Shown here piece by piece: positions 1 to 50,215 of a stretch of 50,215 nucleotides of DNA; positions within the stretch are counted from its first letter, which is position 1; each line of letters opens with the position of its first letter. Source of the DNA: Synergistes sp. (GTDB taxonomy: Bacteria; Synergistota; Synergistia; Synergistales; Synergistaceae); NCBI GenBank assembly GCA_017537925.1, contig JAFYJW010000003.1, forward strand, positions 1 through 50,215. Direction: 5' to 3'. A program made the translations under genes and the position numbers. The notes below the pieces were generated by a model. That model worked only from the letters and a program-made list of their open reading frames with translations. It made no database searches and was not told where the DNA came from.

Positions 1-1
1 A

Positions 2-265
2 TGCGTATCGCGCTGCCCGGGACTTGCGTGCTTCGTTATAGACCTTTCGGTAGGCGGCGGCAAGGCGGTCATCAAACTCCCGTACGAGATGCTTCCGCTT
101 CCCGAAAAGGGACAGACGGTAAAGTGCCTGAACAGAGTCGGGGAAGAAGTAGCGGATGGAAAGGTCCTGGCGGTAACGGAGCCGTCGAAAGACCGCACCT
201 ACGTGGTAAGCGTAGAGATCCCGAAGGACAAATTCGACGAGATCCGCGCTATCAGGGTCAAGTAA
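2..265 (+). CDS. 4Fe-4S ferredoxin-type oxidoreductase subunit, C-terminal part (5' end outside window)
   Basis: An open frame runs in from the window edge and ends at TAA 263-265. It encodes 87 residues with the start missing. The visible part opens with a Cys-x3-Cys-Pro-Gly-Leu-x-Cys stretch, which looks like the end of an iron-sulfur motif. A small domain rich in Val, Lys and Glu follows. The next two genes encode a BFD-like 2Fe-2S protein and a DadA/SoxB-like flavoprotein, and small 4Fe-4S proteins commonly accompany such pairs in anaerobes. It is therefore probably the electron-transfer subunit of a multi-subunit amine or amino-acid dehydrogenase. The longer-looking frame starting at base 1 is an Arg-rich shadow and was not used. 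The family call is inference from the fragment and its neighbours. Confidence 0.6.
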   Translation, partial: CVSRCPGLACFVIDLSVGGGKAVIKLPYEMLPLPEKGQTVKCLNRVGEEVADGKVLAVTEPSKDRTYVVSVEIPKDKFDEIRAIRVK

Positions 266-281
266 AGGTGGTGTGCTGAGA

Positions 282-566
282 ATGCCGAAAGCAAATGTAA
301 TTTGCCGCTGTGAAGAAATAGAGATAGACGAGATACGCGAGTGGATAGCGCGCGGTTATGACACATTCGACGAGCTGAAAAGAGAGCTTCGCGTCGGCAT
401 GGGACCGTGCCAGGGACGCGGCTGCCGCGACATAATCCTGCGCGAGATAGCAAAAGCGACCGGCCAGCCTGTAGCCGAGATCGCTCCGGGTACGATGAGA
501 CCTCCGGTCAAACCGATAAAGATCAGCCTCCTTGCAGAGGACTTCAGGGAAGGTGAACACAGATGA
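282..566 (+). CDS. BFD-like [2Fe-2S]-binding protein
   Basis: This 94-residue protein has four Cys in the BFD/NirB-like arrangement: Cys-Arg-Cys near the N terminus (in ICRCEE), and Cys-x4-Cys in the middle (GPCQGRGCR). That pattern binds a [2Fe-2S] cluster. In related operons this domain passes electrons between the FAD subunits of a heteromeric dehydrogenase (hydrogen cyanide synthase HcnA, sarcosine or opine oxidase types). The start is ATG 282, because AAAGGTGG at 264-271 is about 10 bases upstream. The in-frame GTG at 273 lies too close to that site. It begins 16 bases after the preceding stop and overlaps the next gene by four bases (ATGA), so the three are translationally coupled. The substrate is unknown. 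Confidence 0.8.
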   Translation: MPKANVICRCEEIEIDEIREWIARGYDTFDELKRELRVGMGPCQGRGCRDIILREIAKATGQPVAEIAPGTMRPPVKPIKISLLAEDFREGEHR

Positions 567-1711
567 CAGATTTCCCGAAAACTGCCGATATTGTGATAAT
601 AGGCGGAGGCGGCGTCGGGACCGCTACAGCTTACTATCTTGCGAAATCAGGAAGAAAGAACGTTGTTCTCCTTGAGAAAAACACTGTCTGCTCCGGATCC
701 ACCGGCCGCTGCGGCGCCGGCATCCGTGCGCAGTGGGGACTTGAGCTCAACTGCCGCATGGCTCTTGCATGCCTTGACACATTCGAGCACCTGGACGAAG
801 AGCTCGGCCTGCCCACCGGACTCAATCAGGGAGGCTACCTGCTTGTAGCGTATAAGGAAAAAGAATGGGCGCAGTTCCAGAAGAACGTCGAGCTCCAGCA
901 CAGCCTCGGCATTATGTCTGAAGCATTCACGGACGTCAAACGCGCACAGGAGATATGCCCGGGCGTAGCGGTCGACGACGCGATAGGCTTCACATTCTAC
1001 CAGAGAGACGGTCACGCGGATCCCTTCCTGACCACTTTCGCGTTCCAGGAAGCGGCAAAACGCTACGGCGCGAAATTCTGCAAGTTCACAGAAGTCATCG
1101 GCCTTAAAGCGAAGGACGGCGGCATGACGGTAGAGACGAACCGCGGCAGCATAGACTGCAAGGAAGTCATAAACTGCGCCGGATCCTGGGCTCAGGACGT
1201 AGCGGCGATGGCCGGCGTGAAACTGCCGAACTGGGCCGAGCGCCATCAGATCCTGATCACAGAACCTGTAGATCCCGGCGTCTGCCCGCCGATGCTTATG
1301 AGCTTCAGCGGAAACTACTATATACAGCAGCGTCCGCACGGCTCGATAATCGCCGGCGAAAGCCCCTCGAGCGACATCAGGCTCGGCTACACGTCGAACG
1401 TCAACTCCATTGCGAGCATTGCCCGCACAGTGCTGAAACTTCTGCCGCGCGCGAAGAATATCCGCGTCGTGCGCCAGTGGGCCGGTCACTACGATATGAC
1501 GCCCGACTCGGCTCCGATTCTCGGAGAGACCGACGTCAAACACTTCTGGCATGCGACGGGCTTCTCCGGACATGGCTTCATGCTCGCTCCGGTAGCAGGT
1601 CAGATCATGACGGCGCTGCTGAACGGCGACAAGCCGCCGTTCGATCCGACGATCATGGATTACAGAAGGTTCGAGCGCGGCGAAAGAATAGTCGAGCCGA
1701 ACGTAGTCTGA
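563..1711 (+). CDS. FAD-dependent oxidoreductase, DAO/DadA/sarcosine-oxidase-beta-like
   Basis: 382 residues, a normal length for the D-amino-acid oxidase superfamily. Residues about 9-35 form a Rossmann FAD-binding fold (VIIGGGGVGTATAYYL, with the acidic Glu ending beta-2 in VVLLEK). A CSGSTGRCGAGIRAQWG segment follows, typical of DadA/SoxB/HcnC proteins. Near the C terminus, a G-x-S-G-H-G-F-M-L-A-P motif near residue 335 closes the FAD site. It should oxidise a secondary amine or D-amino acid and pass electrons to the two upstream Fe-S subunits. A GGAAGG site precedes the ATG, which overlaps the upstream stop. It is the last gene of the operon and ends 30 bases before a strong terminator. 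The exact substrate (sarcosine, proline, D-amino acid or opine) cannot be read from sequence. Confidence 0.85.
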   Translation: MTDFPKTADIVIIGGGGVGTATAYYLAKSGRKNVVLLEKNTVCSGSTGRCGAGIRAQWGLELNCRMALACLDTFEHLDEELGLPTGLNQGGYLLVAYKEKEWAQFQKNVELQHSLGIMSEAFTDVKRAQEICPGVAVDDAIGFTFYQRDGHADPFLTTFAFQEAAKRYGAKFCKFTEVIGLKAKDGGMTVETNRGSIDCKEVINCAGSWAQDVAAMAGVKLPNWAERHQILITEPVDPGVCPPMLMSFSGNYYIQQRPHGSIIAGESPSSDIRLGYTSNVNSIASIARTVLKLLPRAKNIRVVRQWAGHYDMTPDSAPILGETDVKHFWHATGFSGHGFMLAPVAGQIMTALLNGDKPPFDPTIMDYRRFERGERIVEPNVV

Positions 1712-1740
1712 TTTTACGGACAGCCAGTCTTATATAAGCA

Positions 1741-1772
1741 AAAAGAAACGGCCGCACGGCCGTTTCTTTTTT
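1741..1772. terminator. Bidirectional rho-independent terminator
   Basis: A near-perfect hairpin (AAAAGAAACGGCC on the left, its complement on the right, GCAC loop) is followed by TTTTTT on the plus strand. It also has a T-rich tail on the minus strand, from the left arm's A-run. It lies between the flavoprotein gene and the convergent purA. Confidence 0.85.
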
Positions 1773-1852
1773 GTATTTATCAGTCTTAATTGCCCGGCTG
1801 CGCAGCGTCTGCGGCGCAGTACCGGGACATCAGCTCCTGCGCAGACCGCGCA

Positions 1853-3177
<1,325 letters not shown>

Positions 3178-3198
3178 AATCTTTCTAAAAACGATATT

Positions 3199-3227
3199 AT
3201 TGTAACCCCTGTAGGCCTGCCCAGCAA
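3199..3227 (-). promoter_or_regulatory. Predicted sigma-70 promoter for purA
   Basis: On the minus strand, TTGCTG (3227-3222), a 17-base spacer and TACAAT (3204-3199) give a good housekeeping promoter match. Transcription would start near 3192, some 50 bases before purA. Confidence 0.5.
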
Positions 3228-3230
3228 TAG

Positions 3231-3485
3231 TTATTCGTGTATTTGGGAGTTTTTAAGCAAAAGTTTCCCGCGGCGGGACATTTTTTTTATCTCGGCCTCG
3301 CGCGACATCGCTTCTTCCTTTGTATCGAAGCTCTCAAAATAAAAAAGCTCCGCCGGGAGCCTTCCTCTTGTGTATTTTGCGCCATGCCCTGCGTTATGCG
3401 CCGCGACGCGCTTTTTCAGATCGTTCGTCCAGCCGGTGTAGAGCGTGCCGTCGGCGCAGCGCAGTATATAGGCATATGCCGTCAT
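3231..3485 (-). CDS. GIY-YIG nuclease-superfamily protein (YhbQ/UPF0213-like)
   Basis: This 84-residue single-domain protein starts with the paired motifs A-Y-I-L and L-Y-T-G-W (the GIY and YIG equivalents), followed by T-x2-L-x2-R-V-x2-H. It ends with E-A-x3-E-x2-I-K-K, the standard core of small bacterial stand-alone GIY-YIG proteins. The proposed catalytic Tyr, Arg and Glu are present. Homologues are sometimes linked to DNA repair, but the role of this subfamily is poorly known. Its start overlaps the stop of the small ORF 3482-3799 by four bases, so the two are coupled and probably follow glmS in one transcript. Confidence 0.88.
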
Positions 3486-3799
3486 AAAGTGTAGATCCCC
3501 GGCGTTTCCCGCTCAGGCCCGCCGTTTGGTATTTCCATATCCGGCAGGATACGCAGGATATCCCAGAGGACGCTGTCTCTTACTTCCGTAAAGAGCCCGG
3601 ACACGCCGGAAAATATCCAGTAAGTTATTCCGGTAAACGCGGAGAGATGCGCCGGCATCTCAACAAGCTTTGACGTTATACAGCTATACGGGGCGAACTG
3701 TCCGCGCCCGGAGAGATCGCGGCCGAAACGGCCTGCCGCCGCTCCGGTGAGGGCGGCGGCAACGATTACGGCCGTAAGCAGAGTTTTTTTGTTTTTCAT
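3482..3799 (-). CDS. Small hypothetical secreted or membrane-anchored protein
   Basis: I do not recognise this 105-residue protein. It has a basic start (MKNKK) followed by about 18 hydrophobic residues rich in Ala, Val and Leu, which looks like a signal peptide or signal anchor. The remainder has a moderately hydrophobic, aromatic stretch around residues 53-70. It begins 35 bases after the glmS stop and overlaps the GIY-YIG gene by four bases. That spacing and overlap support it as real, but no function can be assigned. Confidence 0.55.
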
Positions 3800-3834
3800 T
3801 TATTTCGGCCGGGAAAACCCCAAAAGAGCACCAG

Positions 3835-5661
3835 CTACTCCACAGTCACGCTCTTTGCCAGGTTGCGCGGCATATCTATGTCGCAGCCGCGCTGACGCGC
3901 TATATAGTACGCGAAAAGCTGAAGAGGAACGACCGCTACGAACGGATAAAGCTCAGGTTCCGTAGCCGGAGTGAAGATCACATGATCCGTATAATGCTTT
4001 ATCTCATTATCGCCTTCGGTCGCAAGCGCTATTATCGGGGAACGGCGCGCCATTGATTCCTCTATGTTCGAAACGGTCTTTTCCCAGAGGTTGTTTTTCG
4101 GGACAAGCGCGACCACGGGAAGCTCCTTGTCAAGAAGCGCTATCGGGCCGTGCTTCATCTCTCCGGCCGGATAGGCTTCGGCGTGCAGATAGGAGATCTC
4201 CTTGAGCTTGAGAGCTCCCTCAAGCGCCGGAGGATACGCTATCCCGCGGCCTATGAAGAAGAAACCGCGTGCGTCTGCAAAATCACGCGCAAGCTCTTCT
4301 ATCTCTCTTTCCTTCGCAAGAAGCAGCGACAGCTTTCCGGGAATATCCATCAGAGCGGAGATAAGGCGTTTTTCCGATTCCTCCGGGAGCTCGCCGCGCA
4401 GCTTTGCCAGGTACATGCCAAGAAGCGTGAGCGCCGTTATCTGCGCAGTAAATGTCTTTGTCGCGGCGACCCCTATCTCGGGACCTGCCGGCGTGATTAT
4501 CGACTCTCCGACCTCACGGTCGATAGTGGAGCCGCGAACGTTCGTTATGACCAGGCACTTTGCTCCGCGGCTCTTGGCAAGACGGGCAGCATGAAGCGTA
4601 TCGGCGGTCTCTCCGGACTGGGAAACGAATACGGCAAGAGTCTCGCTGTCTATAGTCATATTCCGGTATCTGTATTCGGACGCCACCTCTGTGCGGATAT
4701 CAAATTTGCCGAGGCTTTCCATGATATACGCTGCCGCCGCAGTGGCATAGTGAGACGTTCCGCATGCGACAAAGTGTATCTTCCGCCATTTTTTCGCGTC
4801 TTCAGGCGTCCATGAGAGCTCGCTGGAGAGGTCTACGCCGCCGCCTGCGATCCTTCCAAGCAGCGTGTGCGCAACGACGTCCGGCTGTTCGTGTATCTCT
4901 TTGAGCATATAGTGAGGATATTCCCCGCGGTTGGTCATAGCGGCGTCCCAGTCAAGATGCATGGGTACTTTACTGTGAGGCGTCCCGGAAAAATCGAAGA
5001 ACTCGCATTTATTTTTCGTTATGCGCGCTATTTCATCGTCGTCCATGAACCATACGTCGCGCGTGTATTCCAGAAGCGCTGTCGGGTCCGACGCACAGAA
5101 GCCCTCTTTTTCAGCATGCCCGACCACAAGGGGGGAGCCTTTGCGTGCAGTCCATATTTCTCCCGGCCTGTCATAGAACATTATGACCAGCGCAAAAGCG
5201 CCTCTTACGCGCTTTGTCAGCTTGACTATCGCTTCCTTCGGGTCTCCGTTGTAAACATAGCCCAGATACTGCACCGCGGACTCCGTATCGGTCTCCGTAT
5301 GGAATTTTATGCCGCGCAGTTCAAGATCTTTGCGTATCTCGCGCGCGTTTTCAATTATTCCGTTGTGTACCAGCACGACCCTCTTGTCGCTCGAGATATG
5401 GGGATGGGCGTTCGTTTCAGAAACGCCTCCGTGCGTCGCCCAGCGGGTATGACCGATGCCGGCCGTACCGGTCAGCCCGGCCGCCGCCACCTTTGCGGCA
5501 AGCACCGAGACCCTGCCGATAGTGCGGACCTCCAGTATCTCGCTGTCTTTTACGATCGCTATGCCCGCAGAATCGTAGCCCCGGTATTCATGTTTCGCAA
5601 GACCGTCAAGAATTACTTTTGTGGCTTCTCTGTGACCAATATATCCCATAATTCCGCACAT
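3835..5661 (-). CDS. glmS: Glutamine--fructose-6-phosphate aminotransferase (isomerizing)
   Basis: GlmS forms glucosamine-6-phosphate from fructose-6-phosphate and glutamine, feeding peptidoglycan and lipid A synthesis. The start is placed at 5661, not at the in-frame ATG seven codons upstream, because the mature enzyme needs an N-terminal Cys nucleophile and the sequence here begins Met-Cys-Gly-Ile-Met-Gly. AAAGGACGG lies upstream. The N-terminal class II glutaminase domain (residues 1 to about 220) is followed by two SIS sugar-isomerase domains (SQSGETADT, and a second near EISYLHAEAYPAGEMKHGP). It ends with the family tail NLAKSVTVE. At 608 residues it is full length. A TATAAA box near 5703-5708 on the minus strand may be its -10. 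No glmS ribozyme-like leader was seen in the 119 bases upstream. Confidence 0.97.
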   Translation of the reverse strand: MCGIMGYIGHREATKVILDGLAKHEYRGYDSAGIAIVKDSEILEVRTIGRVSVLAAKVAAAGLTGTAGIGHTRWATHGGVSETNAHPHISSDKRVVLVHNGIIENAREIRKDLELRGIKFHTETDTESAVQYLGYVYNGDPKEAIVKLTKRVRGAFALVIMFYDRPGEIWTARKGSPLVVGHAEKEGFCASDPTALLEYTRDVWFMDDDEIARITKNKCEFFDFSGTPHSKVPMHLDWDAAMTNRGEYPHYMLKEIHEQPDVVAHTLLGRIAGGGVDLSSELSWTPEDAKKWRKIHFVACGTSHYATAAAAYIMESLGKFDIRTEVASEYRYRNMTIDSETLAVFVSQSGETADTLHAARLAKSRGAKCLVITNVRGSTIDREVGESIITPAGPEIGVAATKTFTAQITALTLLGMYLAKLRGELPEESEKRLISALMDIPGKLSLLLAKEREIEELARDFADARGFFFIGRGIAYPPALEGALKLKEISYLHAEAYPAGEMKHGPIALLDKELPVVALVPKNNLWEKTVSNIEESMARRSPIIALATEGDNEIKHYTDHVIFTPATEPELYPFVAVVPLQLFAYYIARQRGCDIDMPRNLAKSVTVE

Positions 5662-5780
5662 ATCGACAGACCGTCCTTTCAAGGCTGATAAACATCTCTT
5701 ATTTTATATCATTCTCACGATAAATATAAAACCAATGACCCTCAAAAAGATTTTTTCTGCCGGATAAGGCAGGATACAGC

Positions 5781-6803
5781 TCACAGCCAGCGGACAGATG
5801 AATAAGGGAAGATAAAAAAAACTTCGCGCTGCGGGTAAAGCTCCCTGCAAAGAGGGTCGCCCTCCGGCACGCGCGCTTTGAGGAATGAACCGCCGACGTC
5901 GGCGGTGACAAGAACGGAATTGCGTCCGCGTTCGAGCGTCAGGTGCACTACGTGCCCCGCCGCGATATTGACGCTGCCGGTCTGCTGAGGTCTTGACAGC
6001 GCGACGCGCACGTCAGACGGGTCAAGCGCGGCGGCGCGTCCTGCATCTGCTTCTGTGCGCTCGGCATAAACGGTCTGTCCGCCTGGGAAGCTGCGTATCA
6101 TATGACCGCCTTCAGGCTTCCATCCACCCTGAAGTATGTTTTCCGCGCCCGCGGTCACCCGTCCGCGGTAGAGACCGATGATCTCGGCCGACATCTCATA
6201 AAGCCACGGCATATCATGCGTTGCCACTATAACCGCAGTGCCGTGTTCCTCAGCCTCGGTAACTGCCGCCGCCATTATCAGCTGAGCGCTGGCCTCGTCC
6301 ACGTTGGCCGTCGGCTCATCCAGCAGCAGCACGCGGGGGCGCAGCGCAAGCCGCGCTGCCAGAGCGGCGCGCTGCACCTCTCCTCCCGAGAGCTGATACC
6401 ACTGGCGCGAGGCAAATTCGGCGGGATCAAGCCCAACCCGCGCCAGACTTTCGCAGACCCTGTCTTTTACCTCCGAAGGCTCTGTACGGCGCAGCTTCAG
6501 GCCGAAGGCTACGTTCTCATACACAGAACGGCTGAGCAGAAATGAATTCTGAAGCAGATATGTCACTTCACGGCGTATCGCGCTTTCCCGTCCGGCAGTC
6601 GGCTCTCCGCGGTAGAGAAGCGTGCCGCTGTCATAAGGCATAAGGAAAGAGAGCACCTTCAGCAGCGTTGATTTTCCGCTTCCGTTGGGCCCTACGAGTC
6701 CGGTTATGCCATCGGATCTTATCGAGAGCTCCGAGATGTCGAGAGTCAGAGTCTCTTTCCGGTAGCTTTGTTTCAGGTCATGCAGCTCATAAAGCGGCGT
6801 CAT
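5781..6803 (-). CDS. tupC: Tungstate/molybdate ABC transporter ATP-binding protein
   Basis: A 340-residue ABC ATPase that should power uptake of tungstate (or molybdate) through TupB. Walker A is GPNGSGKST (about 38-46), the Q-loop is LLQN, the signature is LSGGEVQR (about 138), Walker B is VLLLDEP and the switch His is in ATHD. The nucleotide-binding domain ends near residue 230. A C-terminal extension of about 100 residues resembles the TOBE/MOP-type regulatory domains of molybdate importers. Its ATG overlaps the stop of the small ORF 6800-6994 by four bases. It is the last gene of the tup operon, and a small hairpin near 5752-5767 may end the transcript. Confidence 0.88.
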   Translation of the reverse strand: MTPLYELHDLKQSYRKETLTLDISELSIRSDGITGLVGPNGSGKSTLLKVLSFLMPYDSGTLLYRGEPTAGRESAIRREVTYLLQNSFLLSRSVYENVAFGLKLRRTEPSEVKDRVCESLARVGLDPAEFASRQWYQLSGGEVQRAALAARLALRPRVLLLDEPTANVDEASAQLIMAAAVTEAEEHGTAVIVATHDMPWLYEMSAEIIGLYRGRVTAGAENILQGGWKPEGGHMIRSFPGGQTVYAERTEADAGRAAALDPSDVRVALSRPQQTGSVNIAAGHVVHLTLERGRNSVLVTADVGGSFLKARVPEGDPLCRELYPQREVFFIFPYSSVRWL

Positions 6804-6994
6804 GAAAAATCACCACGGTAAAGGCGGCGTTCCTCCGTCCCGGACAGAGCGCCGCCTTCTGCGTTTACTTCTTTCTTCTCCGGATAATGAGCGCCGCAGC
6901 GGGGGATACCGCTGCAGCGGACCGCGCCGGCAGACGCGGAGAGCACCGCATTCGCTGCAAAGATCTCTGCTGCCGCTTTAAATACGCATTTCAT
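6800..6994 (-). CDS. Small hypothetical ORF coupled to tupC
   Basis: A 64-residue frame between the second binding protein and tupC. It is supported by a GAGGG site six bases before its ATG, a 39-base gap from the previous stop, and an ATGA overlap with tupC. The product has a moderately hydrophobic, Ala-rich N-terminal half with three Cys and a polar C-terminal half. I do not recognise it. It may only be a translated spacer that couples tupC. Part of it can also form a GGCGGCG/CGCCGCC hairpin (about 6811-6856). Confidence 0.4.
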   Translation of the reverse strand: MKCVFKAAAEIFAANAVLSASAGAVRCSGIPRCGAHYPEKKEVNAEGGALSGTEERRLYRGDFS

Positions 6995-7033
6995 ACGATG
7001 CCCTCACTTCCGCCTCTTTCGCCCGGCTGAAAT

Positions 7034-7882
7034 CTATTTGCCGTGCTTTTTATTCCATTCGTCGGAGTTCGGGAAAAAGAGCGGCTCCCCGTACTCGCTG
7101 ACCTTGAAGTCCTTTATTATCGTCTGGGCTTCGTCGCCGCAGAGCCAGTCTACAAATTTTACTACGTCGGCGTTGTTCACCTTCGGGAATCTCTTCGGGC
7201 TGACCTCTATCGCGGCGATAAGATTGAGAAGTATCGGATCGCCCTCTACGAGCGGGACTATTTTCAAGCCGCTTTTCTTGGTAAGGTAGGTGGCCCTGTC
7301 CATCAGAGTATAGGCGCCGCGCTTATCGGCAAAGAGCGTCGTGGGGCCGTTGCCCAGCTTGCCGAGAGAGAATACCGTGTACCACTCATCCTTCTCTCCG
7401 TCGGGCGAAATGCCTGCGGCAGTCCATACCTTCATCTCCGCCACATGAGTGCCTGACATGTCTCCGCGGCTTATAAACGGAACTTTCGCTTCAGCTATCT
7501 TTTTAAAGGCGTCGGTCGCCGATTTCATCCCCTTGATTCCAGCAGGGTCATTTTCCGGGCCGAGAATCACAAAGTCGTTGTACATAAAATCCCTGCGGTT
7601 CTGCCCGAAGCCGTCAGCTATAAACTGGTCTTCGAGAGCACGGGCGTGAACCACGACGAGATCGAAATTACCTGTTTTTGCTTTCTCCAGCGTTGCGCCG
7701 GTGCCGGCCTTTTCAATGACGAATTCAGTTCCCGTCTTGGCTTTGTAGGTGTCGGCAAGAAGCGGGATAATGCCTGCGTCGACCGGGCCGATCGTACTCG
7801 AGAGCCTGATCGTGCCGGCAAAGGCAGGCGCGCAGATAAGGAGAAAGAGAACAACCGCTGTAAATCTCTTTATATTTTTCAT
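7034..7882 (-). CDS. Second tungstate-type substrate-binding protein (TupA paralogue)
   Basis: This 282-residue periplasmic binding protein has a signal peptide (MKNIKRF, a hydrophobic core, then APAFAG). It aligns along its length with the TupA at 8686-9537: both have an MYNDFV[IL][LI]GP segment, S-R-x-D-x-SGTH, and a C-terminal LFFP. The N-terminal oxyanion loop differs. Canonical TupA has TTTST, whereas this protein has LSSTIGP, so ligand specificity may have changed. It lies between tupB and tupC, which implies that two binding proteins share one permease and ATPase. It begins 22 bases after tupB. Confidence 0.85.
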   Translation of the reverse strand: MKNIKRFTAVVLFLLICAPAFAGTIRLSSTIGPVDAGIIPLLADTYKAKTGTEFVIEKAGTGATLEKAKTGNFDLVVVHARALEDQFIADGFGQNRRDFMYNDFVILGPENDPAGIKGMKSATDAFKKIAEAKVPFISRGDMSGTHVAEMKVWTAAGISPDGEKDEWYTVFSLGKLGNGPTTLFADKRGAYTLMDRATYLTKKSGLKIVPLVEGDPILLNLIAAIEVSPKRFPKVNNADVVKFVDWLCGDEAQTIIKDFKVSEYGEPLFFPNSDEWNKKHGK

Positions 7883-7904
7883 AATGTCAAAGCACCATCC
7901 TGAT

Positions 7905-8600
7905 TTAATTTTGTGTCCTGCGGCGCAGGAAAGACAATGATATGTTTAGCAGAAGCGATATAAGTATAAGGATCACGCCGAGCGCGATCCCCAGCGCAAA
8001 ATCTCCTTTGCCCGTTTCAAGCGTTATCGCGGTGGTTATCGTCCGCGTATGCCATTTGATATTGCCGCCCAGCATCATCGCGGAGCCCACTTCGCCCACG
8101 ATACGGCCCAGAGCCGTTAGGGCTGCGGTAAGAATCATAAAACGGGCTTCCCACAGACTCACAGCGGCAAGCTTCGCTCCCGACGCGCCGAGCGTGAGAA
8201 GCGTCTGGCGCAGGCGGCTGTCAAGACCTTCCACGGCCGAAGCAGTGTATGCGGCCACGATCGGGGTGCCCAGTATCACCTGGCCTATAGCCATCCCTTC
8301 GACAGTGAAAAGCAGCTCCCAGTCCCCTAACAGACCGCGGCGCGAGATGAACGCATATACCAAAAGGCCTATCACGACGGTAGGCAGGGCAAGAAGCGTA
8401 TCTGTCACAGTGCAGAGCGCGCGTTTGCCGGGGAAAGTGAAATATCCGAGAGCAAACCCCATCGGGAGCCCGAGCGCCAGAATCAGCGCCATAGAAAGAG
8501 CTGTCAGGCGCAGCGTTGTGACAAGAATCACCATCGTCTCTTCGTCTGCCGTAAAGAGAAGGTGAAATGCCTGAACGAATCCGTTCGCAATAAAGTCCAT
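7905..8600 (-). CDS. tupB: Tungstate/molybdate ABC transporter permease
   Basis: A 231-residue inner-membrane permease with about five to six hydrophobic helices. The ABC-coupling EAA-type loop is visible as E-x3-x-A-x3-G-A-S (SRLRQTLLTLGASGAKL region, with GRIVGEVGSAMMLGGNI after it). That GRIVGEVG segment is typical of TupB/WtpB permeases. It is flanked by the two binding-protein genes and separated from the upstream tupA by an 85-base gap holding a partial terminator. That arrangement would let tupA be made in excess over the permease. Confidence 0.9.
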   Translation of the reverse strand: MDFIANGFVQAFHLLFTADEETMVILVTTLRLTALSMALILALGLPMGFALGYFTFPGKRALCTVTDTLLALPTVVIGLLVYAFISRRGLLGDWELLFTVEGMAIGQVILGTPIVAAYTASAVEGLDSRLRQTLLTLGASGAKLAAVSLWEARFMILTAALTALGRIVGEVGSAMMLGGNIKWHTRTITTAITLETGKGDFALGIALGVILILISLLLNISLSFLRRRTQN

Positions 8601-8632
8601 TGGGAGAGTCTCCGCTGTCAGTCCGTACAGTC

Positions 8633-8669
8633 AAAAACGGACGGGCGCGGATAAAGGCGCCCGCCCGTC
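8633..8669 (-). terminator. Intra-operon attenuator hairpin between tupA and tupB
   Basis: On the minus strand an 8-bp stem GACGGGCG/CGCCCGTC (8669-8662 with 8647-8640) is followed by C and TTTTT at 8637-8633. Placement just after the binding-protein gene is usual for lowering permease expression relative to the binding protein. Confidence 0.7.
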
Positions 8670-8685
8670 GTCGGGAAAATGCGTA

Positions 8686-9537
8686 TTAATGCCCGTAGCG
8701 CTTTTCGGCTTCCGGGAAGAAGAGCTGTTTGCCTTCGACCTTGAAGTTCGCAATATCTTCCTGGACCTTCGAAGAAGTTATCCAGTCTATGTATTTGAGC
8801 GCGAGGTCGTATTTCACGTTGGGATGCTTGAGCGGACTTACAGCCATTACGCTGTACTTGTTAAGGAGTTCGTTGTCTCCTTCACAGATTATTACAAGAC
8901 CTTTTCTGCCGTTCAGGCCGGCGTCATACTTTATGAATGTGCCGCGGTCGGTGAGGGCATAGCCGTTCTGCTCGTCTGCGATATTTATCGTTTTAAGCAT
9001 TCCCTGCCCTGTCTGAACATACCACGGGGCTTTATCGAAGTCCTTGACTCCCGCTTTCTCGAGCAACTTAAGCTCTGCCGTATGCGTGCCGGATTTATCG
9101 GCGCGGCTCACGAGTTTTTCACCCTTAGCGGCTATAGTTGCAAAGGCCTGCACTACGGGCTTGCCTTTTACTCCGGCCGGATCGCTCGCAGGTCCTATAA
9201 GGACAAAGTCGTTGTACATGACCTTGCGGCGGTTGGCGCCGGCTCCCTCTTCCATGAACTTGTCTTCCTGAGACGGCGAATGCGTCAGGACGACGTCGAC
9301 GTCGCCGTTGCGCCCGTATTCAAGCGCCTTTCCGGTACCTACAGATACCCACTGGATCTCTATGCCGGTATCCTTCAAAAGGATAGGCGCAAGATAATCA
9401 AGCAGGCCGGTGTTGTCAGTGCTCGTAGTTGTGGCCATACGGAGCACGGGAGCTTTTGCCGCAGCAAGCGAACCGAAGGCAAGCAGGCAGACGGCAAGAA
9501 GCACAGCAATAACGGAAAACTTTTTGCTGAAACGCAT
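8686..9537 (-). CDS. tupA: Tungstate ABC transporter substrate-binding protein
   Basis: TupA captures tungstate in the periplasm for TupB/TupC. The 283 residues begin with a signal peptide ending near SLAAAKA. The mature protein starts with RMATTTSTDNTGLLDYL, the oxyanion-binding loop diagnostic of the TupA/WtpA-like family. Further family blocks are MYNDFVLIGPASDPAG and SRADKSGTHTAELKLL. GAGGAGGGG lies before the ATG. It is the first gene of the operon and has a structured leader of about 240 bases and a promoter at 9788-9816. Tungstate rather than molybdate is the family expectation and is not proven here. Confidence 0.92.
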   Translation of the reverse strand: MRFSKKFSVIAVLLAVCLLAFGSLAAAKAPVLRMATTTSTDNTGLLDYLAPILLKDTGIEIQWVSVGTGKALEYGRNGDVDVVLTHSPSQEDKFMEEGAGANRRKVMYNDFVLIGPASDPAGVKGKPVVQAFATIAAKGEKLVSRADKSGTHTAELKLLEKAGVKDFDKAPWYVQTGQGMLKTINIADEQNGYALTDRGTFIKYDAGLNGRKGLVIICEGDNELLNKYSVMAVSPLKHPNVKYDLALKYIDWITSSKVQEDIANFKVEGKQLFFPEAEKRYGH

Positions 9538-9633
9538 GGGTAAAGACCCCTCCTCGTATGATTGCGCTGCAAAAGCGCAGTGAATAAATTGCAGCCCGCG
9601 GAATGAATAAAGAGAGGAAAACCAGGCATTTTC

Positions 9634-9716
9634 CCGTTCCCTTTTCCAAACGCGGGAGACGGTCCGGTTTCCCGGAACCGCCCTAACGACCGCTCCCCAT
9701 AGCTGTATGCCTTAGG
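9634..9716 (-). ncRNA. Structured leader RNA of tupA, candidate Moco/tungsten-cofactor riboswitch (copy 1)
   Basis: The tupA leader (about 9781 down to 9541) folds into several hairpins. One is TCCGG-GAAA-CCGGA with a GNRA tetraloop. It shares an ordered series of blocks with 9972-10056: CCTAA, CTATGG, AGGG, GGGAAAC, CTCCC and GAACGG. Its position before a tungstate transporter fits the Moco RNA class known upstream of molybdenum and tungsten genes. I cannot run a covariance search, so the class is inference. Nearby arms GCACAG/CTGTGC and GCAGTAT/ATACTGC lie between the promoter and this core. Confidence 0.45.
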
Positions 9717-9787
9717 GAATGCGGTTTCAGGGACGCATGCAGTATGCAGACATACTGCGGCACAGCCAGGCAAACTGTGCTTGCCAT

Positions 9788-9816
9788 ATTGTACACTACG
9801 CCGCGGTCTCCTTCAA
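9788..9816 (-). promoter_or_regulatory. Predicted tupA promoter
   Basis: On the minus strand, TTGAAG (9816-9811), a 17-base spacer and TACAAT (9793-9788). Transcription would start near 9781 and give a 5' leader of about 240 bases. Confidence 0.6.
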
Positions 9817-9845
9817 TATAAATACTCATTCAATATTAAAACGAG

Positions 9846-9884
9846 AAAAGAAAAGGGCGGGAAGTGTTGGGGGCACATCCCGCC
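9846..9884 (-). terminator. Rho-independent terminator upstream of the tupA promoter
   Basis: On the minus strand, the stem GGCGGGA/TCCCGCC (with an inner GTG/CAC) is followed by CTTTTCTTTT. No coding region precedes it on this strand, so it most likely ends a transcript carrying the upstream structured element. Confidence 0.65.
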
Positions 9885-9917
9885 GCAGTGGAGAGTTGAA
9901 ATGATTCTGAGCCTTTG

Positions 9918-9943
9918 CAAAATAAAGAGGCCGAAGCCCCTTT
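9918..9943 (-). terminator. Terminator following structured element copy 2
   Basis: On the minus strand, the 8-bp stem AAAGGGGC/GCCTCTTT (one G-U pair) closes a stable TTCG tetraloop and is followed by ATTTT. It lies about 30 bases after copy 2 of the leader element, as expected for a riboswitch-type attenuator. Confidence 0.6.
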
Positions 9944-9971
9944 TGCAGAGCACGGCCCAATAAATTTTCAC

Positions 9972-10056
9972 GCCGTTCTCCTTTCCGAAAGGGAGGCCGC
10001 CGCGTTTCCCCGGCGACCCTGTCGGCGGAAGGACCATAGTTTAAAAACCTTTAGGT
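9972..10056 (-). ncRNA. Structured RNA element, copy 2
   Basis: Read on the minus strand, this contains CCTAAAGG, CTATGG, CCGCCG, GGGGAAACG, CGGCGG, CTCCC and GGAGAACGGC in order. These match blocks of the tupA leader (copy 1). The CCGCCG/CGGCGG and CTCC/GGAG arms form two stems. Its own predicted promoter (10075-10102) and terminator (9918-9943) would define an RNA of about 150 bases. No gene lies between that terminator and the tupA promoter. Confidence 0.45.
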
Positions 10057-10074
10057 CCAGCCGCTCGGAGAATC

Positions 10075-10102
10075 ATTATCATATATTGCCGTTATCCTAC
10101 AA
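10075..10102 (-). promoter_or_regulatory. Predicted promoter for structured element copy 2
   Basis: On the minus strand, TTGTAG (10102-10097), a 16-base spacer and GATAAT (10080-10075). Confidence 0.4.
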
Positions 10103-10140
10103 TAAAATAAAAAAAATGACAAGCACCAAAGACCGCGCTC

Positions 10141-10187
10141 AAATTATCTGAATTATCTTGAATTATCACTAAATTGTCTGAATTGTC
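10141..10187. repeat. Five phased AATTRTC repeats
   Basis: AATTATC occurs at 10142, 10151 and 10161, and AATTGTC at 10172 and 10181. The spacing of 9 to 11 bases is about one helical turn, so all copies face the same side of the DNA. It may be a multi-site protein-binding or bending element. No gene covers it. Confidence 0.6.
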
Positions 10188-10317
10188 CGTGAAACAAGGC
10201 TGAACATGCCAGATGGGGCGTCCCCCGCAGAAGCAGAGAGTTGTTGTGTCTAAAACATCCTGATAAATAAACGGACCGCACCCATTTGCACCGAGAATTG
10301 CCTGCGATAAGCCGGGC

Positions 10318-10388
10318 GGCCGTTCTCCTTCCCTGGCGGGGACACCGCGCTTCCCTCTGCGAACATGCCGGCAGAAAAGCTGCAGGCC
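10318..10388 (-). ncRNA. Structured RNA element, copy 3 (degenerate)
   Basis: Both copies read GCCGTTCTCCTT identically on the plus strand (here from about 10318, in copy 2 from about 9972). They keep CCGCG, TTCCC, GCGA and a GGC-GAA block in the same order. A weaker match continues on the minus strand to a TGCAAA-GGG-TTTATTT segment that parallels copy 2's terminator. It is more diverged than the other two and may be decayed. Confidence 0.35.
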
Positions 10389-10390
10389 AC

Positions 10391-10425
10391 ACGCTCCGGC
10401 CTATGCAGCCCGGAGCGTCGTTTTT
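10391..10425 (+). terminator. Strong plus-strand terminator
   Basis: A perfect 9-bp stem ACGCTCCGG/CCGGAGCGT (10391-10399 and 10410-10418) is followed by CG and TTTTT. A possible plus-strand promoter TTGTTG-17-TAAATA at 10241-10269 lies upstream, so a short RNA of about 150 bases could end here. Nothing coding precedes it on this strand. Confidence 0.7.
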
Positions 10426-10430
10426 ATACA

Positions 10431-10449
10431 GTACCGTTTGTGGTACAAT
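10431..10449 (+). promoter_or_regulatory. Promoter -10 with overlapping inverted repeat before the metallophosphoesterase gene
   Basis: TACAAT at 10444-10449 is a plausible -10. It overlaps GTACC-gtttgt-GGTAC (10431-10446), a perfect 5-base inverted repeat that could be a repressor site. The -35 is poor. Confidence 0.35.
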
Positions 10450-10516
10450 AAACGCTGAAATAAAATGAGCGTTAACGGCTCTTTACAGAATTTTATGCCG
10501 AAATGAGGGCAGCGGC

Positions 10517-11194
10517 ATGACGACACTGCGTATCCCGCCCAATCTTCCTAAAGCGACGCTTGAAGAGATGAGGGCATGTCCAATCATAAAACAGTTCGAC
10601 GACCTGGGGATCTGGTTCGGCGTCAATCCGCCGTGCATCGACGCGCGCGAGATGGTCCTCCACATCTCCGACACGCCTCAGACTATGTACAATTATCTGC
10701 GCAGAGTCCTGCGCAGACTAAAGCCGGCGTGGATAGTCCACACCGGGGATTTCGTCGACAATGTGAAGCTGGAAAGACGTCCCGGAATGATCGACCTCTA
10801 CCGCAAAATAATCAAAGAATTTTTTGCGATTCTTGATGAAGAGAACTACGGCGCGATCGTCGTCACCGGAAATCATGACGACGTCCCCACTCTCCTTTCG
10901 TACAGGCACAACCCCTCGGTACAGATCTGGACCACCCCGGGCTCCTTCTCGCTGGGAAATTTTACCTTCCGCGCGGGACACACCTATGAGGACGTCATGA
11001 CGGAACCCGCGCAGTATAACCTCTACGGGCACAACATGGTGCACCCCTCGGGCACGGACGCCAAAGGCAATATGTACCTGAACGGACTGCAGGCAATGTA
11101 CCTTATTCACATATACAGCGGCGAAGTGACTTCTATACCATATCCGTGGGGTACGAACGACGCGCGGCTCGAGCGCAGGCGGGTCTCGCTTTAG
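10517..11194 (+). CDS. Calcineurin-like metallophosphoesterase
   Basis: A 225-residue single-domain protein with the phosphoesterase motif series: ISDT (about 50-53), HTGDFVDN (75-82), VTGNHDD (116-122), GHTYE (154-158) and YGHN (170-173). These bind a dinuclear metal centre. The usual first motif is Asp-x-His. Here Asp52 is followed by Thr-Pro, so the canonical His is missing and metal binding at site 1 may be altered. A GAGGG site lies 8 bases before ATG 10517. The next gene, an orphan, starts 43 bases downstream and is probably co-transcribed. It has no signal peptide, so it should be cytosolic. The substrate cannot be inferred. Confidence 0.8.
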   Translation: MTTLRIPPNLPKATLEEMRACPIIKQFDDLGIWFGVNPPCIDAREMVLHISDTPQTMYNYLRRVLRRLKPAWIVHTGDFVDNVKLERRPGMIDLYRKIIKEFFAILDEENYGAIVVTGNHDDVPTLLSYRHNPSVQIWTTPGSFSLGNFTFRAGHTYEDVMTEPAQYNLYGHNMVHPSGTDAKGNMYLNGLQAMYLIHIYSGEVTSIPYPWGTNDARLERRRVSL

Positions 11195-11237
11195 CGGACA
11201 GCGGATAAAAAGAGGCAAAAAAAGGAGGCAGAACAAA

Positions 11238-12260
11238 ATGATATCTCTTACAAGGTCGGGACCGGAAACCATATCAATGAAGATAACGGATCAGATTCCT
11301 GAGATCCGTCACAAACTGAGCGCCTGGGGATCGCTCATATCGATCGACCCGGAGAGTTCGCTGAAAAAATACGGGGCGGCGCGCAGGCTGGTTTTTCTGC
11401 AGATACATACGGAAGGCGAAAGCACCCACGAAACATACGTTTCCGAGACTCCTCTTGAAATGCTGCTGGCTTCTCTGATAAACAGCCGCGTCGCAAACGG
11501 CGTGGAGAGCATCGGCGTAATGCCCGGCTATATAATGATGAGGCTGATGGGAGATATCGAGCGCGGCATCCTCGCCATACAAAAAGACCTCGGCGGCGAG
11601 ATAATCGATTCCCGCCCCTTCTACCGCCCGGATATCCCAGGCACCTCCTCCATCATCTACTTTACGCCCAAGTCGCTGGCAAAGCCGGTACAGGATTACG
11701 ACATATACCATAAGTCGCTGCTCGTCTCCGCGCGCTCCAAAGTCGCCATCCTTCAGTACCTGTCGCTGCGCGGTATCGAATACCTCGGAACGGCGCTCGG
11801 CACACCGGACTGGAACGACGTCGAAATAAAGATATGCGACTCAGACAAACTCTTCGAGCTTCACCGCCAGAGACTGCTCACGGTCATACACGGACTGCAG
11901 ATGGGCATGGTACTTGAGGAAAAATGGGAGATGGAGCGGGCGCTGTCGCACCGGACGCTGCCGGTCTACATGATGAAGCTCTACACGCCTTTCGACGTGC
12001 ATACGATAAAAAAGCTGGCCATGGGGCTGGAATACAACGACAACGGGCAGCGCTTCGCCGATTTCGACGTATACTACAACGACCAGAAGGTATCGGCATT
12101 CACGGTCCTCAGCAAATTCCCGGGCAAAACGCGCAACGACATCGGACTCATGAACCGCAACGAAGTGCTGAAAAACATCAACCTTGACTCGATGAATGAG
12201 TTGATGCGGCTGGAAGCGGAGATCGAAAGAGAGCGCAAAAAACGTCCGCGCGAAGTATAA
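11238..12260 (+). CDS. Hypothetical protein, possibly lineage-specific
   Basis: I do not recognise this 340-residue protein. A strong AAGGAGG site supports the ATG at 11238, although Met14 is an alternative start. There is no signal peptide or membrane segment. The sequence looks like a well-folded cytosolic protein of mixed alpha/beta composition. It ends in a charged helix (from about residue 318, MNELMRLEAEIERERKK) that could be a short coiled coil. It follows the metallophosphoesterase gene by 43 bases, so the pair may form a small operon of shared but unknown function. Confidence 0.75.
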   Translation: MISLTRSGPETISMKITDQIPEIRHKLSAWGSLISIDPESSLKKYGAARRLVFLQIHTEGESTHETYVSETPLEMLLASLINSRVANGVESIGVMPGYIMMRLMGDIERGILAIQKDLGGEIIDSRPFYRPDIPGTSSIIYFTPKSLAKPVQDYDIYHKSLLVSARSKVAILQYLSLRGIEYLGTALGTPDWNDVEIKICDSDKLFELHRQRLLTVIHGLQMGMVLEEKWEMERALSHRTLPVYMMKLYTPFDVHTIKKLAMGLEYNDNGQRFADFDVYYNDQKVSAFTVLSKFPGKTRNDIGLMNRNEVLKNINLDSMNELMRLEAEIERERKKRPREV

Positions 12261-12263
12261 CAG

Positions 12264-12320
12264 TAAAATAATTCAAAAAAAGTAATAAAATAATTTAAAT
12301 TAGTGGTAAAATAATTTGAA
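12264..12320. repeat. Three TAAAATAATTYRAA repeats, about 21 bp apart
   Basis: Near-identical copies begin at about 12264, 12285 and 12307. Spacing of 21-22 bases is two helical turns. The repeats are AT-rich and sit just after the orphan gene in the 396-base gap before the symporter. They may be a binding array or bent DNA. Confidence 0.6.
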
Positions 12321-12458
12321 AAAGAGAAGCGCGTTTCCTTTTAAAAAATGAAGGCGCATTTCTCGATGCGGCGCCGCCTGCATAAATAAACGAAAGAGCA
12401 GGGTCCACGCTCCTGAATTTACATCCTGACGGCGGTGTGTTTTACGCAATTATAGTTT

Positions 12459-12476
12459 CCGCGCTAAAAGGCGCGG
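12459..12476 (+). other. Hairpin in the symporter upstream region
   Basis: A perfect CCGCGC-TAAAAG-GCGCGG hairpin lies about 180 bases before the symporter start. T-runs at 12486-12491 and about 12500-12504 follow it, but not directly, so a terminator or attenuator role is uncertain. The rest of 12321-12586 shows no gene or clear signal. Confidence 0.35.
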
Positions 12477-12586
12477 TAAAGGCAAATTTTTCAGCAGGTT
12501 TTTTAACAGGATTTTAAATCTGAGAGGAAAGGAGAAGGCGCAACGCATTAACGCTCAATGCAGCGGCGCATGACAGGGAGAGAATT

Positions 12587-12622
12587 AGTTTTATCAGTTT
12601 CATTAGTTTCATTAGTTTCTTT
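12587..12622. repeat. Four tandem 9-bp repeats (AGTTTCATT) in the symporter 5' leader
   Basis: AGTTTTATC, AGTTTCATT, AGTTTCATT and AGTTTCTTT follow each other directly from 12587 to 12622. They end 20 bases before the AGAGGGAGG ribosome binding site. Such a tract can change copy number by slippage and alter leader length. Confidence 0.75.
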
Positions 12623-12656
12623 ATTGTTTTGATTATCGAGAGGGAGGTTAGTTAAT

Positions 12657-14156
12657 ATGGCGGAAATCAAAAAAGGCGGCGACCAGTTTGGAAGCCGTTT
12701 GGGACTTATCGCCGCAATGCTTGGAATGGCAGTGGGAACAGGCAATATATGGAGATTCCCGCGTGAAGTTGCCAAAAACAACGGCGGCGCTTTTATACTC
12801 ATGTGCTTCGTTGCTCTGTTTATCTGGGCAGTTCCGCTTATCTGCGCGGAATCCGTCTTCGGTAAAAAGACCCGTATGGCCAACGCCGGCGGCTTCAAAA
12901 CAATGCTCGGCGATAAATATACCTGGATGGGGACCTTTACGGCTATAACCAACGCACTTCTCGGAGCGTACTACGTGGTCGTCGTCGGCTGGTGCCTCAA
13001 ATACCTCGTTATGATCGCTACAGGCTTCCTTTCGCAGATTCAGTCGGGCGCCGTCGAGCCTACGGCGTATTTCACCAAATTCGCGCTGACTCCGCCCTGC
13101 ACCGAATCGTGGATTTGGTTCATCGTAGGCATCGCGATATGCTCGATAGCGGTCTTCCGCGGCGTTCAGGGCGGCATCGAAGCGGCCAATAAGGTAATGA
13201 TCCCGCTGGTCTTCTTACTGCTGGTCTTCCTTCTTGTCAGGGTGCTCCTGATGCCGGGAGCGGTCGCAGGACTCGAGTACATGTATCACGTTGATCCGAA
13301 AGACTTCGGCAACCCGCGTATCTGGCTCAACGCCTTCACTCAGGCGGCATGGTCATCCGGCGCAGGCTGGGGTATGTTCCACATCTACTTTATCTACTCA
13401 GCCAAGGATGAGGACATCGAGCTCAACGCCGTCACCGCGACATTCGGCGATATGGTTGCCGCAATGCTCGCCGGTATGGTCGTTCTGCCGACAGTCTTCG
13501 CCCTCACCCCGAACATGGATGCGGTTAAAGAAGTGCTTGGCTCCGGCGCCAACGGGCTTACATTCATCCATCTGACGAACCTCTTCGCGCATACCACCGG
13601 CGGATATGTAATGGGCGTGCTCTTCTTCCTGGCGCTGCTTTCCGCCGCTGTCAGCTCCGTCATAGCAATGATAGAGACCGGAACGCGCAACCTGATGGAC
13701 ATGGGCTTCTCCCGCACACAGGGTACGCTCTGCACGTCTCTCTTCTTCGTGGTCGCCGGCTCCTACTCCGCACTTGACAACCGCTTCTTCAACAACCAGG
13801 ATATGGTCTGGGGCGTCGCGCTGCTGATGGTCGGCCTCCTCTACGCTATCGGCGCCATGAAGTACGGCGTTGAGAAGCTCTGGGTCGAAGACATATCTCC
13901 CTGCTCCGACATACATGTCAAATGGCTGTGGAGTTCCATTTATCTCTTCCCGTTCGAGTTTGCTTTCGTTTGGGGCTGGTGGATGTGGGATGCCAAGACA
14001 TGGTATCCGGGCGAGTGGTTCAAATTCTGGCCGCCTGTCAAGTATGAGTATACTCCCGGATCGATGGTAGTCCAGTGGGCGATCCTATTCGCGATCTGCC
14101 TCGTGCTCAACAGCTACCTCGCGAAACGGCTCGTTTACAGCAACAAGATAGATTAA
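12657..14156 (+). CDS. Sodium:neurotransmitter symporter (NSS/SNF) family amino-acid transporter
   Basis: A 499-residue inner-membrane transporter of the LeuT fold with about 11-12 hydrophobic helices. TM1 contains GMAVGTGNIWRFPREVAKNNGGAF (residues about 23-46), the unwound Na+/substrate segment that defines the family. The TM6 region has QAAWSSGAGWG, and the TM8 region has SAAVSSVIAMIE with Na2-site Ser residues. It should import an amino acid with sodium, in keeping with amino-acid fermentation. A GAGGGAGG site lies 10 bases before the start. A 33-residue membrane protein follows within 31 bases and is probably an accessory subunit. Trp and Phe are unusually frequent near the C terminus. 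The substrate is not predictable from sequence. Confidence 0.92.
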   Translation: MAEIKKGGDQFGSRLGLIAAMLGMAVGTGNIWRFPREVAKNNGGAFILMCFVALFIWAVPLICAESVFGKKTRMANAGGFKTMLGDKYTWMGTFTAITNALLGAYYVVVVGWCLKYLVMIATGFLSQIQSGAVEPTAYFTKFALTPPCTESWIWFIVGIAICSIAVFRGVQGGIEAANKVMIPLVFLLLVFLLVRVLLMPGAVAGLEYMYHVDPKDFGNPRIWLNAFTQAAWSSGAGWGMFHIYFIYSAKDEDIELNAVTATFGDMVAAMLAGMVVLPTVFALTPNMDAVKEVLGSGANGLTFIHLTNLFAHTTGGYVMGVLFFLALLSAAVSSVIAMIETGTRNLMDMGFSRTQGTLCTSLFFVVAGSYSALDNRFFNNQDMVWGVALLMVGLLYAIGAMKYGVEKLWVEDISPCSDIHVKWLWSSIYLFPFEFAFVWGWWMWDAKTWYPGEWFKFWPPVKYEYTPGSMVVQWAILFAICLVLNSYLAKRLVYSNKID

Positions 14157-14186
14157 CGGCCATTAGGCAGCTAAGGGGGAAATATT

Positions 14187-14288
14187 ATGTGGAAGCTTAA
14201 TATGGTTGTATGCATTGCGATAGCGTTTGGCTGCTTCGGCTGGGCCATGCTGAAAACGATGACCACTGAGGGCAAAAAGAAGCAATAA
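14187..14288 (+). CDS. Small symporter accessory membrane protein
   Basis: A 33-codon ORF, MWKLNMVVCIAIAFGCFGWA and then a polar, Lys-rich end. It encodes one transmembrane helix and a short basic cytosolic tail. TAAGGGGGA lies 6 bases before ATG 14187, and the gene follows the NSS symporter by 30 bases, ahead of a terminator. One-helix partners are known for bacterial NSS transporters (MetS of the MetP/MetS methionine carrier), and small symporter accessory proteins are common in anaerobes. The size, context and ribosome binding site make this a real gene. Its role is inferred by analogy. Confidence 0.8.
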   Translation: MWKLNMVVCIAIAFGCFGWAMLKTMTTEGKKKQ

Positions 14289-14318
14289 GCCTGAAAGACA
14301 GTAAGGACATAACTTTGC

Positions 14319-14356
14319 GGCAGGGGGAGGAAGAATTTGCCTTCCCCTGCCCTTTT
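14319..14356 (+). terminator. Rho-independent terminator after the symporter operon
   Basis: The stem GGCAGGGGGAGG/CCTTCCCCTGCC (one G-T pair), with a loop of about 9 bases, is followed by C and TTTT. Confidence 0.85.
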
Positions 14357-14391
14357 CATCTCAAAACCGGCGGCAAAAAAATTTACAAGGC

Positions 14392-14419
14392 TTGTATTTT
14401 CTCAAATCTATCGTAATAT
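14392..14419 (+). promoter_or_regulatory. Predicted promoter for trkA-trkH
   Basis: TTGTAT (14392-14397), 16-base spacer, TAATAT (14414-14419). Transcription starting near 14426 would leave the ATG at 14424 outside the mRNA. That supports the internal TTG start used for trkA. Confidence 0.5.
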
Positions 14420-14465
14420 TAACATGGCTTTGTCTGAATATGCCCGAAGGGAGTTTGAGCATATC

Positions 14466-15839
14466 TTGAAGATCGTCATCGTAGGAGCCGGCGAGGTCGG
14501 CTACAGCGTAGCAAAAAACCTGTCGTCAGACGGACACGATATAGTGATAATCGAAGACAACAGTGAAAGGGCCGATTATGCGGAGAGTTCCCTCGACGTT
14601 ATGGTCGTGCGCGGGAACGGCGTGCGTCCGAGCGTCCTGGCAAAAGCAGGCGTAACACAGGAGAACAGCGAAGTCTCGCTGCTCATCGCCTGCACGAACA
14701 AGGACGAAGTGAACCTTATGGCCTGCTGGGCGGCAAAGAAGATGGGAGTCCCGCATGTGATAGCAAGGGCCGTCGGCCTTGAATTCACCGACACCGAAGA
14801 CTGGGCGCGCAGCCTGGGCATAGATATGCTCGTATCTCCGGAACGCTCGGTCGCAAAGGAAATCGAAGAGCTTCTGGAAGTCCGCTCGGCGATTCACGCA
14901 AACGAGATAGCAGGCGGGAAAGCTGGCATTTACGTTTTCCGCGTAGCCCAGGAATCGCCGCTCGTCGGGCTCTCTCTGCTTGAGATGCGCAAAAACAACC
15001 CTCAGCTGATAATGCTGGTAGTATGCATAAAGCGCGGAGAGACGTCAATGGTCCCGAGGGCTGTCGAAAAACTGCAGGCAGGAGACGTCTGCTACACGAT
15101 ATGCTACCGTTCCACGGTACTGGAAGCAGAACGTCTCTTTCAGCCGAAAATGGCAAAAAAACTGAAAAAGGTCTTTATAGTAGGGGCGGGAAAGATAGGC
15201 TTTCAGACGGCGCTGCGCCTGCTTTCCCATATACGGGGGCTGGATCTGCGCATAATCGATGCGGACAGGACAAAATGCGAAAAGCTTGCGGAAGAGCTTC
15301 CGAACGCGACGCTGCTGTGCGCGGACGGCTCCGATACCGAATTTCTGCGCATGGAAGGGATTGCCGACGCGGACGGTTATGTAGCTGCCACCGACCAGGA
15401 CGAGACCAACCTGATGCTTTCGGTGCTTGCGAAAACTCTCGGAGCATCGAAAAGCATAGCCGTCGTACGCCGCTCCACTTATCTCGAGATGACAAACCAT
15501 ATCCCCGTGGACGCGATCGTCAACAGGAATCAGACTCTTGCAGAGGTGATAACGCGCAGCGTCCGCTACCCGGGCTCTTCAAGGGCTCTTACGGTAATGG
15601 AAGAGATAAGCGCCGAGGCCGTAGAAACCACGGTCTCTGCAGCTTCCGAGGCCGCGGGTAAGAATCTTATAGAGCTGCGTCTGCCGGAAGGCACGTTGAT
15701 AGGGCTGCTTGAGCGCGACAACGAGATGTTCATCCCCACAGGGCACACCGTTCTGCGGGCCGGAGACAAGGTCGTGCTCTTCGGTGCGGCCTCCGTCATA
15801 AATGATGCCATGCGTCCGTTCGGAGATGGAAAACTTTGA
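14466..15839 (+). CDS. trkA: Trk potassium uptake regulator TrkA
   Basis: A peripheral membrane protein that binds NAD(H) and gates TrkH. It has two RCK units. Each has a Rossmann motif (IVIVGAGEVGYSVA at the N terminus, VFIVGAGKIGFQTA near residue 229) followed by a TrkA_C domain, and it ends in VLFGAASV-type sequence. TTG 14466 is chosen as start because it puts Lys-Ile-Val-Ile-Val-Gly directly at the N terminus as in other TrkA, gives 457 residues (near the usual length), and lies 12 bases after AAGGGAG. The frame is open upstream to 14337, but that part overlaps a terminator. It is followed by trkH with overlapping stop and start. Confidence 0.9.
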   Translation: MKIVIVGAGEVGYSVAKNLSSDGHDIVIIEDNSERADYAESSLDVMVVRGNGVRPSVLAKAGVTQENSEVSLLIACTNKDEVNLMACWAAKKMGVPHVIARAVGLEFTDTEDWARSLGIDMLVSPERSVAKEIEELLEVRSAIHANEIAGGKAGIYVFRVAQESPLVGLSLLEMRKNNPQLIMLVVCIKRGETSMVPRAVEKLQAGDVCYTICYRSTVLEAERLFQPKMAKKLKKVFIVGAGKIGFQTALRLLSHIRGLDLRIIDADRTKCEKLAEELPNATLLCADGSDTEFLRMEGIADADGYVAATDQDETNLMLSVLAKTLGASKSIAVVRRSTYLEMTNHIPVDAIVNRNQTLAEVITRSVRYPGSSRALTVMEEISAEAVETTVSAASEAAGKNLIELRLPEGTLIGLLERDNEMFIPTGHTVLRAGDKVVLFGAASVINDAMRPFGDGKL

Positions 15840-17287
15840 ATTATAAAATAGTCGCTCATTTCCTGTCGGGACTGTCGTTCACCATCACCACGTCCTTCCT
15901 TTTCCCGCTTTTCTGGGCGGTGGCGGACGGTACGGACGACGTACGCGCCATTCTGCTCTCTGCGGCTGTTGGAGCGGCGATCTCCCTGCTGCTTTTCGCT
16001 GTGGGACGCGGAGCGAAAAAGGAAGACCTGGGGACGCGCGAAGCGATAGCGGGAGTCGCATTTTCCTGGGTCATAGCTTCGCTGATAGGCTGCCTTCCCT
16101 ACCTGTTCTACGGCTGCATCACTTCATTCACGGACGCTTACTTTGAGGCGATGTCCGGCTTTACCACGACCGGAGCTACCGTGCTGCGCGATATAGAGCC
16201 GATACCGCGCGGCATACTGATGTGGAGAGCCCAGACGCAGTGGCTCGGAGGGATGGGAATAGTCGTCCTTGTGATAGCTATGCTGCCTCTGCTCGGCGTA
16301 AACATGACTCAGCTCTTCAAGGCGGAAAGCCCAGGCCCAAGCCTTGAAAAAACTTCCCCCCGCATCGCGGAGATGGCAATGATGCTGTGGCGCGTATATA
16401 TGGGCGTTACCGTCGCAAGCACTCTTCTGCTTGCGGCGGGAGGCATGACTTTATACAACGCTATAGCGCACACCTTCGCCGCGGTATCCACCGGAGGCTT
16501 TTCCACGCACAACGCAAGCGTCGCATTTTACGATTCCGCTTATATAGACGTCGTGCTTACTTTGGTGATGTTTATTTCAGGCGCCAACTTCAATCTGCAC
16601 CTTGCCGCGATCAGGGGAAAAACTTTCAGTCCGTACAGGGATTCCGAGTTCCGCTTTTATACCGCCGTCGTGCTGGGCGCGTCGTTCATGGTATGCGCGG
16701 TCCTTCTGCACAGCGGCACTTTTAACGGCTTCTTCCGCGCGCTGCGCTATTCTCTCTTCCAGGTGGTGAGCATAATAACCACGACCGGTTTCGCTACCGC
16801 GGACTTTGCGCTGTGGCCGGTCTTTACGCAGTTCATGCTCCTGGCGCTGATGTTCATCGGAGGCTGCGCCGGATCCACGGCCGGAGCCATTAAATGCGTC
16901 CGTTTCCAGGTCGTGATAAAGGAATCGATAGCAGAGCTGAAAAAGATGATTCATCCGAACGCTGTTGTGGCGATATTCCAGAGCGGCGGCACGGTCAGCC
17001 CATCGATGGTGGCGTCTTCCGCATGCTTCATAGCCACCTATGTGATCATATGGGCCCTGTCATCCCTGGCTGTCAGCATCTCCGGCTGCGATATCGTAAC
17101 GGCGGTCAGTTCCGTATCCGCGACGCTCGGCAACATCGGCCCCGGCCTTGCCGACGTTGGACCTGTCTGCAACTTTGCATGGCAGAACAGCTTTGCCAAA
17201 TGGATATACATCTTTGACATGCTCTGCGGAAGGCTTGAGCTCTATACGATACTTGTCCTTTTCAGTAAGGATATGTGGAAAAGGTAA
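15836..17287 (+). CDS. trkH: Trk potassium transporter membrane subunit
   Basis: A 483-residue integral membrane protein of the TrkH/KtrB family with four pseudo-repeats of M1-P-M2. The selectivity loops include S-G-F-T-T-T-G-A-T (about 105-113), STGGFST (about 218-224) and TTTGFAT (about 315-321), each centred on the filter glycine. It moves K+ under TrkA control. The start is TTG 15836, overlapping the trkA TGA, with GGAGATGG upstream. Both trk genes thus appear to start with TTG. It ends 172 bases before nrdJ. Confidence 0.93.
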   Translation: MNYKIVAHFLSGLSFTITTSFLFPLFWAVADGTDDVRAILLSAAVGAAISLLLFAVGRGAKKEDLGTREAIAGVAFSWVIASLIGCLPYLFYGCITSFTDAYFEAMSGFTTTGATVLRDIEPIPRGILMWRAQTQWLGGMGIVVLVIAMLPLLGVNMTQLFKAESPGPSLEKTSPRIAEMAMMLWRVYMGVTVASTLLLAAGGMTLYNAIAHTFAAVSTGGFSTHNASVAFYDSAYIDVVLTLVMFISGANFNLHLAAIRGKTFSPYRDSEFRFYTAVVLGASFMVCAVLLHSGTFNGFFRALRYSLFQVVSIITTTGFATADFALWPVFTQFMLLALMFIGGCAGSTAGAIKCVRFQVVIKESIAELKKMIHPNAVVAIFQSGGTVSPSMVASSACFIATYVIIWALSSLAVSISGCDIVTAVSSVSATLGNIGPGLADVGPVCNFAWQNSFAKWIYIFDMLCGRLELYTILVLFSKDMWKR

Positions 17288-17319
17288 GACTTCCGTCCTG
17301 TTTATACACACTTATTAAC

Positions 17320-17366
17320 ACACTACCCATAGCGTTTAGTGTATAACTTGTCAATATATATAGTGT
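17320..17366 (+). promoter_or_regulatory. Pair of NrdR boxes upstream of nrdJ
   Basis: Box 1 is ACACTACCCATAGCGT (17320-17335) and box 2 is TCAATATATATAGTGT (17351-17366). They match the known NrdR consensus (acaCwAtATaTwGtgt) at about 12 and 14 of 16 positions. Their starts are exactly 31 bases apart, the three-turn spacing typical of NrdR operators. A TATAGT -10 (17359-17364) lies inside box 2, so NrdR binding would block the promoter. Confidence 0.8.
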
Positions 17367-17384
17367 TTTTCACTTTTCAAAACC

Positions 17385-17442
17385 CCGGATAACTGCTATC
17401 ATGAGCCAGGTGCGGTTTCACACTTAAACGGCTTTTATCCGG
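17385..17442 (+). promoter_or_regulatory. Inverted repeat that could pair with the nrdJ ribosome binding site
   Basis: CCGGATAA (17385-17392) is the exact complement of TTATCCGG (17435-17442), whose last two bases begin the GGAGG ribosome binding site (17441-17445). The 42-base loop has no recognised riboswitch. It may be a translational control or a chance pairing. Confidence 0.35.
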
Positions 17443-17459
17443 AGGTTTGTTTTACTGTC

Positions 17460-19169
17460 ATGATCATTAAACCCGCTTTCAGTCAATCCGCAAGGGATAT
17501 TCTGCGCGACCGTTACCTTTGGCGCGATGAAAACAGGAACCCCGTAGAGAAACCGGAAGAGATGCTGCAGCGCGTCGCCGGACACGTAGCGGGTGCGGAA
17601 CGCACTCTTCCCCTGCGCTGCAAATGGGCGGACGAATTCTACGAGATCATGGCCCGCCTTCTCTTTATGCCGAACAGCCCCACGCTTATGAACGCGGGGC
17701 GCCCGTCTCCGCACGGACAGCTTGCGGCCTGTTTCGTGATAGGCATAGAAGATACGATGGAGAGCATCTGCGAAGCGCTTCGCAAACAGATGCTTATACA
17801 CAAGAGCGGCGGCGGCACCGGTTTCAACTTCTCAAAGCTGCGCAGCGAAGGCGCAAAGGTAAACAGCACAAACGGGCGCGCATCGGGGCCGGTATCCTTC
17901 ATGGGACTCTTCGACAAAGCCACGGAAACGGTGCAGCAGGGCGGCATGAGGCGCGGCGCGAATATGGGGATACTGAGCGCCGATCATCCCGACATCAGAA
18001 AATTTATCCACTGCAAGGATAAAGACGGCACGATAACGAATTTCAATATCTCAGTCGGAATATCTGACAGCTTTATGGGAAAAGCGCAGGAATCCCCTGA
18101 AAGCAGCGAGGCGGCGCTCCTTGCGGAGATAGCGGACTCGGCATGGCGCACCGGAGACCCTGGCGTGATTTTTTTTGACGCGATAAACCGCGGCAACACG
18201 ACCCCGGCCCTTGGGGAACTCTCCGCGACAAATCCCTGCGGCGAATCTCCGCTCTATCCAAACGAGGCCTGCAATTTAGGCTCAATAAATCTTTCGCTGA
18301 TGGTTAAGGACGGGCGTTTCGATTACGATCTGCTGCGCTCCGTCACCGCCGTTGCGACGCGTTTTCTTGACGACGTCATAGAGATAAACGATTATCCTCT
18401 GCCGGAGATCGCAGAAGCCGTCAGACTGACGCGGAAGATCGGGCTCGGCGTTATGGGCTGGGCAGACCTGCTCTTCCGTCTCCGCGTGCCTTATGACAGC
18501 GAGGAGGCGCTTACGCTTGCCGAAAGCATAATGAAGACGATACGCGACGCCGCGCATGAAACGTCGGCAGAGTTGGGCAAAGAAAAAGGAATACCCGCAT
18601 CTCTTGCGCACCTCGGACGCAGGAACGCCACTCTGACGTGCATAGCTCCTACGGGGACCATCGCACTGCTGGCAGGCTGTTCCTCCGGCATAGAGCCTCT
18701 CTTCGCGCTCGAGCATACCCGGGTGCGCACGCAGCTCGACGGCAAAAAGGTCGTCATGAAGCAGGTCAACCGTTGGTACGAAGAGGCGCAGAAGGAAGGG
18801 CTGAGCGAAGATATCATGAAAAAAGTCTTCGTCACGTCTCACGACATATCTCCCTCCGCTCACGTGCGCATGCAGGGAAGCTTCCAGAAGTACACGGATC
18901 TTGCGGTATCCAAGACGATAAACCTGCGCCACGAATGCAGCGTAAAAGATGTGCTGGACGCGTACATGCTGGCATGGAAGGAAGGCTGCAAGGGGATAAC
19001 AGTGTATCGCGACGGCTCAAAGCAGAGCCAGGTCCTCTACACAAAGGAGGACGAAGGAAAAGCCCTTGAAAAGAGCGCCGAGGAAAACGCGCGCATCGAG
19101 AAAAAAGAAAAAATCGCTGTCCCGCTCTCCGCGGCAAAGCCGCGCTTCGTGCTCAAGAGGTCCGATTAG
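17460..19169 (+). CDS. nrdJ: Adenosylcobalamin-dependent (class II) ribonucleotide reductase
   Basis: Reduces ribonucleotides to deoxyribonucleotides with an adenosylcobalamin-derived thiyl radical, so no oxygen is needed. At 569 residues it is a compact class II enzyme. PNSPTL is at 71-76. The redox pair is Cys91 and Cys271. The radical Cys260 and Glu262 lie in NPCGE, and the Cys260-Cys271 spacing of 11 matches Thermotoga NrdJ. APTGTIALLAGCSSGIEP supplies the phosphate-binding region. No N-terminal ATP-cone is present. The protein stops shortly after GITVYRDGSKQSQVL and lacks the C-terminal TSCPD-type domain and the tail cysteines seen in many NrdJ. A terminator 20 bases on shows this is the natural end. 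Expression is probably controlled by NrdR. Confidence 0.93.
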   Translation: MIIKPAFSQSARDILRDRYLWRDENRNPVEKPEEMLQRVAGHVAGAERTLPLRCKWADEFYEIMARLLFMPNSPTLMNAGRPSPHGQLAACFVIGIEDTMESICEALRKQMLIHKSGGGTGFNFSKLRSEGAKVNSTNGRASGPVSFMGLFDKATETVQQGGMRRGANMGILSADHPDIRKFIHCKDKDGTITNFNISVGISDSFMGKAQESPESSEAALLAEIADSAWRTGDPGVIFFDAINRGNTTPALGELSATNPCGESPLYPNEACNLGSINLSLMVKDGRFDYDLLRSVTAVATRFLDDVIEINDYPLPEIAEAVRLTRKIGLGVMGWADLLFRLRVPYDSEEALTLAESIMKTIRDAAHETSAELGKEKGIPASLAHLGRRNATLTCIAPTGTIALLAGCSSGIEPLFALEHTRVRTQLDGKKVVMKQVNRWYEEAQKEGLSEDIMKKVFVTSHDISPSAHVRMQGSFQKYTDLAVSKTINLRHECSVKDVLDAYMLAWKEGCKGITVYRDGSKQSQVLYTKEDEGKALEKSAEENARIEKKEKIAVPLSAAKPRFVLKRSD

Positions 19170-19188
19170 AAAGAAAAATATAGAATAG

Positions 19189-19225
19189 AAAAGCCGGCGC
19201 GCACGAATGGCGCGCCGGCTTTTTT
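19189..19225. terminator. Bidirectional terminator between nrdJ and the racemase-like gene
   Basis: A perfect 14-bp stem, AAAAGCCGGCGCGC and its complement, closes a 7-base loop. TTTTTT-type tails are present on both strands, so it serves both convergent genes. Confidence 0.92.
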
Positions 19226-19244
19226 CGTACATTTTAACCGAATC

Positions 19245-19994
19245 TTACATCGAGTACTGCGGCCCTACGTATTCCGTGGGGTTCAGCGCGCTTTCGTAAT
19301 GCCTTATCATCGTTATAAAGTCAAAAACGGGAAGCCCCGTATGGCGGTGGACCGCCGCTGCAAAAGGCGGCAGGTCGCTGCATTCAAGCTGAATCGCGGC
19401 CACCTCGGGGTTTTCGGCGAGCATTTTATCGCAGACCTCAAGTATTTCGCGTTCTATAACGTCTGTGTCCATCGTACCCTTTTCTTCGAGTACGGAGGAG
19501 CGGAATTCATACTTTTCCTCCATTCCGTAAAGGACAACGGGCATATCGGGAGTTATGCCGACGTTGCGCAGATGACGTTCGGTCATCACAGAGGCGTTTG
19601 CCGAGATTATCCCGACCTTTTTGCCGCGCTTCAATGTGCGCACGATGAAGGGGACCTGAAGCATGCTCGACATAAATACCGGGACATTGACGGAATCGGC
19701 TATCTCCTGCTGAAAAAGCGCCATGAAGCCGCAGGCTCCCGTTATCGCGCGCACACCCTCGGCCTCTAACTTCTGCGCGCCCTCTATGAACGGAGCCAGC
19801 AGGGCCGGGTCACGCTGATTGAGAAGGCGGTCGATCGATGCGCCGCGCACCTCGTGGTAGCGCACAGGAAATGGGTATGTCGTAGCATTCCCGACATTCC
19901 CCGGAACACAGGGGTAGGCTGCGTCGAGTATGAGTATTCCGATAGGCTCTCCATCCCAGGATCTTGATTTTGATTTGATCTTATAAAAAGGCAT
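19245..19994 (-). CDS. Aspartate/glutamate racemase superfamily protein
   Basis: 249 residues with the two-cysteine, cofactor-independent racemase arrangement: Cys88 in TGACGF and Cys205 in QLECSDLP. Residues about 123-135 (RGKKVGIISANAS) begin the second half-domain. These enzymes interconvert L and D forms of Asp, Glu or hydantoins, or act as decarboxylases or maleate isomerases. The N-terminal 15 residues are a basic extension before the domain. AGGGGGA lies close before the start, with a well-formed promoter (20051-20080) about 60 bases upstream. It stands alone. A role in amino-acid catabolism is likely, but the substrate is not defined. Confidence 0.8.
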   Translation of the reverse strand: MPFYKIKSKSRSWDGEPIGILILDAAYPCVPGNVGNATTYPFPVRYHEVRGASIDRLLNQRDPALLAPFIEGAQKLEAEGVRAITGACGFMALFQQEIADSVNVPVFMSSMLQVPFIVRTLKRGKKVGIISANASVMTERHLRNVGITPDMPVVLYGMEEKYEFRSSVLEEKGTMDTDVIEREILEVCDKMLAENPEVAAIQLECSDLPPFAAAVHRHTGLPVFDFITMIRHYESALNPTEYVGPQYSM

Positions 19995-20050
19995 ATTCTC
20001 TCCCCCTCAGAAACTCTTGATGATGTGTTTAAATGCTATTGATGTTCTGT

Positions 20051-20080
20051 AATTTAGCACTGATAATATTTGTCTGTCAA
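20051..20080 (-). promoter_or_regulatory. Predicted promoter of the racemase-like gene
   Basis: On the minus strand, a perfect TTGACA (20080-20075), an 18-base spacer and TAAATT (20056-20051). The surrounding 20035-20170 is strongly AT-rich. Confidence 0.65.
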
Positions 20081-20084
20081 TAAT

Positions 20085-20340
20085 TTATAAAGAAAATATA
20101 AAATTTTTTAAAATCAATATAAAGTTTTTCAAAATCACATAAATATCCACATTTTAAGCTAAATTTACTCAGGCATATATGGGAAAGAGAAGCCGACGGC
20201 TAAGGATACTTCCCGATCGAATACGGTTTGATGACGGCCGCACCGATACGCAATAAATCAAGAGCCGTACACTGAAGCCGGCGCGCGGCCTTTTCGTGCG
20301 GCGCTGCAGGCCGCAAATCGAAATAATTACAGCGTCCGAA
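20085..20340. other. Intergenic region without a recognised gene
   Basis: The first part is AT-rich with runs of A and T. The second part has a GCGGCC/GGCCGC hairpin (about 20286-20314) without a T-run, which may weakly end the minus-strand transcript of 20346-20717. Nothing else was recognised. Confidence 0.4.
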
Positions 20341-20345
20341 TCAAA

Positions 20346-20717
20346 TCACTCTGCCGGATCCTCTTCTTTTCTCAGGGCAGAGGGGGGCAGTTCGATCACT
20401 TCTTCCGCTTCTTCCATATCTTTTTCACTGGCCGCGACGTTTACGGCGTCGCTCTGCGTGCGCTCCGCTGAAAAGCCGTCCGCAGGTCCTTCTTCGGTAT
20501 ATATCCGGCGCCGCCCGGCTCCGGCCTCTTCGCCGTCATCCGCATCGCCGGTCGGCCTTCGGTTCGTGCAGATATAGGGCGTTCCGCCTTTAATGATTTT
20601 GTAAGTCAAAAAAACAATCAGAAACACTCCGGCAAAGGCAGCAAAAAGTATCGTCACCGGAAAAGCTATGCCGAATATGAGTGTGCCGATGATCAAAATC
20701 AGTATAAACCAGGTCAT
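20346..20717 (-). CDS. Small two-helix membrane protein with acidic tail
   Basis: 123 residues. Two closely spaced hydrophobic segments (about 3-22 and 24-43) are followed by a polar, Glu/Asp-rich, probably disordered C-terminal tail of about 80 residues. I do not recognise the family. Its ATG overlaps the rlmN stop by four bases, with GAGGAAAAG upstream, so it is translated with rlmN. Its acidic tail contrasts with the strongly basic tail of the RlmN encoded just before it. A physical interaction is conceivable but purely inferred. Confidence 0.6.
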   Translation of the reverse strand: MTWFILILIIGTLIFGIAFPVTILFAAFAGVFLIVFLTYKIIKGGTPYICTNRRPTGDADDGEEAGAGRRRIYTEEGPADGFSAERTQSDAVNVAASEKDMEEAEEVIELPPSALRKEEDPAE

Positions 20718-22342
20718 TTACTTTTCCTCGCTCTGCTGTTTTTATCGCGTACGTTTCTTTTCATCCCGCGTCCGGACGTTCCCTGTTTGCCGCCGGCGCC
20801 GAAAGAAGCGCTGCCCCCGGTGCGCTTTGTTTTTCCGCCGCGGAACTGAGCGGTCATCTCATGGTGCTCCCCGCGCTTCTGCCTGCGCGGACCGTTCCCG
20901 CTGGAGGCGGGCTTCTGCCTGCCGGGAGTCCGGACTGAAGAAGCGCGCCCCGGAGATGTTCCTTTTTCGGCGTCAAAATATCCTTCGCCGCCGCGCGTTT
21001 TTTTCATACTCCCGCCGCGGCCGTATGTATCCTGCCGCTTTTGTCCGCTTTTACCGCCGTTTCTGCCTGAAGCAGGACGTGCATCCTTTTTGCGTCCCCG
21101 GCCTGCGGGTTCTGATATAAAACCTCCTGACGGGCGGAATTGTTTTCTCTCCGTTCTTACCGATCCTGCTTTAATTTCTTTATCTTCTTCATGCCCCGTT
21201 TTTGCGCCGACTTCTTTTTTCATGCCGCGCCGTCTTAGGGCGGCGTCCGGACCTGCTGGGGCGTTTCCCGAATCGGATGCTGTCTTATCCTTAAAGGCCG
21301 CCTCGCCGCTTTGCGTCTTGCGCCGCAGCTGCCCGCAGGCAGCGTCTATATCGGCGCCGCGTTCGGCGCGGATCTCACACTCAAAGCCTGCGCTCTCCAA
21401 AACGCTGCGGAAGCGCAGCACCGCTTCGGTACGCGGTTTTTCGAAGCGCCCGCTGACCTCGTTTGCCGGAATGAGGTTGACGAATACATGAAGCCCCTTC
21501 AGATAGCGCAGCAGATCGCGGGCTGCTTCAACGCTGTCGTTCACACCCCCGAAAAGGGCATATTCTATCGTTATGCGGTCTCCGGTAACAGCCTGATATC
21601 TCTGCATCGCCGAACGAAGTTCTTCCAGCGGATATGTCCTGTTGACGGGCATCAGCGCGCTCCTCAGCTCGCTGTCCGCGGCGTGGAGCGACACGGCAAG
21701 CCTTGCTCCGAGACCTGAAGCCGCAAATTCCTCGATTCCCGGGATGATGCCGGACGTCGAGATCGTAATGTGCCGTATGCCGAGCCTGCGCATTTTCGGG
21801 CTGTTCAGCATGCGCACGGACTTAAGGACCGACGCGGTATTGAGGAAAGGCTCGCCCATGCCCATGTAGACCACGCTGTTCACCTGCCGCCCCATATGCT
21901 TCTCGGCCGCAAGCAGCTGCCCTGCTATCTCGCCGGGGCTCAGACTGCGAACGAATCCGGACTGTCCCGTGGCGCAGAATGAACACTGCAGCGGGCAGCC
22001 TACCTGAGTAGACATGCAGAGAGTAAGGCGGCTGCCTTCCTTAAGCAGGACCGATTCCACCATTTCCCCGTCGCGAAGCCGCCAGAGAAACTTTCTTGTG
22101 CCGTCCTGGGAACGCTGCTCCCTCTGGAGGGCGGGGTAGGCAAAATCCAGCCGTTCGGCAAGAGCCGTTCTTAAGTCTTTCGACAGATTTGTCATTTCGG
22201 ACGGTTCACAGACATACTTCTGCCACAGCCACTCGCATATCTGCCCGGCTCTGAAATTCGGCTCTGCGAAAGCTCCGGTCATATATTCTTCCCATTCGCT
22301 GTAATCAAGGTCAAGCGCGTATTTTTTTTCTGTCATATCCAT
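20714..22342 (-). CDS. rlmN: Dual-specificity 23S rRNA (A2503-C2)/tRNA (A37-C2) methyltransferase RlmN with long basic C-terminal extension
   Basis: A radical SAM enzyme that methylates C2 of A2503 in 23S rRNA and A37 in some tRNAs. Residues 1 to about 342 are a normal RlmN. It has the radical SAM motif C-x3-C-x2-C in GCPLQCSFCATG, GMGEP for SAM binding, SLHA and a C-terminal methyl-carrying Cys in DIDAACGQL. The last 200 residues are not part of the family. They are low-complexity and rich in Arg, Lys, Gly and Ser, so probably disordered and RNA-binding. The start is set at 22342 (GGAAAG upstream). The open frame reaches back to 22501 into the upstream gene. It lies in an operon with a cytidylate-kinase-like gene and a small membrane protein. 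Confidence 0.92.
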   Translation of the reverse strand: MDMTEKKYALDLDYSEWEEYMTGAFAEPNFRAGQICEWLWQKYVCEPSEMTNLSKDLRTALAERLDFAYPALQREQRSQDGTRKFLWRLRDGEMVESVLLKEGSRLTLCMSTQVGCPLQCSFCATGQSGFVRSLSPGEIAGQLLAAEKHMGRQVNSVVYMGMGEPFLNTASVLKSVRMLNSPKMRRLGIRHITISTSGIIPGIEEFAASGLGARLAVSLHAADSELRSALMPVNRTYPLEELRSAMQRYQAVTGDRITIEYALFGGVNDSVEAARDLLRYLKGLHVFVNLIPANEVSGRFEKPRTEAVLRFRSVLESAGFECEIRAERGADIDAACGQLRRKTQSGEAAFKDKTASDSGNAPAGPDAALRRRGMKKEVGAKTGHEEDKEIKAGSVRTERKQFRPSGGFISEPAGRGRKKDARPASGRNGGKSGQKRQDTYGRGGSMKKTRGGEGYFDAEKGTSPGRASSVRTPGRQKPASSGNGPRRQKRGEHHEMTAQFRGGKTKRTGGSASFGAGGKQGTSGRGMKRNVRDKNSRARKSK

Positions 22343-22398
22343 CAGGTCTTTCCGGCATATGCGGCCTGCTGCGGAATCTTTTCTTCCGCCGTGCATAT

Positions 22399-23007
22399 TT
22401 ATAAGCAGTTCTCCAGATATGCCTCTATAGTAGCGACGGCACCGTCGATTCCGACTTTGTCGGTATTTATGCATACATCGTAGTCTTCCATGCGTCCCCA
22501 TTTTTTATCGGTGTAAAATTCGTGATACTTGGCGCGTTTCTTATCCACGTCTATAACGCGCTTTTTGATCTCTTCCCGCGTGAAGTCAAGGCCTTCCGGG
22601 ACCATTGACATCTTCCTGTTTACGCGCGAGTCAAGGCTTGCGTATATAAAACAGTTGACAGGGTTCATATGGCGCAGTATATAGTCTGCGCAGCGCCCTA
22701 CGACAACGCACGGCCCATGCTCGGCAAGGCTTCTTATCAGCCTGGACTGTCCTTTATATATTAGATCGGAGGGCAGATCCTGATAGAATACCGGCATGGA
22801 AAACCCGGGCATGACCGGACATATCGGAGGAGAACACTTTTCTTCGTTGGCTTCTATGAAGTCAGCATTGTATTTTCCGTCCTTGGCCAGCATATCAACG
22901 AGCTCTTTGTCGTAGAACTTTATACCGAGCTTCTGTGCAAGCCTCATCCCGATCTCGTGCCCGCCGCTTCCGAACTGTCTGCTTATCGTTACGATTCTGT
23001 TAGCCAT
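22399..23007 (-). CDS. Cytidylate kinase-like family protein
   Basis: 202 residues matching the cytidylate-kinase-like (AAA/P-loop) group. ISRQFGSGGHEIG at the N terminus is the modified Walker A, followed by KLGIKFYDKELVD. VVVGRCADYIL and a D-x-K-R-A-K-Y-H-E-F-Y-T-D-K-K-W-G block (typical of this group) come later. It is not a standard Cmk, and homologues in anaerobes are of unknown substrate. The start is ATG 23007 at MANRIVTISRQ. The frame stays open upstream to 23151, but that part crosses the TATAAT at 23044-23049. It heads the operon with rlmN. Confidence 0.82.
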   Translation of the reverse strand: MANRIVTISRQFGSGGHEIGMRLAQKLGIKFYDKELVDMLAKDGKYNADFIEANEEKCSPPICPVMPGFSMPVFYQDLPSDLIYKGQSRLIRSLAEHGPCVVVGRCADYILRHMNPVNCFIYASLDSRVNRKMSMVPEGLDFTREEIKKRVIDVDKKRAKYHEFYTDKKWGRMEDYDVCINTDKVGIDGAVATIEAYLENCL

Positions 23008-23043
23008 GCCCTTCCTTCCTTTCATGGTCGCTGTTTTGGGATT

Positions 23044-23049
23044 ATTATA
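23044..23049 (-). promoter_or_regulatory. -10 element for the cytidylate-kinase-like gene
   Basis: A perfect TATAAT on the minus strand, 37 bases before ATG 23007. The -35 (TTTATT at 17 bases) is weak. Confidence 0.5.
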
Positions 23050-23116
23050 CCTTGAATTATGAGCGAAATAAAAAGCATCAGGATAATTATTCCTGAATAT
23101 GTACAGACAATTCGGC

Positions 23117-23158
23117 AAAAAGGCGGCGGAAGCACTGTTATCGCTGCTCATACCGCGC
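23117..23158 (-). terminator. Probable terminator of the arn/ugd operon
   Basis: On the minus strand, a GCGCGG/CCGCCGC imperfect GC stem with a loop of about 22 bases is followed by CTTTTTG. It lies about 30 bases after the ugd stop. Confidence 0.5.
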
Positions 23159-23189
23159 GTTAATGCACAGGAGGGATAAGCGCCCGGGG

Positions 23190-24527
23190 TCAGAGCATGG
23201 CTTTAGGCGTCATATTCCTGCCGATGCAGTAGTATTCGAAGCCGAGCGCCTTCAGTTTGCCGGGGCTGTATATGTTGCGCCCGTCAAAGATGATCTTCCT
23301 TTTCATAAGCCGGCCGAACTCATCCCAGTCGGCTTCAATGAACTCGGGCCATTCAGTCGCAATCACCGCGCAGTCGGCTCCGGAAAGCAGCGTCTTCATA
23401 TCGGGCGCATATTCCACAGCGGAAGGCAGCAGCTTCTTAGCTTCGTTCATCGCGATCGGGTCATAGGCTCGCACGGAAGCGCCGCAGCCGAGCAGCCCCT
23501 GAATCAGCGTGATCGACGGCGCTTCCCTCATATCATCGGTGCCGGGCTTGAATGAGAGTCCCATGACCGCAGCCGTGACGCCATCCATATCTGCGCCGAA
23601 ACGGTCCCGAATCATTATATGCAGCGTCTGCTTCTGTCTGCGGTTTACCTTGTCGACCGCGGACGCCATCGTCATATCAAGCCCCTGTCTCTCGCCTATG
23701 CGGCAGAGCGCCTGCACATCCTTAGGGAAGCATGACCCTCCGTAGCCGCAGCCCGCGTTCAGGAAGGAAGGGCCTATCCTGCGGTCTGACGCGACGCCTT
23801 CCTTTACCGCCGTTACGTCGCCTCCGACACGGTCGCAGAGCTGCGCTATCTCGTTCATGAAGCTGATGCGGGCGGCAAGCATGGTATTTGCGGCATATTT
23901 TGTTATCTCGGCCGACACCGGATCCATAAAGATTATCCTGTCTTCAGCCGCGAAGGGAAGATAAAGCTCACGCATCACGGCACGCGCTTTTTCGCTTGAC
24001 GCGCCTATCACGATGCGGTCCGGATGCAGGCAGTCCTCTACAGCCATGCCCTCTTTAAGGAACTCCGGATTGGAGAGGACTTCAAGGTCTATGCCCTCCA
24101 CGCCGCGTTCCCGCAGGTGGTTGTTTATGCGGCGGCACAAAAGAGTGCCGGTCCCTACCGGGACCGTCGATTTTACGACAATATAGCAGGAATGGGAAAG
24201 TGACGAAGCTATGCTGTCGACAGCCGCCAGCACCTGTGCAAGGTCAGCCCTGCCGTCGTCTGCCGGCGGCGTTCCTACCGCGATAAAAAAGAGCTTTGTG
24301 CCCTCAAGCCCGTCCTTTATATCCGTCGAGAAAGAAAGACGTCCTTCCCGCACGTTTTTTTCTATAAGCCCGCCGAGCCCCGGCTCATATATCGGGCACA
24401 GACCGCTTTTCAGCTTTCCTATGCGATCTTCGTCGATATCCACACAGCAGACAGAATTGCCCTTCTCGGCAAAGCATGTCCCCGTAACAAGTCCGACGTA
24501 GCCTGTTCCCACAACACAGATCTTCAT
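23190..24527 (-). CDS. ugd: UDP-glucose 6-dehydrogenase
   Basis: Oxidises UDP-glucose to UDP-glucuronate with two NAD+, the entry step to L-Ara4N. The 445 residues begin MKICVVGTGYVGLVTG, the NAD-binding fold with GxGxxG. NPEFLKEG (about 158) and the catalytic GGSCFPKD block (Cys near residue 262) are intact. It closes the arn operon, 24 bases after arnE. In Escherichia coli ugd is a separate gene, so here the precursor supply is built into the operon. Confidence 0.96.
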   Translation of the reverse strand: MKICVVGTGYVGLVTGTCFAEKGNSVCCVDIDEDRIGKLKSGLCPIYEPGLGGLIEKNVREGRLSFSTDIKDGLEGTKLFFIAVGTPPADDGRADLAQVLAAVDSIASSLSHSCYIVVKSTVPVGTGTLLCRRINNHLRERGVEGIDLEVLSNPEFLKEGMAVEDCLHPDRIVIGASSEKARAVMRELYLPFAAEDRIIFMDPVSAEITKYAANTMLAARISFMNEIAQLCDRVGGDVTAVKEGVASDRRIGPSFLNAGCGYGGSCFPKDVQALCRIGERQGLDMTMASAVDKVNRRQKQTLHIMIRDRFGADMDGVTAAVMGLSFKPGTDDMREAPSITLIQGLLGCGASVRAYDPIAMNEAKKLLPSAVEYAPDMKTLLSGADCAVIATEWPEFIEADWDEFGRLMKRKIIFDGRNIYSPGKLKALGFEYYCIGRNMTPKAML

Positions 24528-24551
24528 TTGATCCCTTTTCTTCCCGATATC

Positions 24552-24920
24552 TCACGCAGTCAGCATGACTATGCCGGCGACGATAAGCGCCATGCCTCCG
24601 GCCCGCATCAGCGTGATATTTTCATGAAATACCAAAAATCCAGCGGCGGTAAGAAGGATATATACAAGCGCGGACATCATCGGATAGGCGAGCGTAAGCT
24701 CCGTTCGTGAGAGCGCGGCCGCCATAAAAAAGAAGGATATGCCGAAGAGGGAAAAACCGGCTACTATCCACGGGTTCAGCGCTATCCTGAGTATCGCAGC
24801 GATCACTCCGGCAGACAGCATATCGCCGCTTCCGCCGTAGGCATGCTTCATCACTATGCTGCCGAGAGCGTTTGATACGGCCGATGCAAAAATAAGGAAA
24901 AAAGCTGTTTTTTCGATCAT
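24552..24920 (-). CDS. arnE: Undecaprenyl-phosphate-L-Ara4N flippase subunit-like SMR/EamA protein
   Basis: A 122-residue protein with four hydrophobic helices, the size and topology of the small multidrug resistance fold. SRTELTLAYPMMSALVYILLT matches the helix-3/4 region of ArnE/ArnF-like proteins. In enterobacteria, ArnE and ArnF form a heterodimer that flips L-Ara4N-undecaprenyl phosphate. Only one such gene is present here, so the protein probably acts as a homodimer. It starts 12 bases after arnD and precedes ugd. The ArnE assignment depends on the operon. Confidence 0.8.
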   Translation of the reverse strand: MIEKTAFFLIFASAVSNALGSIVMKHAYGGSGDMLSAGVIAAILRIALNPWIVAGFSLFGISFFFMAAALSRTELTLAYPMMSALVYILLTAAGFLVFHENITLMRAGGMALIVAGIVMLTA

Positions 24921-24932
24921 TGAGGCTGCCCT

Positions 24933-25823
24933 TCAGATATCAGCGTTCTTCTGGAGCGCAAGCGTGCCGGCGCGCCCTTCTATCTTTCCCGAAACGACGG
25001 CGCATCGCGGCAGAGGCGCGGACGCCGCATACTCTCCCAGCGTATGGAACTCCGTGCCGAGAGCTCTTGCCATATTCAGGAAGTTCTCAAATACCGAAAG
25101 CTTCGAGATACCTTCCATTTCAGCGTGGACAGTGAGCACGTTCCACTCTTTATCCATGCCGTCGAGCCATGCTTTTGGCAGCGTAACGTCGTTTATGCCC
25201 GGCAGGCCCCATATCTCATCCATTGTAGGAAGCGTCGTGGGTATCTGCGGCACGCTGTAGCTGCGCCCTTCAAGATCAGGCAGAAAAGGCGCGCGTCCGC
25301 GCGTATCGCTGGCCCATTCGATGCCGAGTTCTTCCTCCGCGGCAAGGACAGCGCAAGACAGCTGCCATCCGGGAGCTGCCAGAATCTTCGGCGCCGTGCC
25401 GCAGATATCTGTATACAGCGCCGCTGCCTTTTCGTACAGAGCCTTGTATTCGTCTTTTGATATCCGGCTCAGGCAGTCCTGCACATAAACGTGGTCCCAC
25501 GCATGTATGCCTGTCTCATGCCCTTCTTCGGCTGCGCGGCGCAGAATGCCGGGGTCGGACGGGACGATCAGCGGCGCCGGCAGAAGCGTGCCGTACAGCA
25601 TGGTCTTCAGCCCGTACGTCGAAACCGCTTTCGTGCGCGTCATTTTATTGATGAAGCCGGGGCGGAATATCCTCCTGACGGCACGGCCGGAATTGTCCGG
25701 ACCGAATGAAAAGAAAATGCTCGCGCGTATATGCTGCCTGGCAAAGAGGTCAAGGAGACGCGGAACGCCGCATAGATAGCCGCGCTTAGTATCCACGTCC
25801 ACCTTAACGGCAAGCCGCGGCAT
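24933..25823 (-). CDS. arnD: 4-deoxy-4-formamido-L-arabinose-phosphoundecaprenol deformylase
   Basis: A NodB/polysaccharide-deacetylase-fold enzyme that removes the formyl group from lipid-linked L-Ara4FN at the inner membrane. The 296 residues match ArnD length. VDVDT near residue 8 gives the metal-binding Asp pair. HETGIHAWDHVYVQD (about 114-128) carries the two metal His. The later P-G-W-Q motif and the HAEMEG block (with the second catalytic His) are present. It overlaps the upstream arnA dehydrogenase by one base. Confidence 0.93.
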   Translation of the reverse strand: MPRLAVKVDVDTKRGYLCGVPRLLDLFARQHIRASIFFSFGPDNSGRAVRRIFRPGFINKMTRTKAVSTYGLKTMLYGTLLPAPLIVPSDPGILRRAAEEGHETGIHAWDHVYVQDCLSRISKDEYKALYEKAAALYTDICGTAPKILAAPGWQLSCAVLAAEEELGIEWASDTRGRAPFLPDLEGRSYSVPQIPTTLPTMDEIWGLPGINDVTLPKAWLDGMDKEWNVLTVHAEMEGISKLSVFENFLNMARALGTEFHTLGEYAASAPLPRCAVVSGKIEGRAGTLALQKNADI

Positions 25824-26845
25824 TACAGAGCCTCGTGTTCGGCGTACCAGGCTATCGTCCTGCTGAGGAGTTCGCTCATCCCCGTCACAGGCTTCCAGCC
25901 AAGCTTCTGTTCCATTTTTCTGACAGAGGGGATCCTGTTCTGCATATCGTCATAACTCTTGCCGTAATAGAGGGCGGAAGGAATCACTTCAAGAACGGTC
26001 GCATCTGCCGCTTCGCGGAATTTGGGGAATTTCTTCGCCTCTTCGATGACAAGCTCAGCGAGTTCTTTTACAGAGTAATTGTTCGCAGGGTTGCCTATGT
26101 TGAATATCTCGTCGTCGGCCCTGCCGTTCTTGTTTTCGATTATCTTCATCAGCCCGTCTATCCCGTCGCCTATCCATGTGAAGCTGCGGCGCTGGCTGCC
26201 CCCGTTGACAAGGGAGATCTTGCGGCGGTGTATCATGTCGTACAGTATCTGGGTCACGGAGCGCGCCTGGTGGTTTTCGGCGTCCCTGAAGGTATCGAGC
26301 CCCGGTCCGATCCAGTTGAACGGACGGAAGAGCGTATACTGGAGATCCTGTTCCTGTCCGTATGCGACTATCATGCGGTCGATCATCTGCTTCGCGCAGC
26401 TGTATATCCAGCGCATCTTCACCACCGGCCCGACGATGAGCGGGCTTTCGTCCTCTTTCAGTTCGGCGTCCCCGCTCATTCCGTATACTTCCGAAGTTGA
26501 CGGGAATATTATTCTCTTGCCGTATTTGGCGCAGAGACGGACCATCTTGAGATTCTGTTCGAAATCCAGCTCGAAGGTCCAGACCGGCTTTTTGACATAA
26601 AACGCGGGTTTTGCAATCCCGGCAAGAGGGATGACGACGTCAGCCTTTATTACTTCTTCCTCAAGCTCTTTGTCGGCATTGAATATATCGCCCTTGTGGA
26701 ACGTAAAGTGACTGCGGCATTCATAGGGCAGGAGGTTGCTTTCTGATATGTCAAAACCGCTTACCTTCCAGTCGGTCTTTGTCAGAATGCTGTCCAGAAG
26801 ATGAGTTCCTATAAAGCCGTTTACTCCGGTAATGAATAATTTCAC
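25823..26845 (-). CDS. arnA: UDP-glucuronate oxidative decarboxylase (ArnA C-terminal half as a separate protein)
   Basis: Converts UDP-glucuronate to UDP-4-keto-pentose. A 340-residue SDR enzyme with a TGVNGFIG nucleotide motif (6-13). Ser118-Glu119 are in PSTSEVYGM, Tyr148 and Lys152 are in the YxxxK motif, and an Arg lies in GGSQRRSFTW. These correspond to the Ser, Glu and Arg known to be needed for decarboxylation in Escherichia coli ArnA. There it is fused to the formyltransferase. Here it is a stand-alone ORF whose ATG overlaps the formyltransferase stop by four bases. Its close match to ArnA rather than plain UDP-xylose synthase supports the call. Confidence 0.93.
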   Translation of the reverse strand: MKLFITGVNGFIGTHLLDSILTKTDWKVSGFDISESNLLPYECRSHFTFHKGDIFNADKELEEEVIKADVVIPLAGIAKPAFYVKKPVWTFELDFEQNLKMVRLCAKYGKRIIFPSTSEVYGMSGDAELKEDESPLIVGPVVKMRWIYSCAKQMIDRMIVAYGQEQDLQYTLFRPFNWIGPGLDTFRDAENHQARSVTQILYDMIHRRKISLVNGGSQRRSFTWIGDGIDGLMKIIENKNGRADDEIFNIGNPANNYSVKELAELVIEEAKKFPKFREAADATVLEVIPSALYYGKSYDDMQNRIPSVRKMEQKLGWKPVTGMSELLSRTIAWYAEHEAL

Positions 26846-27723
26846 AGTATGCCATCTCCTTCTTTTCCGCCTTCAGGCTGGATTCTCAGTACTTCAAGGA
26901 GCCCGCTCCCGGTGCCTATGACAAGAGGGCTGCGGGAGACCACTTCGCCCGGGGCGGCTGTCCCCCCGATCGGGCGCGCTTTCCATATATAATACTTTTT
27001 CCCGCCGATATCCGCAAACGCTCCGGGAAACGGATGAGTCACGGCTCTTATCAGGTTGTAGATATCGCGTGCGCTTTTGTTCCAGTCGATGCGTCCGTCC
27101 TCCGGCCGGCGGCGTCCGAAATAAGTCGCTTCCGCTTCATTCTGGGGAACTCGCGGCGCCGTGCCCGCCTCAAGCGCAGGCAGGCTCCGTTCCGTTATGA
27201 CGCGGGCGGCTTCGGCGACCTTGAGAAAGACGTCAAACGCGGTGTCGGTGAATTTTATATCGACGGCTTCGCTGTCGACGATATCGCCCCCGTCGGGCTT
27301 TTCAGTCATAACATGCAGCGTGGCTCCGGTGCGCGTCTCGCCGTTGAGCACCGCCCAGTTCACGCATGCGCGTCCGCGGTATCTGGGCAGCAGCGCTCCG
27401 TGCATATTGTATGCGCCGAGGCGCGGGAGCAGCAGTATCTCTTTGGGTACCAGCGCACGGTAGTAGAATGAAAAAATAAGTTCAGGGGCGGCGGCCCTGC
27501 AGAATTCTATATCTTCTTCGCCGAGCTTTGAAGAAGTGCGGACCGGTATGCCGTTCTTTTGCGCGATCTCCTTAACGGAGCGGAACCAGATCTCTTCTTC
27601 GGGGTCATCCTCGTGCGTGAATACGCATGCTATCTCCGCGCGCTGCTTTATCAGCTCCTCAAGGCAGACGCACCCAACCTCGCTGTATGCGAAAATAAGA
27701 ATGCGCGGCCGGTGCGGACTCAT
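26842..27723 (-). CDS. arnA: UDP-4-amino-4-deoxy-L-arabinose formyltransferase (ArnA N-terminal half as a separate protein)
   Basis: Uses N10-formyl-tetrahydrofolate to formylate UDP-L-Ara4N. The 293 residues belong to the methionyl-tRNA formyltransferase-like fold. They hold the catalytic triad in YNMHGALLPRYRG (Asn, His) and EKPDGGDIV (Asp), with a C-terminal OB-like domain. The start is ATG 27723, overlapping the arnC stop (ATGA). An in-frame ATG seven codons upstream lies inside arnC. The linkage to a separate decarboxylase by a 4-base overlap, with both domains complete, shows a natural split rather than a frameshift. Confidence 0.92.
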   Translation of the reverse strand: MSPHRPRILIFAYSEVGCVCLEELIKQRAEIACVFTHEDDPEEEIWFRSVKEIAQKNGIPVRTSSKLGEEDIEFCRAAAPELIFSFYYRALVPKEILLLPRLGAYNMHGALLPRYRGRACVNWAVLNGETRTGATLHVMTEKPDGGDIVDSEAVDIKFTDTAFDVFLKVAEAARVITERSLPALEAGTAPRVPQNEAEATYFGRRRPEDGRIDWNKSARDIYNLIRAVTHPFPGAFADIGGKKYYIWKARPIGGTAAPGEVVSRSPLVIGTGSGLLEVLRIQPEGGKEGDGIL

Positions 27724-28685
27724 TGCCTGTCCTCTTCTTCGCATCCGTAAGCGCGGCGCACCGCATAGCGCGGCCTCCTGCTTACCTCGCGGTAGATGCG
27801 GCCGATATATTCGCCTATTATCCCGAGAGAGAAGAGCGTTATGCCGCTCACGATGAACTGGGCGGCCTCAAAAGCCTGTTCGATAAAAGACTGCCACGTG
27901 CCGACGCCCAGCACCAGACGTCTGACGAACATATAAAACAGCAGCAGGAACGAAAGGGCGGAAAGAAGCATCCCGGCCATCGTGACAAGCTGCAGCGGAA
28001 CGAGCGAGAAGCTCGTCATAAGATCGAAGTTCAGCCTTATAAGCTGAAAGAGTCCGTATTTCGATCTTCCCAATTCGCGCTCGCGGTGCGCCACCGGAAT
28101 CTCGACAGGGTCTACCGCGAACTTCTGTGCAAGCGCCGGTATGAAGGTGGTGGATTCTCTGCTTTCGTTTATGATGTCTATTATGCGTCTGTCGTAGCCG
28201 CGCAGCATACAGCCGTAATCCTGTATGTGCAGTTTCGCTATTCTGTTTGTGATCTTATTGACGCACTTCGAAGCGGCTCTGCGGAAAAGCGGATCCCTGC
28301 GCCCGACGCGGTACGTGCCTACTACGTCGTGTCCGTCGTCCATCTCTTTAAGCAGCCGGGGAATCTCCTCCGGCGGGTTCTGCAGATCGGCGTCCAGTGT
28401 AATTATCTTCTCTCCGCGCGCATAGTCGAAGCCTGCCATTATCGCCATATGCTGACCGAAATTTGCCGCCAGGTCTATGACGCGGACCTCGCCGTGCTCC
28501 CGGCGGAAGGCAAGCAGCAGCGCAAGCGACGCGTCGCGGCTGCCGTCGTTCACGAATATGACTTCAAAGCTGCGGTCAAGGCAGGAGACGGTCTTCCACA
28601 GTTCCTCAAAAAGCCGGGGGAGGACCTCCTCCTCGTTGTATACCGGGATAACGATCGAAACAGAGACTTTTTCCGCGGCGCTCAT
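27720..28685 (-). CDS. arnC: Undecaprenyl-phosphate 4-deoxy-4-formamido-L-arabinose transferase
   Basis: A GT2-family glycosyltransferase that moves L-Ara4FN from UDP to undecaprenyl phosphate. 321 residues: the cytosolic GT-A domain has SIVIPVYNEEEVLP, a DGSRD motif, a DADLQ metal site and GYDRR. Two hydrophobic helices near the C terminus anchor it in the membrane (about 233-255 and 270-295). The start at 28685 overlaps the arnB stop (ATGA). AAGGAG lies 11 bases upstream, inside arnB. A Met three codons earlier is possible. Confidence 0.93.
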   Translation of the reverse strand: MSAAEKVSVSIVIPVYNEEEVLPRLFEELWKTVSCLDRSFEVIFVNDGSRDASLALLLAFRREHGEVRVIDLAANFGQHMAIMAGFDYARGEKIITLDADLQNPPEEIPRLLKEMDDGHDVVGTYRVGRRDPLFRRAASKCVNKITNRIAKLHIQDYGCMLRGYDRRIIDIINESRESTTFIPALAQKFAVDPVEIPVAHRERELGRSKYGLFQLIRLNFDLMTSFSLVPLQLVTMAGMLLSALSFLLLFYMFVRRLVLGVGTWQSFIEQAFEAAQFIVSGITLFSLGIIGEYIGRIYREVSRRPRYAVRRAYGCEEEDRQ

Positions 28686-29845
28686 AATGAACATATCTCC
28701 TTAACGGCGCTTACCACGTCTTCCGCGTCTTCGTCCGTCATCGCCGGGAAAAGCGGCAGCGATACTATCCTGTCCGAGACATATTCGGCCTCCGGCAGGG
28801 ATCCGCGGGAAGCGCCTGTTATCTCTCTGTAACACGAATAGAGATGCAGCGCTCTGTAATGCAGCGCCGTGCCTATATTGCGCTCCCTCATGCGCAGCAT
28901 GAACTCGTCCCGGCTGAAGCCGGCAGCATCCCTGTCGATCAGCGGAGTGAAAATATGCCATGAATGCTTATGCGGCCAGGGCGCCGGTTTCGGCAGTATT
29001 ATCCCGGGAAGTCCCGACAGTTCGCTCATATAGAACGAAACGATCTCATCCCGCCGTCTGTTGAAGCTTTCGAGGAGGCGCATCTGCGAATTGCCTATCG
29101 CAGCCTGCATGTCGGTCATCGTATATTTCAGCCCCGGGAAGAATATGTCGTAATCAGCCCTGCCCTTTGCCGCGTACCGGTTCCAGGCTCCCTTTGACAT
29201 CCCGTTCTGGCGGAGCATCATTATCTTTTCGGCGAGCTCTTCGTCCTGTGTGCAGACCATGCCGCCCTCGCCCGTAGTGATGTTTTTGGTCGGATGGAAG
29301 CTGAATACCGCAAGCCTGCGCGGACCGCGGCCGGCCCCGATGCGGCGTCCTCTGTATTCGGCTCCGAGCGCGTGCGCGGCGTCCTCAACGACGGCAAGGC
29401 CGTGTGCGTCGGCGATCGCCTCTATCCTGTCCATATCGCACGGCATTCCTGCAAAGTGGACCGGGATGACCGCCTTTGTCTTTTTTGTTACCGCACGTTC
29501 GATATTCTCGGGCGTGATACAGAGGGTGTCCCTGTCTATATCTGCAAATACCGGTTTTGCTCCGGTGAGTATTACTGCGTTTACGGTGGCGGCAAATGTC
29601 ATCGGCGTCGTAATGACTTCATCGCCCGCGCCTATTCCGAGCGCCATCATCGCGCAGTGCAGACCGGCCGTAGCGGAATTTACCGCAAGCGCATAGCGCG
29701 CGCCGGTGTAATGTGAAAAGCTTTCTTCAAAACGGGCCGTTCTGGCCCCCATGACGAGCCAGCCGCTGCGAATGCAGTCGGCCACGTCGGATATCGCGTC
29801 CTCGCCTATGCTGGGCCTTGCAAACGGAAGAAAATCTTTTCTCAT
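28682..29845 (-). CDS. arnB: UDP-4-amino-4-deoxy-L-arabinose--oxoglutarate aminotransferase
   Basis: A PLP-dependent DegT/DnrJ/EryC1-family aminotransferase that transfers an amino group from glutamate to the UDP-4-keto-pentose. 387 residues. Lys187, in SFHPTKNITTGEGG, is the PLP-linked lysine, equivalent to Lys188 of Salmonella ArnB. VVEDAAHALGAEY holds the Asp that contacts the pyridine nitrogen. Start and stop overlap arnT and arnC by four bases each, so stoichiometry is probably kept by translational coupling. Confidence 0.95.
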   Translation of the reverse strand: MRKDFLPFARPSIGEDAISDVADCIRSGWLVMGARTARFEESFSHYTGARYALAVNSATAGLHCAMMALGIGAGDEVITTPMTFAATVNAVILTGAKPVFADIDRDTLCITPENIERAVTKKTKAVIPVHFAGMPCDMDRIEAIADAHGLAVVEDAAHALGAEYRGRRIGAGRGPRRLAVFSFHPTKNITTGEGGMVCTQDEELAEKIMMLRQNGMSKGAWNRYAAKGRADYDIFFPGLKYTMTDMQAAIGNSQMRLLESFNRRRDEIVSFYMSELSGLPGIILPKPAPWPHKHSWHIFTPLIDRDAAGFSRDEFMLRMRERNIGTALHYRALHLYSCYREITGASRGSLPEAEYVSDRIVSLPLFPAMTDEDAEDVVSAVKEICSL

Positions 29846-31512
29846 CTGCCGCTTCGCCTCTTTCCGCTGAACAGGACAACATAATCCCCCGCGTCAAAAC
29901 GCTTTGCGGTACGTGAAGCGCCTTTGGGTAAAAGGCTGTCCAGCCTGCCGTCGTTCTTTGCCACCAGTATAAAGCTTTTCTTTCCGCCGTACCACTGCCG
30001 CTGAAATTCTTTCCGGGACAAAAACCAACCCCTGCCTTCGGGCTGTTTCGATCCGTATTCAAGCTCGCCGGGGCTTCCGACCATAAGTACGCGGCGTTTT
30101 GTATAAAAGGAAAGGCCGTGCAGGACTTCGTCAAACGCGGCAATAGTCTCCTTACCGTCAGATTCTTTCAGTATTATTTCCGACACTTCCTTCATCGAGC
30201 GCCGCGGGGCGACGACGCCGTAAGCGCTCTGCATCCCCCAGGCGAAAACAACGGAGAATATGCAAAGCGCAGCCGCCGCTTCTTTGAAACGTTTCCTTCC
30301 TCCGCCGGTAAAGCAGAAAACCGACAACGGCATCGCAATAAGCGCGGCGCCGGTCTTCACCGCTACCGGCAGGGCATCGGAAGACGTGACCTCCTCACCT
30401 GTATACGCATAGTAAAAAAGCGCCGCGGCAAGGAAGCAGTTAAGAGCCGCAAGCAGCTGCGGCGCAAAGCCGTGCCATTTTTCGCCCTCCGCCATACGCG
30501 ATATATCCGCGCCTATCAGCACAGCCGCGGGAGGGATACAGGGAACTATATAGGGAATAAGCTTCGAATGCGAAAAAGAGAAAAACAGCAGAATGACTGC
30601 GAACCATATGAACAAATACTTTGCGGCGCTTCGTTCCTCTCCGCTTTCCGGCGCGCGCAGCACGCTCTCTTTGCCGCAGAGCGCGAACAGGAACGCGGTC
30701 CACGGCATCATAGCGGCGGGGATAATGGCGAAGAAAAACCAGAACGGCATATACCGTCCGTGCAAATTTGTAAGGTAGCGCATAAAGTGCTCCTGGATGA
30801 AGAAAAAGCGGAAGAAATCAGGGTTGTCTCTGCAGACGAGATAGAACCACGGCACGCTGACGGCGAAAAACAGAATTATTCCAGGCAGCGATAACGGACT
30901 GAAAAAATGCTTCCTCTGCTCGGCGGTCAGCATATAGAAAAACAGCACGGCGCTCGGCAGCACGACTCCTATCAGCCCTTTAGTCAGCACAGCCAGAGCG
31001 CAGGAGAAATAAAAGAGCATATAATAGCGCTTCTTTCCGCCCGCATTCGCTATATAGAAGGATACAAAGGCAAGCGTCAGGAAAAAAGTCAGCGGCATAT
31101 CGGTTATATTCAGCGTCCCTATCGCAAAGTAAAGCAGCGAAGTAGCCGTTGCTATGCCGGATATAAGCCCCGCCGTGAGCCCGTAGACGTAAGTCCCCAG
31201 CACGCCCGCGGCAGCTGCTCCCCCCAGCGCGCACAGCGCGGAACTTATCCTCGCCGCAAATTCGTTCTCACCGAAAACGTGCATCGCCGCAGCGTTCATC
31301 CAGTAGAAGAAAGCGGGCTTTTCGAAATACTTTACGTAATTCAGCATAGGCGTTATATAGTTTCCGGAAGAGATCATCTCGCGCGGGATCTCGGCGTAGC
31401 GCCCTTCGTCGGGCTCTATCAGCGGATATGAGCCAAGAGGCGCTATATATATAAGAATGATCGCAGCCGCCGCCGCAATAAGCATATTGCGCAGCGATAT
31501 CTTAAAAGGCAT
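29842..31512 (-). CDS. arnT: Lipid IVA 4-amino-4-deoxy-L-arabinosyltransferase
   Basis: A GT83-family membrane enzyme that transfers L-Ara4N from undecaprenyl phosphate to lipid A phosphates, lowering negative charge and polymyxin binding. 556 residues with about 12 hydrophobic helices and a C-terminal periplasmic domain of about 130 residues. PLIEPDEGRYAEIPREMI near residue 30 is the periplasmic loop with the catalytic acidic residues. KYFEKPAFFYW follows, typical of ArnT. It is the first gene of the operon, with GGAGT 12 bases before the ATG. The 100 bases upstream hold a TATAGT that may be a -10, but the -35 is poor. Confidence 0.95.
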   Translation of the reverse strand: MPFKISLRNMLIAAAAAIILIYIAPLGSYPLIEPDEGRYAEIPREMISSGNYITPMLNYVKYFEKPAFFYWMNAAAMHVFGENEFAARISSALCALGGAAAAGVLGTYVYGLTAGLISGIATATSLLYFAIGTLNITDMPLTFFLTLAFVSFYIANAGGKKRYYMLFYFSCALAVLTKGLIGVVLPSAVLFFYMLTAEQRKHFFSPLSLPGIILFFAVSVPWFYLVCRDNPDFFRFFFIQEHFMRYLTNLHGRYMPFWFFFAIIPAAMMPWTAFLFALCGKESVLRAPESGEERSAAKYLFIWFAVILLFFSFSHSKLIPYIVPCIPPAAVLIGADISRMAEGEKWHGFAPQLLAALNCFLAAALFYYAYTGEEVTSSDALPVAVKTGAALIAMPLSVFCFTGGGRKRFKEAAAALCIFSVVFAWGMQSAYGVVAPRRSMKEVSEIILKESDGKETIAAFDEVLHGLSFYTKRRVLMVGSPGELEYGSKQPEGRGWFLSRKEFQRQWYGGKKSFILVAKNDGRLDSLLPKGASRTAKRFDAGDYVVLFSGKRRSGR

Positions 31513-31646
31513 ATGCGGCAGTGACTCCTTTCACGCGGCCCCGCAAAGAGGCTTCAGGCTGATACTGACATAGGATACTATAGCACGCGGACAGATATAA
31601 CGACAGCTAAAAAACGGCAGCAACGCGGCGTATGACGGCATGATCC

Positions 31647-31688
31647 AAAAAAGCCGTCCGTAAGCAACAGGCTGCTCAGGACGGCTTT
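31647..31688 (-). terminator. Terminator of the uracil/xanthine permease gene
   Basis: On the minus strand, the 10-bp stem AAAGCCGTCC/GGACGGCTTT, with a loop of about 19 bases, is followed by further T residues. It separates the permease from the arn operon. Confidence 0.88.
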
Positions 31689-31713
31689 AAGGCAGCATTT
31701 TCTTCTGACGGCG

Positions 31714-33096
31714 CTATTTGGCGCTGCCGGCGATTCCCCTCTCTTCGGGCGTACCGGGGACAAGATTGTCGCATACCGCGGCAAGAATGCCCGCAACAGC
31801 CATCGGCGTTTTAAGCACAGCCCATATCATTCCGCCGAACGTCGTGCCGAGAGCTCCGGTAAAGAGAGCCTGATTCGGTTCGACCCATCCGGGAAGTCCC
31901 ATCGCCATGAGGAATGCAAAGCCGACGATGAGCACGTTGCGCTGGCTGCCCATATCGGCACGCATAAGATTCTGTATTCCGAGCGCGCCTATCGTGCCGA
32001 AGAGCGTGATATAGGCGCCGCCTATTACCGGAGTGGGCATCGTGGCAATAAGGGCTCCGAGCTTGCCTATCAGCGAGAGCAGTATCAGTATGACCGCGCC
32101 GGCCCTCACGACGTAGCGGCTCGCGACGCCCGTCAGCCCTATCAGCCCGATATTTTCCGTATAGGAGGTGGTAGCCACGGAACCAAGCAGACCGGAAAGC
32201 GCGCACATAGCGCCTTCCGCGCCGATGCCGCGGTTGATCTGCGACGGAGTCGGATCGTCTATGCCGGCGGCGTATGAACAGTTATGGTAATCGCCTATAG
32301 ATTCGATCATTACGCAGAAGAAGCCGGCCGCTATCGCGCCCATAGCGAGTCCCGAGAACTTAGGCACGCCCCAGGGCATGAAGAGCCTGTAGCGGAACCA
32401 CGGAGCGTCATATACGCTCTGCAGGTTTATATAGGCCGCGTGTCCCGGAGCAAAGACTCCCGACAGCGACAGAACAAGGCATATAAGATACGCAATAACG
32501 ACAGATCCCAGGACGGCAAATATGTTGAAATATTTGTTTTTGCTGACAAGGCTGAAGAAGAAGACCATCAGCACGACCAAAAGCGATATCGGCCAGAAAT
32601 TCGCCGCGTTGAACTGGATGGCGGTAGGCGCGAGCGAAAAACCGATCGCCATTATCGTAGGACCAATAACGACAGGCGTGATGATCTTTCTTATGCGTCC
32701 GATAAGTTTGCTGTACCCTAAAAGCGAGAGGACGATGCCTCCTGCGAAAAGCGCTCCTCCGACATACTGCATGACCACATCCGGCCCCATGCTCTTATAT
32801 GCGCCGATTATCGTCATAATGGGAGGGATAAAGCTGAAGCTCGAGCCCTGGACAATAGGAAGCCCCGAACCTGTCTTTGGGTGCGTCTGGAAAAGCGTGG
32901 CGATTCCCATGCTGAAATAGACACAGCCGATAAAAGCGCCTATCTGTGCGGTGGTCATGCCCATCGCCGGCCCCAGAACAAGAGGCACGAGCGTCGTGGC
33001 TCCGAAGAGCGTAAGAACATGCTGCGCTCCCGCAAGAATCAAAATAGGCAGAGGCGGACAGTCCTCAATGCCGTAAACCAGTTTTTTCTTTGCCAT
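31714..33096 (-). CDS. Uracil/xanthine permease (NCS2 family)
   Basis: A 460-residue inner-membrane nucleobase:cation symporter of the UraA fold (14 helices expected). QHVLTLFG near residue 25 is the family QH motif in TM1. VQGSSFSFIPP precedes TM3. The substrate-binding Glu of TM8 is in the ESIGDYHN segment and the NxG-type motif is in SYTENIGLIGLTGV. The start is ATG 33096 with GGAGGTG seven bases away. Eight extra codons upstream were rejected because they contain that site. Uracil versus xanthine cannot be settled from sequence. Purine control is suggested by the operator at 33116-33129. Confidence 0.93.
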   Translation of the reverse strand: MAKKKLVYGIEDCPPLPILILAGAQHVLTLFGATTLVPLVLGPAMGMTTAQIGAFIGCVYFSMGIATLFQTHPKTGSGLPIVQGSSFSFIPPIMTIIGAYKSMGPDVVMQYVGGALFAGGIVLSLLGYSKLIGRIRKIITPVVIGPTIMAIGFSLAPTAIQFNAANFWPISLLVVLMVFFFSLVSKNKYFNIFAVLGSVVIAYLICLVLSLSGVFAPGHAAYINLQSVYDAPWFRYRLFMPWGVPKFSGLAMGAIAAGFFCVMIESIGDYHNCSYAAGIDDPTPSQINRGIGAEGAMCALSGLLGSVATTSYTENIGLIGLTGVASRYVVRAGAVILILLSLIGKLGALIATMPTPVIGGAYITLFGTIGALGIQNLMRADMGSQRNVLIVGFAFLMAMGLPGWVEPNQALFTGALGTTFGGMIWAVLKTPMAVAGILAAVCDNLVPGTPEERGIAGSAK

Positions 33097-33115
33097 GTTG
33101 CACCTCCAGAATTTT

Positions 33116-33129
33116 TGCAAACGGTTGCA
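33116..33129 (-). promoter_or_regulatory. LacI/PurR-type operator before the nucleobase permease
   Basis: TGCAA-ACGG-TTGCA is an inverted repeat with the central CG typical of LacI/PurR-family operators (PurR: GCAAnCGnTTnC). It lies about 10-23 bases after the predicted transcription start and would block the permease gene. Confidence 0.5.
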
Positions 33130-33146
33130 GAATTATTCCGAAAAGT

Positions 33147-33152
33147 ATTATA
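33147..33152 (-). promoter_or_regulatory. -10 element of the nucleobase permease promoter
   Basis: A perfect TATAAT on the minus strand, 51 bases before ATG 33096. The matching -35 is weak (TAGCCG at 17 bases, TTGTAG at 20 bases). Confidence 0.5.
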
Positions 33153-33342
33153 GGCGATTTATCCGCTTTCGGCTACAAGGCAAATTCAGCCGGGAAAAGA
33201 CGTCTGTCGGAATGATTCATTCCGCATCTTGCATGCGGCATGATAAAATTACTGCAGCAGCCGCAGAAGTGCCTGCGCGCCTCTTTCACGGCGCGGCAGC
33301 GGGCGGCTGCGGGAAAAAGCATCCGGCGGAGGTGCCCGTAAT

Positions 33343-34953
33343 ATGAAATTTGACCCAACGCGCTACATATATCCTTCACGCCGCACTATCGTCTACGCTT
33401 CGCGCGGCATGGTCGCAACTACTCAGCCCATAGCCGCTCAGGCCGGCATCGAGGCAATGAGGCGCGGCGGCAATGCGGTCGACGCTGCTGTTGCGGCGGC
33501 TGCGGCGCTTACCGTTACGGAACCTGTCAGCAACGGAATAGGGGGAGACGCTTTTGCGATCGTATGGAGCGGCGGACGCCTGTACGGCCTTAATTCAAGC
33601 GGCTGGGCGCCGGCTCTGACCGACGCTGAAAAGCTTCGCGCGAAATACGGCGGCAGCATGCCGCAGTACGGCTGGGATACCGTGACCGTGCCCGGGGCGC
33701 CTGCCGCGTGGGCAGCACTTTCCGCCAGGTTCGGACGGCTGTCGCTCTCCGAAGCGCTGGAACCGGCAGTGCGCTGCGCAAGAGAGGGCTTTCCGGTATC
33801 CACGAATGCTGCCATACTGTGGAAACGGCGCATGGGCGCGATGAAAAAAGAGCTCCGCGGTGAAGAATTCTCAGATATATTCGATACATTCACTTACGGC
33901 GGGAAATATCCCGAGGCAGGAGATATTTGGCGCTGCGAAAATCAGGCACGTACTCTCGAAAAAATTGCGGAAAGCCGTGCCGAAGCTTTTTACCGCGGGG
34001 AGATCGCCGAAATCATAGACGCCTTTTCCCGCAGGACCGGAGGAACGCTGCGCGCAGAAGATCTTGCTTCCTACGAGCCCGAATGGACGGAACCGATCTC
34101 AGTAAATTACAACGGTTACGACATATGGGAGATACCGCCGAACGGACAGGGCATAACCGCACTTATGGCGCTGAACATACTTAAGCGCTTCCGTCTCGGC
34201 GAACGTGAAAGCGTCAGAAGCTACCACCTTCAGATAGAAGCGCTGAAGTCAGCGTTTGCAGAAGCGCTCGCAGAAGTAGCGGACACGCGCTATATGCGCA
34301 AAAGCATATCCGAACTTCTGTCGGACGAACTTGCCGCGCGCCAGGCAGCCAGGATAGACGAAAAGAGGGCGGGGCTTTTCACCCCGGAGGCAGAAAGATC
34401 GGGCGGCACGGTTTATCTTGCCGCGGCAGACGGGGACGGGAACATGGTCTCGATGATACAAAGCAACTATATAGGTTTCGGCTCCGGCGTCTGCGTTCCC
34501 GGCACAGGAATTTCGCTGCACGGACGCGGCGGCAACTTTTCGCTCGAGGAAGGGCATCCCAACTGCGCCGCCCCGCGCAAAAAGCCGTACCACACGATAA
34601 TCCCGGGCTTCATTACTAAAAACGGCGCCCCGGTAGGACCGTTCGGCGTCATGGGGGCCTTCATGCAGCCGCAGGGACACGTGCAGGTGATAACAAACAT
34701 GACGGATTTCGCGCTCAATCCGCAGGAAGCTCTTGACGCGCCGCGCTTCCAGTGGCTCTCCGGCAGAAAAACAGCTTTGGAGCAGAGCGTTCCCGGCCAC
34801 ATAGTCCGCGGGCTCGCCGAGATGGGGCATGATATCAGACTTGACGCAGACAGCATATCATACGGGCGCGGGCAGATAATCGTCCGCACGGAAAGCGGCT
34901 CTCTCGCCGGCGCCACGGAACCCCGGGCCGACGGCTGCGTGGCAGTTTTCTGA
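33343..34953 (+). CDS. Gamma-glutamyltransferase family protein (cytoplasmic type)
   Basis: 536 residues of the Ntn-hydrolase gamma-glutamyltransferase family, which act on gamma-glutamyl amides such as glutathione. VATTQPIAAQAGIEAMRRGGNAVDAAVA (about 24-51) and SNGIGGDAF are conserved N-terminal blocks. The self-cleavage site is Gly-Gly-Thr (in SGGTVYLAAAD, near residue 349), so the Thr becomes the small-subunit nucleophile. HTIIPGF and the glycine-rich G-V-M-G-A-F-M-Q-P-Q-G-H block follow. There is no signal peptide, unlike periplasmic Ggt, so this resembles the cytosolic YwrD-like group. GGAGG lies 10 bases before the ATG. It is monocistronic. Confidence 0.9.
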   Translation: MKFDPTRYIYPSRRTIVYASRGMVATTQPIAAQAGIEAMRRGGNAVDAAVAAAAALTVTEPVSNGIGGDAFAIVWSGGRLYGLNSSGWAPALTDAEKLRAKYGGSMPQYGWDTVTVPGAPAAWAALSARFGRLSLSEALEPAVRCAREGFPVSTNAAILWKRRMGAMKKELRGEEFSDIFDTFTYGGKYPEAGDIWRCENQARTLEKIAESRAEAFYRGEIAEIIDAFSRRTGGTLRAEDLASYEPEWTEPISVNYNGYDIWEIPPNGQGITALMALNILKRFRLGERESVRSYHLQIEALKSAFAEALAEVADTRYMRKSISELLSDELAARQAARIDEKRAGLFTPEAERSGGTVYLAAADGDGNMVSMIQSNYIGFGSGVCVPGTGISLHGRGGNFSLEEGHPNCAAPRKKPYHTIIPGFITKNGAPVGPFGVMGAFMQPQGHVQVITNMTDFALNPQEALDAPRFQWLSGRKTALEQSVPGHIVRGLAEMGHDIRLDADSISYGRGQIIVRTESGSLAGATEPRADGCVAVF

Positions 34954-34988
34954 AATTTTGCAAAATTTTTCTCCGCAGAATATAATTA

Positions 34989-35018
34989 TTGACGAGCAGA
35001 AGAGAATTAGCGTATTAT
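34989..35018 (+). promoter_or_regulatory. Promoter for the mutA-mutB-meaB operon
   Basis: TTGACG (34989-34994), 18-base spacer, TATTAT (35013-35018). Transcription would begin near 35025, just before the cobalamin riboswitch. Confidence 0.65.
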
Positions 35019-35044
35019 TACTGCGTATAAAAAATTATATAACG

Positions 35045-35185
35045 CTGCAGAAGCTGGGAATCAGGTGCAATTCCTGAACGGCCCCGCCACTGTAAGCCGC
35101 GACGATATCGCATATGCCACTGAGTTTTTCGGGAAGGCGCGATGGAGGATGAACGGCAAGCCAGGATACCGCTCTGCGCGAAGTT
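35045..35185 (+). ncRNA. Cobalamin riboswitch upstream of methylmalonyl-CoA mutase
   Basis: Core elements occur in order: GGTGCAATTCC, CGGCCCCGCCACTGTAA (35078-35095), GCCACTG (35115-35121), GGGAAGGCGCGATGGA (35130-35146) and the B12 box AAGCCAGGATACCGC (35158-35172). A terminator follows at 35251-35278. GGGCGGGGGTTT (35202-35213) could pair with the terminator's left arm as an antiterminator. Confidence 0.92.
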
Positions 35186-35250
35186 GCAGCAATTCCTGCG
35201 CGGGCGGGGGTTTCTTGATGCGTTTAACGCAACTTTCAGCCACAGCAACT

Positions 35251-35278
35251 AAAACCGCCCGCAGGGCGGTTTTTTTTC
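35251..35278 (+). terminator. Riboswitch-linked terminator before mutA
   Basis: AAAACCGCCC-GCA-GGGCGGTTTTTTTT forms a strong terminator 35 bases before mutA, so the riboswitch most likely controls transcription. Confidence 0.9.
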
Positions 35279-35312
35279 GCCCGCCAATTTTTTAGCGAAG
35301 GGAAGCATTCAT

Positions 35313-37508
35313 ATGAGCGAAACAGAGGTGAAGACGAGCCTGATCCCGCCGGTCTCTTTCGAAGAGTTCGCGCCTCCTTCACGCGAGGGATGGCACGATG
35401 AAGCGGTAGCGGCTCTGAAAGGCGCGCCTTTTGAAAAACGTATGTACACTCCTACATACGAAGGCATAACGCTTGAACCCATCTATACTCTGGCAGACCT
35501 CGAAGGGCTGCAGGGCATCGACGGTCTGCCCGGGGAAGCGCCTTTCCTGCGCGGTACGGAAAGCGCCGGCTACATGGCTTCTCCATGGAAGATAGCGCAG
35601 GGTACGGCAAGCGTTCTGCCTGGCGAAGCCAACAAAGCGGTAAAGCACGAGCTCGCAAAAGGAGCGACCGTGCTGAATTTTGAGCTCGACAAATGCACTA
35701 AATGCGGCTTAGACCCTGACAGCTCCCTTTTCCAAGGCGACTACAGGGGAGTTTCTCTTTCGACGCTGAAAGACGCGGACGAACTGCTCGACGGCCTTGA
35801 TTTCACAAAGACCCCGCTCCATATATACGCAGGCGCGTCCGCAGTGCCGGTGCTTGCGCTTATAGCGGCGCGCTCGCGCGCACACGGTGAAGGGGAAAAG
35901 TTTAAAGAAGCCGTCGGATGCATCGGCGCAGATCCTTTGGGAGAGCTTGCGGAAAACGGAGAACTTCCGCTCCCGCTCGATGAGCTGTACGATGAAATGG
36001 CTCTTGCGATAAAGTGGGCGGAAGAGAACGCGCCGAAGCTTAAGACGATACTCGTAAGAGGAGACGTCTACCACAACGGCGGAGCTTCCGCGACACAGGA
36101 AACAGGATATGCGATGAGCGCTGCCGCAGCATATATAAGGGCTATGCAGATCCGCGGCGTGGCGCCTGAAACAACAGTCAAACATATCAAGTTCAGCTTC
36201 TCGCTGGGCACTAACTTCTTCATGGAGATAGCGCGTCTGCGCGCCGCCAGAACGGTATGGGCGCAGATAACGGAAGCGTTCGGGATGGACGAAGAAAAAT
36301 ACGGCAAAATAGACGTCTACGCCCGGACGTCACGCTTTACTCCTACCGTTTACGACCCGTATGTCAACATACTCCGCTCAACGACGCAGGCTTTCTCTGG
36401 CGCGGTCGGCGGAGTGGGCGAGATGCAGGTTACCTGCTTCGACGACGCAGTGCGCCCGGGCGGCGAATTGTCGCAGCGCATCGCAAGAAACATCCAGATA
36501 ATGCTGCAGACCGAATTCGATATGCTGCAGCCTGTCGACCCGGCAGGCGGTTCATGGTATGTAGAAAACCTCACCGCAAAATGCGCCGAGGCGATACTCG
36601 CCGTCATACAGAAGGTCGAAAGCAACGGCGGCATGTACAGCGCGCTTAAATCCGCCGCAGTGCAGGATGACATAGAAAAAACGCTGAAAGAGCGCCTGAA
36701 GAACCTTGCCACACGCAAAGACCGCGCGGTGGGCACGAATATGTACCCGAACACGCTGGAAAAGCCTCTTGATCAAACTTCGCCCAAAGCAGAGACGCTG
36801 TACGCCGAAAGAGCGAAGGCTCTCTCCGATTTCCGGAGCAAAGCCGACGCCGGGCGCGTTGCGGAGTCTCTTGAGAAGGTCCTTCAGAGCGTGCATGACG
36901 GAGACGCGAAGTTCATTGACGCGGTAATAGAAGCCTGCACGGCCGGAGCGACGACAGGCGATGTAAGAAAAGCGCTCAACGACGGCTTCAGCGGCAGCGA
37001 AAGCGTAAAAGCGATAGGGCTGCACCGCTGGACGGAAGAGTTCGAGGAACTGCGCCGCAGGACCGAGGAATTCACTGAACGCACCGGCAAAAGCATCCGC
37101 ATATTCCTCGCCAACATGGGACCGATCCCGCAGCACAAGGCGCGCGCCGATTTCAGCACCGGCTTTATGGAAGTCGCACACTTTGAGGTGCTGAAAAACA
37201 ACGGCTTCCCGACTCCTGAAGAGGCCGTTAAGGCCGCCGTCGAATCGGGTGCAAATGTAACGGTGATCTGCTCCACGGACGACACATATCCGGAGCTCGT
37301 GCCGGCCGTAGCGAGCGGCATAAAGAAAGCGGCTCCCGATATGCGGATCATTCTTGCCGGAGCTCCGGCTCCCGAGTTCAAGGATCAGTACCTTGAAGCA
37401 GGCGTGGACGATTTCATACATGTACGGGCAAACTGCTACGCAATACTGAGATCCATACAGGACAGCGCAATAAAAGCAGCGGAGTCCGACGGAGGTGAGA
37501 AAGCATAA
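35313..37508 (+). CDS. mutA: Methylmalonyl-CoA mutase small (beta) subunit
   Basis: 731 residues. The non-catalytic partner of MutB in interconversion of succinyl-CoA and methylmalonyl-CoA. It has the TIM-barrel region and a C-terminal flavodoxin-like domain, but the B12-ligating Asp-x-His-x2-Gly is absent. The equivalent place reads [15 protein letters not shown]. This is normal for the small subunit of heterodimeric mutases, so the gene is not decayed. AAGGGAAG lies before ATG 35313. The stop shares one base with the mutB ATG. Control comes from the cobalamin riboswitch and terminator directly upstream. Confidence 0.95.
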
Positions 37509-39709
37509 TGCCGTTCATAAATCCCGACCTTACAAAGCTCAAGCTGAATATGGAGCCGAAACACAAGATCACTTTCGAAGAGTGGAAACGCCGCATAGAG
37601 AAAGAAACGGGAAAATCCTTTGAGAGCCTGCTTCACCGCACGATGGAGCAGATAGACGTAGCGCCGCTTTACACAAGAAGCGCTTACGACGGCATGAACC
37701 ACCTTGCCTATATGCCTGGTATCCCGCCGTTCCTGCGCGGGCCGTATCCCACTATGTACGTCACCCGTCCGTGGACCGTGCGTCAGTACGCCGGATTCTC
37801 TACGGCCGAGGAAAGCAACGCTTTCTACCGCCGCAACCTTGCAGCCGGACAGAAAGGTCTTTCGATAGCATTTGACCTTGCCACGCACCGCGGCTACGAC
37901 TCAGACCACCCGCGCGTCGTGGGAGACGTCGGAAAGGCCGGAGTCGCCGTCGACTCCATCCTTGACATGGAGATACTCTTCTCGGGCATTCCGCTTGGTC
38001 AGATGTCGGTCTCGATGACGATGAACGGCGCGGTGCTTCCCGTTCTTGCGTTCTACATCGTCGCGGCCGAAGAGCAGGGCGTCGACAAATCAGTGCTGTC
38101 GGGCACGATTCAGAACGACATACTGAAAGAGTTCATGGTGCGCAACACATATATCTACCCGCCGGCGCCGTCGATGAGGATAATAGGCGACATCTTCTCC
38201 TACACGTCGCGCAACATGCCGAAATTCAACAGCATAAGCATTTCAGGCTACCATATGCAGGAAGCGGGAGCCACTGCCGACATAGAGCTGGGCTACACGC
38301 TCGCCGACGGCCTCGAATATATACGCACCGGCATCCAGGCGGGGCTTTCGGTCGACGATTTCGCGCCGCGCCTTTCATTCTTCTGGGCGATCGGAAAGAA
38401 TTACTTCATGGAAGTCGCCAAGATGCGCGCCGGACGCATGCTGTGGGCCAAGATAGTCAAGCAGTTCGGTCCAAAGAAGGCCAAGTCGATGGCGCTGCGC
38501 ACGCACTCGCAGACGTCCGGATGGAGCCTCACCGCACAGGATCCGTTCAACAACGTCGCGCGCACCTGCGTCGAAGCTATGGCGGCGGCGCTCGGCCACA
38601 CTCAGTCGCTGCACACCAACGCTCTTGACGAGGCCATAGCGCTGCCTACGGACTTCTCGGCGCGCATAGCCCGCAACACGCAGCTCTACATACAGGATGA
38701 AACGAGCGTCTGCAAGGTCATCGACCCGTGGGGCGGCTCATATTACGTCGAAGCGCTGACAGACGAGCTGATACGCCGCGCCTGGGCCCATATACAGGAA
38801 GTCGAATCGCTCGGCGGCATGTCCAAAGCCATCGAAACAGGACTGCCGAAGATGCGCATCGAGGAAGCGGCGGCACGCAGGCAGGCGCGCATTGACTCCG
38901 GAAGCGAAAAGATAATCGGGGTCAACGCGATGCAGCTTGAACAGGAAGACCCGATAGACATACTGGAGGTCGACAACACGGCGGTCCGCGAGGCTCAGAT
39001 AGCGCGTCTTGCCAAGCTGCGCGCGAACAGGAACCAGGAAGAAGTTGACAAGTGGCTGGACGCTATAACCAAATCAGTGGACACCGGCGAAGGCAACCTG
39101 CTCGAGCTTGCGGTGGAAGCAGCGCGTGCCCGTGCCAGCCTTGGCGAGATATCATACGCGATAGAAAAAGTTACCGGAAGGCATAAGGCAGTGATACGTT
39201 CAATATCAGGAGTTTACAGCAGCGAATTCGCGGAAGATGAAATAATAGCGGAAGTCCGCAAAATGACGGACGAATTCGAAGAGCGCGAAGGACGCCGTCC
39301 GCGCATAATGGTCGCCAAGATGGGACAGGACGGACACGACAGAGGCGCCAAGGTCGTAGCTACGGCCTACGCGGATATGGGCTTCGACGTGGACATCGGA
39401 CCGCTCTTCCAGACGCCGGAAGAGACCGCGCAGGACGCGGTGGACAACGACGTGCACATCGTAGGGATGAGCTCGCTGGCCGCGGGACACAAGACGCTTC
39501 TGCCGCAGCTCGTGGAAGAGCTCAAAAAGCGCGGAAGGGGCGACATCATGGTCGTAGCCGGCGGCGTCATACCGGCCCAGGACTATCAGTTCCTGTACGA
39601 TCACGGCGCGTCCGCGATATTCGGCCCCGGTACGGTGATTCCGGTCGCCGCGAAGGAAATGCTCACGATTCTGAACAAGCGCCTCGCCGCGGCGGAAGCC
39701 GGTGCCTAA
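37508..39709 (+). CDS. mutB: Methylmalonyl-CoA mutase large (alpha) subunit, catalytic
   Basis: 733 residues, the adenosylcobalamin-binding catalytic subunit. The substrate barrel fills residues 1 to about 560, with YPTMY near 80 and [11 protein letters not shown] near 330. The C-terminal B12 domain has D608-G-H610-D-R-G613, where His610 is the lower cobalt ligand, then [11 protein letters not shown] and GGVIP. Numbering matches the Propionibacterium enzyme closely. In a fermenter it would serve the succinate-propionate route or catabolism of branched amino acids. It sits between mutA and meaB with one-base spacing. Confidence 0.97.
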
Positions 39710-39710
39710 A

Positions 39711-40874
39711 ATGGAAGAAGGATCCCTCCGCCAGCCGCAGAACACGCGTCCGGAATGGCAGCCCGAGGGCGCAGGGTCCGAGTATGCCTGCTCAGTTATG
39801 CCCGGGATTCCTCTTTCCCAGGACAGCTGCAATACACGGGTGCTGAACGAGACCAAAGCGGCGCAGAGGAAAGTTCTTTCTGCGGATGATTACGCGGAAG
39901 GGATCATTTCAGGGGACAGAGTGATGCTGTCGCGCGCGATCACTGTAATAGAAAGCAACGCGCCGAAGCATTTTGAGCTGGGTCAGGAAATAATACAGAA
40001 AATACTCCCCCGTACAGGCGGAGCCATGCGCATAGGCATCACGGGAGTGCCGGGCGCCGGAAAAAGTACTTTTATCGAAGCGTTCGGCACATACCTGGCC
40101 GACTGCGGGCACAAAGTGGCGGTGCTTGCCGTCGACCCTTCGAGTTCGCTGACAAAAGGCAGCATACTCGGAGACAAGACGCGCATGGAAAATCTGGCGC
40201 GGCAGAAAAACGCCTTTATAAGGCCGTCTCCTTCCGGCGGATCGCTGGGCGGCGTCACAAGAAAAAGCAGGGAAACGATGCTGCTCTGCGAAGCCGCCGG
40301 ATATGACACGATACTTGTGGAAACGGTAGGCGTCGGACAGAGCGAGACGATGGTGCGCCAGATGGTGGATTATTTTTTAGTCATCGTCATAACGGGCGCG
40401 GGCGACGAACTTCAGGGCATAAAAAAAGGAATCATCGAGCTTGCCGACAGCATACTCGTGAACAAAGCCGACGGCGACAACAAGATGAAAGCCCTGATGG
40501 CACGCGCAGATTACGAGCAGATACTCCACTACCTGCGGCAGCCGACAGAAGGCTGGCAAACGAAGGCATACACCTGCTCGTCGATAACAGGCGAGGGTAT
40601 ACCGGAGATGTGGAGCGTAATAGAGGATTTCCGCGATAACGTTTCAAAGTCGGGAATTCTCATAAAGCGGCGCAAGGAACAGACGATCGAATGGGTTCGC
40701 GCAATGGCTGCCGAATATCTTCAGAATCGGATAGCCCGCTGTGACGAGCTCACAAAGCAAAGGGAAGAGATCGAGAGGAGGGTGATCGAGGGGGCAATTA
40801 CTCCGACGACTGCGGCCAAAGAGCTGACAGAGTCAATGGAAAAACTGCTCTTCACAAACGCAGACGAAACATAA
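39711..40874 (+). CDS. meaB: MeaB/ArgK-type GTPase, methylmalonyl-CoA mutase chaperone
   Basis: A G3E-family GTPase that protects and reloads the mutase with cobalamin. GITGVPGAGKSTF is Walker A, AVDPSSSLTKGSILGDKTRM is the family block, ETVGVGQSE is switch II and VNKADGD is the base-recognition motif. From ATG 39711 it is 387 residues, about 50-60 longer at the N terminus than most. The extra segment (about residues 1-50) is polar, Gln/Pro/Ser-rich and probably flexible. GTG 39702, overlapping mutB, is an alternative start. It ends the operon, and a hairpin (40911-40950) follows. Confidence 0.93.
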   Translation: MEEGSLRQPQNTRPEWQPEGAGSEYACSVMPGIPLSQDSCNTRVLNETKAAQRKVLSADDYAEGIISGDRVMLSRAITVIESNAPKHFELGQEIIQKILPRTGGAMRIGITGVPGAGKSTFIEAFGTYLADCGHKVAVLAVDPSSSLTKGSILGDKTRMENLARQKNAFIRPSPSGGSLGGVTRKSRETMLLCEAAGYDTILVETVGVGQSETMVRQMVDYFLVIVITGAGDELQGIKKGIIELADSILVNKADGDNKMKALMARADYEQILHYLRQPTEGWQTKAYTCSSITGEGIPEMWSVIEDFRDNVSKSGILIKRRKEQTIEWVRAMAAEYLQNRIARCDELTKQREEIERRVIEGAITPTTAAKELTESMEKLLFTNADET

Positions 40875-40910
40875 CAAACGACTAAAAACCACACACACTT
40901 AAATTCCGGG

Positions 40911-40950
40911 GCGATATGTGCCGGCCCGCACAACCGGCGCATATCGCTTT
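40911..40950 (+). terminator. Probable terminator of the mut operon
   Basis: A long stem GCGATATGTGCCGG/CCGGCGCATATCGC with a 9-base loop is followed by only TTT, so termination may be partial. The following 130 bases up to the next promoter show no gene. Confidence 0.55.
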
Positions 40951-41083
40951 GGGAAACCAGCGGCTGCTTTATATCTTTACCTTACTGTCAAAAAGAAACT
41001 GCATGGCGCAGAGATGAGAATGCCGCTCAAGTGCGGATATATCTGTATGCCGGGCTGTGCGGAAGCAATGCCTGTCTGACAAA

Positions 41084-41112
41084 TTGACAAATAACAGAGG
41101 TAATGATATTTT
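41084..41112 (+). promoter_or_regulatory. Promoter for the BtuB-like receptor operon
   Basis: A perfect TTGACA (41084-41089), a 17-base spacer and TATTTT (41107-41112). Confidence 0.65.
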
Positions 41113-41114
41113 CT

Positions 41115-41270
41115 GGTAGAAATAGATTCCCCGCTGAGTACGGGAATCCGGTTAAAAGCCGGAACGGCCCCTGCCGCCGTGATCGGGACGAAAGCGCATG
41201 ATGCCATTGCATAAAGCGAGAAGGCGCGCTGTTAGGATGACCGAGAGTCGGAAAACCTGCTGCGGAGGAC
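41115..41270 (+). ncRNA. Cobalamin riboswitch upstream of the TonB-dependent receptor
   Basis: Conserved pieces occur in order: GGGAATCCGGT (41142-41152), AAAAGCCGGAACGGCCCCTGCCGCC, GATGCCATTGC (41199-41210), GAAGGCGCGCT and the B12 box GAGTCGGAAAACCTGC (41245-41260). There is no T-run afterwards. A GCGCGC hairpin (41280-41296) and about 110 more bases lead to the start codon, so translational control is more likely than transcription termination. Confidence 0.88.
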
Positions 41271-41378
41271 CTGGCTTAGCGCGCATGGGGCGCGCGACGT
41301 CGGACAGCCGCTGGGATGATATGCGGCAGACGGTGCAAGCCCCTTCCGCGAATACCGGAATTCACGGAGGTCATTCCA

Positions 41379-43364
41379 TTGCTGCACAAAGCGCACGTCA
41401 TTCCACTTTTCATCGCACTGCCGATCTTCCTTGCGATCTCGCTCTGCACCGGCAAAAGTGAAGCCGCGGATATCCAGCTGCCGGAGGAGGAAGTAACTGC
41501 GGCGGCAGGAGAAGACAGTACGCTCTTATCCCCCGGCACTGTCTCGGTCGTGAGACCCGACGAAACAGAGGGGGAACATAAAAACCTGCCGGAGCTGCTG
41601 AAAGAGGTTCCGGGACTCCACGTGATCGAAAGCAAAGGACGCGGTGCCTATACAGTCGCTTCAGTGCGCGGCAGCACAGCCGCGGAAGTATCCGTCTTCG
41701 TTGACGGCGTACTTATGAATTTAGGCGGAGAAGCCGCCGTAGACCTCTCGGCTATCCCGACTGCAAACGTCGACAGAATAGAAATATACCGCGGCTACAT
41801 ACCGGCGCGCTTTGCCGGAGCGTCGATGGGCGGCGTTATAAACATCATCACCAAATCGCCTGAGGAGCCGGGCGGCTCTGTTTCTGTCGGCGCCGGATCT
41901 TACGGCAAATTCAACACAAGTCTCTCCTACGCGATGCCGCTCGGCGGAGGCTCCTTCTTCATAGGGGCGAATTACGAGCGCACCGACGGCGATTTCGAAT
42001 ATTGGAATGACAACAACACCCCGTACACGCCGGGGGACGATTATACTGCAAAACGCCAGAACAACGGCTACAAGAATTCAGATATCCTGCTCAAATGGAA
42101 AAATGACGACTGGTCGGCGCGCTTTGGCTGGAAAAGAAACGACCGCGACCTTCCATACGGCGCGCCGGGCGCAGACAAGCCAGACAGCCCCAAAGGCGCG
42201 CATCAGGATACGAATCAGACGGACTTCTCCGTTTCACGCCGTTTCAAAAGCGGCTCCGTCGACTGGGGAGTCAGAGCCGAATATCTGCACCAGAGCAAAA
42301 AATATGACGATGAAACAAACGTGATAGGCGGATGGGGCGAGCAGCACAACAAATATACGACCGACAGGTACGGTTTTGCGGCTGACGGCTCCTGGCGGCT
42401 CGGAGAGAACCATTTCATCGAATTCCTTGCCGATTATTCAAGAGAGAAGCTTAAAGCGGACGGAGACATAGTAACGACCTTCGGCGGGACCTCCGATTTC
42501 AGCAGGGAGGCCGCCGACGTACAGATTCAGGATACGATAAGCTTAAGCCGCGACGGCACCTTCACCTTCACGCCGATAGCACGCTGGAATATGTGGAACG
42601 GCGACGGCAAGTTTTCGATCGGAGCCGCCCTTGCGAAGGAGCTGCCGCACGGCTGGACGATAAGGGCTTCCGGAGGAAGCTACAACAGAGCGCCGAACCT
42701 CTACGAACTCTACGGCGACGGCGCGTTCGTCAGGCCTAACAGGAACCTTGACTGGGAGAAAGGTACGCAGTGGGATTTAGGCGTATCATGGAAGGGAACG
42801 CTTGCAAAGGCTGAAACGTCCGCATCTCTGACATACTTCGGACGCCGTTCTGACGACCTTATCGAATTCATAATGACAAGCCCGCGTTACGGGCAGTACA
42901 TAAACATAGGAAAGGCCCGCGTAAACGGCATTGAGTTCGAGGGACGCGCCATATGGGACAAATGGGACCTGAAGCTCTCGGCAACATGGACCGACGCCAA
43001 AAACGCCACCCCGGACTACCGCGAGGGGCAGCCTCTGCCTAACAGGCCGGAATGGGAGGGCTATCTGCGCCTTTCGAGAAAGTTCCTGAAAGACGATGCG
43101 GCGTCTGCCTTTGCCGAGCTGCGCTACATCGGTGAAAACTATTACGACACCGCGGGCTCGATCAAAATGGACAATCTCTTCACGGTAGGCCTCGGACTGC
43201 ACTGGCGCATAAAAGAAAGGCTCAACCTGACGGTCGGGGTCGACGACATATTCAACGAGTCGCCCGATATAAAAATGTACTCGGTCAAAAACGGACCGGC
43301 GAGAACGATGTGGTATCCGCTTCAGGGACGCACATTCTACGCGACTTTGACATGGGAATTTTAA
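41379..43364 (+). CDS. btuB: TonB-dependent outer-membrane receptor, BtuB-like (cobalamin uptake)
   Basis: A 22-stranded beta-barrel receptor for corrinoids. The TTG at 41379 is the start because GGAGG lies exactly 8 bases upstream and a signal peptide follows (LLHKAHVIPLF, hydrophobic core, then SEAADIQ). It has 661 residues. The plug domain holds VPGLHVIESKGRGAYTVASV, VFVDGVLMN and IEIYRGYIPARFAGASMGGVINIITK. The barrel repeats end in TLTWEF with the terminal Phe needed for outer-membrane insertion. The riboswitch upstream is the main reason to call cobalamin as substrate. A Synerg-CTERM protein follows after 45 bases. No btuCDF or tonB genes are present in the window. Confidence 0.88.
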   Translation: MLHKAHVIPLFIALPIFLAISLCTGKSEAADIQLPEEEVTAAAGEDSTLLSPGTVSVVRPDETEGEHKNLPELLKEVPGLHVIESKGRGAYTVASVRGSTAAEVSVFVDGVLMNLGGEAAVDLSAIPTANVDRIEIYRGYIPARFAGASMGGVINIITKSPEEPGGSVSVGAGSYGKFNTSLSYAMPLGGGSFFIGANYERTDGDFEYWNDNNTPYTPGDDYTAKRQNNGYKNSDILLKWKNDDWSARFGWKRNDRDLPYGAPGADKPDSPKGAHQDTNQTDFSVSRRFKSGSVDWGVRAEYLHQSKKYDDETNVIGGWGEQHNKYTTDRYGFAADGSWRLGENHFIEFLADYSREKLKADGDIVTTFGGTSDFSREAADVQIQDTISLSRDGTFTFTPIARWNMWNGDGKFSIGAALAKELPHGWTIRASGGSYNRAPNLYELYGDGAFVRPNRNLDWEKGTQWDLGVSWKGTLAKAETSASLTYFGRRSDDLIEFIMTSPRYGQYINIGKARVNGIEFEGRAIWDKWDLKLSATWTDAKNATPDYREGQPLPNRPEWEGYLRLSRKFLKDDAASAFAELRYIGENYYDTAGSIKMDNLFTVGLGLHWRIKERLNLTVGVDDIFNESPDIKMYSVKNGPARTMWYPLQGRTFYATLTWEF

Positions 43365-43409
43365 AGCGGTATAAACCGTTTCAAAATAAAAACACAGGAG
43401 GGGTATCAA

Positions 43410-44687
43410 ATGCTTAAGAAACGCGGAATATTGGCACTGGTCCTGGCGCTGTGCATGGCTCTGGCGGTATCGCCTGCCATGGCGGACATCCTCTACACAG
43501 CCTCGACTAACTGGAACACAGACAGGTTCGGCATAATCAGGGGCGACGAAGAACCGACGAAAGACGTCGTCACGAACCTCGGCGGAGACGCGGGCTCCGG
43601 AGTATTCTCGTTCAAGAACGCCGATAAAGAAGCGCGCGTGGCAGTAAGCCAGTACGCCTACGCAGGCAACGACACAGTGTGGTTCTACGATCCTGAGACG
43701 ACAGACTGGTCGGCGCCGCTGCAGGAAGCCGTTTCGCCCGTAAAAAACGTACACCACATGGTGGCCGAAGGTAACTATCTCTATGCGGCAGGCTACGATG
43801 ACGCGTCTGTCGGCCGTTTCGATATGACGTCCGATGCTTTCACGCCTGATGACAAGACCTTTACCTGCACGCCTGACGAGCCGGGATACACTGCGCACGC
43901 CGAACGCCTGGCGGCGTACAACGGCAGCGTTTACGCGATATTCACCGCCAGCAGCGGAAGCTACCCGAACTACGTATACGCCTATCACAAGATCGTAAAA
44001 CTCAAAGAAGACCTGACGGAAGAGGCAAGCGCTGCTCTGAAAGGCAAGAACCTTGACGGCGCAAACGTCGGTTCGACTCTGCAGATAGGAAAAGACCTCT
44101 ACGTAGCCTCTCTCGGCGGCAGCCAGGATACCTCCGGACTCTTCAATTCCGACTCCATGATCGAAAAGGTGGACCTTGAGACACTGACCTCCGAGACGCT
44201 CATCACAGCCGCAGACGCCGCTGAGAAAGATAAGGAGTGGGGATACAACTTCTACGGCCTCGCCAAAGACGGCGCAAAGATATACGTGATGGCTGCCTGC
44301 TGGAACGGCAACTGGCCGGAATCGGGAACCGACAATGTCCAGATCTATGAGACGAGCGCTGAGAAGCTCGCAGCCGGCGACCTTGGCGAAAAGATAGCTA
44401 CGCTCAGCACTAAGACAGGCTACAGCCTCGGCATCGAATACGACAGTGAGTCGAAGCTGCTCTGGGTATCCGCGGGCGACAGCATTTACAAATACGACGG
44501 AACAAATTTCACGGAATTTGACAAAACGGCACTCGGCGGAGACATGGCCAAGTTCGCGGCGCTCAAGGCTTCCGAGGTAACGCCTCCTGCCGACGACAAG
44601 AGCAGCGGCGGATGCAACAGCGGCTTCGGCGCACTGGCTCTTCTTGCGCTCCTGCCGCTTATAGCGTCAAAACGCGGCAAAAAATAA
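43410..44687 (+). CDS. Secreted beta-propeller-like protein with Synerg-CTERM sorting signal
   Basis: 425 residues. The N-terminal signal peptide runs MLKKRG, hydrophobic core, then AMAD. The middle has repeated blade-like units ending in aromatic/Asp turns (VWFYDPETTDW, VGRFDMTSD, LYVASLGG, KIYVMAACWNGNW, LWVSAGDSIYKYDG), suggesting a YncE/YVTN-type beta-propeller. The C terminus is Gly400-Gly401-Cys402, a short spacer, a hydrophobic helix and KRGKK. This is the Synerg-CTERM surface-sorting signal known from Synergistota. AGGAGGGG precedes the ATG. It lies 45 bases after the riboswitch-controlled receptor gene, so it is probably co-regulated by cobalamin. By analogy with Bacteroides BtuG it may capture B12 at the cell surface. 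This role is inference, and the anchoring signal is clear. Confidence 0.82.
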   Translation: MLKKRGILALVLALCMALAVSPAMADILYTASTNWNTDRFGIIRGDEEPTKDVVTNLGGDAGSGVFSFKNADKEARVAVSQYAYAGNDTVWFYDPETTDWSAPLQEAVSPVKNVHHMVAEGNYLYAAGYDDASVGRFDMTSDAFTPDDKTFTCTPDEPGYTAHAERLAAYNGSVYAIFTASSGSYPNYVYAYHKIVKLKEDLTEEASAALKGKNLDGANVGSTLQIGKDLYVASLGGSQDTSGLFNSDSMIEKVDLETLTSETLITAADAAEKDKEWGYNFYGLAKDGAKIYVMAACWNGNWPESGTDNVQIYETSAEKLAAGDLGEKIATLSTKTGYSLGIEYDSESKLLWVSAGDSIYKYDGTNFTEFDKTALGGDMAKFAALKASEVTPPADDKSSGGCNSGFGALALLALLPLIASKRGKK

Positions 44688-44745
44688 AACAGCTCCCGAC
44701 CGCAGGCTCATAACAGGCTTACGGTTCTTTTAAAACAGGAAGAAA

Positions 44746-44783
44746 GAAAACAGGATCCCTCAAAAAAACGGGGTCCTGTTTTC
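44746..44783. terminator. Terminator after the receptor/propeller operon
   Basis: A 14-bp stem GAAAACAGGATCCC with its complement (one G-T pair) closes an A-rich loop. The plus-strand tail is TTGTC. The minus-strand tail is CTTTCTTCC, serving the convergent gene 44811-45209 as well. Confidence 0.8.
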
Positions 44784-44810
44784 TTGTCAAAACCTGAACA
44801 GTGCCGGCTG

Positions 44811-45209
44811 TTAGAATTTAACAGTCTTTGGCGCTTCCGCAAACGAATAGAAAACAGCGGTGGCGTCTTTCAGATAAAGCACTTCGCCCACTCCGTCATC
44901 TTCGGAGTAAAGCTTCTTAAGCATCGGATTTTCCTCAAGCATCTGCCTGCGGGCTTCGACTCTGCCGTCATGTACGACCGTCGCAGCGACGCGCAGCCAC
45001 TTCGTGCCGTCCTTTGATGTCGTGCAGAGCTCGATCTTCGGGTTATCCATCATCTGCTTATAGACCGGTTTGATATTTCCGGTCTGCAGGTAGAGCTTTC
45101 CTTCAAAAATGGCCACTACTCCGAAGGGACGCACCCTCGGCTGGTCGCCGTCCATCGTAGCGACATAAAATATCGGGTTCTCCTTCAAAAATCTGTAGAC
45201 TTCCTCCAT
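44811..45209 (-). CDS. Pyridoxamine 5'-phosphate oxidase family protein
   Basis: 132 residues of the small flavin-binding split-barrel fold: MEEVYRFLKENPIFYVATMDGDQPRVRPFG at the N terminus, then KLYLQTGNIKPVYKQMMDNPKIELC. This matches short FMN-binding PNPOx-like proteins of anaerobes, which are flavin reductases or of unknown function rather than true PdxH. The start is ATG 45209, with AGGAGGTG seven bases before it. The open frame upstream to 45284 lacks a ribosome binding site. It lies just downstream of hcp on the same strand, 87 bases away, so it could be part of the same nitrosative-stress transcript. Confidence 0.88.
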   Translation of the reverse strand: MEEVYRFLKENPIFYVATMDGDQPRVRPFGVVAIFEGKLYLQTGNIKPVYKQMMDNPKIELCTTSKDGTKWLRVAATVVHDGRVEARRQMLEENPMLKKLYSEDDGVGEVLYLKDATAVFYSFAEAPKTVKF

Positions 45210-45296
45210 GATAAGCACCTCCTGTATGGCTCTCTTATTGAATTTTACACCATTCATATGCAGCTTATGGCTTTTTATCCGCAAATTTGCCGCGCA

Positions 45297-46886
45297 TCAG
45301 CCGAGCAGCTTTTTCAGATCTTCTTCCGGCGTCGTTACCGGCGCTATGCCGTAATTTTCGACGAGGAACTTCAGCACGGCGGGTGATATGAAAGCCGGGA
45401 TGGAGGGCCCGAGCAGGATGTTCTTTATGCCCAGATGCAGCAGCGTAAGAAGGATGCAGACCGCCTTCTGCTCATACCATGAGAGGACGAGCGACAGCGG
45501 CAGTTCGTTCATGCCGCATTTGAACGCGCCTGCAAGCGCCATTGCGACCCGCAGCGCACTGTATGCGTCATTGCACTGCCCCATGTCCAAAAGCCTCGGG
45601 ATACCGCCGATATCGCCTAAGTCAAGGTCGTTGAAGCGGTACTTCCCGCAGGCAAGAGTAAGTATGATCGTATCTTTCGGCGCCTTCTTTACAAACTCCG
45701 TGTAATAATTGCGCCCCGGCTTCATTCCGTCGCAGCCGCCGACGAGGAAGAAGTGCTTCACCGCGCCGCTTTTGACCGCGTCGATCAGCGCGTCGGCTGC
45801 CGAGAGTACCGCGTCGTGCCCGAAGCCGGTCGTCGTGCATCTGCCTCCGTTTATTCCCGTGAATTCTTTGTCCTCGGCGTAGCCGCCTAATTCAAGCGCC
45901 TTTTGAATCACCGGAGTGAAATCCTTTTCGGCTCCGATGTGCGCCGTTCCGGGGAAGGATACGGCTTCTGCCGTGAAAACGCGGTCGGAGTACGACGGAC
46001 GCGGCGGCATCAGACAGTTGGTGGTAAAGAGGATCGGCGCAGGGATGCCGTCGAATTCTTTCTGCTGATTCTGCCAGGCCGTGCCGAAGTTGCCCTTAAG
46101 ATGCGGATATTTTTTCAGCTCCGGATAGGCGTGGGCCGGCAGCATCTCGCCGTGCGTGTAGATATTGACGCCTTTATCCTTAGTCTGCTCGAGCAGCATG
46201 GCAAGATCGCGCAGATCGTGGCCTGTTACGACGATAAAGGGCCCCTTTTCCACCCTGAACGGTACCCTGACAGGCGAGGGCTTTCCGAATGTCCCGGTAT
46301 TTGCCCTGTCCAAAAGCTCCATGCAGGCTAAATTTACCTCGCCTGCCTTCAGCGCGAGCGGCAGAAGCGCCTCCATGCTCTCTTCCTCTGCAATGGCAGC
46401 AAGCGCTTCGTAGAAGAAATTCTTGACCTTCCTGTCAACATAGCCGAGCACGTACGCGTGATAGGCGTAAGCCGCCATGCCGCGCAGGCCGAAAAGAATC
46501 AGAGACTTCAGCGAACGTATGTCTTCGCCGGCTTCCCATATATTTCTCATATCGTAATCTGCCTGAGCCGCACAGGAACCGCAGCAGCGCGAACATGACG
46601 GAGCGATCCCCGCGGAAGCCCTCCGGACTCCGGCAATAAGCTTAATGAGCGCCTCGTTGTCAAAATTTACATTTGTCACTGTCGCAAAGAGCCCTTCAAG
46701 CATCAATCGGTCTGTTTCGGCGTCAGGACCATGCTTTCCGACCGCAAGCGACATAGTGATAAGCGCTCCGGTCAGTTCATCCTGCAGTTCCGCTGTATCC
46801 GCTTTCTTGCCGCATACCCCGCACGCGGTGCAGCCGGCGCCGCCCGCCGTCTGTTCACACTGAAAGCAAAACATTTTTCCGTCCAT
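45297..46886 (-). CDS. hcp: Hydroxylamine reductase / hybrid-cluster protein
   Basis: Reduces hydroxylamine to ammonia in vitro, and acts physiologically on nitric oxide and S-nitrosylation. The 529 residues from ATG 46886 (AGGAG upstream) begin MDGKMFCFQCEQT. The N-terminal cluster Cys lie in CFQCEQTAGGAGCTACGVCGK, typical of the anaerobe class. Hybrid-cluster ligands are visible as H/E in VTGHDLRDL and GEMLPAHAYPEL, Cys in TTNCLMPP, and later the LVGGCDGMKPGR, LACGKYRFN and GQCNDAYSA Cys. It follows the ferredoxin gene by 57 bases and is presumably its electron acceptor. Confidence 0.96.
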   Translation of the reverse strand: MDGKMFCFQCEQTAGGAGCTACGVCGKKADTAELQDELTGALITMSLAVGKHGPDAETDRLMLEGLFATVTNVNFDNEALIKLIAGVRRASAGIAPSCSRCCGSCAAQADYDMRNIWEAGEDIRSLKSLILFGLRGMAAYAYHAYVLGYVDRKVKNFFYEALAAIAEEESMEALLPLALKAGEVNLACMELLDRANTGTFGKPSPVRVPFRVEKGPFIVVTGHDLRDLAMLLEQTKDKGVNIYTHGEMLPAHAYPELKKYPHLKGNFGTAWQNQQKEFDGIPAPILFTTNCLMPPRPSYSDRVFTAEAVSFPGTAHIGAEKDFTPVIQKALELGGYAEDKEFTGINGGRCTTTGFGHDAVLSAADALIDAVKSGAVKHFFLVGGCDGMKPGRNYYTEFVKKAPKDTIILTLACGKYRFNDLDLGDIGGIPRLLDMGQCNDAYSALRVAMALAGAFKCGMNELPLSLVLSWYEQKAVCILLTLLHLGIKNILLGPSIPAFISPAVLKFLVENYGIAPVTTPEEDLKKLLG

Positions 46887-46943
46887 ATTAATTTTCTCCT
46901 CTTCTTTAGATATGTTAAGCAAAATAATCAAACGCTGATTCGT

Positions 46944-47639
46944 TTATTCCCCTATTTCGCCGTTTATGCCGAGAGTAACGACCTGCCACGGGATAAATTT
47001 GCCGCTTGCCTGCAGCGCCTTCCTCGCGGCCGCTTCGATGCCGCCGCAGCAGGGTACTTCCATCCTTACGACGGTAACGCTTTTGATATCGTTATTTGCT
47101 ATGATCTCCGTCAGCTTCTCCGAATAATCTGCGCCGTCCAGCTTCGGGCAGCCTATCAGCGCAACGCGCCCCTTAATGAAGCGCTCGTGGAAATCCGCTC
47201 TTGCAAAGGCCGTGCAGTCCGCGGCGACAAGCAGCTTAGCGCCGTTAAAATAAGGCGCGTTCACCGGCGCTAATTTTATCTGCACAGGCCACTGTGAGAG
47301 ACGGGAGATCACGCTGCTTTCGCGCGCCATGGCCCCGGCAGCCTCCTCACGTTCTATGGCGCGGGAGCGTGAGCCCGGGCAGCCGAAAGCCTTCCCCGCT
47401 TTATCCGCTTTGGCGGCGCTCACCGCGGCGCTGTCGTAGGGTCTTGCCTCGCGCTCGACGAAACTTATGGCTCCTGTCGGGCACTGCGGCAGACAGTCGC
47501 CGAGCCCGTCGCAGTAATCGTCCCGCATCAGCCTCGCTTTTCCGTCTACGATGGCTATAGCGCCCTCGTGACAGGCTTCGGCGCAGGCGCCGCAGCCATT
47601 GCACTTTGCTTCATCTATCTCGATTATCCTTCTTTTCAT
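46944..47639 (-). CDS. Ferredoxin-type 4Fe-4S protein, partner of Hcp
   Basis: 231 residues. The N-terminal ferredoxin domain has C13-x2-C16-x2-C19-x3-C23, then Cys43, Cys49 and Cys53-Pro. With only three Cys in the second motif, one cluster may be unusual. The linker after residue 60 is Ala/Lys-rich. The C-terminal half (about 125-231) has three further Cys in DCTAF, IGCPKLD and VPCCGG, which look like an additional metal site. Genes of this type commonly accompany hcp in anaerobes and deliver electrons to it. GAGGGGG lies before the ATG. Its promoter overlaps the palindrome at 47720-47735. Confidence 0.85.
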   Translation of the reverse strand: MKRRIIEIDEAKCNGCGACAEACHEGAIAIVDGKARLMRDDYCDGLGDCLPQCPTGAISFVEREARPYDSAAVSAAKADKAGKAFGCPGSRSRAIEREEAAGAMARESSVISRLSQWPVQIKLAPVNAPYFNGAKLLVAADCTAFARADFHERFIKGRVALIGCPKLDGADYSEKLTEIIANNDIKSVTVVRMEVPCCGGIEAAARKALQASGKFIPWQVVTLGINGEIGE

Positions 47640-47676
47640 TACGGATTCCCCCTCTTTTTTAAAAGAAATTGACTCC

Positions 47677-47705
47677 TTGCCTTCACGCGATGAAGATACT
47701 ACAAT
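47677..47705 (+). promoter_or_regulatory. Promoter for the Crp/Fnr-type regulator gene
   Basis: TTGCCT (47677-47682), 17-base spacer, TACAAT (47700-47705). Transcription would start near 47712, so the palindrome at 47720-47735 lies just inside the transcript. Confidence 0.5.
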
Positions 47706-47719
47706 CTGCAGCTAAGGTC

Positions 47720-47735
47720 TGTTGTAATTACAACA
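47720..47735. promoter_or_regulatory. Perfect palindrome between divergent hcp-operon and Crp/Fnr genes, HcpR-like operator
   Basis: TGTTGTAATTACAACA is a perfect 16-base palindrome with the TTGT-ACAA half-sites common to Crp/Fnr operators. Toward the ferredoxin-hcp side, a TAGTAT -10 (47701-47696) puts its centre at about -39, an activator position with no good -35. Toward the regulator gene it lies at about +8 to +23, a repressor position. This suggests activation of hcp and negative autoregulation. Confidence 0.7.
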
Positions 47736-47750
47736 AAAATCGGAGGAAAA

Positions 47751-48428
47751 ATGACAGAAAACATCGATGTTATAAAAAACTCTCTGCTCTTCGAAGGAAT
47801 CTCAGAGGAAAACATTGCGCCCATGCTGAATTGTCTTTCGGCAAGGCGCGGGAATTATGCAAAAAATGACTTTATAATGCACAGCGGAGAAGAGACGGAT
47901 TCGATCGGCATGGTGCTCTCAGGATCGGTGCTCGTTATGAGAGAGGACTTCACGGGCAACAGAAACATAATAGCGAATGTGGCCTCCGGCGGCATATTTG
48001 CGGAAAGCTGGGCATGCACGCGGGGCGCGGCTCTTGACGTGAGCGTAGCGGCGGCTGAACCGGCCCGGATAATGTTCCTTGACATAAAGCGCGTTCTGTC
48101 CGTATGCACCTCGGCATGCGAATTCCATCTTCGCATCGTGCGCAATCTGGTCTCAGTCCTTGCCGAGAAGAACTTAAGCTTCAGCGGCAAGCTGACTCAC
48201 ATAGCCTGCCGCAGCATACGCGGAAAAGTGCTCTCATACCTGCACTCACAGGCAAAATCCGCCGGAGCGGACGAATTCGAGATTCCTTTCAACAGGCAGG
48301 AACTTGCTGACTACCTCTTCGTCGACAGAAGCGCATTATCGGCCGAGCTGGGTAAAATGCGAGCGGAAGGCATACTGGAATTCAGCAGGAACCGCTTCAT
48401 GCTCAGGGCTCCAGCCGTTGATGTATAA
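47751..48428 (+). CDS. Crp/Fnr-family transcriptional regulator (HcpR-like)
   Basis: 225 residues. A cyclic-nucleotide-binding-type sensor domain spans about 1-120 (LFEGISEENIAPML, IGMVLSGSVLVMREDFTGNRNIIANVASGGIFAE). A long dimer helix follows. The C-terminal winged helix has FNRQELADYLFVDRSALSAELGKMRAEGIL (about 182-211), with Ser/Arg in the recognition helix. There is no Fnr-type N-terminal Cys cluster. Crp/Fnr proteins divergent from hcp and ferredoxin genes are known as HcpR and respond to nitric oxide, and the location and operator here fit that. CGGAGG lies 4 bases before the ATG. Confidence 0.88.
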   Translation: MTENIDVIKNSLLFEGISEENIAPMLNCLSARRGNYAKNDFIMHSGEETDSIGMVLSGSVLVMREDFTGNRNIIANVASGGIFAESWACTRGAALDVSVAAAEPARIMFLDIKRVLSVCTSACEFHLRIVRNLVSVLAEKNLSFSGKLTHIACRSIRGKVLSYLHSQAKSAGADEFEIPFNRQELADYLFVDRSALSAELGKMRAEGILEFSRNRFMLRAPAVDV

Positions 48429-48451
48429 TTGCGGGAGAACGGAGTGATCTT

Positions 48452-49210
48452 ATGTATTCTATCGAAAAGACCGAAAAGTGGTTCGACTCATATACAGATT
48501 CCTTCAAAACGGAAGGGAACCTGCTCCCTCTTCAGGAGATGAAAAGAAGGCACAGCAAAAGAGTAATGGGTCTGGCCTGCGCTATAGCGGAGTCTCTTGA
48601 ATGGAGTGAGGAAAATGACATGTGGCTCGCGCACGCCGTTGGACTGCTGCACGATATAGCGCGCTTCATACAGTACAGGGACTACCGCACTTTTTCCGAC
48701 AGGGAGAGCTTCGACCACGGAGACCGCGGCGCGGAGATTCTGGCTGAGGAGTTCGACTGGGAAGGCATAATGCCGGAGGACAGGAACAAGATTCTGACCG
48801 CGGTGCGCTTTCACAATAAAAAAGAGATTCCCGCGGATGTTACGCTTTCCCAATATCGCTGGTGCGCCCTCGTGCGCGACGCGGACAAGATTGACGTCTT
48901 CCGTCTCGTGCAGCACAAAATAGACAAAGGCACAATATACGACGCTCTGCCTAAATTCAGGGACAGCGGCATGATATCTCAGGAACTGGCAGATGAAGTG
49001 CGCAAAACGGGGCGGGGATCATACGCAAACGCGCATTCTCTGCAGGATTTCCGCCTGATACAGCTTACGTGGGCGCTTGACCTGAACTATCCGGTCTCCG
49101 TTGTCACGCTTAAAGAAGAGAATATTTTTGACAAAATAGCGGAAGACCTGAAAGGACACGGCGCCGACGATATAATAGAATCCCTGATGAAAAAGATCAG
49201 CGAGATATAG
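48452..49210 (+). CDS. HD-domain phosphohydrolase family protein
   Basis: 252 residues with an HD metal-dependent phosphohydrolase domain: His34 in RRHSKRV, His67-Asp68 in LLHDIARF, H89 in SFDHGDRG, RFHNKKE, and the distal Asp in RDADKIDVF. The RDADK pattern is typical of a broad group of small uncharacterised HD proteins. It follows the regulator gene by 23 bases and may be co-transcribed. The substrate is unknown. Confidence 0.85.
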   Translation: MYSIEKTEKWFDSYTDSFKTEGNLLPLQEMKRRHSKRVMGLACAIAESLEWSEENDMWLAHAVGLLHDIARFIQYRDYRTFSDRESFDHGDRGAEILAEEFDWEGIMPEDRNKILTAVRFHNKKEIPADVTLSQYRWCALVRDADKIDVFRLVQHKIDKGTIYDALPKFRDSGMISQELADEVRKTGRGSYANAHSLQDFRLIQLTWALDLNYPVSVVTLKEENIFDKIAEDLKGHGADDIIESLMKKISEI

Positions 49211-49290
49211 TGATTCGCTGCGCATGGTTTGACAGATAAGCTTTTTCTTGCGGGGGAAAACTTATCCGCACAAAATCAGAAACGATTTAT

Positions 49291-49314
49291 TATAATGATA
49301 GTGAATCTGATTCA
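49291..49314 (+). promoter_or_regulatory. -10 box and start-site palindrome before the cyclase gene
   Basis: A perfect TATAAT (49291-49296) is followed by TGAATC-T-GATTCA (49302-49314), a perfect 6-1-6 palindrome. It lies across the expected transcription start (about 49303), a likely repressor site. The -35 region is weak. Confidence 0.5.
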
Positions 49315-49350
49315 GCTTATCAAAGACAAAACAATATTGGAGGAATGACT

Positions 49351-50115
49351 ATGGGCTACAGACTATGGGACATATTGGGCGAATTGAAAAAGGATTATGA
49401 ATGGGTCGAGCTTTCGCACTCGCTGAACAATGACAGCCCCTTCTGGTCCGGTATCCCGCAGGGCTCTGTCGAACTGGCGAAGACCTGCTTCGACTGGGGC
49501 AACCCGATGCTTGAATGCCTCATCCAGACTTTCAAATTCCCCGGCCAGTTCGGAACTCACATCGACTTCCCCGGGCACTTTGTCAAAGGGCTTCCGCTTT
49601 CCGAAAAATTCGGCGCCGAGAGCCTTATATTCCCGCTCTGCGTGATCGACGTGAGAGAAAAGGTCGCGCAGGATGTACACTATGCCGTCACCGCAGCCGA
49701 CATCAAAGAGTATGAAAAAAAATACGGCGCGATTCCCGACGGCGCGTTTGTCGCGCTCCTCACCGGCTGGGCGGAAAAATGGCCCGACATGGACGCGATC
49801 TCAGGCATCGCCGAGGATGGAAGCGAGAACTTCCCCGGCTGGTCGCTGGATGCACTCAAATACATCTACGAAGTGCGGAACGCAGCCGCTAACGGTCACG
49901 AGGCTCTGGACACAGACGCCTCAAAGGAAGCCGCTGCAGCCGGAGACCTGGCCTGCGAACGTTATGTCCTCGGCAAAGGCAAATTGCAGATAGAGGTCCT
50001 CGACAACCTGGACAAAGTTGCTCCGGCAGGCGCCCTTTTGATCGCTGCATGGCCGCGCATCGAAGGCGCTACCGGGATGCCGGTGCGCGTTTTTGCGATA
50101 ACGCCCCGCAAGTAA
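49351..50115 (+). CDS. Cyclase family protein (kynurenine formamidase-like metal hydrolase)
   Basis: 254 residues of the cyclase family (kynurenine formamidase and isatin hydrolase fold). The metal motif is G-T-H70-I-D72-F-P-G-H76, preceded by an L-S-H-S-L strand. ALLTGW and YVLGKG blocks follow. Enzymes of this type hydrolyse aryl or cyclic amides, which fits amino-acid (tryptophan-type) catabolism, but the substrate is not certain. The ATG at 49351 is preferred because TTGGAGG lies seven bases upstream. The ATG two codons earlier is too close to it. It appears monocistronic with its own promoter and terminator. Confidence 0.88.
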   Translation: MGYRLWDILGELKKDYEWVELSHSLNNDSPFWSGIPQGSVELAKTCFDWGNPMLECLIQTFKFPGQFGTHIDFPGHFVKGLPLSEKFGAESLIFPLCVIDVREKVAQDVHYAVTAADIKEYEKKYGAIPDGAFVALLTGWAEKWPDMDAISGIAEDGSENFPGWSLDALKYIYEVRNAAANGHEALDTDASKEAAAAGDLACERYVLGKGKLQIEVLDNLDKVAPAGALLIAAWPRIEGATGMPVRVFAITPRK

Positions 50116-50148
50116 AACGAGAGGCGTCGGACAGCCCCGTTTTTTCGA

Positions 50149-50192
50149 GCTGCCGCCGGGATACTTTCATCTCCGGCAGCAGCCCTTTTCTT
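50149..50192 (+). terminator. Terminator after the cyclase gene
   Basis: The stem GCTGCCG/CGGCAGC (50149-50155 and 50174-50180), with additional inner pairing, is followed by AGCCCTTTTCTT. Confidence 0.65.
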
Positions 50193-50215
50193 ACGGGAAG
50201 AATCAAATAAAGAAA

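Follow-up and report, generated by a model that had tools for sequence, protein, structure and literature searches.

Two P3-less RF01055 aptamers upstream of tupA in Synergistaceae and a putative antisense module between them

The tup operon and its two riboswitch units

In the present study, we analysed a stretch of 50,215 nt (the window) from a Synergistes genome, here called G000, in which a tup operon lies on the minus strand. The tungstate-binding protein is encoded by tupA (8686-9537; NF041772, E 9.6e-94, 313.7 bits, below the 400-bit cut-off), whose Shine-Dalgarno sequence (GAGGAGGGG) and start codon occupy 9535-9555. The same strand carries tupB (7905-8600), a second TupA-like binding protein inside the operon (7034-7882, 157 bits to the TupA model) and a tupC-like ATPase (5781-6803), tupB and the ATPase being identified with NCBIfam and Pfam. 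The model scores of TupA, TupB and TupC were strong yet under the curated cut-offs. Two cobalamin riboswitches are found further along the window on the plus strand, at 35012-35191 and 41097-41278 (86.5 and 72.6 bits).

Up to three copies of a structured leader RNA had been proposed upstream of tupA, with a molybdenum or tungsten cofactor riboswitch as the natural candidate or else a new class. The search with RF01055 put forward in this original prediction was carried out with cmscan (gathering cut-off 36 bits) and gave two full-length matches on the minus strand upstream of tupA, at 9962-10082 (75.6 bits) and 9623-9744 (56 bits). The repeats described at 9972-10056 and 9634-9716 are real, as both fall within these matches. 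We keep their first numbering, so that in 5' to 3' order copy 2 is the upstream aptamer (aptamer 1) and copy 1 the downstream one (aptamer 2). Like the Moco RNA of Rfam (RF01055, PMC2408646), both working copies score above the cut-off and align over the full model, positions 1-135, with the full secondary structure. Since both pass RF01055, the notion of a new class found no support for the aptamers as a whole. In addition, the alignment of both copies has a gap over the P3 stem. Absence of P3 correlates with the use of tungsten cofactor, and direct binding assays have been precluded by the instability of the cofactor (Regulski et al. 2008, PMC2408646). Judged from this feature, both working copies are the tungsten-type (P3-less) variant of RF01055, and tungsten cofactor is their presumed ligand. 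The context is also that of the tungsten type, with the TupA and TupB matches in the window and AFOR domains elsewhere in the genome. Tandem Moco RNA copies were noted in S. wolfei and G. metallireducens (PMC2408646), and tandem Moco and Wco riboswitches appear in a later review (PMC9481103); because of these reports, both the riboswitch class and this kind of tandem were already known.

The upstream unit begins with a promoter-like TTGTCA-17-TAGGAT at 10122-10094, found by consensus scan, which bears out the promoter expected for copy 2; equivalent TTGTN..TGTANNAT boxes precede the upstream aptamer in the homologues listed. The aptamer has the canonical core CUCCGAGC and is followed by an intrinsic terminator, T1 (9919-9958), with a conserved GGCCG...CGGCC hairpin and a U-rich tail. 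A terminator had been anticipated here and is present, but in a different form, as the UUCG-loop hairpin first drawn (9917-9946) only overlaps the conserved one. A terminator hairpin with a U-rich tail follows the upstream aptamer in 14 of 14 homologues, its conserved form being GGCCGU...ACGGCC. As an antiterminator, the 5' arm of T1 has an alternative partner in the 3' side of the aptamer's P1 stem (9972-9986): 96% of cells were paired, slid controls gave 39-59%, and G005 shows one compensatory change. The antiterminator was likewise found in 14/14 homologues, so that a switchable terminator stands before the module downstream. This layout is that of the usual OFF switch, in which the terminator would form when ligand is bound, and its ligand dependence is read from the layout.

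The downstream unit has a promoter of its own, TTGAAG-17-TACAAT at 9788-9816 (consensus scan), with the conserved motif TAGTGTAnAAT and a -10 region that is near-invariant in the homologues listed. Each copy therefore has its own promoter, and the conserved promoter between the aptamers leaves a single shared two-aptamer transcript in doubt. Copy 1, which carries the variant core CCCUGAAAC, leads straight into tupA (start 9537), as was foreseen. A weak anti-Shine-Dalgarno candidate, UUCCUCUC, lies at 9612-9619; such pairing was clearly above shuffles in about 6 of 15 leaders, G000 not being among them. Overall, copy 1 probably controls tupA, at the level of translation.

Conservation of the doublet and the fate of the third copy

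RF01055 is present in 47 of 61 relatives and, across the phylum, in 92 of 188 genomes. The doublet directly before tupA was found in 16 Synergistaceae genomes, a count that includes the near relative G002, in which the first aptamer is cut by the contig end. The order in the homologues listed is promoter, aptamer 1, terminator, hairpin element, promoter, aptamer 2 and tupA, and aptamer 2 stands alone before tupA in G006 and G025. At the P1/P2 junction, the downstream aptamer reads [CU]UGAA in 15/15 sequences and so lacks the canonical CCGAG, which is found in 102 of the 111 other RF01055 sequences. The alteration of the core, with U at the P1 closing pair and A at the P2 entrance, is consistent in 18 genomes and sets this copy apart from described RF01055 members. 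A subtype model (R2) matched copy 1 at 9634-9734 with 84.8 bits; it scored 68-107 bits in the 18 family genomes and at most 66.9 bits elsewhere. By its core sequence, copy 1 is a distinct aptamer subtype.

Further RF01055 copies were seen outside the doublet. A third P3-less copy of this genome (G000:C12:9462-9581, minus strand; L046) lies upstream of a response-regulator gene, an association that recurs in more than 10 relatives. P3-containing (Moco-type) copies precede a gene that by eye resembles a 2Fe-2S molybdo-hydroxylase (L076, L081, L082, L094, L112 and others). They often stand 1-2 kb from the response-regulator riboswitch, and thus both aptamer types coexist in one genome. In G007, a gene starting RYFIGFDDTD, TiaS-like by eye, is placed between two RF01055 aptamers upstream of tupA (L110, L187), which may point to an origin of the doublet through loss of an intervening gene.

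The weaker third copy (10318-10388) had no Rfam match, even at E <= 10. It aligns with copy 2 better than shuffled sequence does (z 7.9; score reached by 0 of 1000 dinucleotide shuffles), and its alignment with copy 1 alone is weak (score reached by 32/1000 shuffles). The region 10201-10517 aligns over 289 nt, at 78% identity, with the stretch of the congener G001 that holds its intact upstream riboswitch, and the match takes in promoter, aptamer, terminator and linker at the counterpart position. We delimit the relic at 10201-10500 on the minus strand; decay has affected its -10 box, aptamer core and linker, including the linker hairpin (10208-10242). The homology implies a duplication of the unit within this lineage, followed by loss of function of the outer copy. 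Hence, the similarity claimed for the third copy is genuine and a third working copy is not supported, for by homology it is almost certainly a decayed remnant of the original upstream riboswitch. Readings of this copy as a working riboswitch or as another Rfam class were rejected on the same results. Its AGGGAAG...GGTG stretch looked cobalamin-like but gave no cobalamin match, so this reading was dropped, and a genomic repeat or mobile element was rejected because the region has one significant copy in the genome. Short AATTCAGA / GATAATT repeats lie between the relic and copy 2 (10135-10195, minus strand); the corresponding G001 linker is without them. A divergent metallophosphoesterase gene is preceded on the plus strand by a GC-rich inverted repeat with CGTTTTTAT behind it (10392-10428), which looks terminator-like by eye; this repeat is absent from the list of the terminator scan. 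The aptamers, the relic and their conservation are near certain. The region would then consist of two RNA switches, each with a promoter of its own, and one defunct copy.

The linker element and its complementarity to the ferredoxin-AOR mRNA

Between T1 and the second promoter lies an RNA element (9845-9898, minus strand) that we described with a covariance model, R1. It comprises an antisense core, AACUCUCCACUG (9886-9897), a hairpin (9856-9884) and a U-rich tail (9846-9856) that is a possible second terminator. The 7-nt loop of the hairpin, (C/A)CCCCAA, has its last six positions invariant (CCCCAA at 9867-9872), and the 10-bp stem varies freely: 95% of cells were paired, as compared with 40-51% in slid controls, and nine of the ten pairs showed changes on both sides. 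Model R1 gave one significant match in the genome of the window, with 50.5 bits (next best 13 bits). Scores above 41 bits were confined to the 16 genomes with the doublet, and lower-scoring copies were seen behind RF01055 aptamers in G007 and G005. The element is covered by no Rfam family in cmscan. The idea of a widespread regulator site was dropped, as there is one match per genome. Of the weak hits, those in G179 resemble poly-G/C ends of the assembly, and in G178 and G033 either the loop or the context is missing.

The complement of the loop CCCCAA was found at another locus, in the mRNA of a ferredoxin-AOR operon, AOR being a tungstoenzyme family with AFOR_N and AFOR_C domains. The leader of this mRNA starts with UUGGGG, just after the -10 box, in 14/14 antisense-bearing genomes examined, and a hairpin of changing sequence stands directly 3' of it. 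A second, longer complementarity exists between the RNA 5' of the linker hairpin and the AOR Shine-Dalgarno/start region; for the linker of the window, the duplex analysis pairs the antisense core with the Shine-Dalgarno region CAGUGGAGGG of the ferredoxin-AOR operon. The homologous segment of sister genera also spans the GUG start codon, and in six genomes the perfect complement is 11-12 nt long. Examples are CACACAAAAUC in G030 and ACACAAAAUCCC in G027 and G009. The 13-mer GGGATTTTGTGTG occurs exactly once per genome in 8 of 8 tested, always before AOR, and its reversed control 0 times. Furthermore, matched species paired better than mismatched ones (0 of 20,000 permutations reached the matched score; for three choices of a single genome per genus, 2, 2 and 8 of 40,320 did), shared ancestry not being fully corrected in either comparison. 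The species-matched pairing is clear in G021 (mRNA GCGGAGGGAUUGG, linker CCAAUCUCCGC). The computed pairing thus places the target elsewhere in the genome, being unique in 8/8 genomes, species-matched and weaker in the genus of the window.

In that genus, the pairing is shorter (CUCUCCACUG, 8 nt perfect), with a longest perfect complement of 7-8 nt. Six of 34 control start regions from the window paired as well or better in G000, and the duplex energy was reached by 99 of 500 shuffles for G001 and 11 of 500 for G000. The response-regulator start region outscored AOR in G000 and G002. Because of this weakness, the case rests on the family and not on this genome alone. As candidate targets, the tupA, response-regulator and XDH-like start regions were rejected, performing worse than AOR in most genomes; besides the response regulator in the two genomes named, the exceptions were tupA in G002 and the XDH-like gene in G009. 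A 7-nt target, GTTGGGG, was also discarded, as it fits G005 only and the shared core is 6 nt.

A second clade carries a different loop. In G177, tupA is preceded by one aptamer only, an arrangement that occurs twice in its genome, and the terminator is followed by a hairpin with the loop CCUCCCAA. A perfect complement of 9 nt, UUGGGAGGG, is present in its AOR leaders (9 nt was reached by 7 and 11 of 300 shuffles). For one copy of G177, the full-length duplex did not surpass shuffles. The two clades differ in loop and target at once, CCCCAA/UUGGGG versus CUCCCAA/UUGGGAG, so that C-G corresponds to U-A in G177. The loop CUCCCAA is shared by G171, G028 and G020, in which the loop only was compared. 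AOR, a small moaD-like gene, RF01055 and tupA stand in a row twice in G177 (L250, L251), and AOR and tungstate uptake are physically linked in this genome.

Among genomes at least 90% complete, AOR was present in 14/14 with the unit, counting the weak copies in G005 and G007, as against 6 of 17 without it (Fisher p 1.5e-4, not corrected for phylogeny). UUGGGA or UUGGGG also heads the AOR leaders of several genomes without a detected unit, which limits the argument from co-occurrence and means that UUGGGR may have another role. Both this and the invariance of CCCCAA and UUGGGG would agree with two copies of a protein-binding site, on DNA or RNA, that do not pair with each other; as both sequences are invariant, the loop/target pairing is beyond covariation testing within the main clade. 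Such a site is highly improbable in our view, as the linker stem covaries as RNA, the separate longer complementarity to the AOR mRNA covaries between genera, and loop and target change together between clades. Antisense pairing with the AOR mRNA is the likely conserved function of the linker element, as far as comparison of sequences can tell.

The known Moco/Wco tandems (PMC2408646, PMC9481103) would also permit an ordinary tandem riboswitch, in which both aptamers belong to one tupA transcript, copy 2 acting by termination and copy 1 at translation, with an incidental complementarity to AOR; a sharper response would be its meaning. This agrees with the U-rich tail after the linker hairpin, which is a convincing terminator in some species only and weak in several, so that the first transcript could run into tupA. 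We judge it unlikely, since a conserved second promoter follows the linker hairpin, hairpin and antisense segment match AOR species by species, and the upstream unit occurs away from tupA in G005. There, the detached aptamer-terminator-hairpin unit lies beside the ferredoxin-AOR operon in divergent orientation and has UUUUUUU after its hairpin; tupA of G005 is on another contig, and the aptamer is absent from the 148 nt of sequence upstream of it. The conserved antisense module against a tungstoenzyme mRNA between the copies indicates that copy 2 is probably more than a second tupA leader.

The uneven U-rich tails also make a free-standing small RNA uncertain. As a variant of antisense control, the module might act in trans while forming the 5' portion of a long tupA mRNA, the second promoter then giving a basal tupA transcript. 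The arrangement of G177, with aptamer, hairpin and tupA and no second aptamer between, speaks for this, as do the weak tails; the unit of G005, with a strong U-tract and no tupA behind it, speaks against it. We regard this variant as possible but doubtful. The antisense RNA would accordingly end at the hairpin or extend into tupA.

A predicted tungsten-sparing circuit

The best explanation, to which we give a probability of about 0.72, is that copy 2 governs a trans-acting antisense RNA by which AOR is repressed under shortage of tungsten cofactor, and that copy 1 controls tungstate uptake. It is based on the family, architecture, conservation, covariation, complementarity and species matching described above. 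The upstream unit would run from its promoter through a P3-less cofactor aptamer, T1 and the antisense segment to the CCCCAA hairpin, and we take it to be transcribed in this order. With tungsten cofactor bound, T1 would form and the upstream RNA would stop short; with the cofactor scarce, T1 would be bypassed and the RNA would run on into the antisense module. The module would then base-pair with two sites of the ferredoxin-AOR mRNA, the UUGGGG at its very 5' end and the Shine-Dalgarno/start region, and so block the synthesis of the tungsten-containing aldehyde:ferredoxin oxidoreductase. In the downstream unit, the second promoter and the variant aptamer would control tupA, probably at translation, and the same shortage would let aptamer 2 release tupA and tungstate uptake rise. 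Taken together, the two units would let the cell both spare and scavenge tungsten by means of RNA, in a metal-sparing circuit that may have no component other than RNA. RNA-based tungsten sparing is comparable to iron sparing by RyhB.

Repression, the ligand and a separate small RNA are plausible parts of this reading. With one pairing site at the very first nucleotides of the mRNA, the RNA could conversely activate or stabilise the AOR mRNA by covering its 5' end; this is very unlikely, as the longest pairing covers the Shine-Dalgarno sequence and the GUG start codon (g8, G011 and G030), which normally blocks initiation. A more elaborate form of the all-RNA circuit, which we hold to be rather unlikely, would give the neighbouring variant riboswitch a different ligand preference, for instance Moco versus tungsten cofactor, so that the pair would compare both metals. 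The natural doublet with two Moco/W aptamer subtypes makes this discrimination testable by swapping.

Several described systems share parts of this arrangement. Both copies resemble the tungsten-type RF01055 members in the absence of P3 and the tungstate-transport context; unlike them, the upstream copy drives a predicted non-coding antisense module. In the accessible part of the review of tandem Wco riboswitches (PMC9481103), two aptamers of the same class stand in a row, as here, and each has an expression platform, as both copies would have here; there, they lie upstream of genes unrelated to W-cofactor biosynthesis and no promoter is described between the copies, whereas here the gene is tupA and both a promoter and an antisense module lie between. 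EutX/Rli55, a small RNA controlled by an AdoCbl riboswitch (PMC5821096), likewise has an aptamer, a ligand-dependent terminator and a trans effector made without ligand, but belongs to another ligand and another phylum and sequesters the protein EutV, where base-pairing with an mRNA start region is predicted here. The SAM riboswitches SreA and SreB of Listeria act in trans on prfA, with riboswitch RNA pairing with the 5' UTR of another mRNA (PMC4691137); the effector of SreA is the terminated aptamer in the presence of ligand, and here it would be the read-through part in its absence. Antisense-acting riboswitches, among them Moco examples (PMC9943018), also provide riboswitch-controlled antisense regulation, but as cis-antisense at the 3' end of the target, while the target here is at another locus. 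A circuit of AOR, small RNA, riboswitch and tungsten had no description in the listed titles and abstracts of open-licence papers.

The subtype of copy 1, a promoter for each copy and the conserved antisense module between them were absent from the original prediction, and it is this module that is new, not the class or the tandem. The trans-acting riboswitch RNAs described in the papers considered here are of one protein-binding type and one terminated-aptamer type (PMC5821096, PMC4691137). If the present reading is true, a conserved read-through antisense module targeting the start region of an enzyme mRNA would be a third mode, and in these bacteria it would be the tungsten counterpart of iron sparing.

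Follow-up and report, generated by a model that had tools for sequence, protein, structure and literature searches.

The window analysed here, a 50,215-nucleotide stretch of a Synergistes sp. genome (contig JAFYJW010000003.1, positions 1 to 50,215), contains on its forward strand a cobalamin riboswitch followed by the genes of a BtuB-like TonB-dependent receptor and of a secreted protein predicted to fold as a beta-propeller (table 1). The aptamer match is full-length (model positions 1-189 of 189) and scores 72.6 bits (gathering score 31.5; E 4.4e-16), and exactly 45 nt (43365-43409) separate the receptor stop from the start of the propeller gene. The leader 3' of the aptamer was found to fold no better than shuffled sequences (z -0.54), and therefore no expression platform is proposed. 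The original prediction, made from sequence alone, had named the riboswitch, the receptor beginning at the TTG codon, the 45-base spacing and the secreted protein. Each of these claims held and the observation is confirmed as a whole, with the aptamer beginning 18 nt ahead of position 41115, where the predicted locus had been made to start.

Table 1. Features of the receptor-propeller locus, in window coordinates.
Feature	Position	Strand	Basis
Cobalamin riboswitch aptamer, upstream of the receptor-propeller pair	41097..41278	+	RF00174
Shine-Dalgarno-like GGAGGT ahead of TTG 41379	41366..41371	+	sequence
BtuB-like TonB-dependent outer-membrane receptor (plug and barrel)	41379..43364	+	PF07715, PF00593, TIGR01779, E. 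coli BtuB
Shine-Dalgarno AGGAGG ahead of ATG 43410	43396..43401	+	sequence
BtuG-like secreted beta-propeller (predicted) with Synerg-CTERM anchor signal	43410..44687	+	sequence, TIGR04564, AlphaFold2, structural neighbours
N-terminal signal peptide, codons 1-24	43410..43481	+	by eye from sequence; cleavage site inferred
Seven-bladed beta-propeller domain (predicted), residues 25-382	43482..44555	+	AlphaFold2 model
Synerg-CTERM: GGC motif (Cys codon 44613-44615), hydrophobic helix, basic tail	44601..44681	+	TIGR04564

The receptor contains a Plug domain (PF07715, 5.8e-17) and a TonB_dep_Rec barrel (PF00593, 4.5e-38), and the alternative to its TTG start is a longer frame from ATG 41316. The top-scoring NCBIfam model is TIGR01779 (TonB-B12, 3.9e-49) and the best match among PDB sequences is E. 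coli BtuB (5e-27), with which the receptor shares the TonB-dependent plug-and-barrel organization. The score remains under the TIGR01779 equivalog cut-off (167.7 bits against 599.7), yet no other family scores better, with NCBIfam models of siderophore receptors nearly as high. A further difference is that the E. coli system has no capture lid.

Conservation and genomic context of the pair

In a sample of 188 Synergistota genomes, searches starting from the propeller and from the receptor converged on the same loci. With profiles derived from the initial loci, and counting from both the propeller and the receptor side, 63 adjacent receptor-propeller pairs were found in 51 genomes, 21 with the receptor first and 42 with the propeller first, so that the pairing is far beyond chance. 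Seen from the receptor, a propeller lies no more than 300 nt away for 63 of 75 homologues. Among the other 12, most are frameshifted or located at a contig end, two (loci L093 and L103) appear to be truly without a partner, and a Fretibacterium propeller lies 1.1 kb from a receptor homologue, outside the 300 nt limit. RF00174 was detected upstream of the operon start within 1 kb in 40, and within 8 kb in 45, of the 54 testable pairs, i.e. those with at least 600 nt of upstream sequence. By chance, about 0.13% of genes would be preceded by a same-strand riboswitch at a distance of up to 1 kb, as derived from the five riboswitches of the 1.98-Mb genome to which the window belongs. A survey of this kind had been called for by the original prediction, which would have been refuted by the absence of a conserved linkage to B12 riboswitches; the linkage was found to be strongly conserved.

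The neighbouring genes of relatives include other components of B12 transport. At L041 the riboswitch operon encodes, in this order, a BtuF-like protein, a BtuD/FecE-like ATPase, a BtuC-like permease, a protein of cluster c4, a TonB protein, the propeller and the receptor. At L046 cluster c4 is represented by a TolQ/ExbB-like protein, and the same transport genes form a separate operon that has its own riboswitch and diverges from the receptor-propeller pair. In the genome of the window, BtuF/BtuC/BtuD-like genes are found behind two other cobalamin riboswitches, one of these loci also encoding a CbiK-like cobaltochelatase and a CbiL-like methyltransferase, and another cobalamin riboswitch precedes an ABC importer of the nickel/cobalt type.

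Other features of these regions may be recorded separately. A second cobalamin riboswitch of the window (35012-35191) lies directly before methylmalonyl-CoA mutase genes, in a block (35012-40874) formed by the riboswitch, the genes of this B12-dependent enzyme and a MeaB-like GTPase. The arrangement is odd, since a switch of this class usually shuts expression down when B12 is abundant. In L053, L056 and L064, too, the mutase-MeaB block lies next to the receptor-propeller pair. Two tandem molybdenum-cofactor riboswitches (RF01055) are present on the minus strand of the window at 9623-9744 and 9962-10082. In L058-L059 (Fretibacterium fastidiosum), L054, L055 and L057 several propeller paralogues cluster around the B12 locus, along with large Synerg-CTERM or GLUG-motif proteins, perhaps accessory surface proteins. 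The propellers at L065:7252-9762 and L056:6988-8760, and those of L063 and L067, have an additional stretch of approximately 200 to 450 residues ahead of the tail; in the two that were scanned (L065 and L056) no Pfam family was matched.

Propeller fold, relation to BtuG and anchoring

In Bacteroides, BtuG binds B12 very tightly and the BtuB-BtuG pair has been likened to a pedal bin with its lid (PMC6143338, PMC10404256). The Synergistota arrangement resembles it in being a riboswitch locus where the receptor adjoins a secreted propeller with, by prediction, the same seven blades. The window protein (425 residues, with a signal peptide recognized from its sequence) matches no Pfam family. Its AlphaFold2 model, obtained with seven sequences, is a seven-bladed propeller (pLDDT 85.5, pTM 0.88), closed by the C-terminal strand according to our own blade assignment. 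With VIA-align the top PDB entries are BtuG1 (8blw_B; Z 25.5, rmsd 2.9, 294 residues aligned) and BtuG2 (8ptf; 25.4), followed among generic propellers by the YVTN propeller 1l0q (24.8), to be considered a tie under the rule that values within 1 Z are not distinguished. Foldseek alone placed 1jmx_B first by E-value, but with a TM of 0.35, and BtuG2 (8bn0) second with a TM of 0.61. A replicate model of the F. fastidiosum homologue is also an all-beta propeller (pLDDT 81.0), and in this case BtuG fills the first eleven places (Z 25.3-23.2), the first other propeller being twelfth (23.1).

At the sequence level, earlier profiles of the family matched BtuG chains among PDB sequences at 2.3e-8 and 5.5e-8, behind designed kelch repeats. 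When the deep-branching members were included, the three best PDB sequences were BtuG 8ptf, 8ptd and 8blw_B (2.4e-11, 2.5e-11 and 5.6e-10), with the next match at 2e-7. The similarity is strongest over about one blade (profile positions 159-236), which contains the conserved N and GG of the family. The BtuG sequence family PF16819 gave no match at the locus, and across the phylum only weak and scattered ones; the ones inspected proved largely to be BamB-like propellers and had no cobalamin riboswitch. A single-sequence phmmer search with the window protein did not return BtuG, and neither form of the criterion for calling a sequence BtuG is satisfied, whether by PF16819 or, following the 2018 definition, by similarity at BlastP level. 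The profile-level similarity is probably best read as remote homology rather than BtuG family membership. Of the five invariant positions, four (D64, N89, N190 and G212, numbered in the mature domain) lie in loops of the top face under our blade assignment. On average, a higher conservation of the ligand face is not supported, the predicted top-face loops having a mean of 0.383 against 0.414 for the bottom-face ones (p 0.96). No relatives were found in viral contigs.

The C-terminal region of the window protein scores 37.3 bits with TIGR04564 (NCBIfam cut-off 22.5), and 42.4 bits in the search of its own genome, where six Synerg-CTERM proteins in all, one CPBP-type protease and two secretins were found. 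No lipobox Cys is present at its N-terminus. The propellers of families f1 and f4-f7 likewise end in a G-rich motif, a Cys, a helix and a basic tail, the few exceptions having extended or cut ends. The deepest-branching family, f11 (four genomes, L104-L107, outside the order of the window) has a paired propeller lacking this tail and carrying an N-terminal LWGC lipobox, so that its members are predicted lipoproteins as is BtuG. A cobalamin riboswitch lies just upstream in the three f11 loci with upstream sequence, and the f11 receptors group together in the receptor tree, apart from the rest. No Bacteroidetes lipoprotein export signal was seen. On the simplest reading, the propeller must be anchored, and the means of anchoring changed while the pair was kept, in a direction that remains unproven. 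Processing and surface anchoring of Synerg-CTERM proteins by a route like that of MYXO-CTERM and myxosortase, described for Myxococcus (PMC11980579), would by analogy fit the single CPBP protease and the two secretins. The two signals share a C-terminal Cys motif, a transmembrane helix and a basic tail, but they are distinct families of distinct phyla, and the processing of Synerg-CTERM remains inferred; no paper mentioning it was found in the open-licence literature searched.

Proposed function and rival explanations

The pair is likely to be a riboswitch-controlled module for the capture and uptake of B12 or other corrinoids. The riboswitch, the receptor, the propeller fold (as predicted by a model), BtuG as nearest relative, the conserved linkage and the sorting tail all have computed support. 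In the proposed mechanism, low cellular B12 would allow the riboswitch to permit expression of receptor and propeller together. The propeller would leave the cytoplasm by the Sec route and be held at the cell surface by its C-terminal Synerg-CTERM signal, the helix of which would probably be cleaved off and the Cys lipidated. It would then capture corrinoids over the mouth of the receptor and hand them over for TonB-energized passage through the outer membrane, and BtuF/BtuCD would complete uptake. The ligand, the surface exposure, the lid-like contact and the lipid are inferred only, in the absence of binding data. As for the original prediction, its propeller, guessed from repeats, was borne out by two predicted models, both with BtuG first in the structural comparison it had proposed, and a non-propeller fold would have refuted it. 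Its identification of the Gly-Gly-Cys, helix and basic tail as Synerg-CTERM held, and the 'different sorting system' it invoked holds for the window, with the refinement that anchoring varies within the phylum. Its interpretation as a 'parallel' B12-capture protein is supported by computation, corrinoid binding and surface location being still inferred, and is refined in that the family is more probably a remote BtuG homologue than merely a parallel invention.

Against the capture reading stand the tie with 1l0q, the absence of higher average conservation on the ligand face, the receptor score under the BtuB cut-off, the missing PF16819 match and the confinement of the BtuG profile similarity mainly to one blade. 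Some of these would suit a B12 uptake locus in which the propeller does not bind the ligand and acts as a structural or stabilizing partner of the receptor, or as an adaptor for protein-protein contacts at the surface: propellers are general interaction folds, the generic Z value almost equals that of BtuG for the window model, and the ligand face is no more conserved on average. This explanation is considered unlikely, BtuG being first by both structure and sequence profile and the propeller having been paired over the long term with receptor and riboswitch.

That the pair imports another substrate, e.g. a cobalt chelate or a siderophore, that happens to be B12-regulated could be argued from the sub-threshold TonB-B12 score, the nearly equivalent siderophore-receptor models and the cobalamin riboswitch that precedes the nickel/cobalt-type importer. 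It is very improbable given that TonB-B12 is the best curated family and BtuB the best PDB sequence for the receptor, and that operons of relatives include BtuF-, BtuD- and BtuC-like genes. The presence of Synerg-CTERM proteins elsewhere in the genome leaves room for a generic surface propeller lying by chance beside a B12 receptor, a possibility practically ruled out by the number of pairs and genomes, the occurrence of both gene orders and the riboswitches of most pairs, set against their low expected frequency. The capture-and-uptake module remains the preferred reading.

Wexler et al. 2018 (PMC6143338) found no BtuG homologues outside Bacteroidetes, and exclusivity to that group, either of BtuG or of lipoprotein-capped TonB transporters, is stated in papers of 2018 and 2023; none of the BtuG papers in the open-licence literature searched places BtuG in Synergistota. 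SusCD-type transporters are similar in that a surface protein caps a TonB-dependent channel. SusD lacks the propeller fold, and SusCD takes up glycans. The Synergistota pair is, pending binding data, a well-supported candidate exception to the Bacteroidetes-only distribution. It differs from the Bacteroides system in phylum, in a sequence too distant for PF16819 or single-sequence searches and, for the window protein and most relatives, in the C-terminal Cys-containing anchor; f11 shares the N-terminal lipobox. A bolder reading, to which we give a slight preference over its negation, is that B12 transporters capped by surface propellers exist outside Bacteroidota, with the Synergistota lid derived from BtuG or sister to it. 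On this reading, the anchor would have switched within the phylum between lipoprotein attachment at the N-terminus and a Cys sorting signal at the C-terminus, so that the lid would be hinged on its receptor by the other terminus.

The family thus offers a directly testable counter-example to the Bacteroidetes-only claims, and a likely function, with B12 binding still inferred, for a family of Synerg-CTERM proteins without a Pfam match. Since BtuG already serves to remove corrinoids from samples (PMC11287211), proteins related to it may also find use as reagents. For Synerg-CTERM, a signal still poorly understood, the family would supply a substrate with an assayable activity, and the phylum may provide a natural experiment in which a transporter lid tolerates anchoring from either end.
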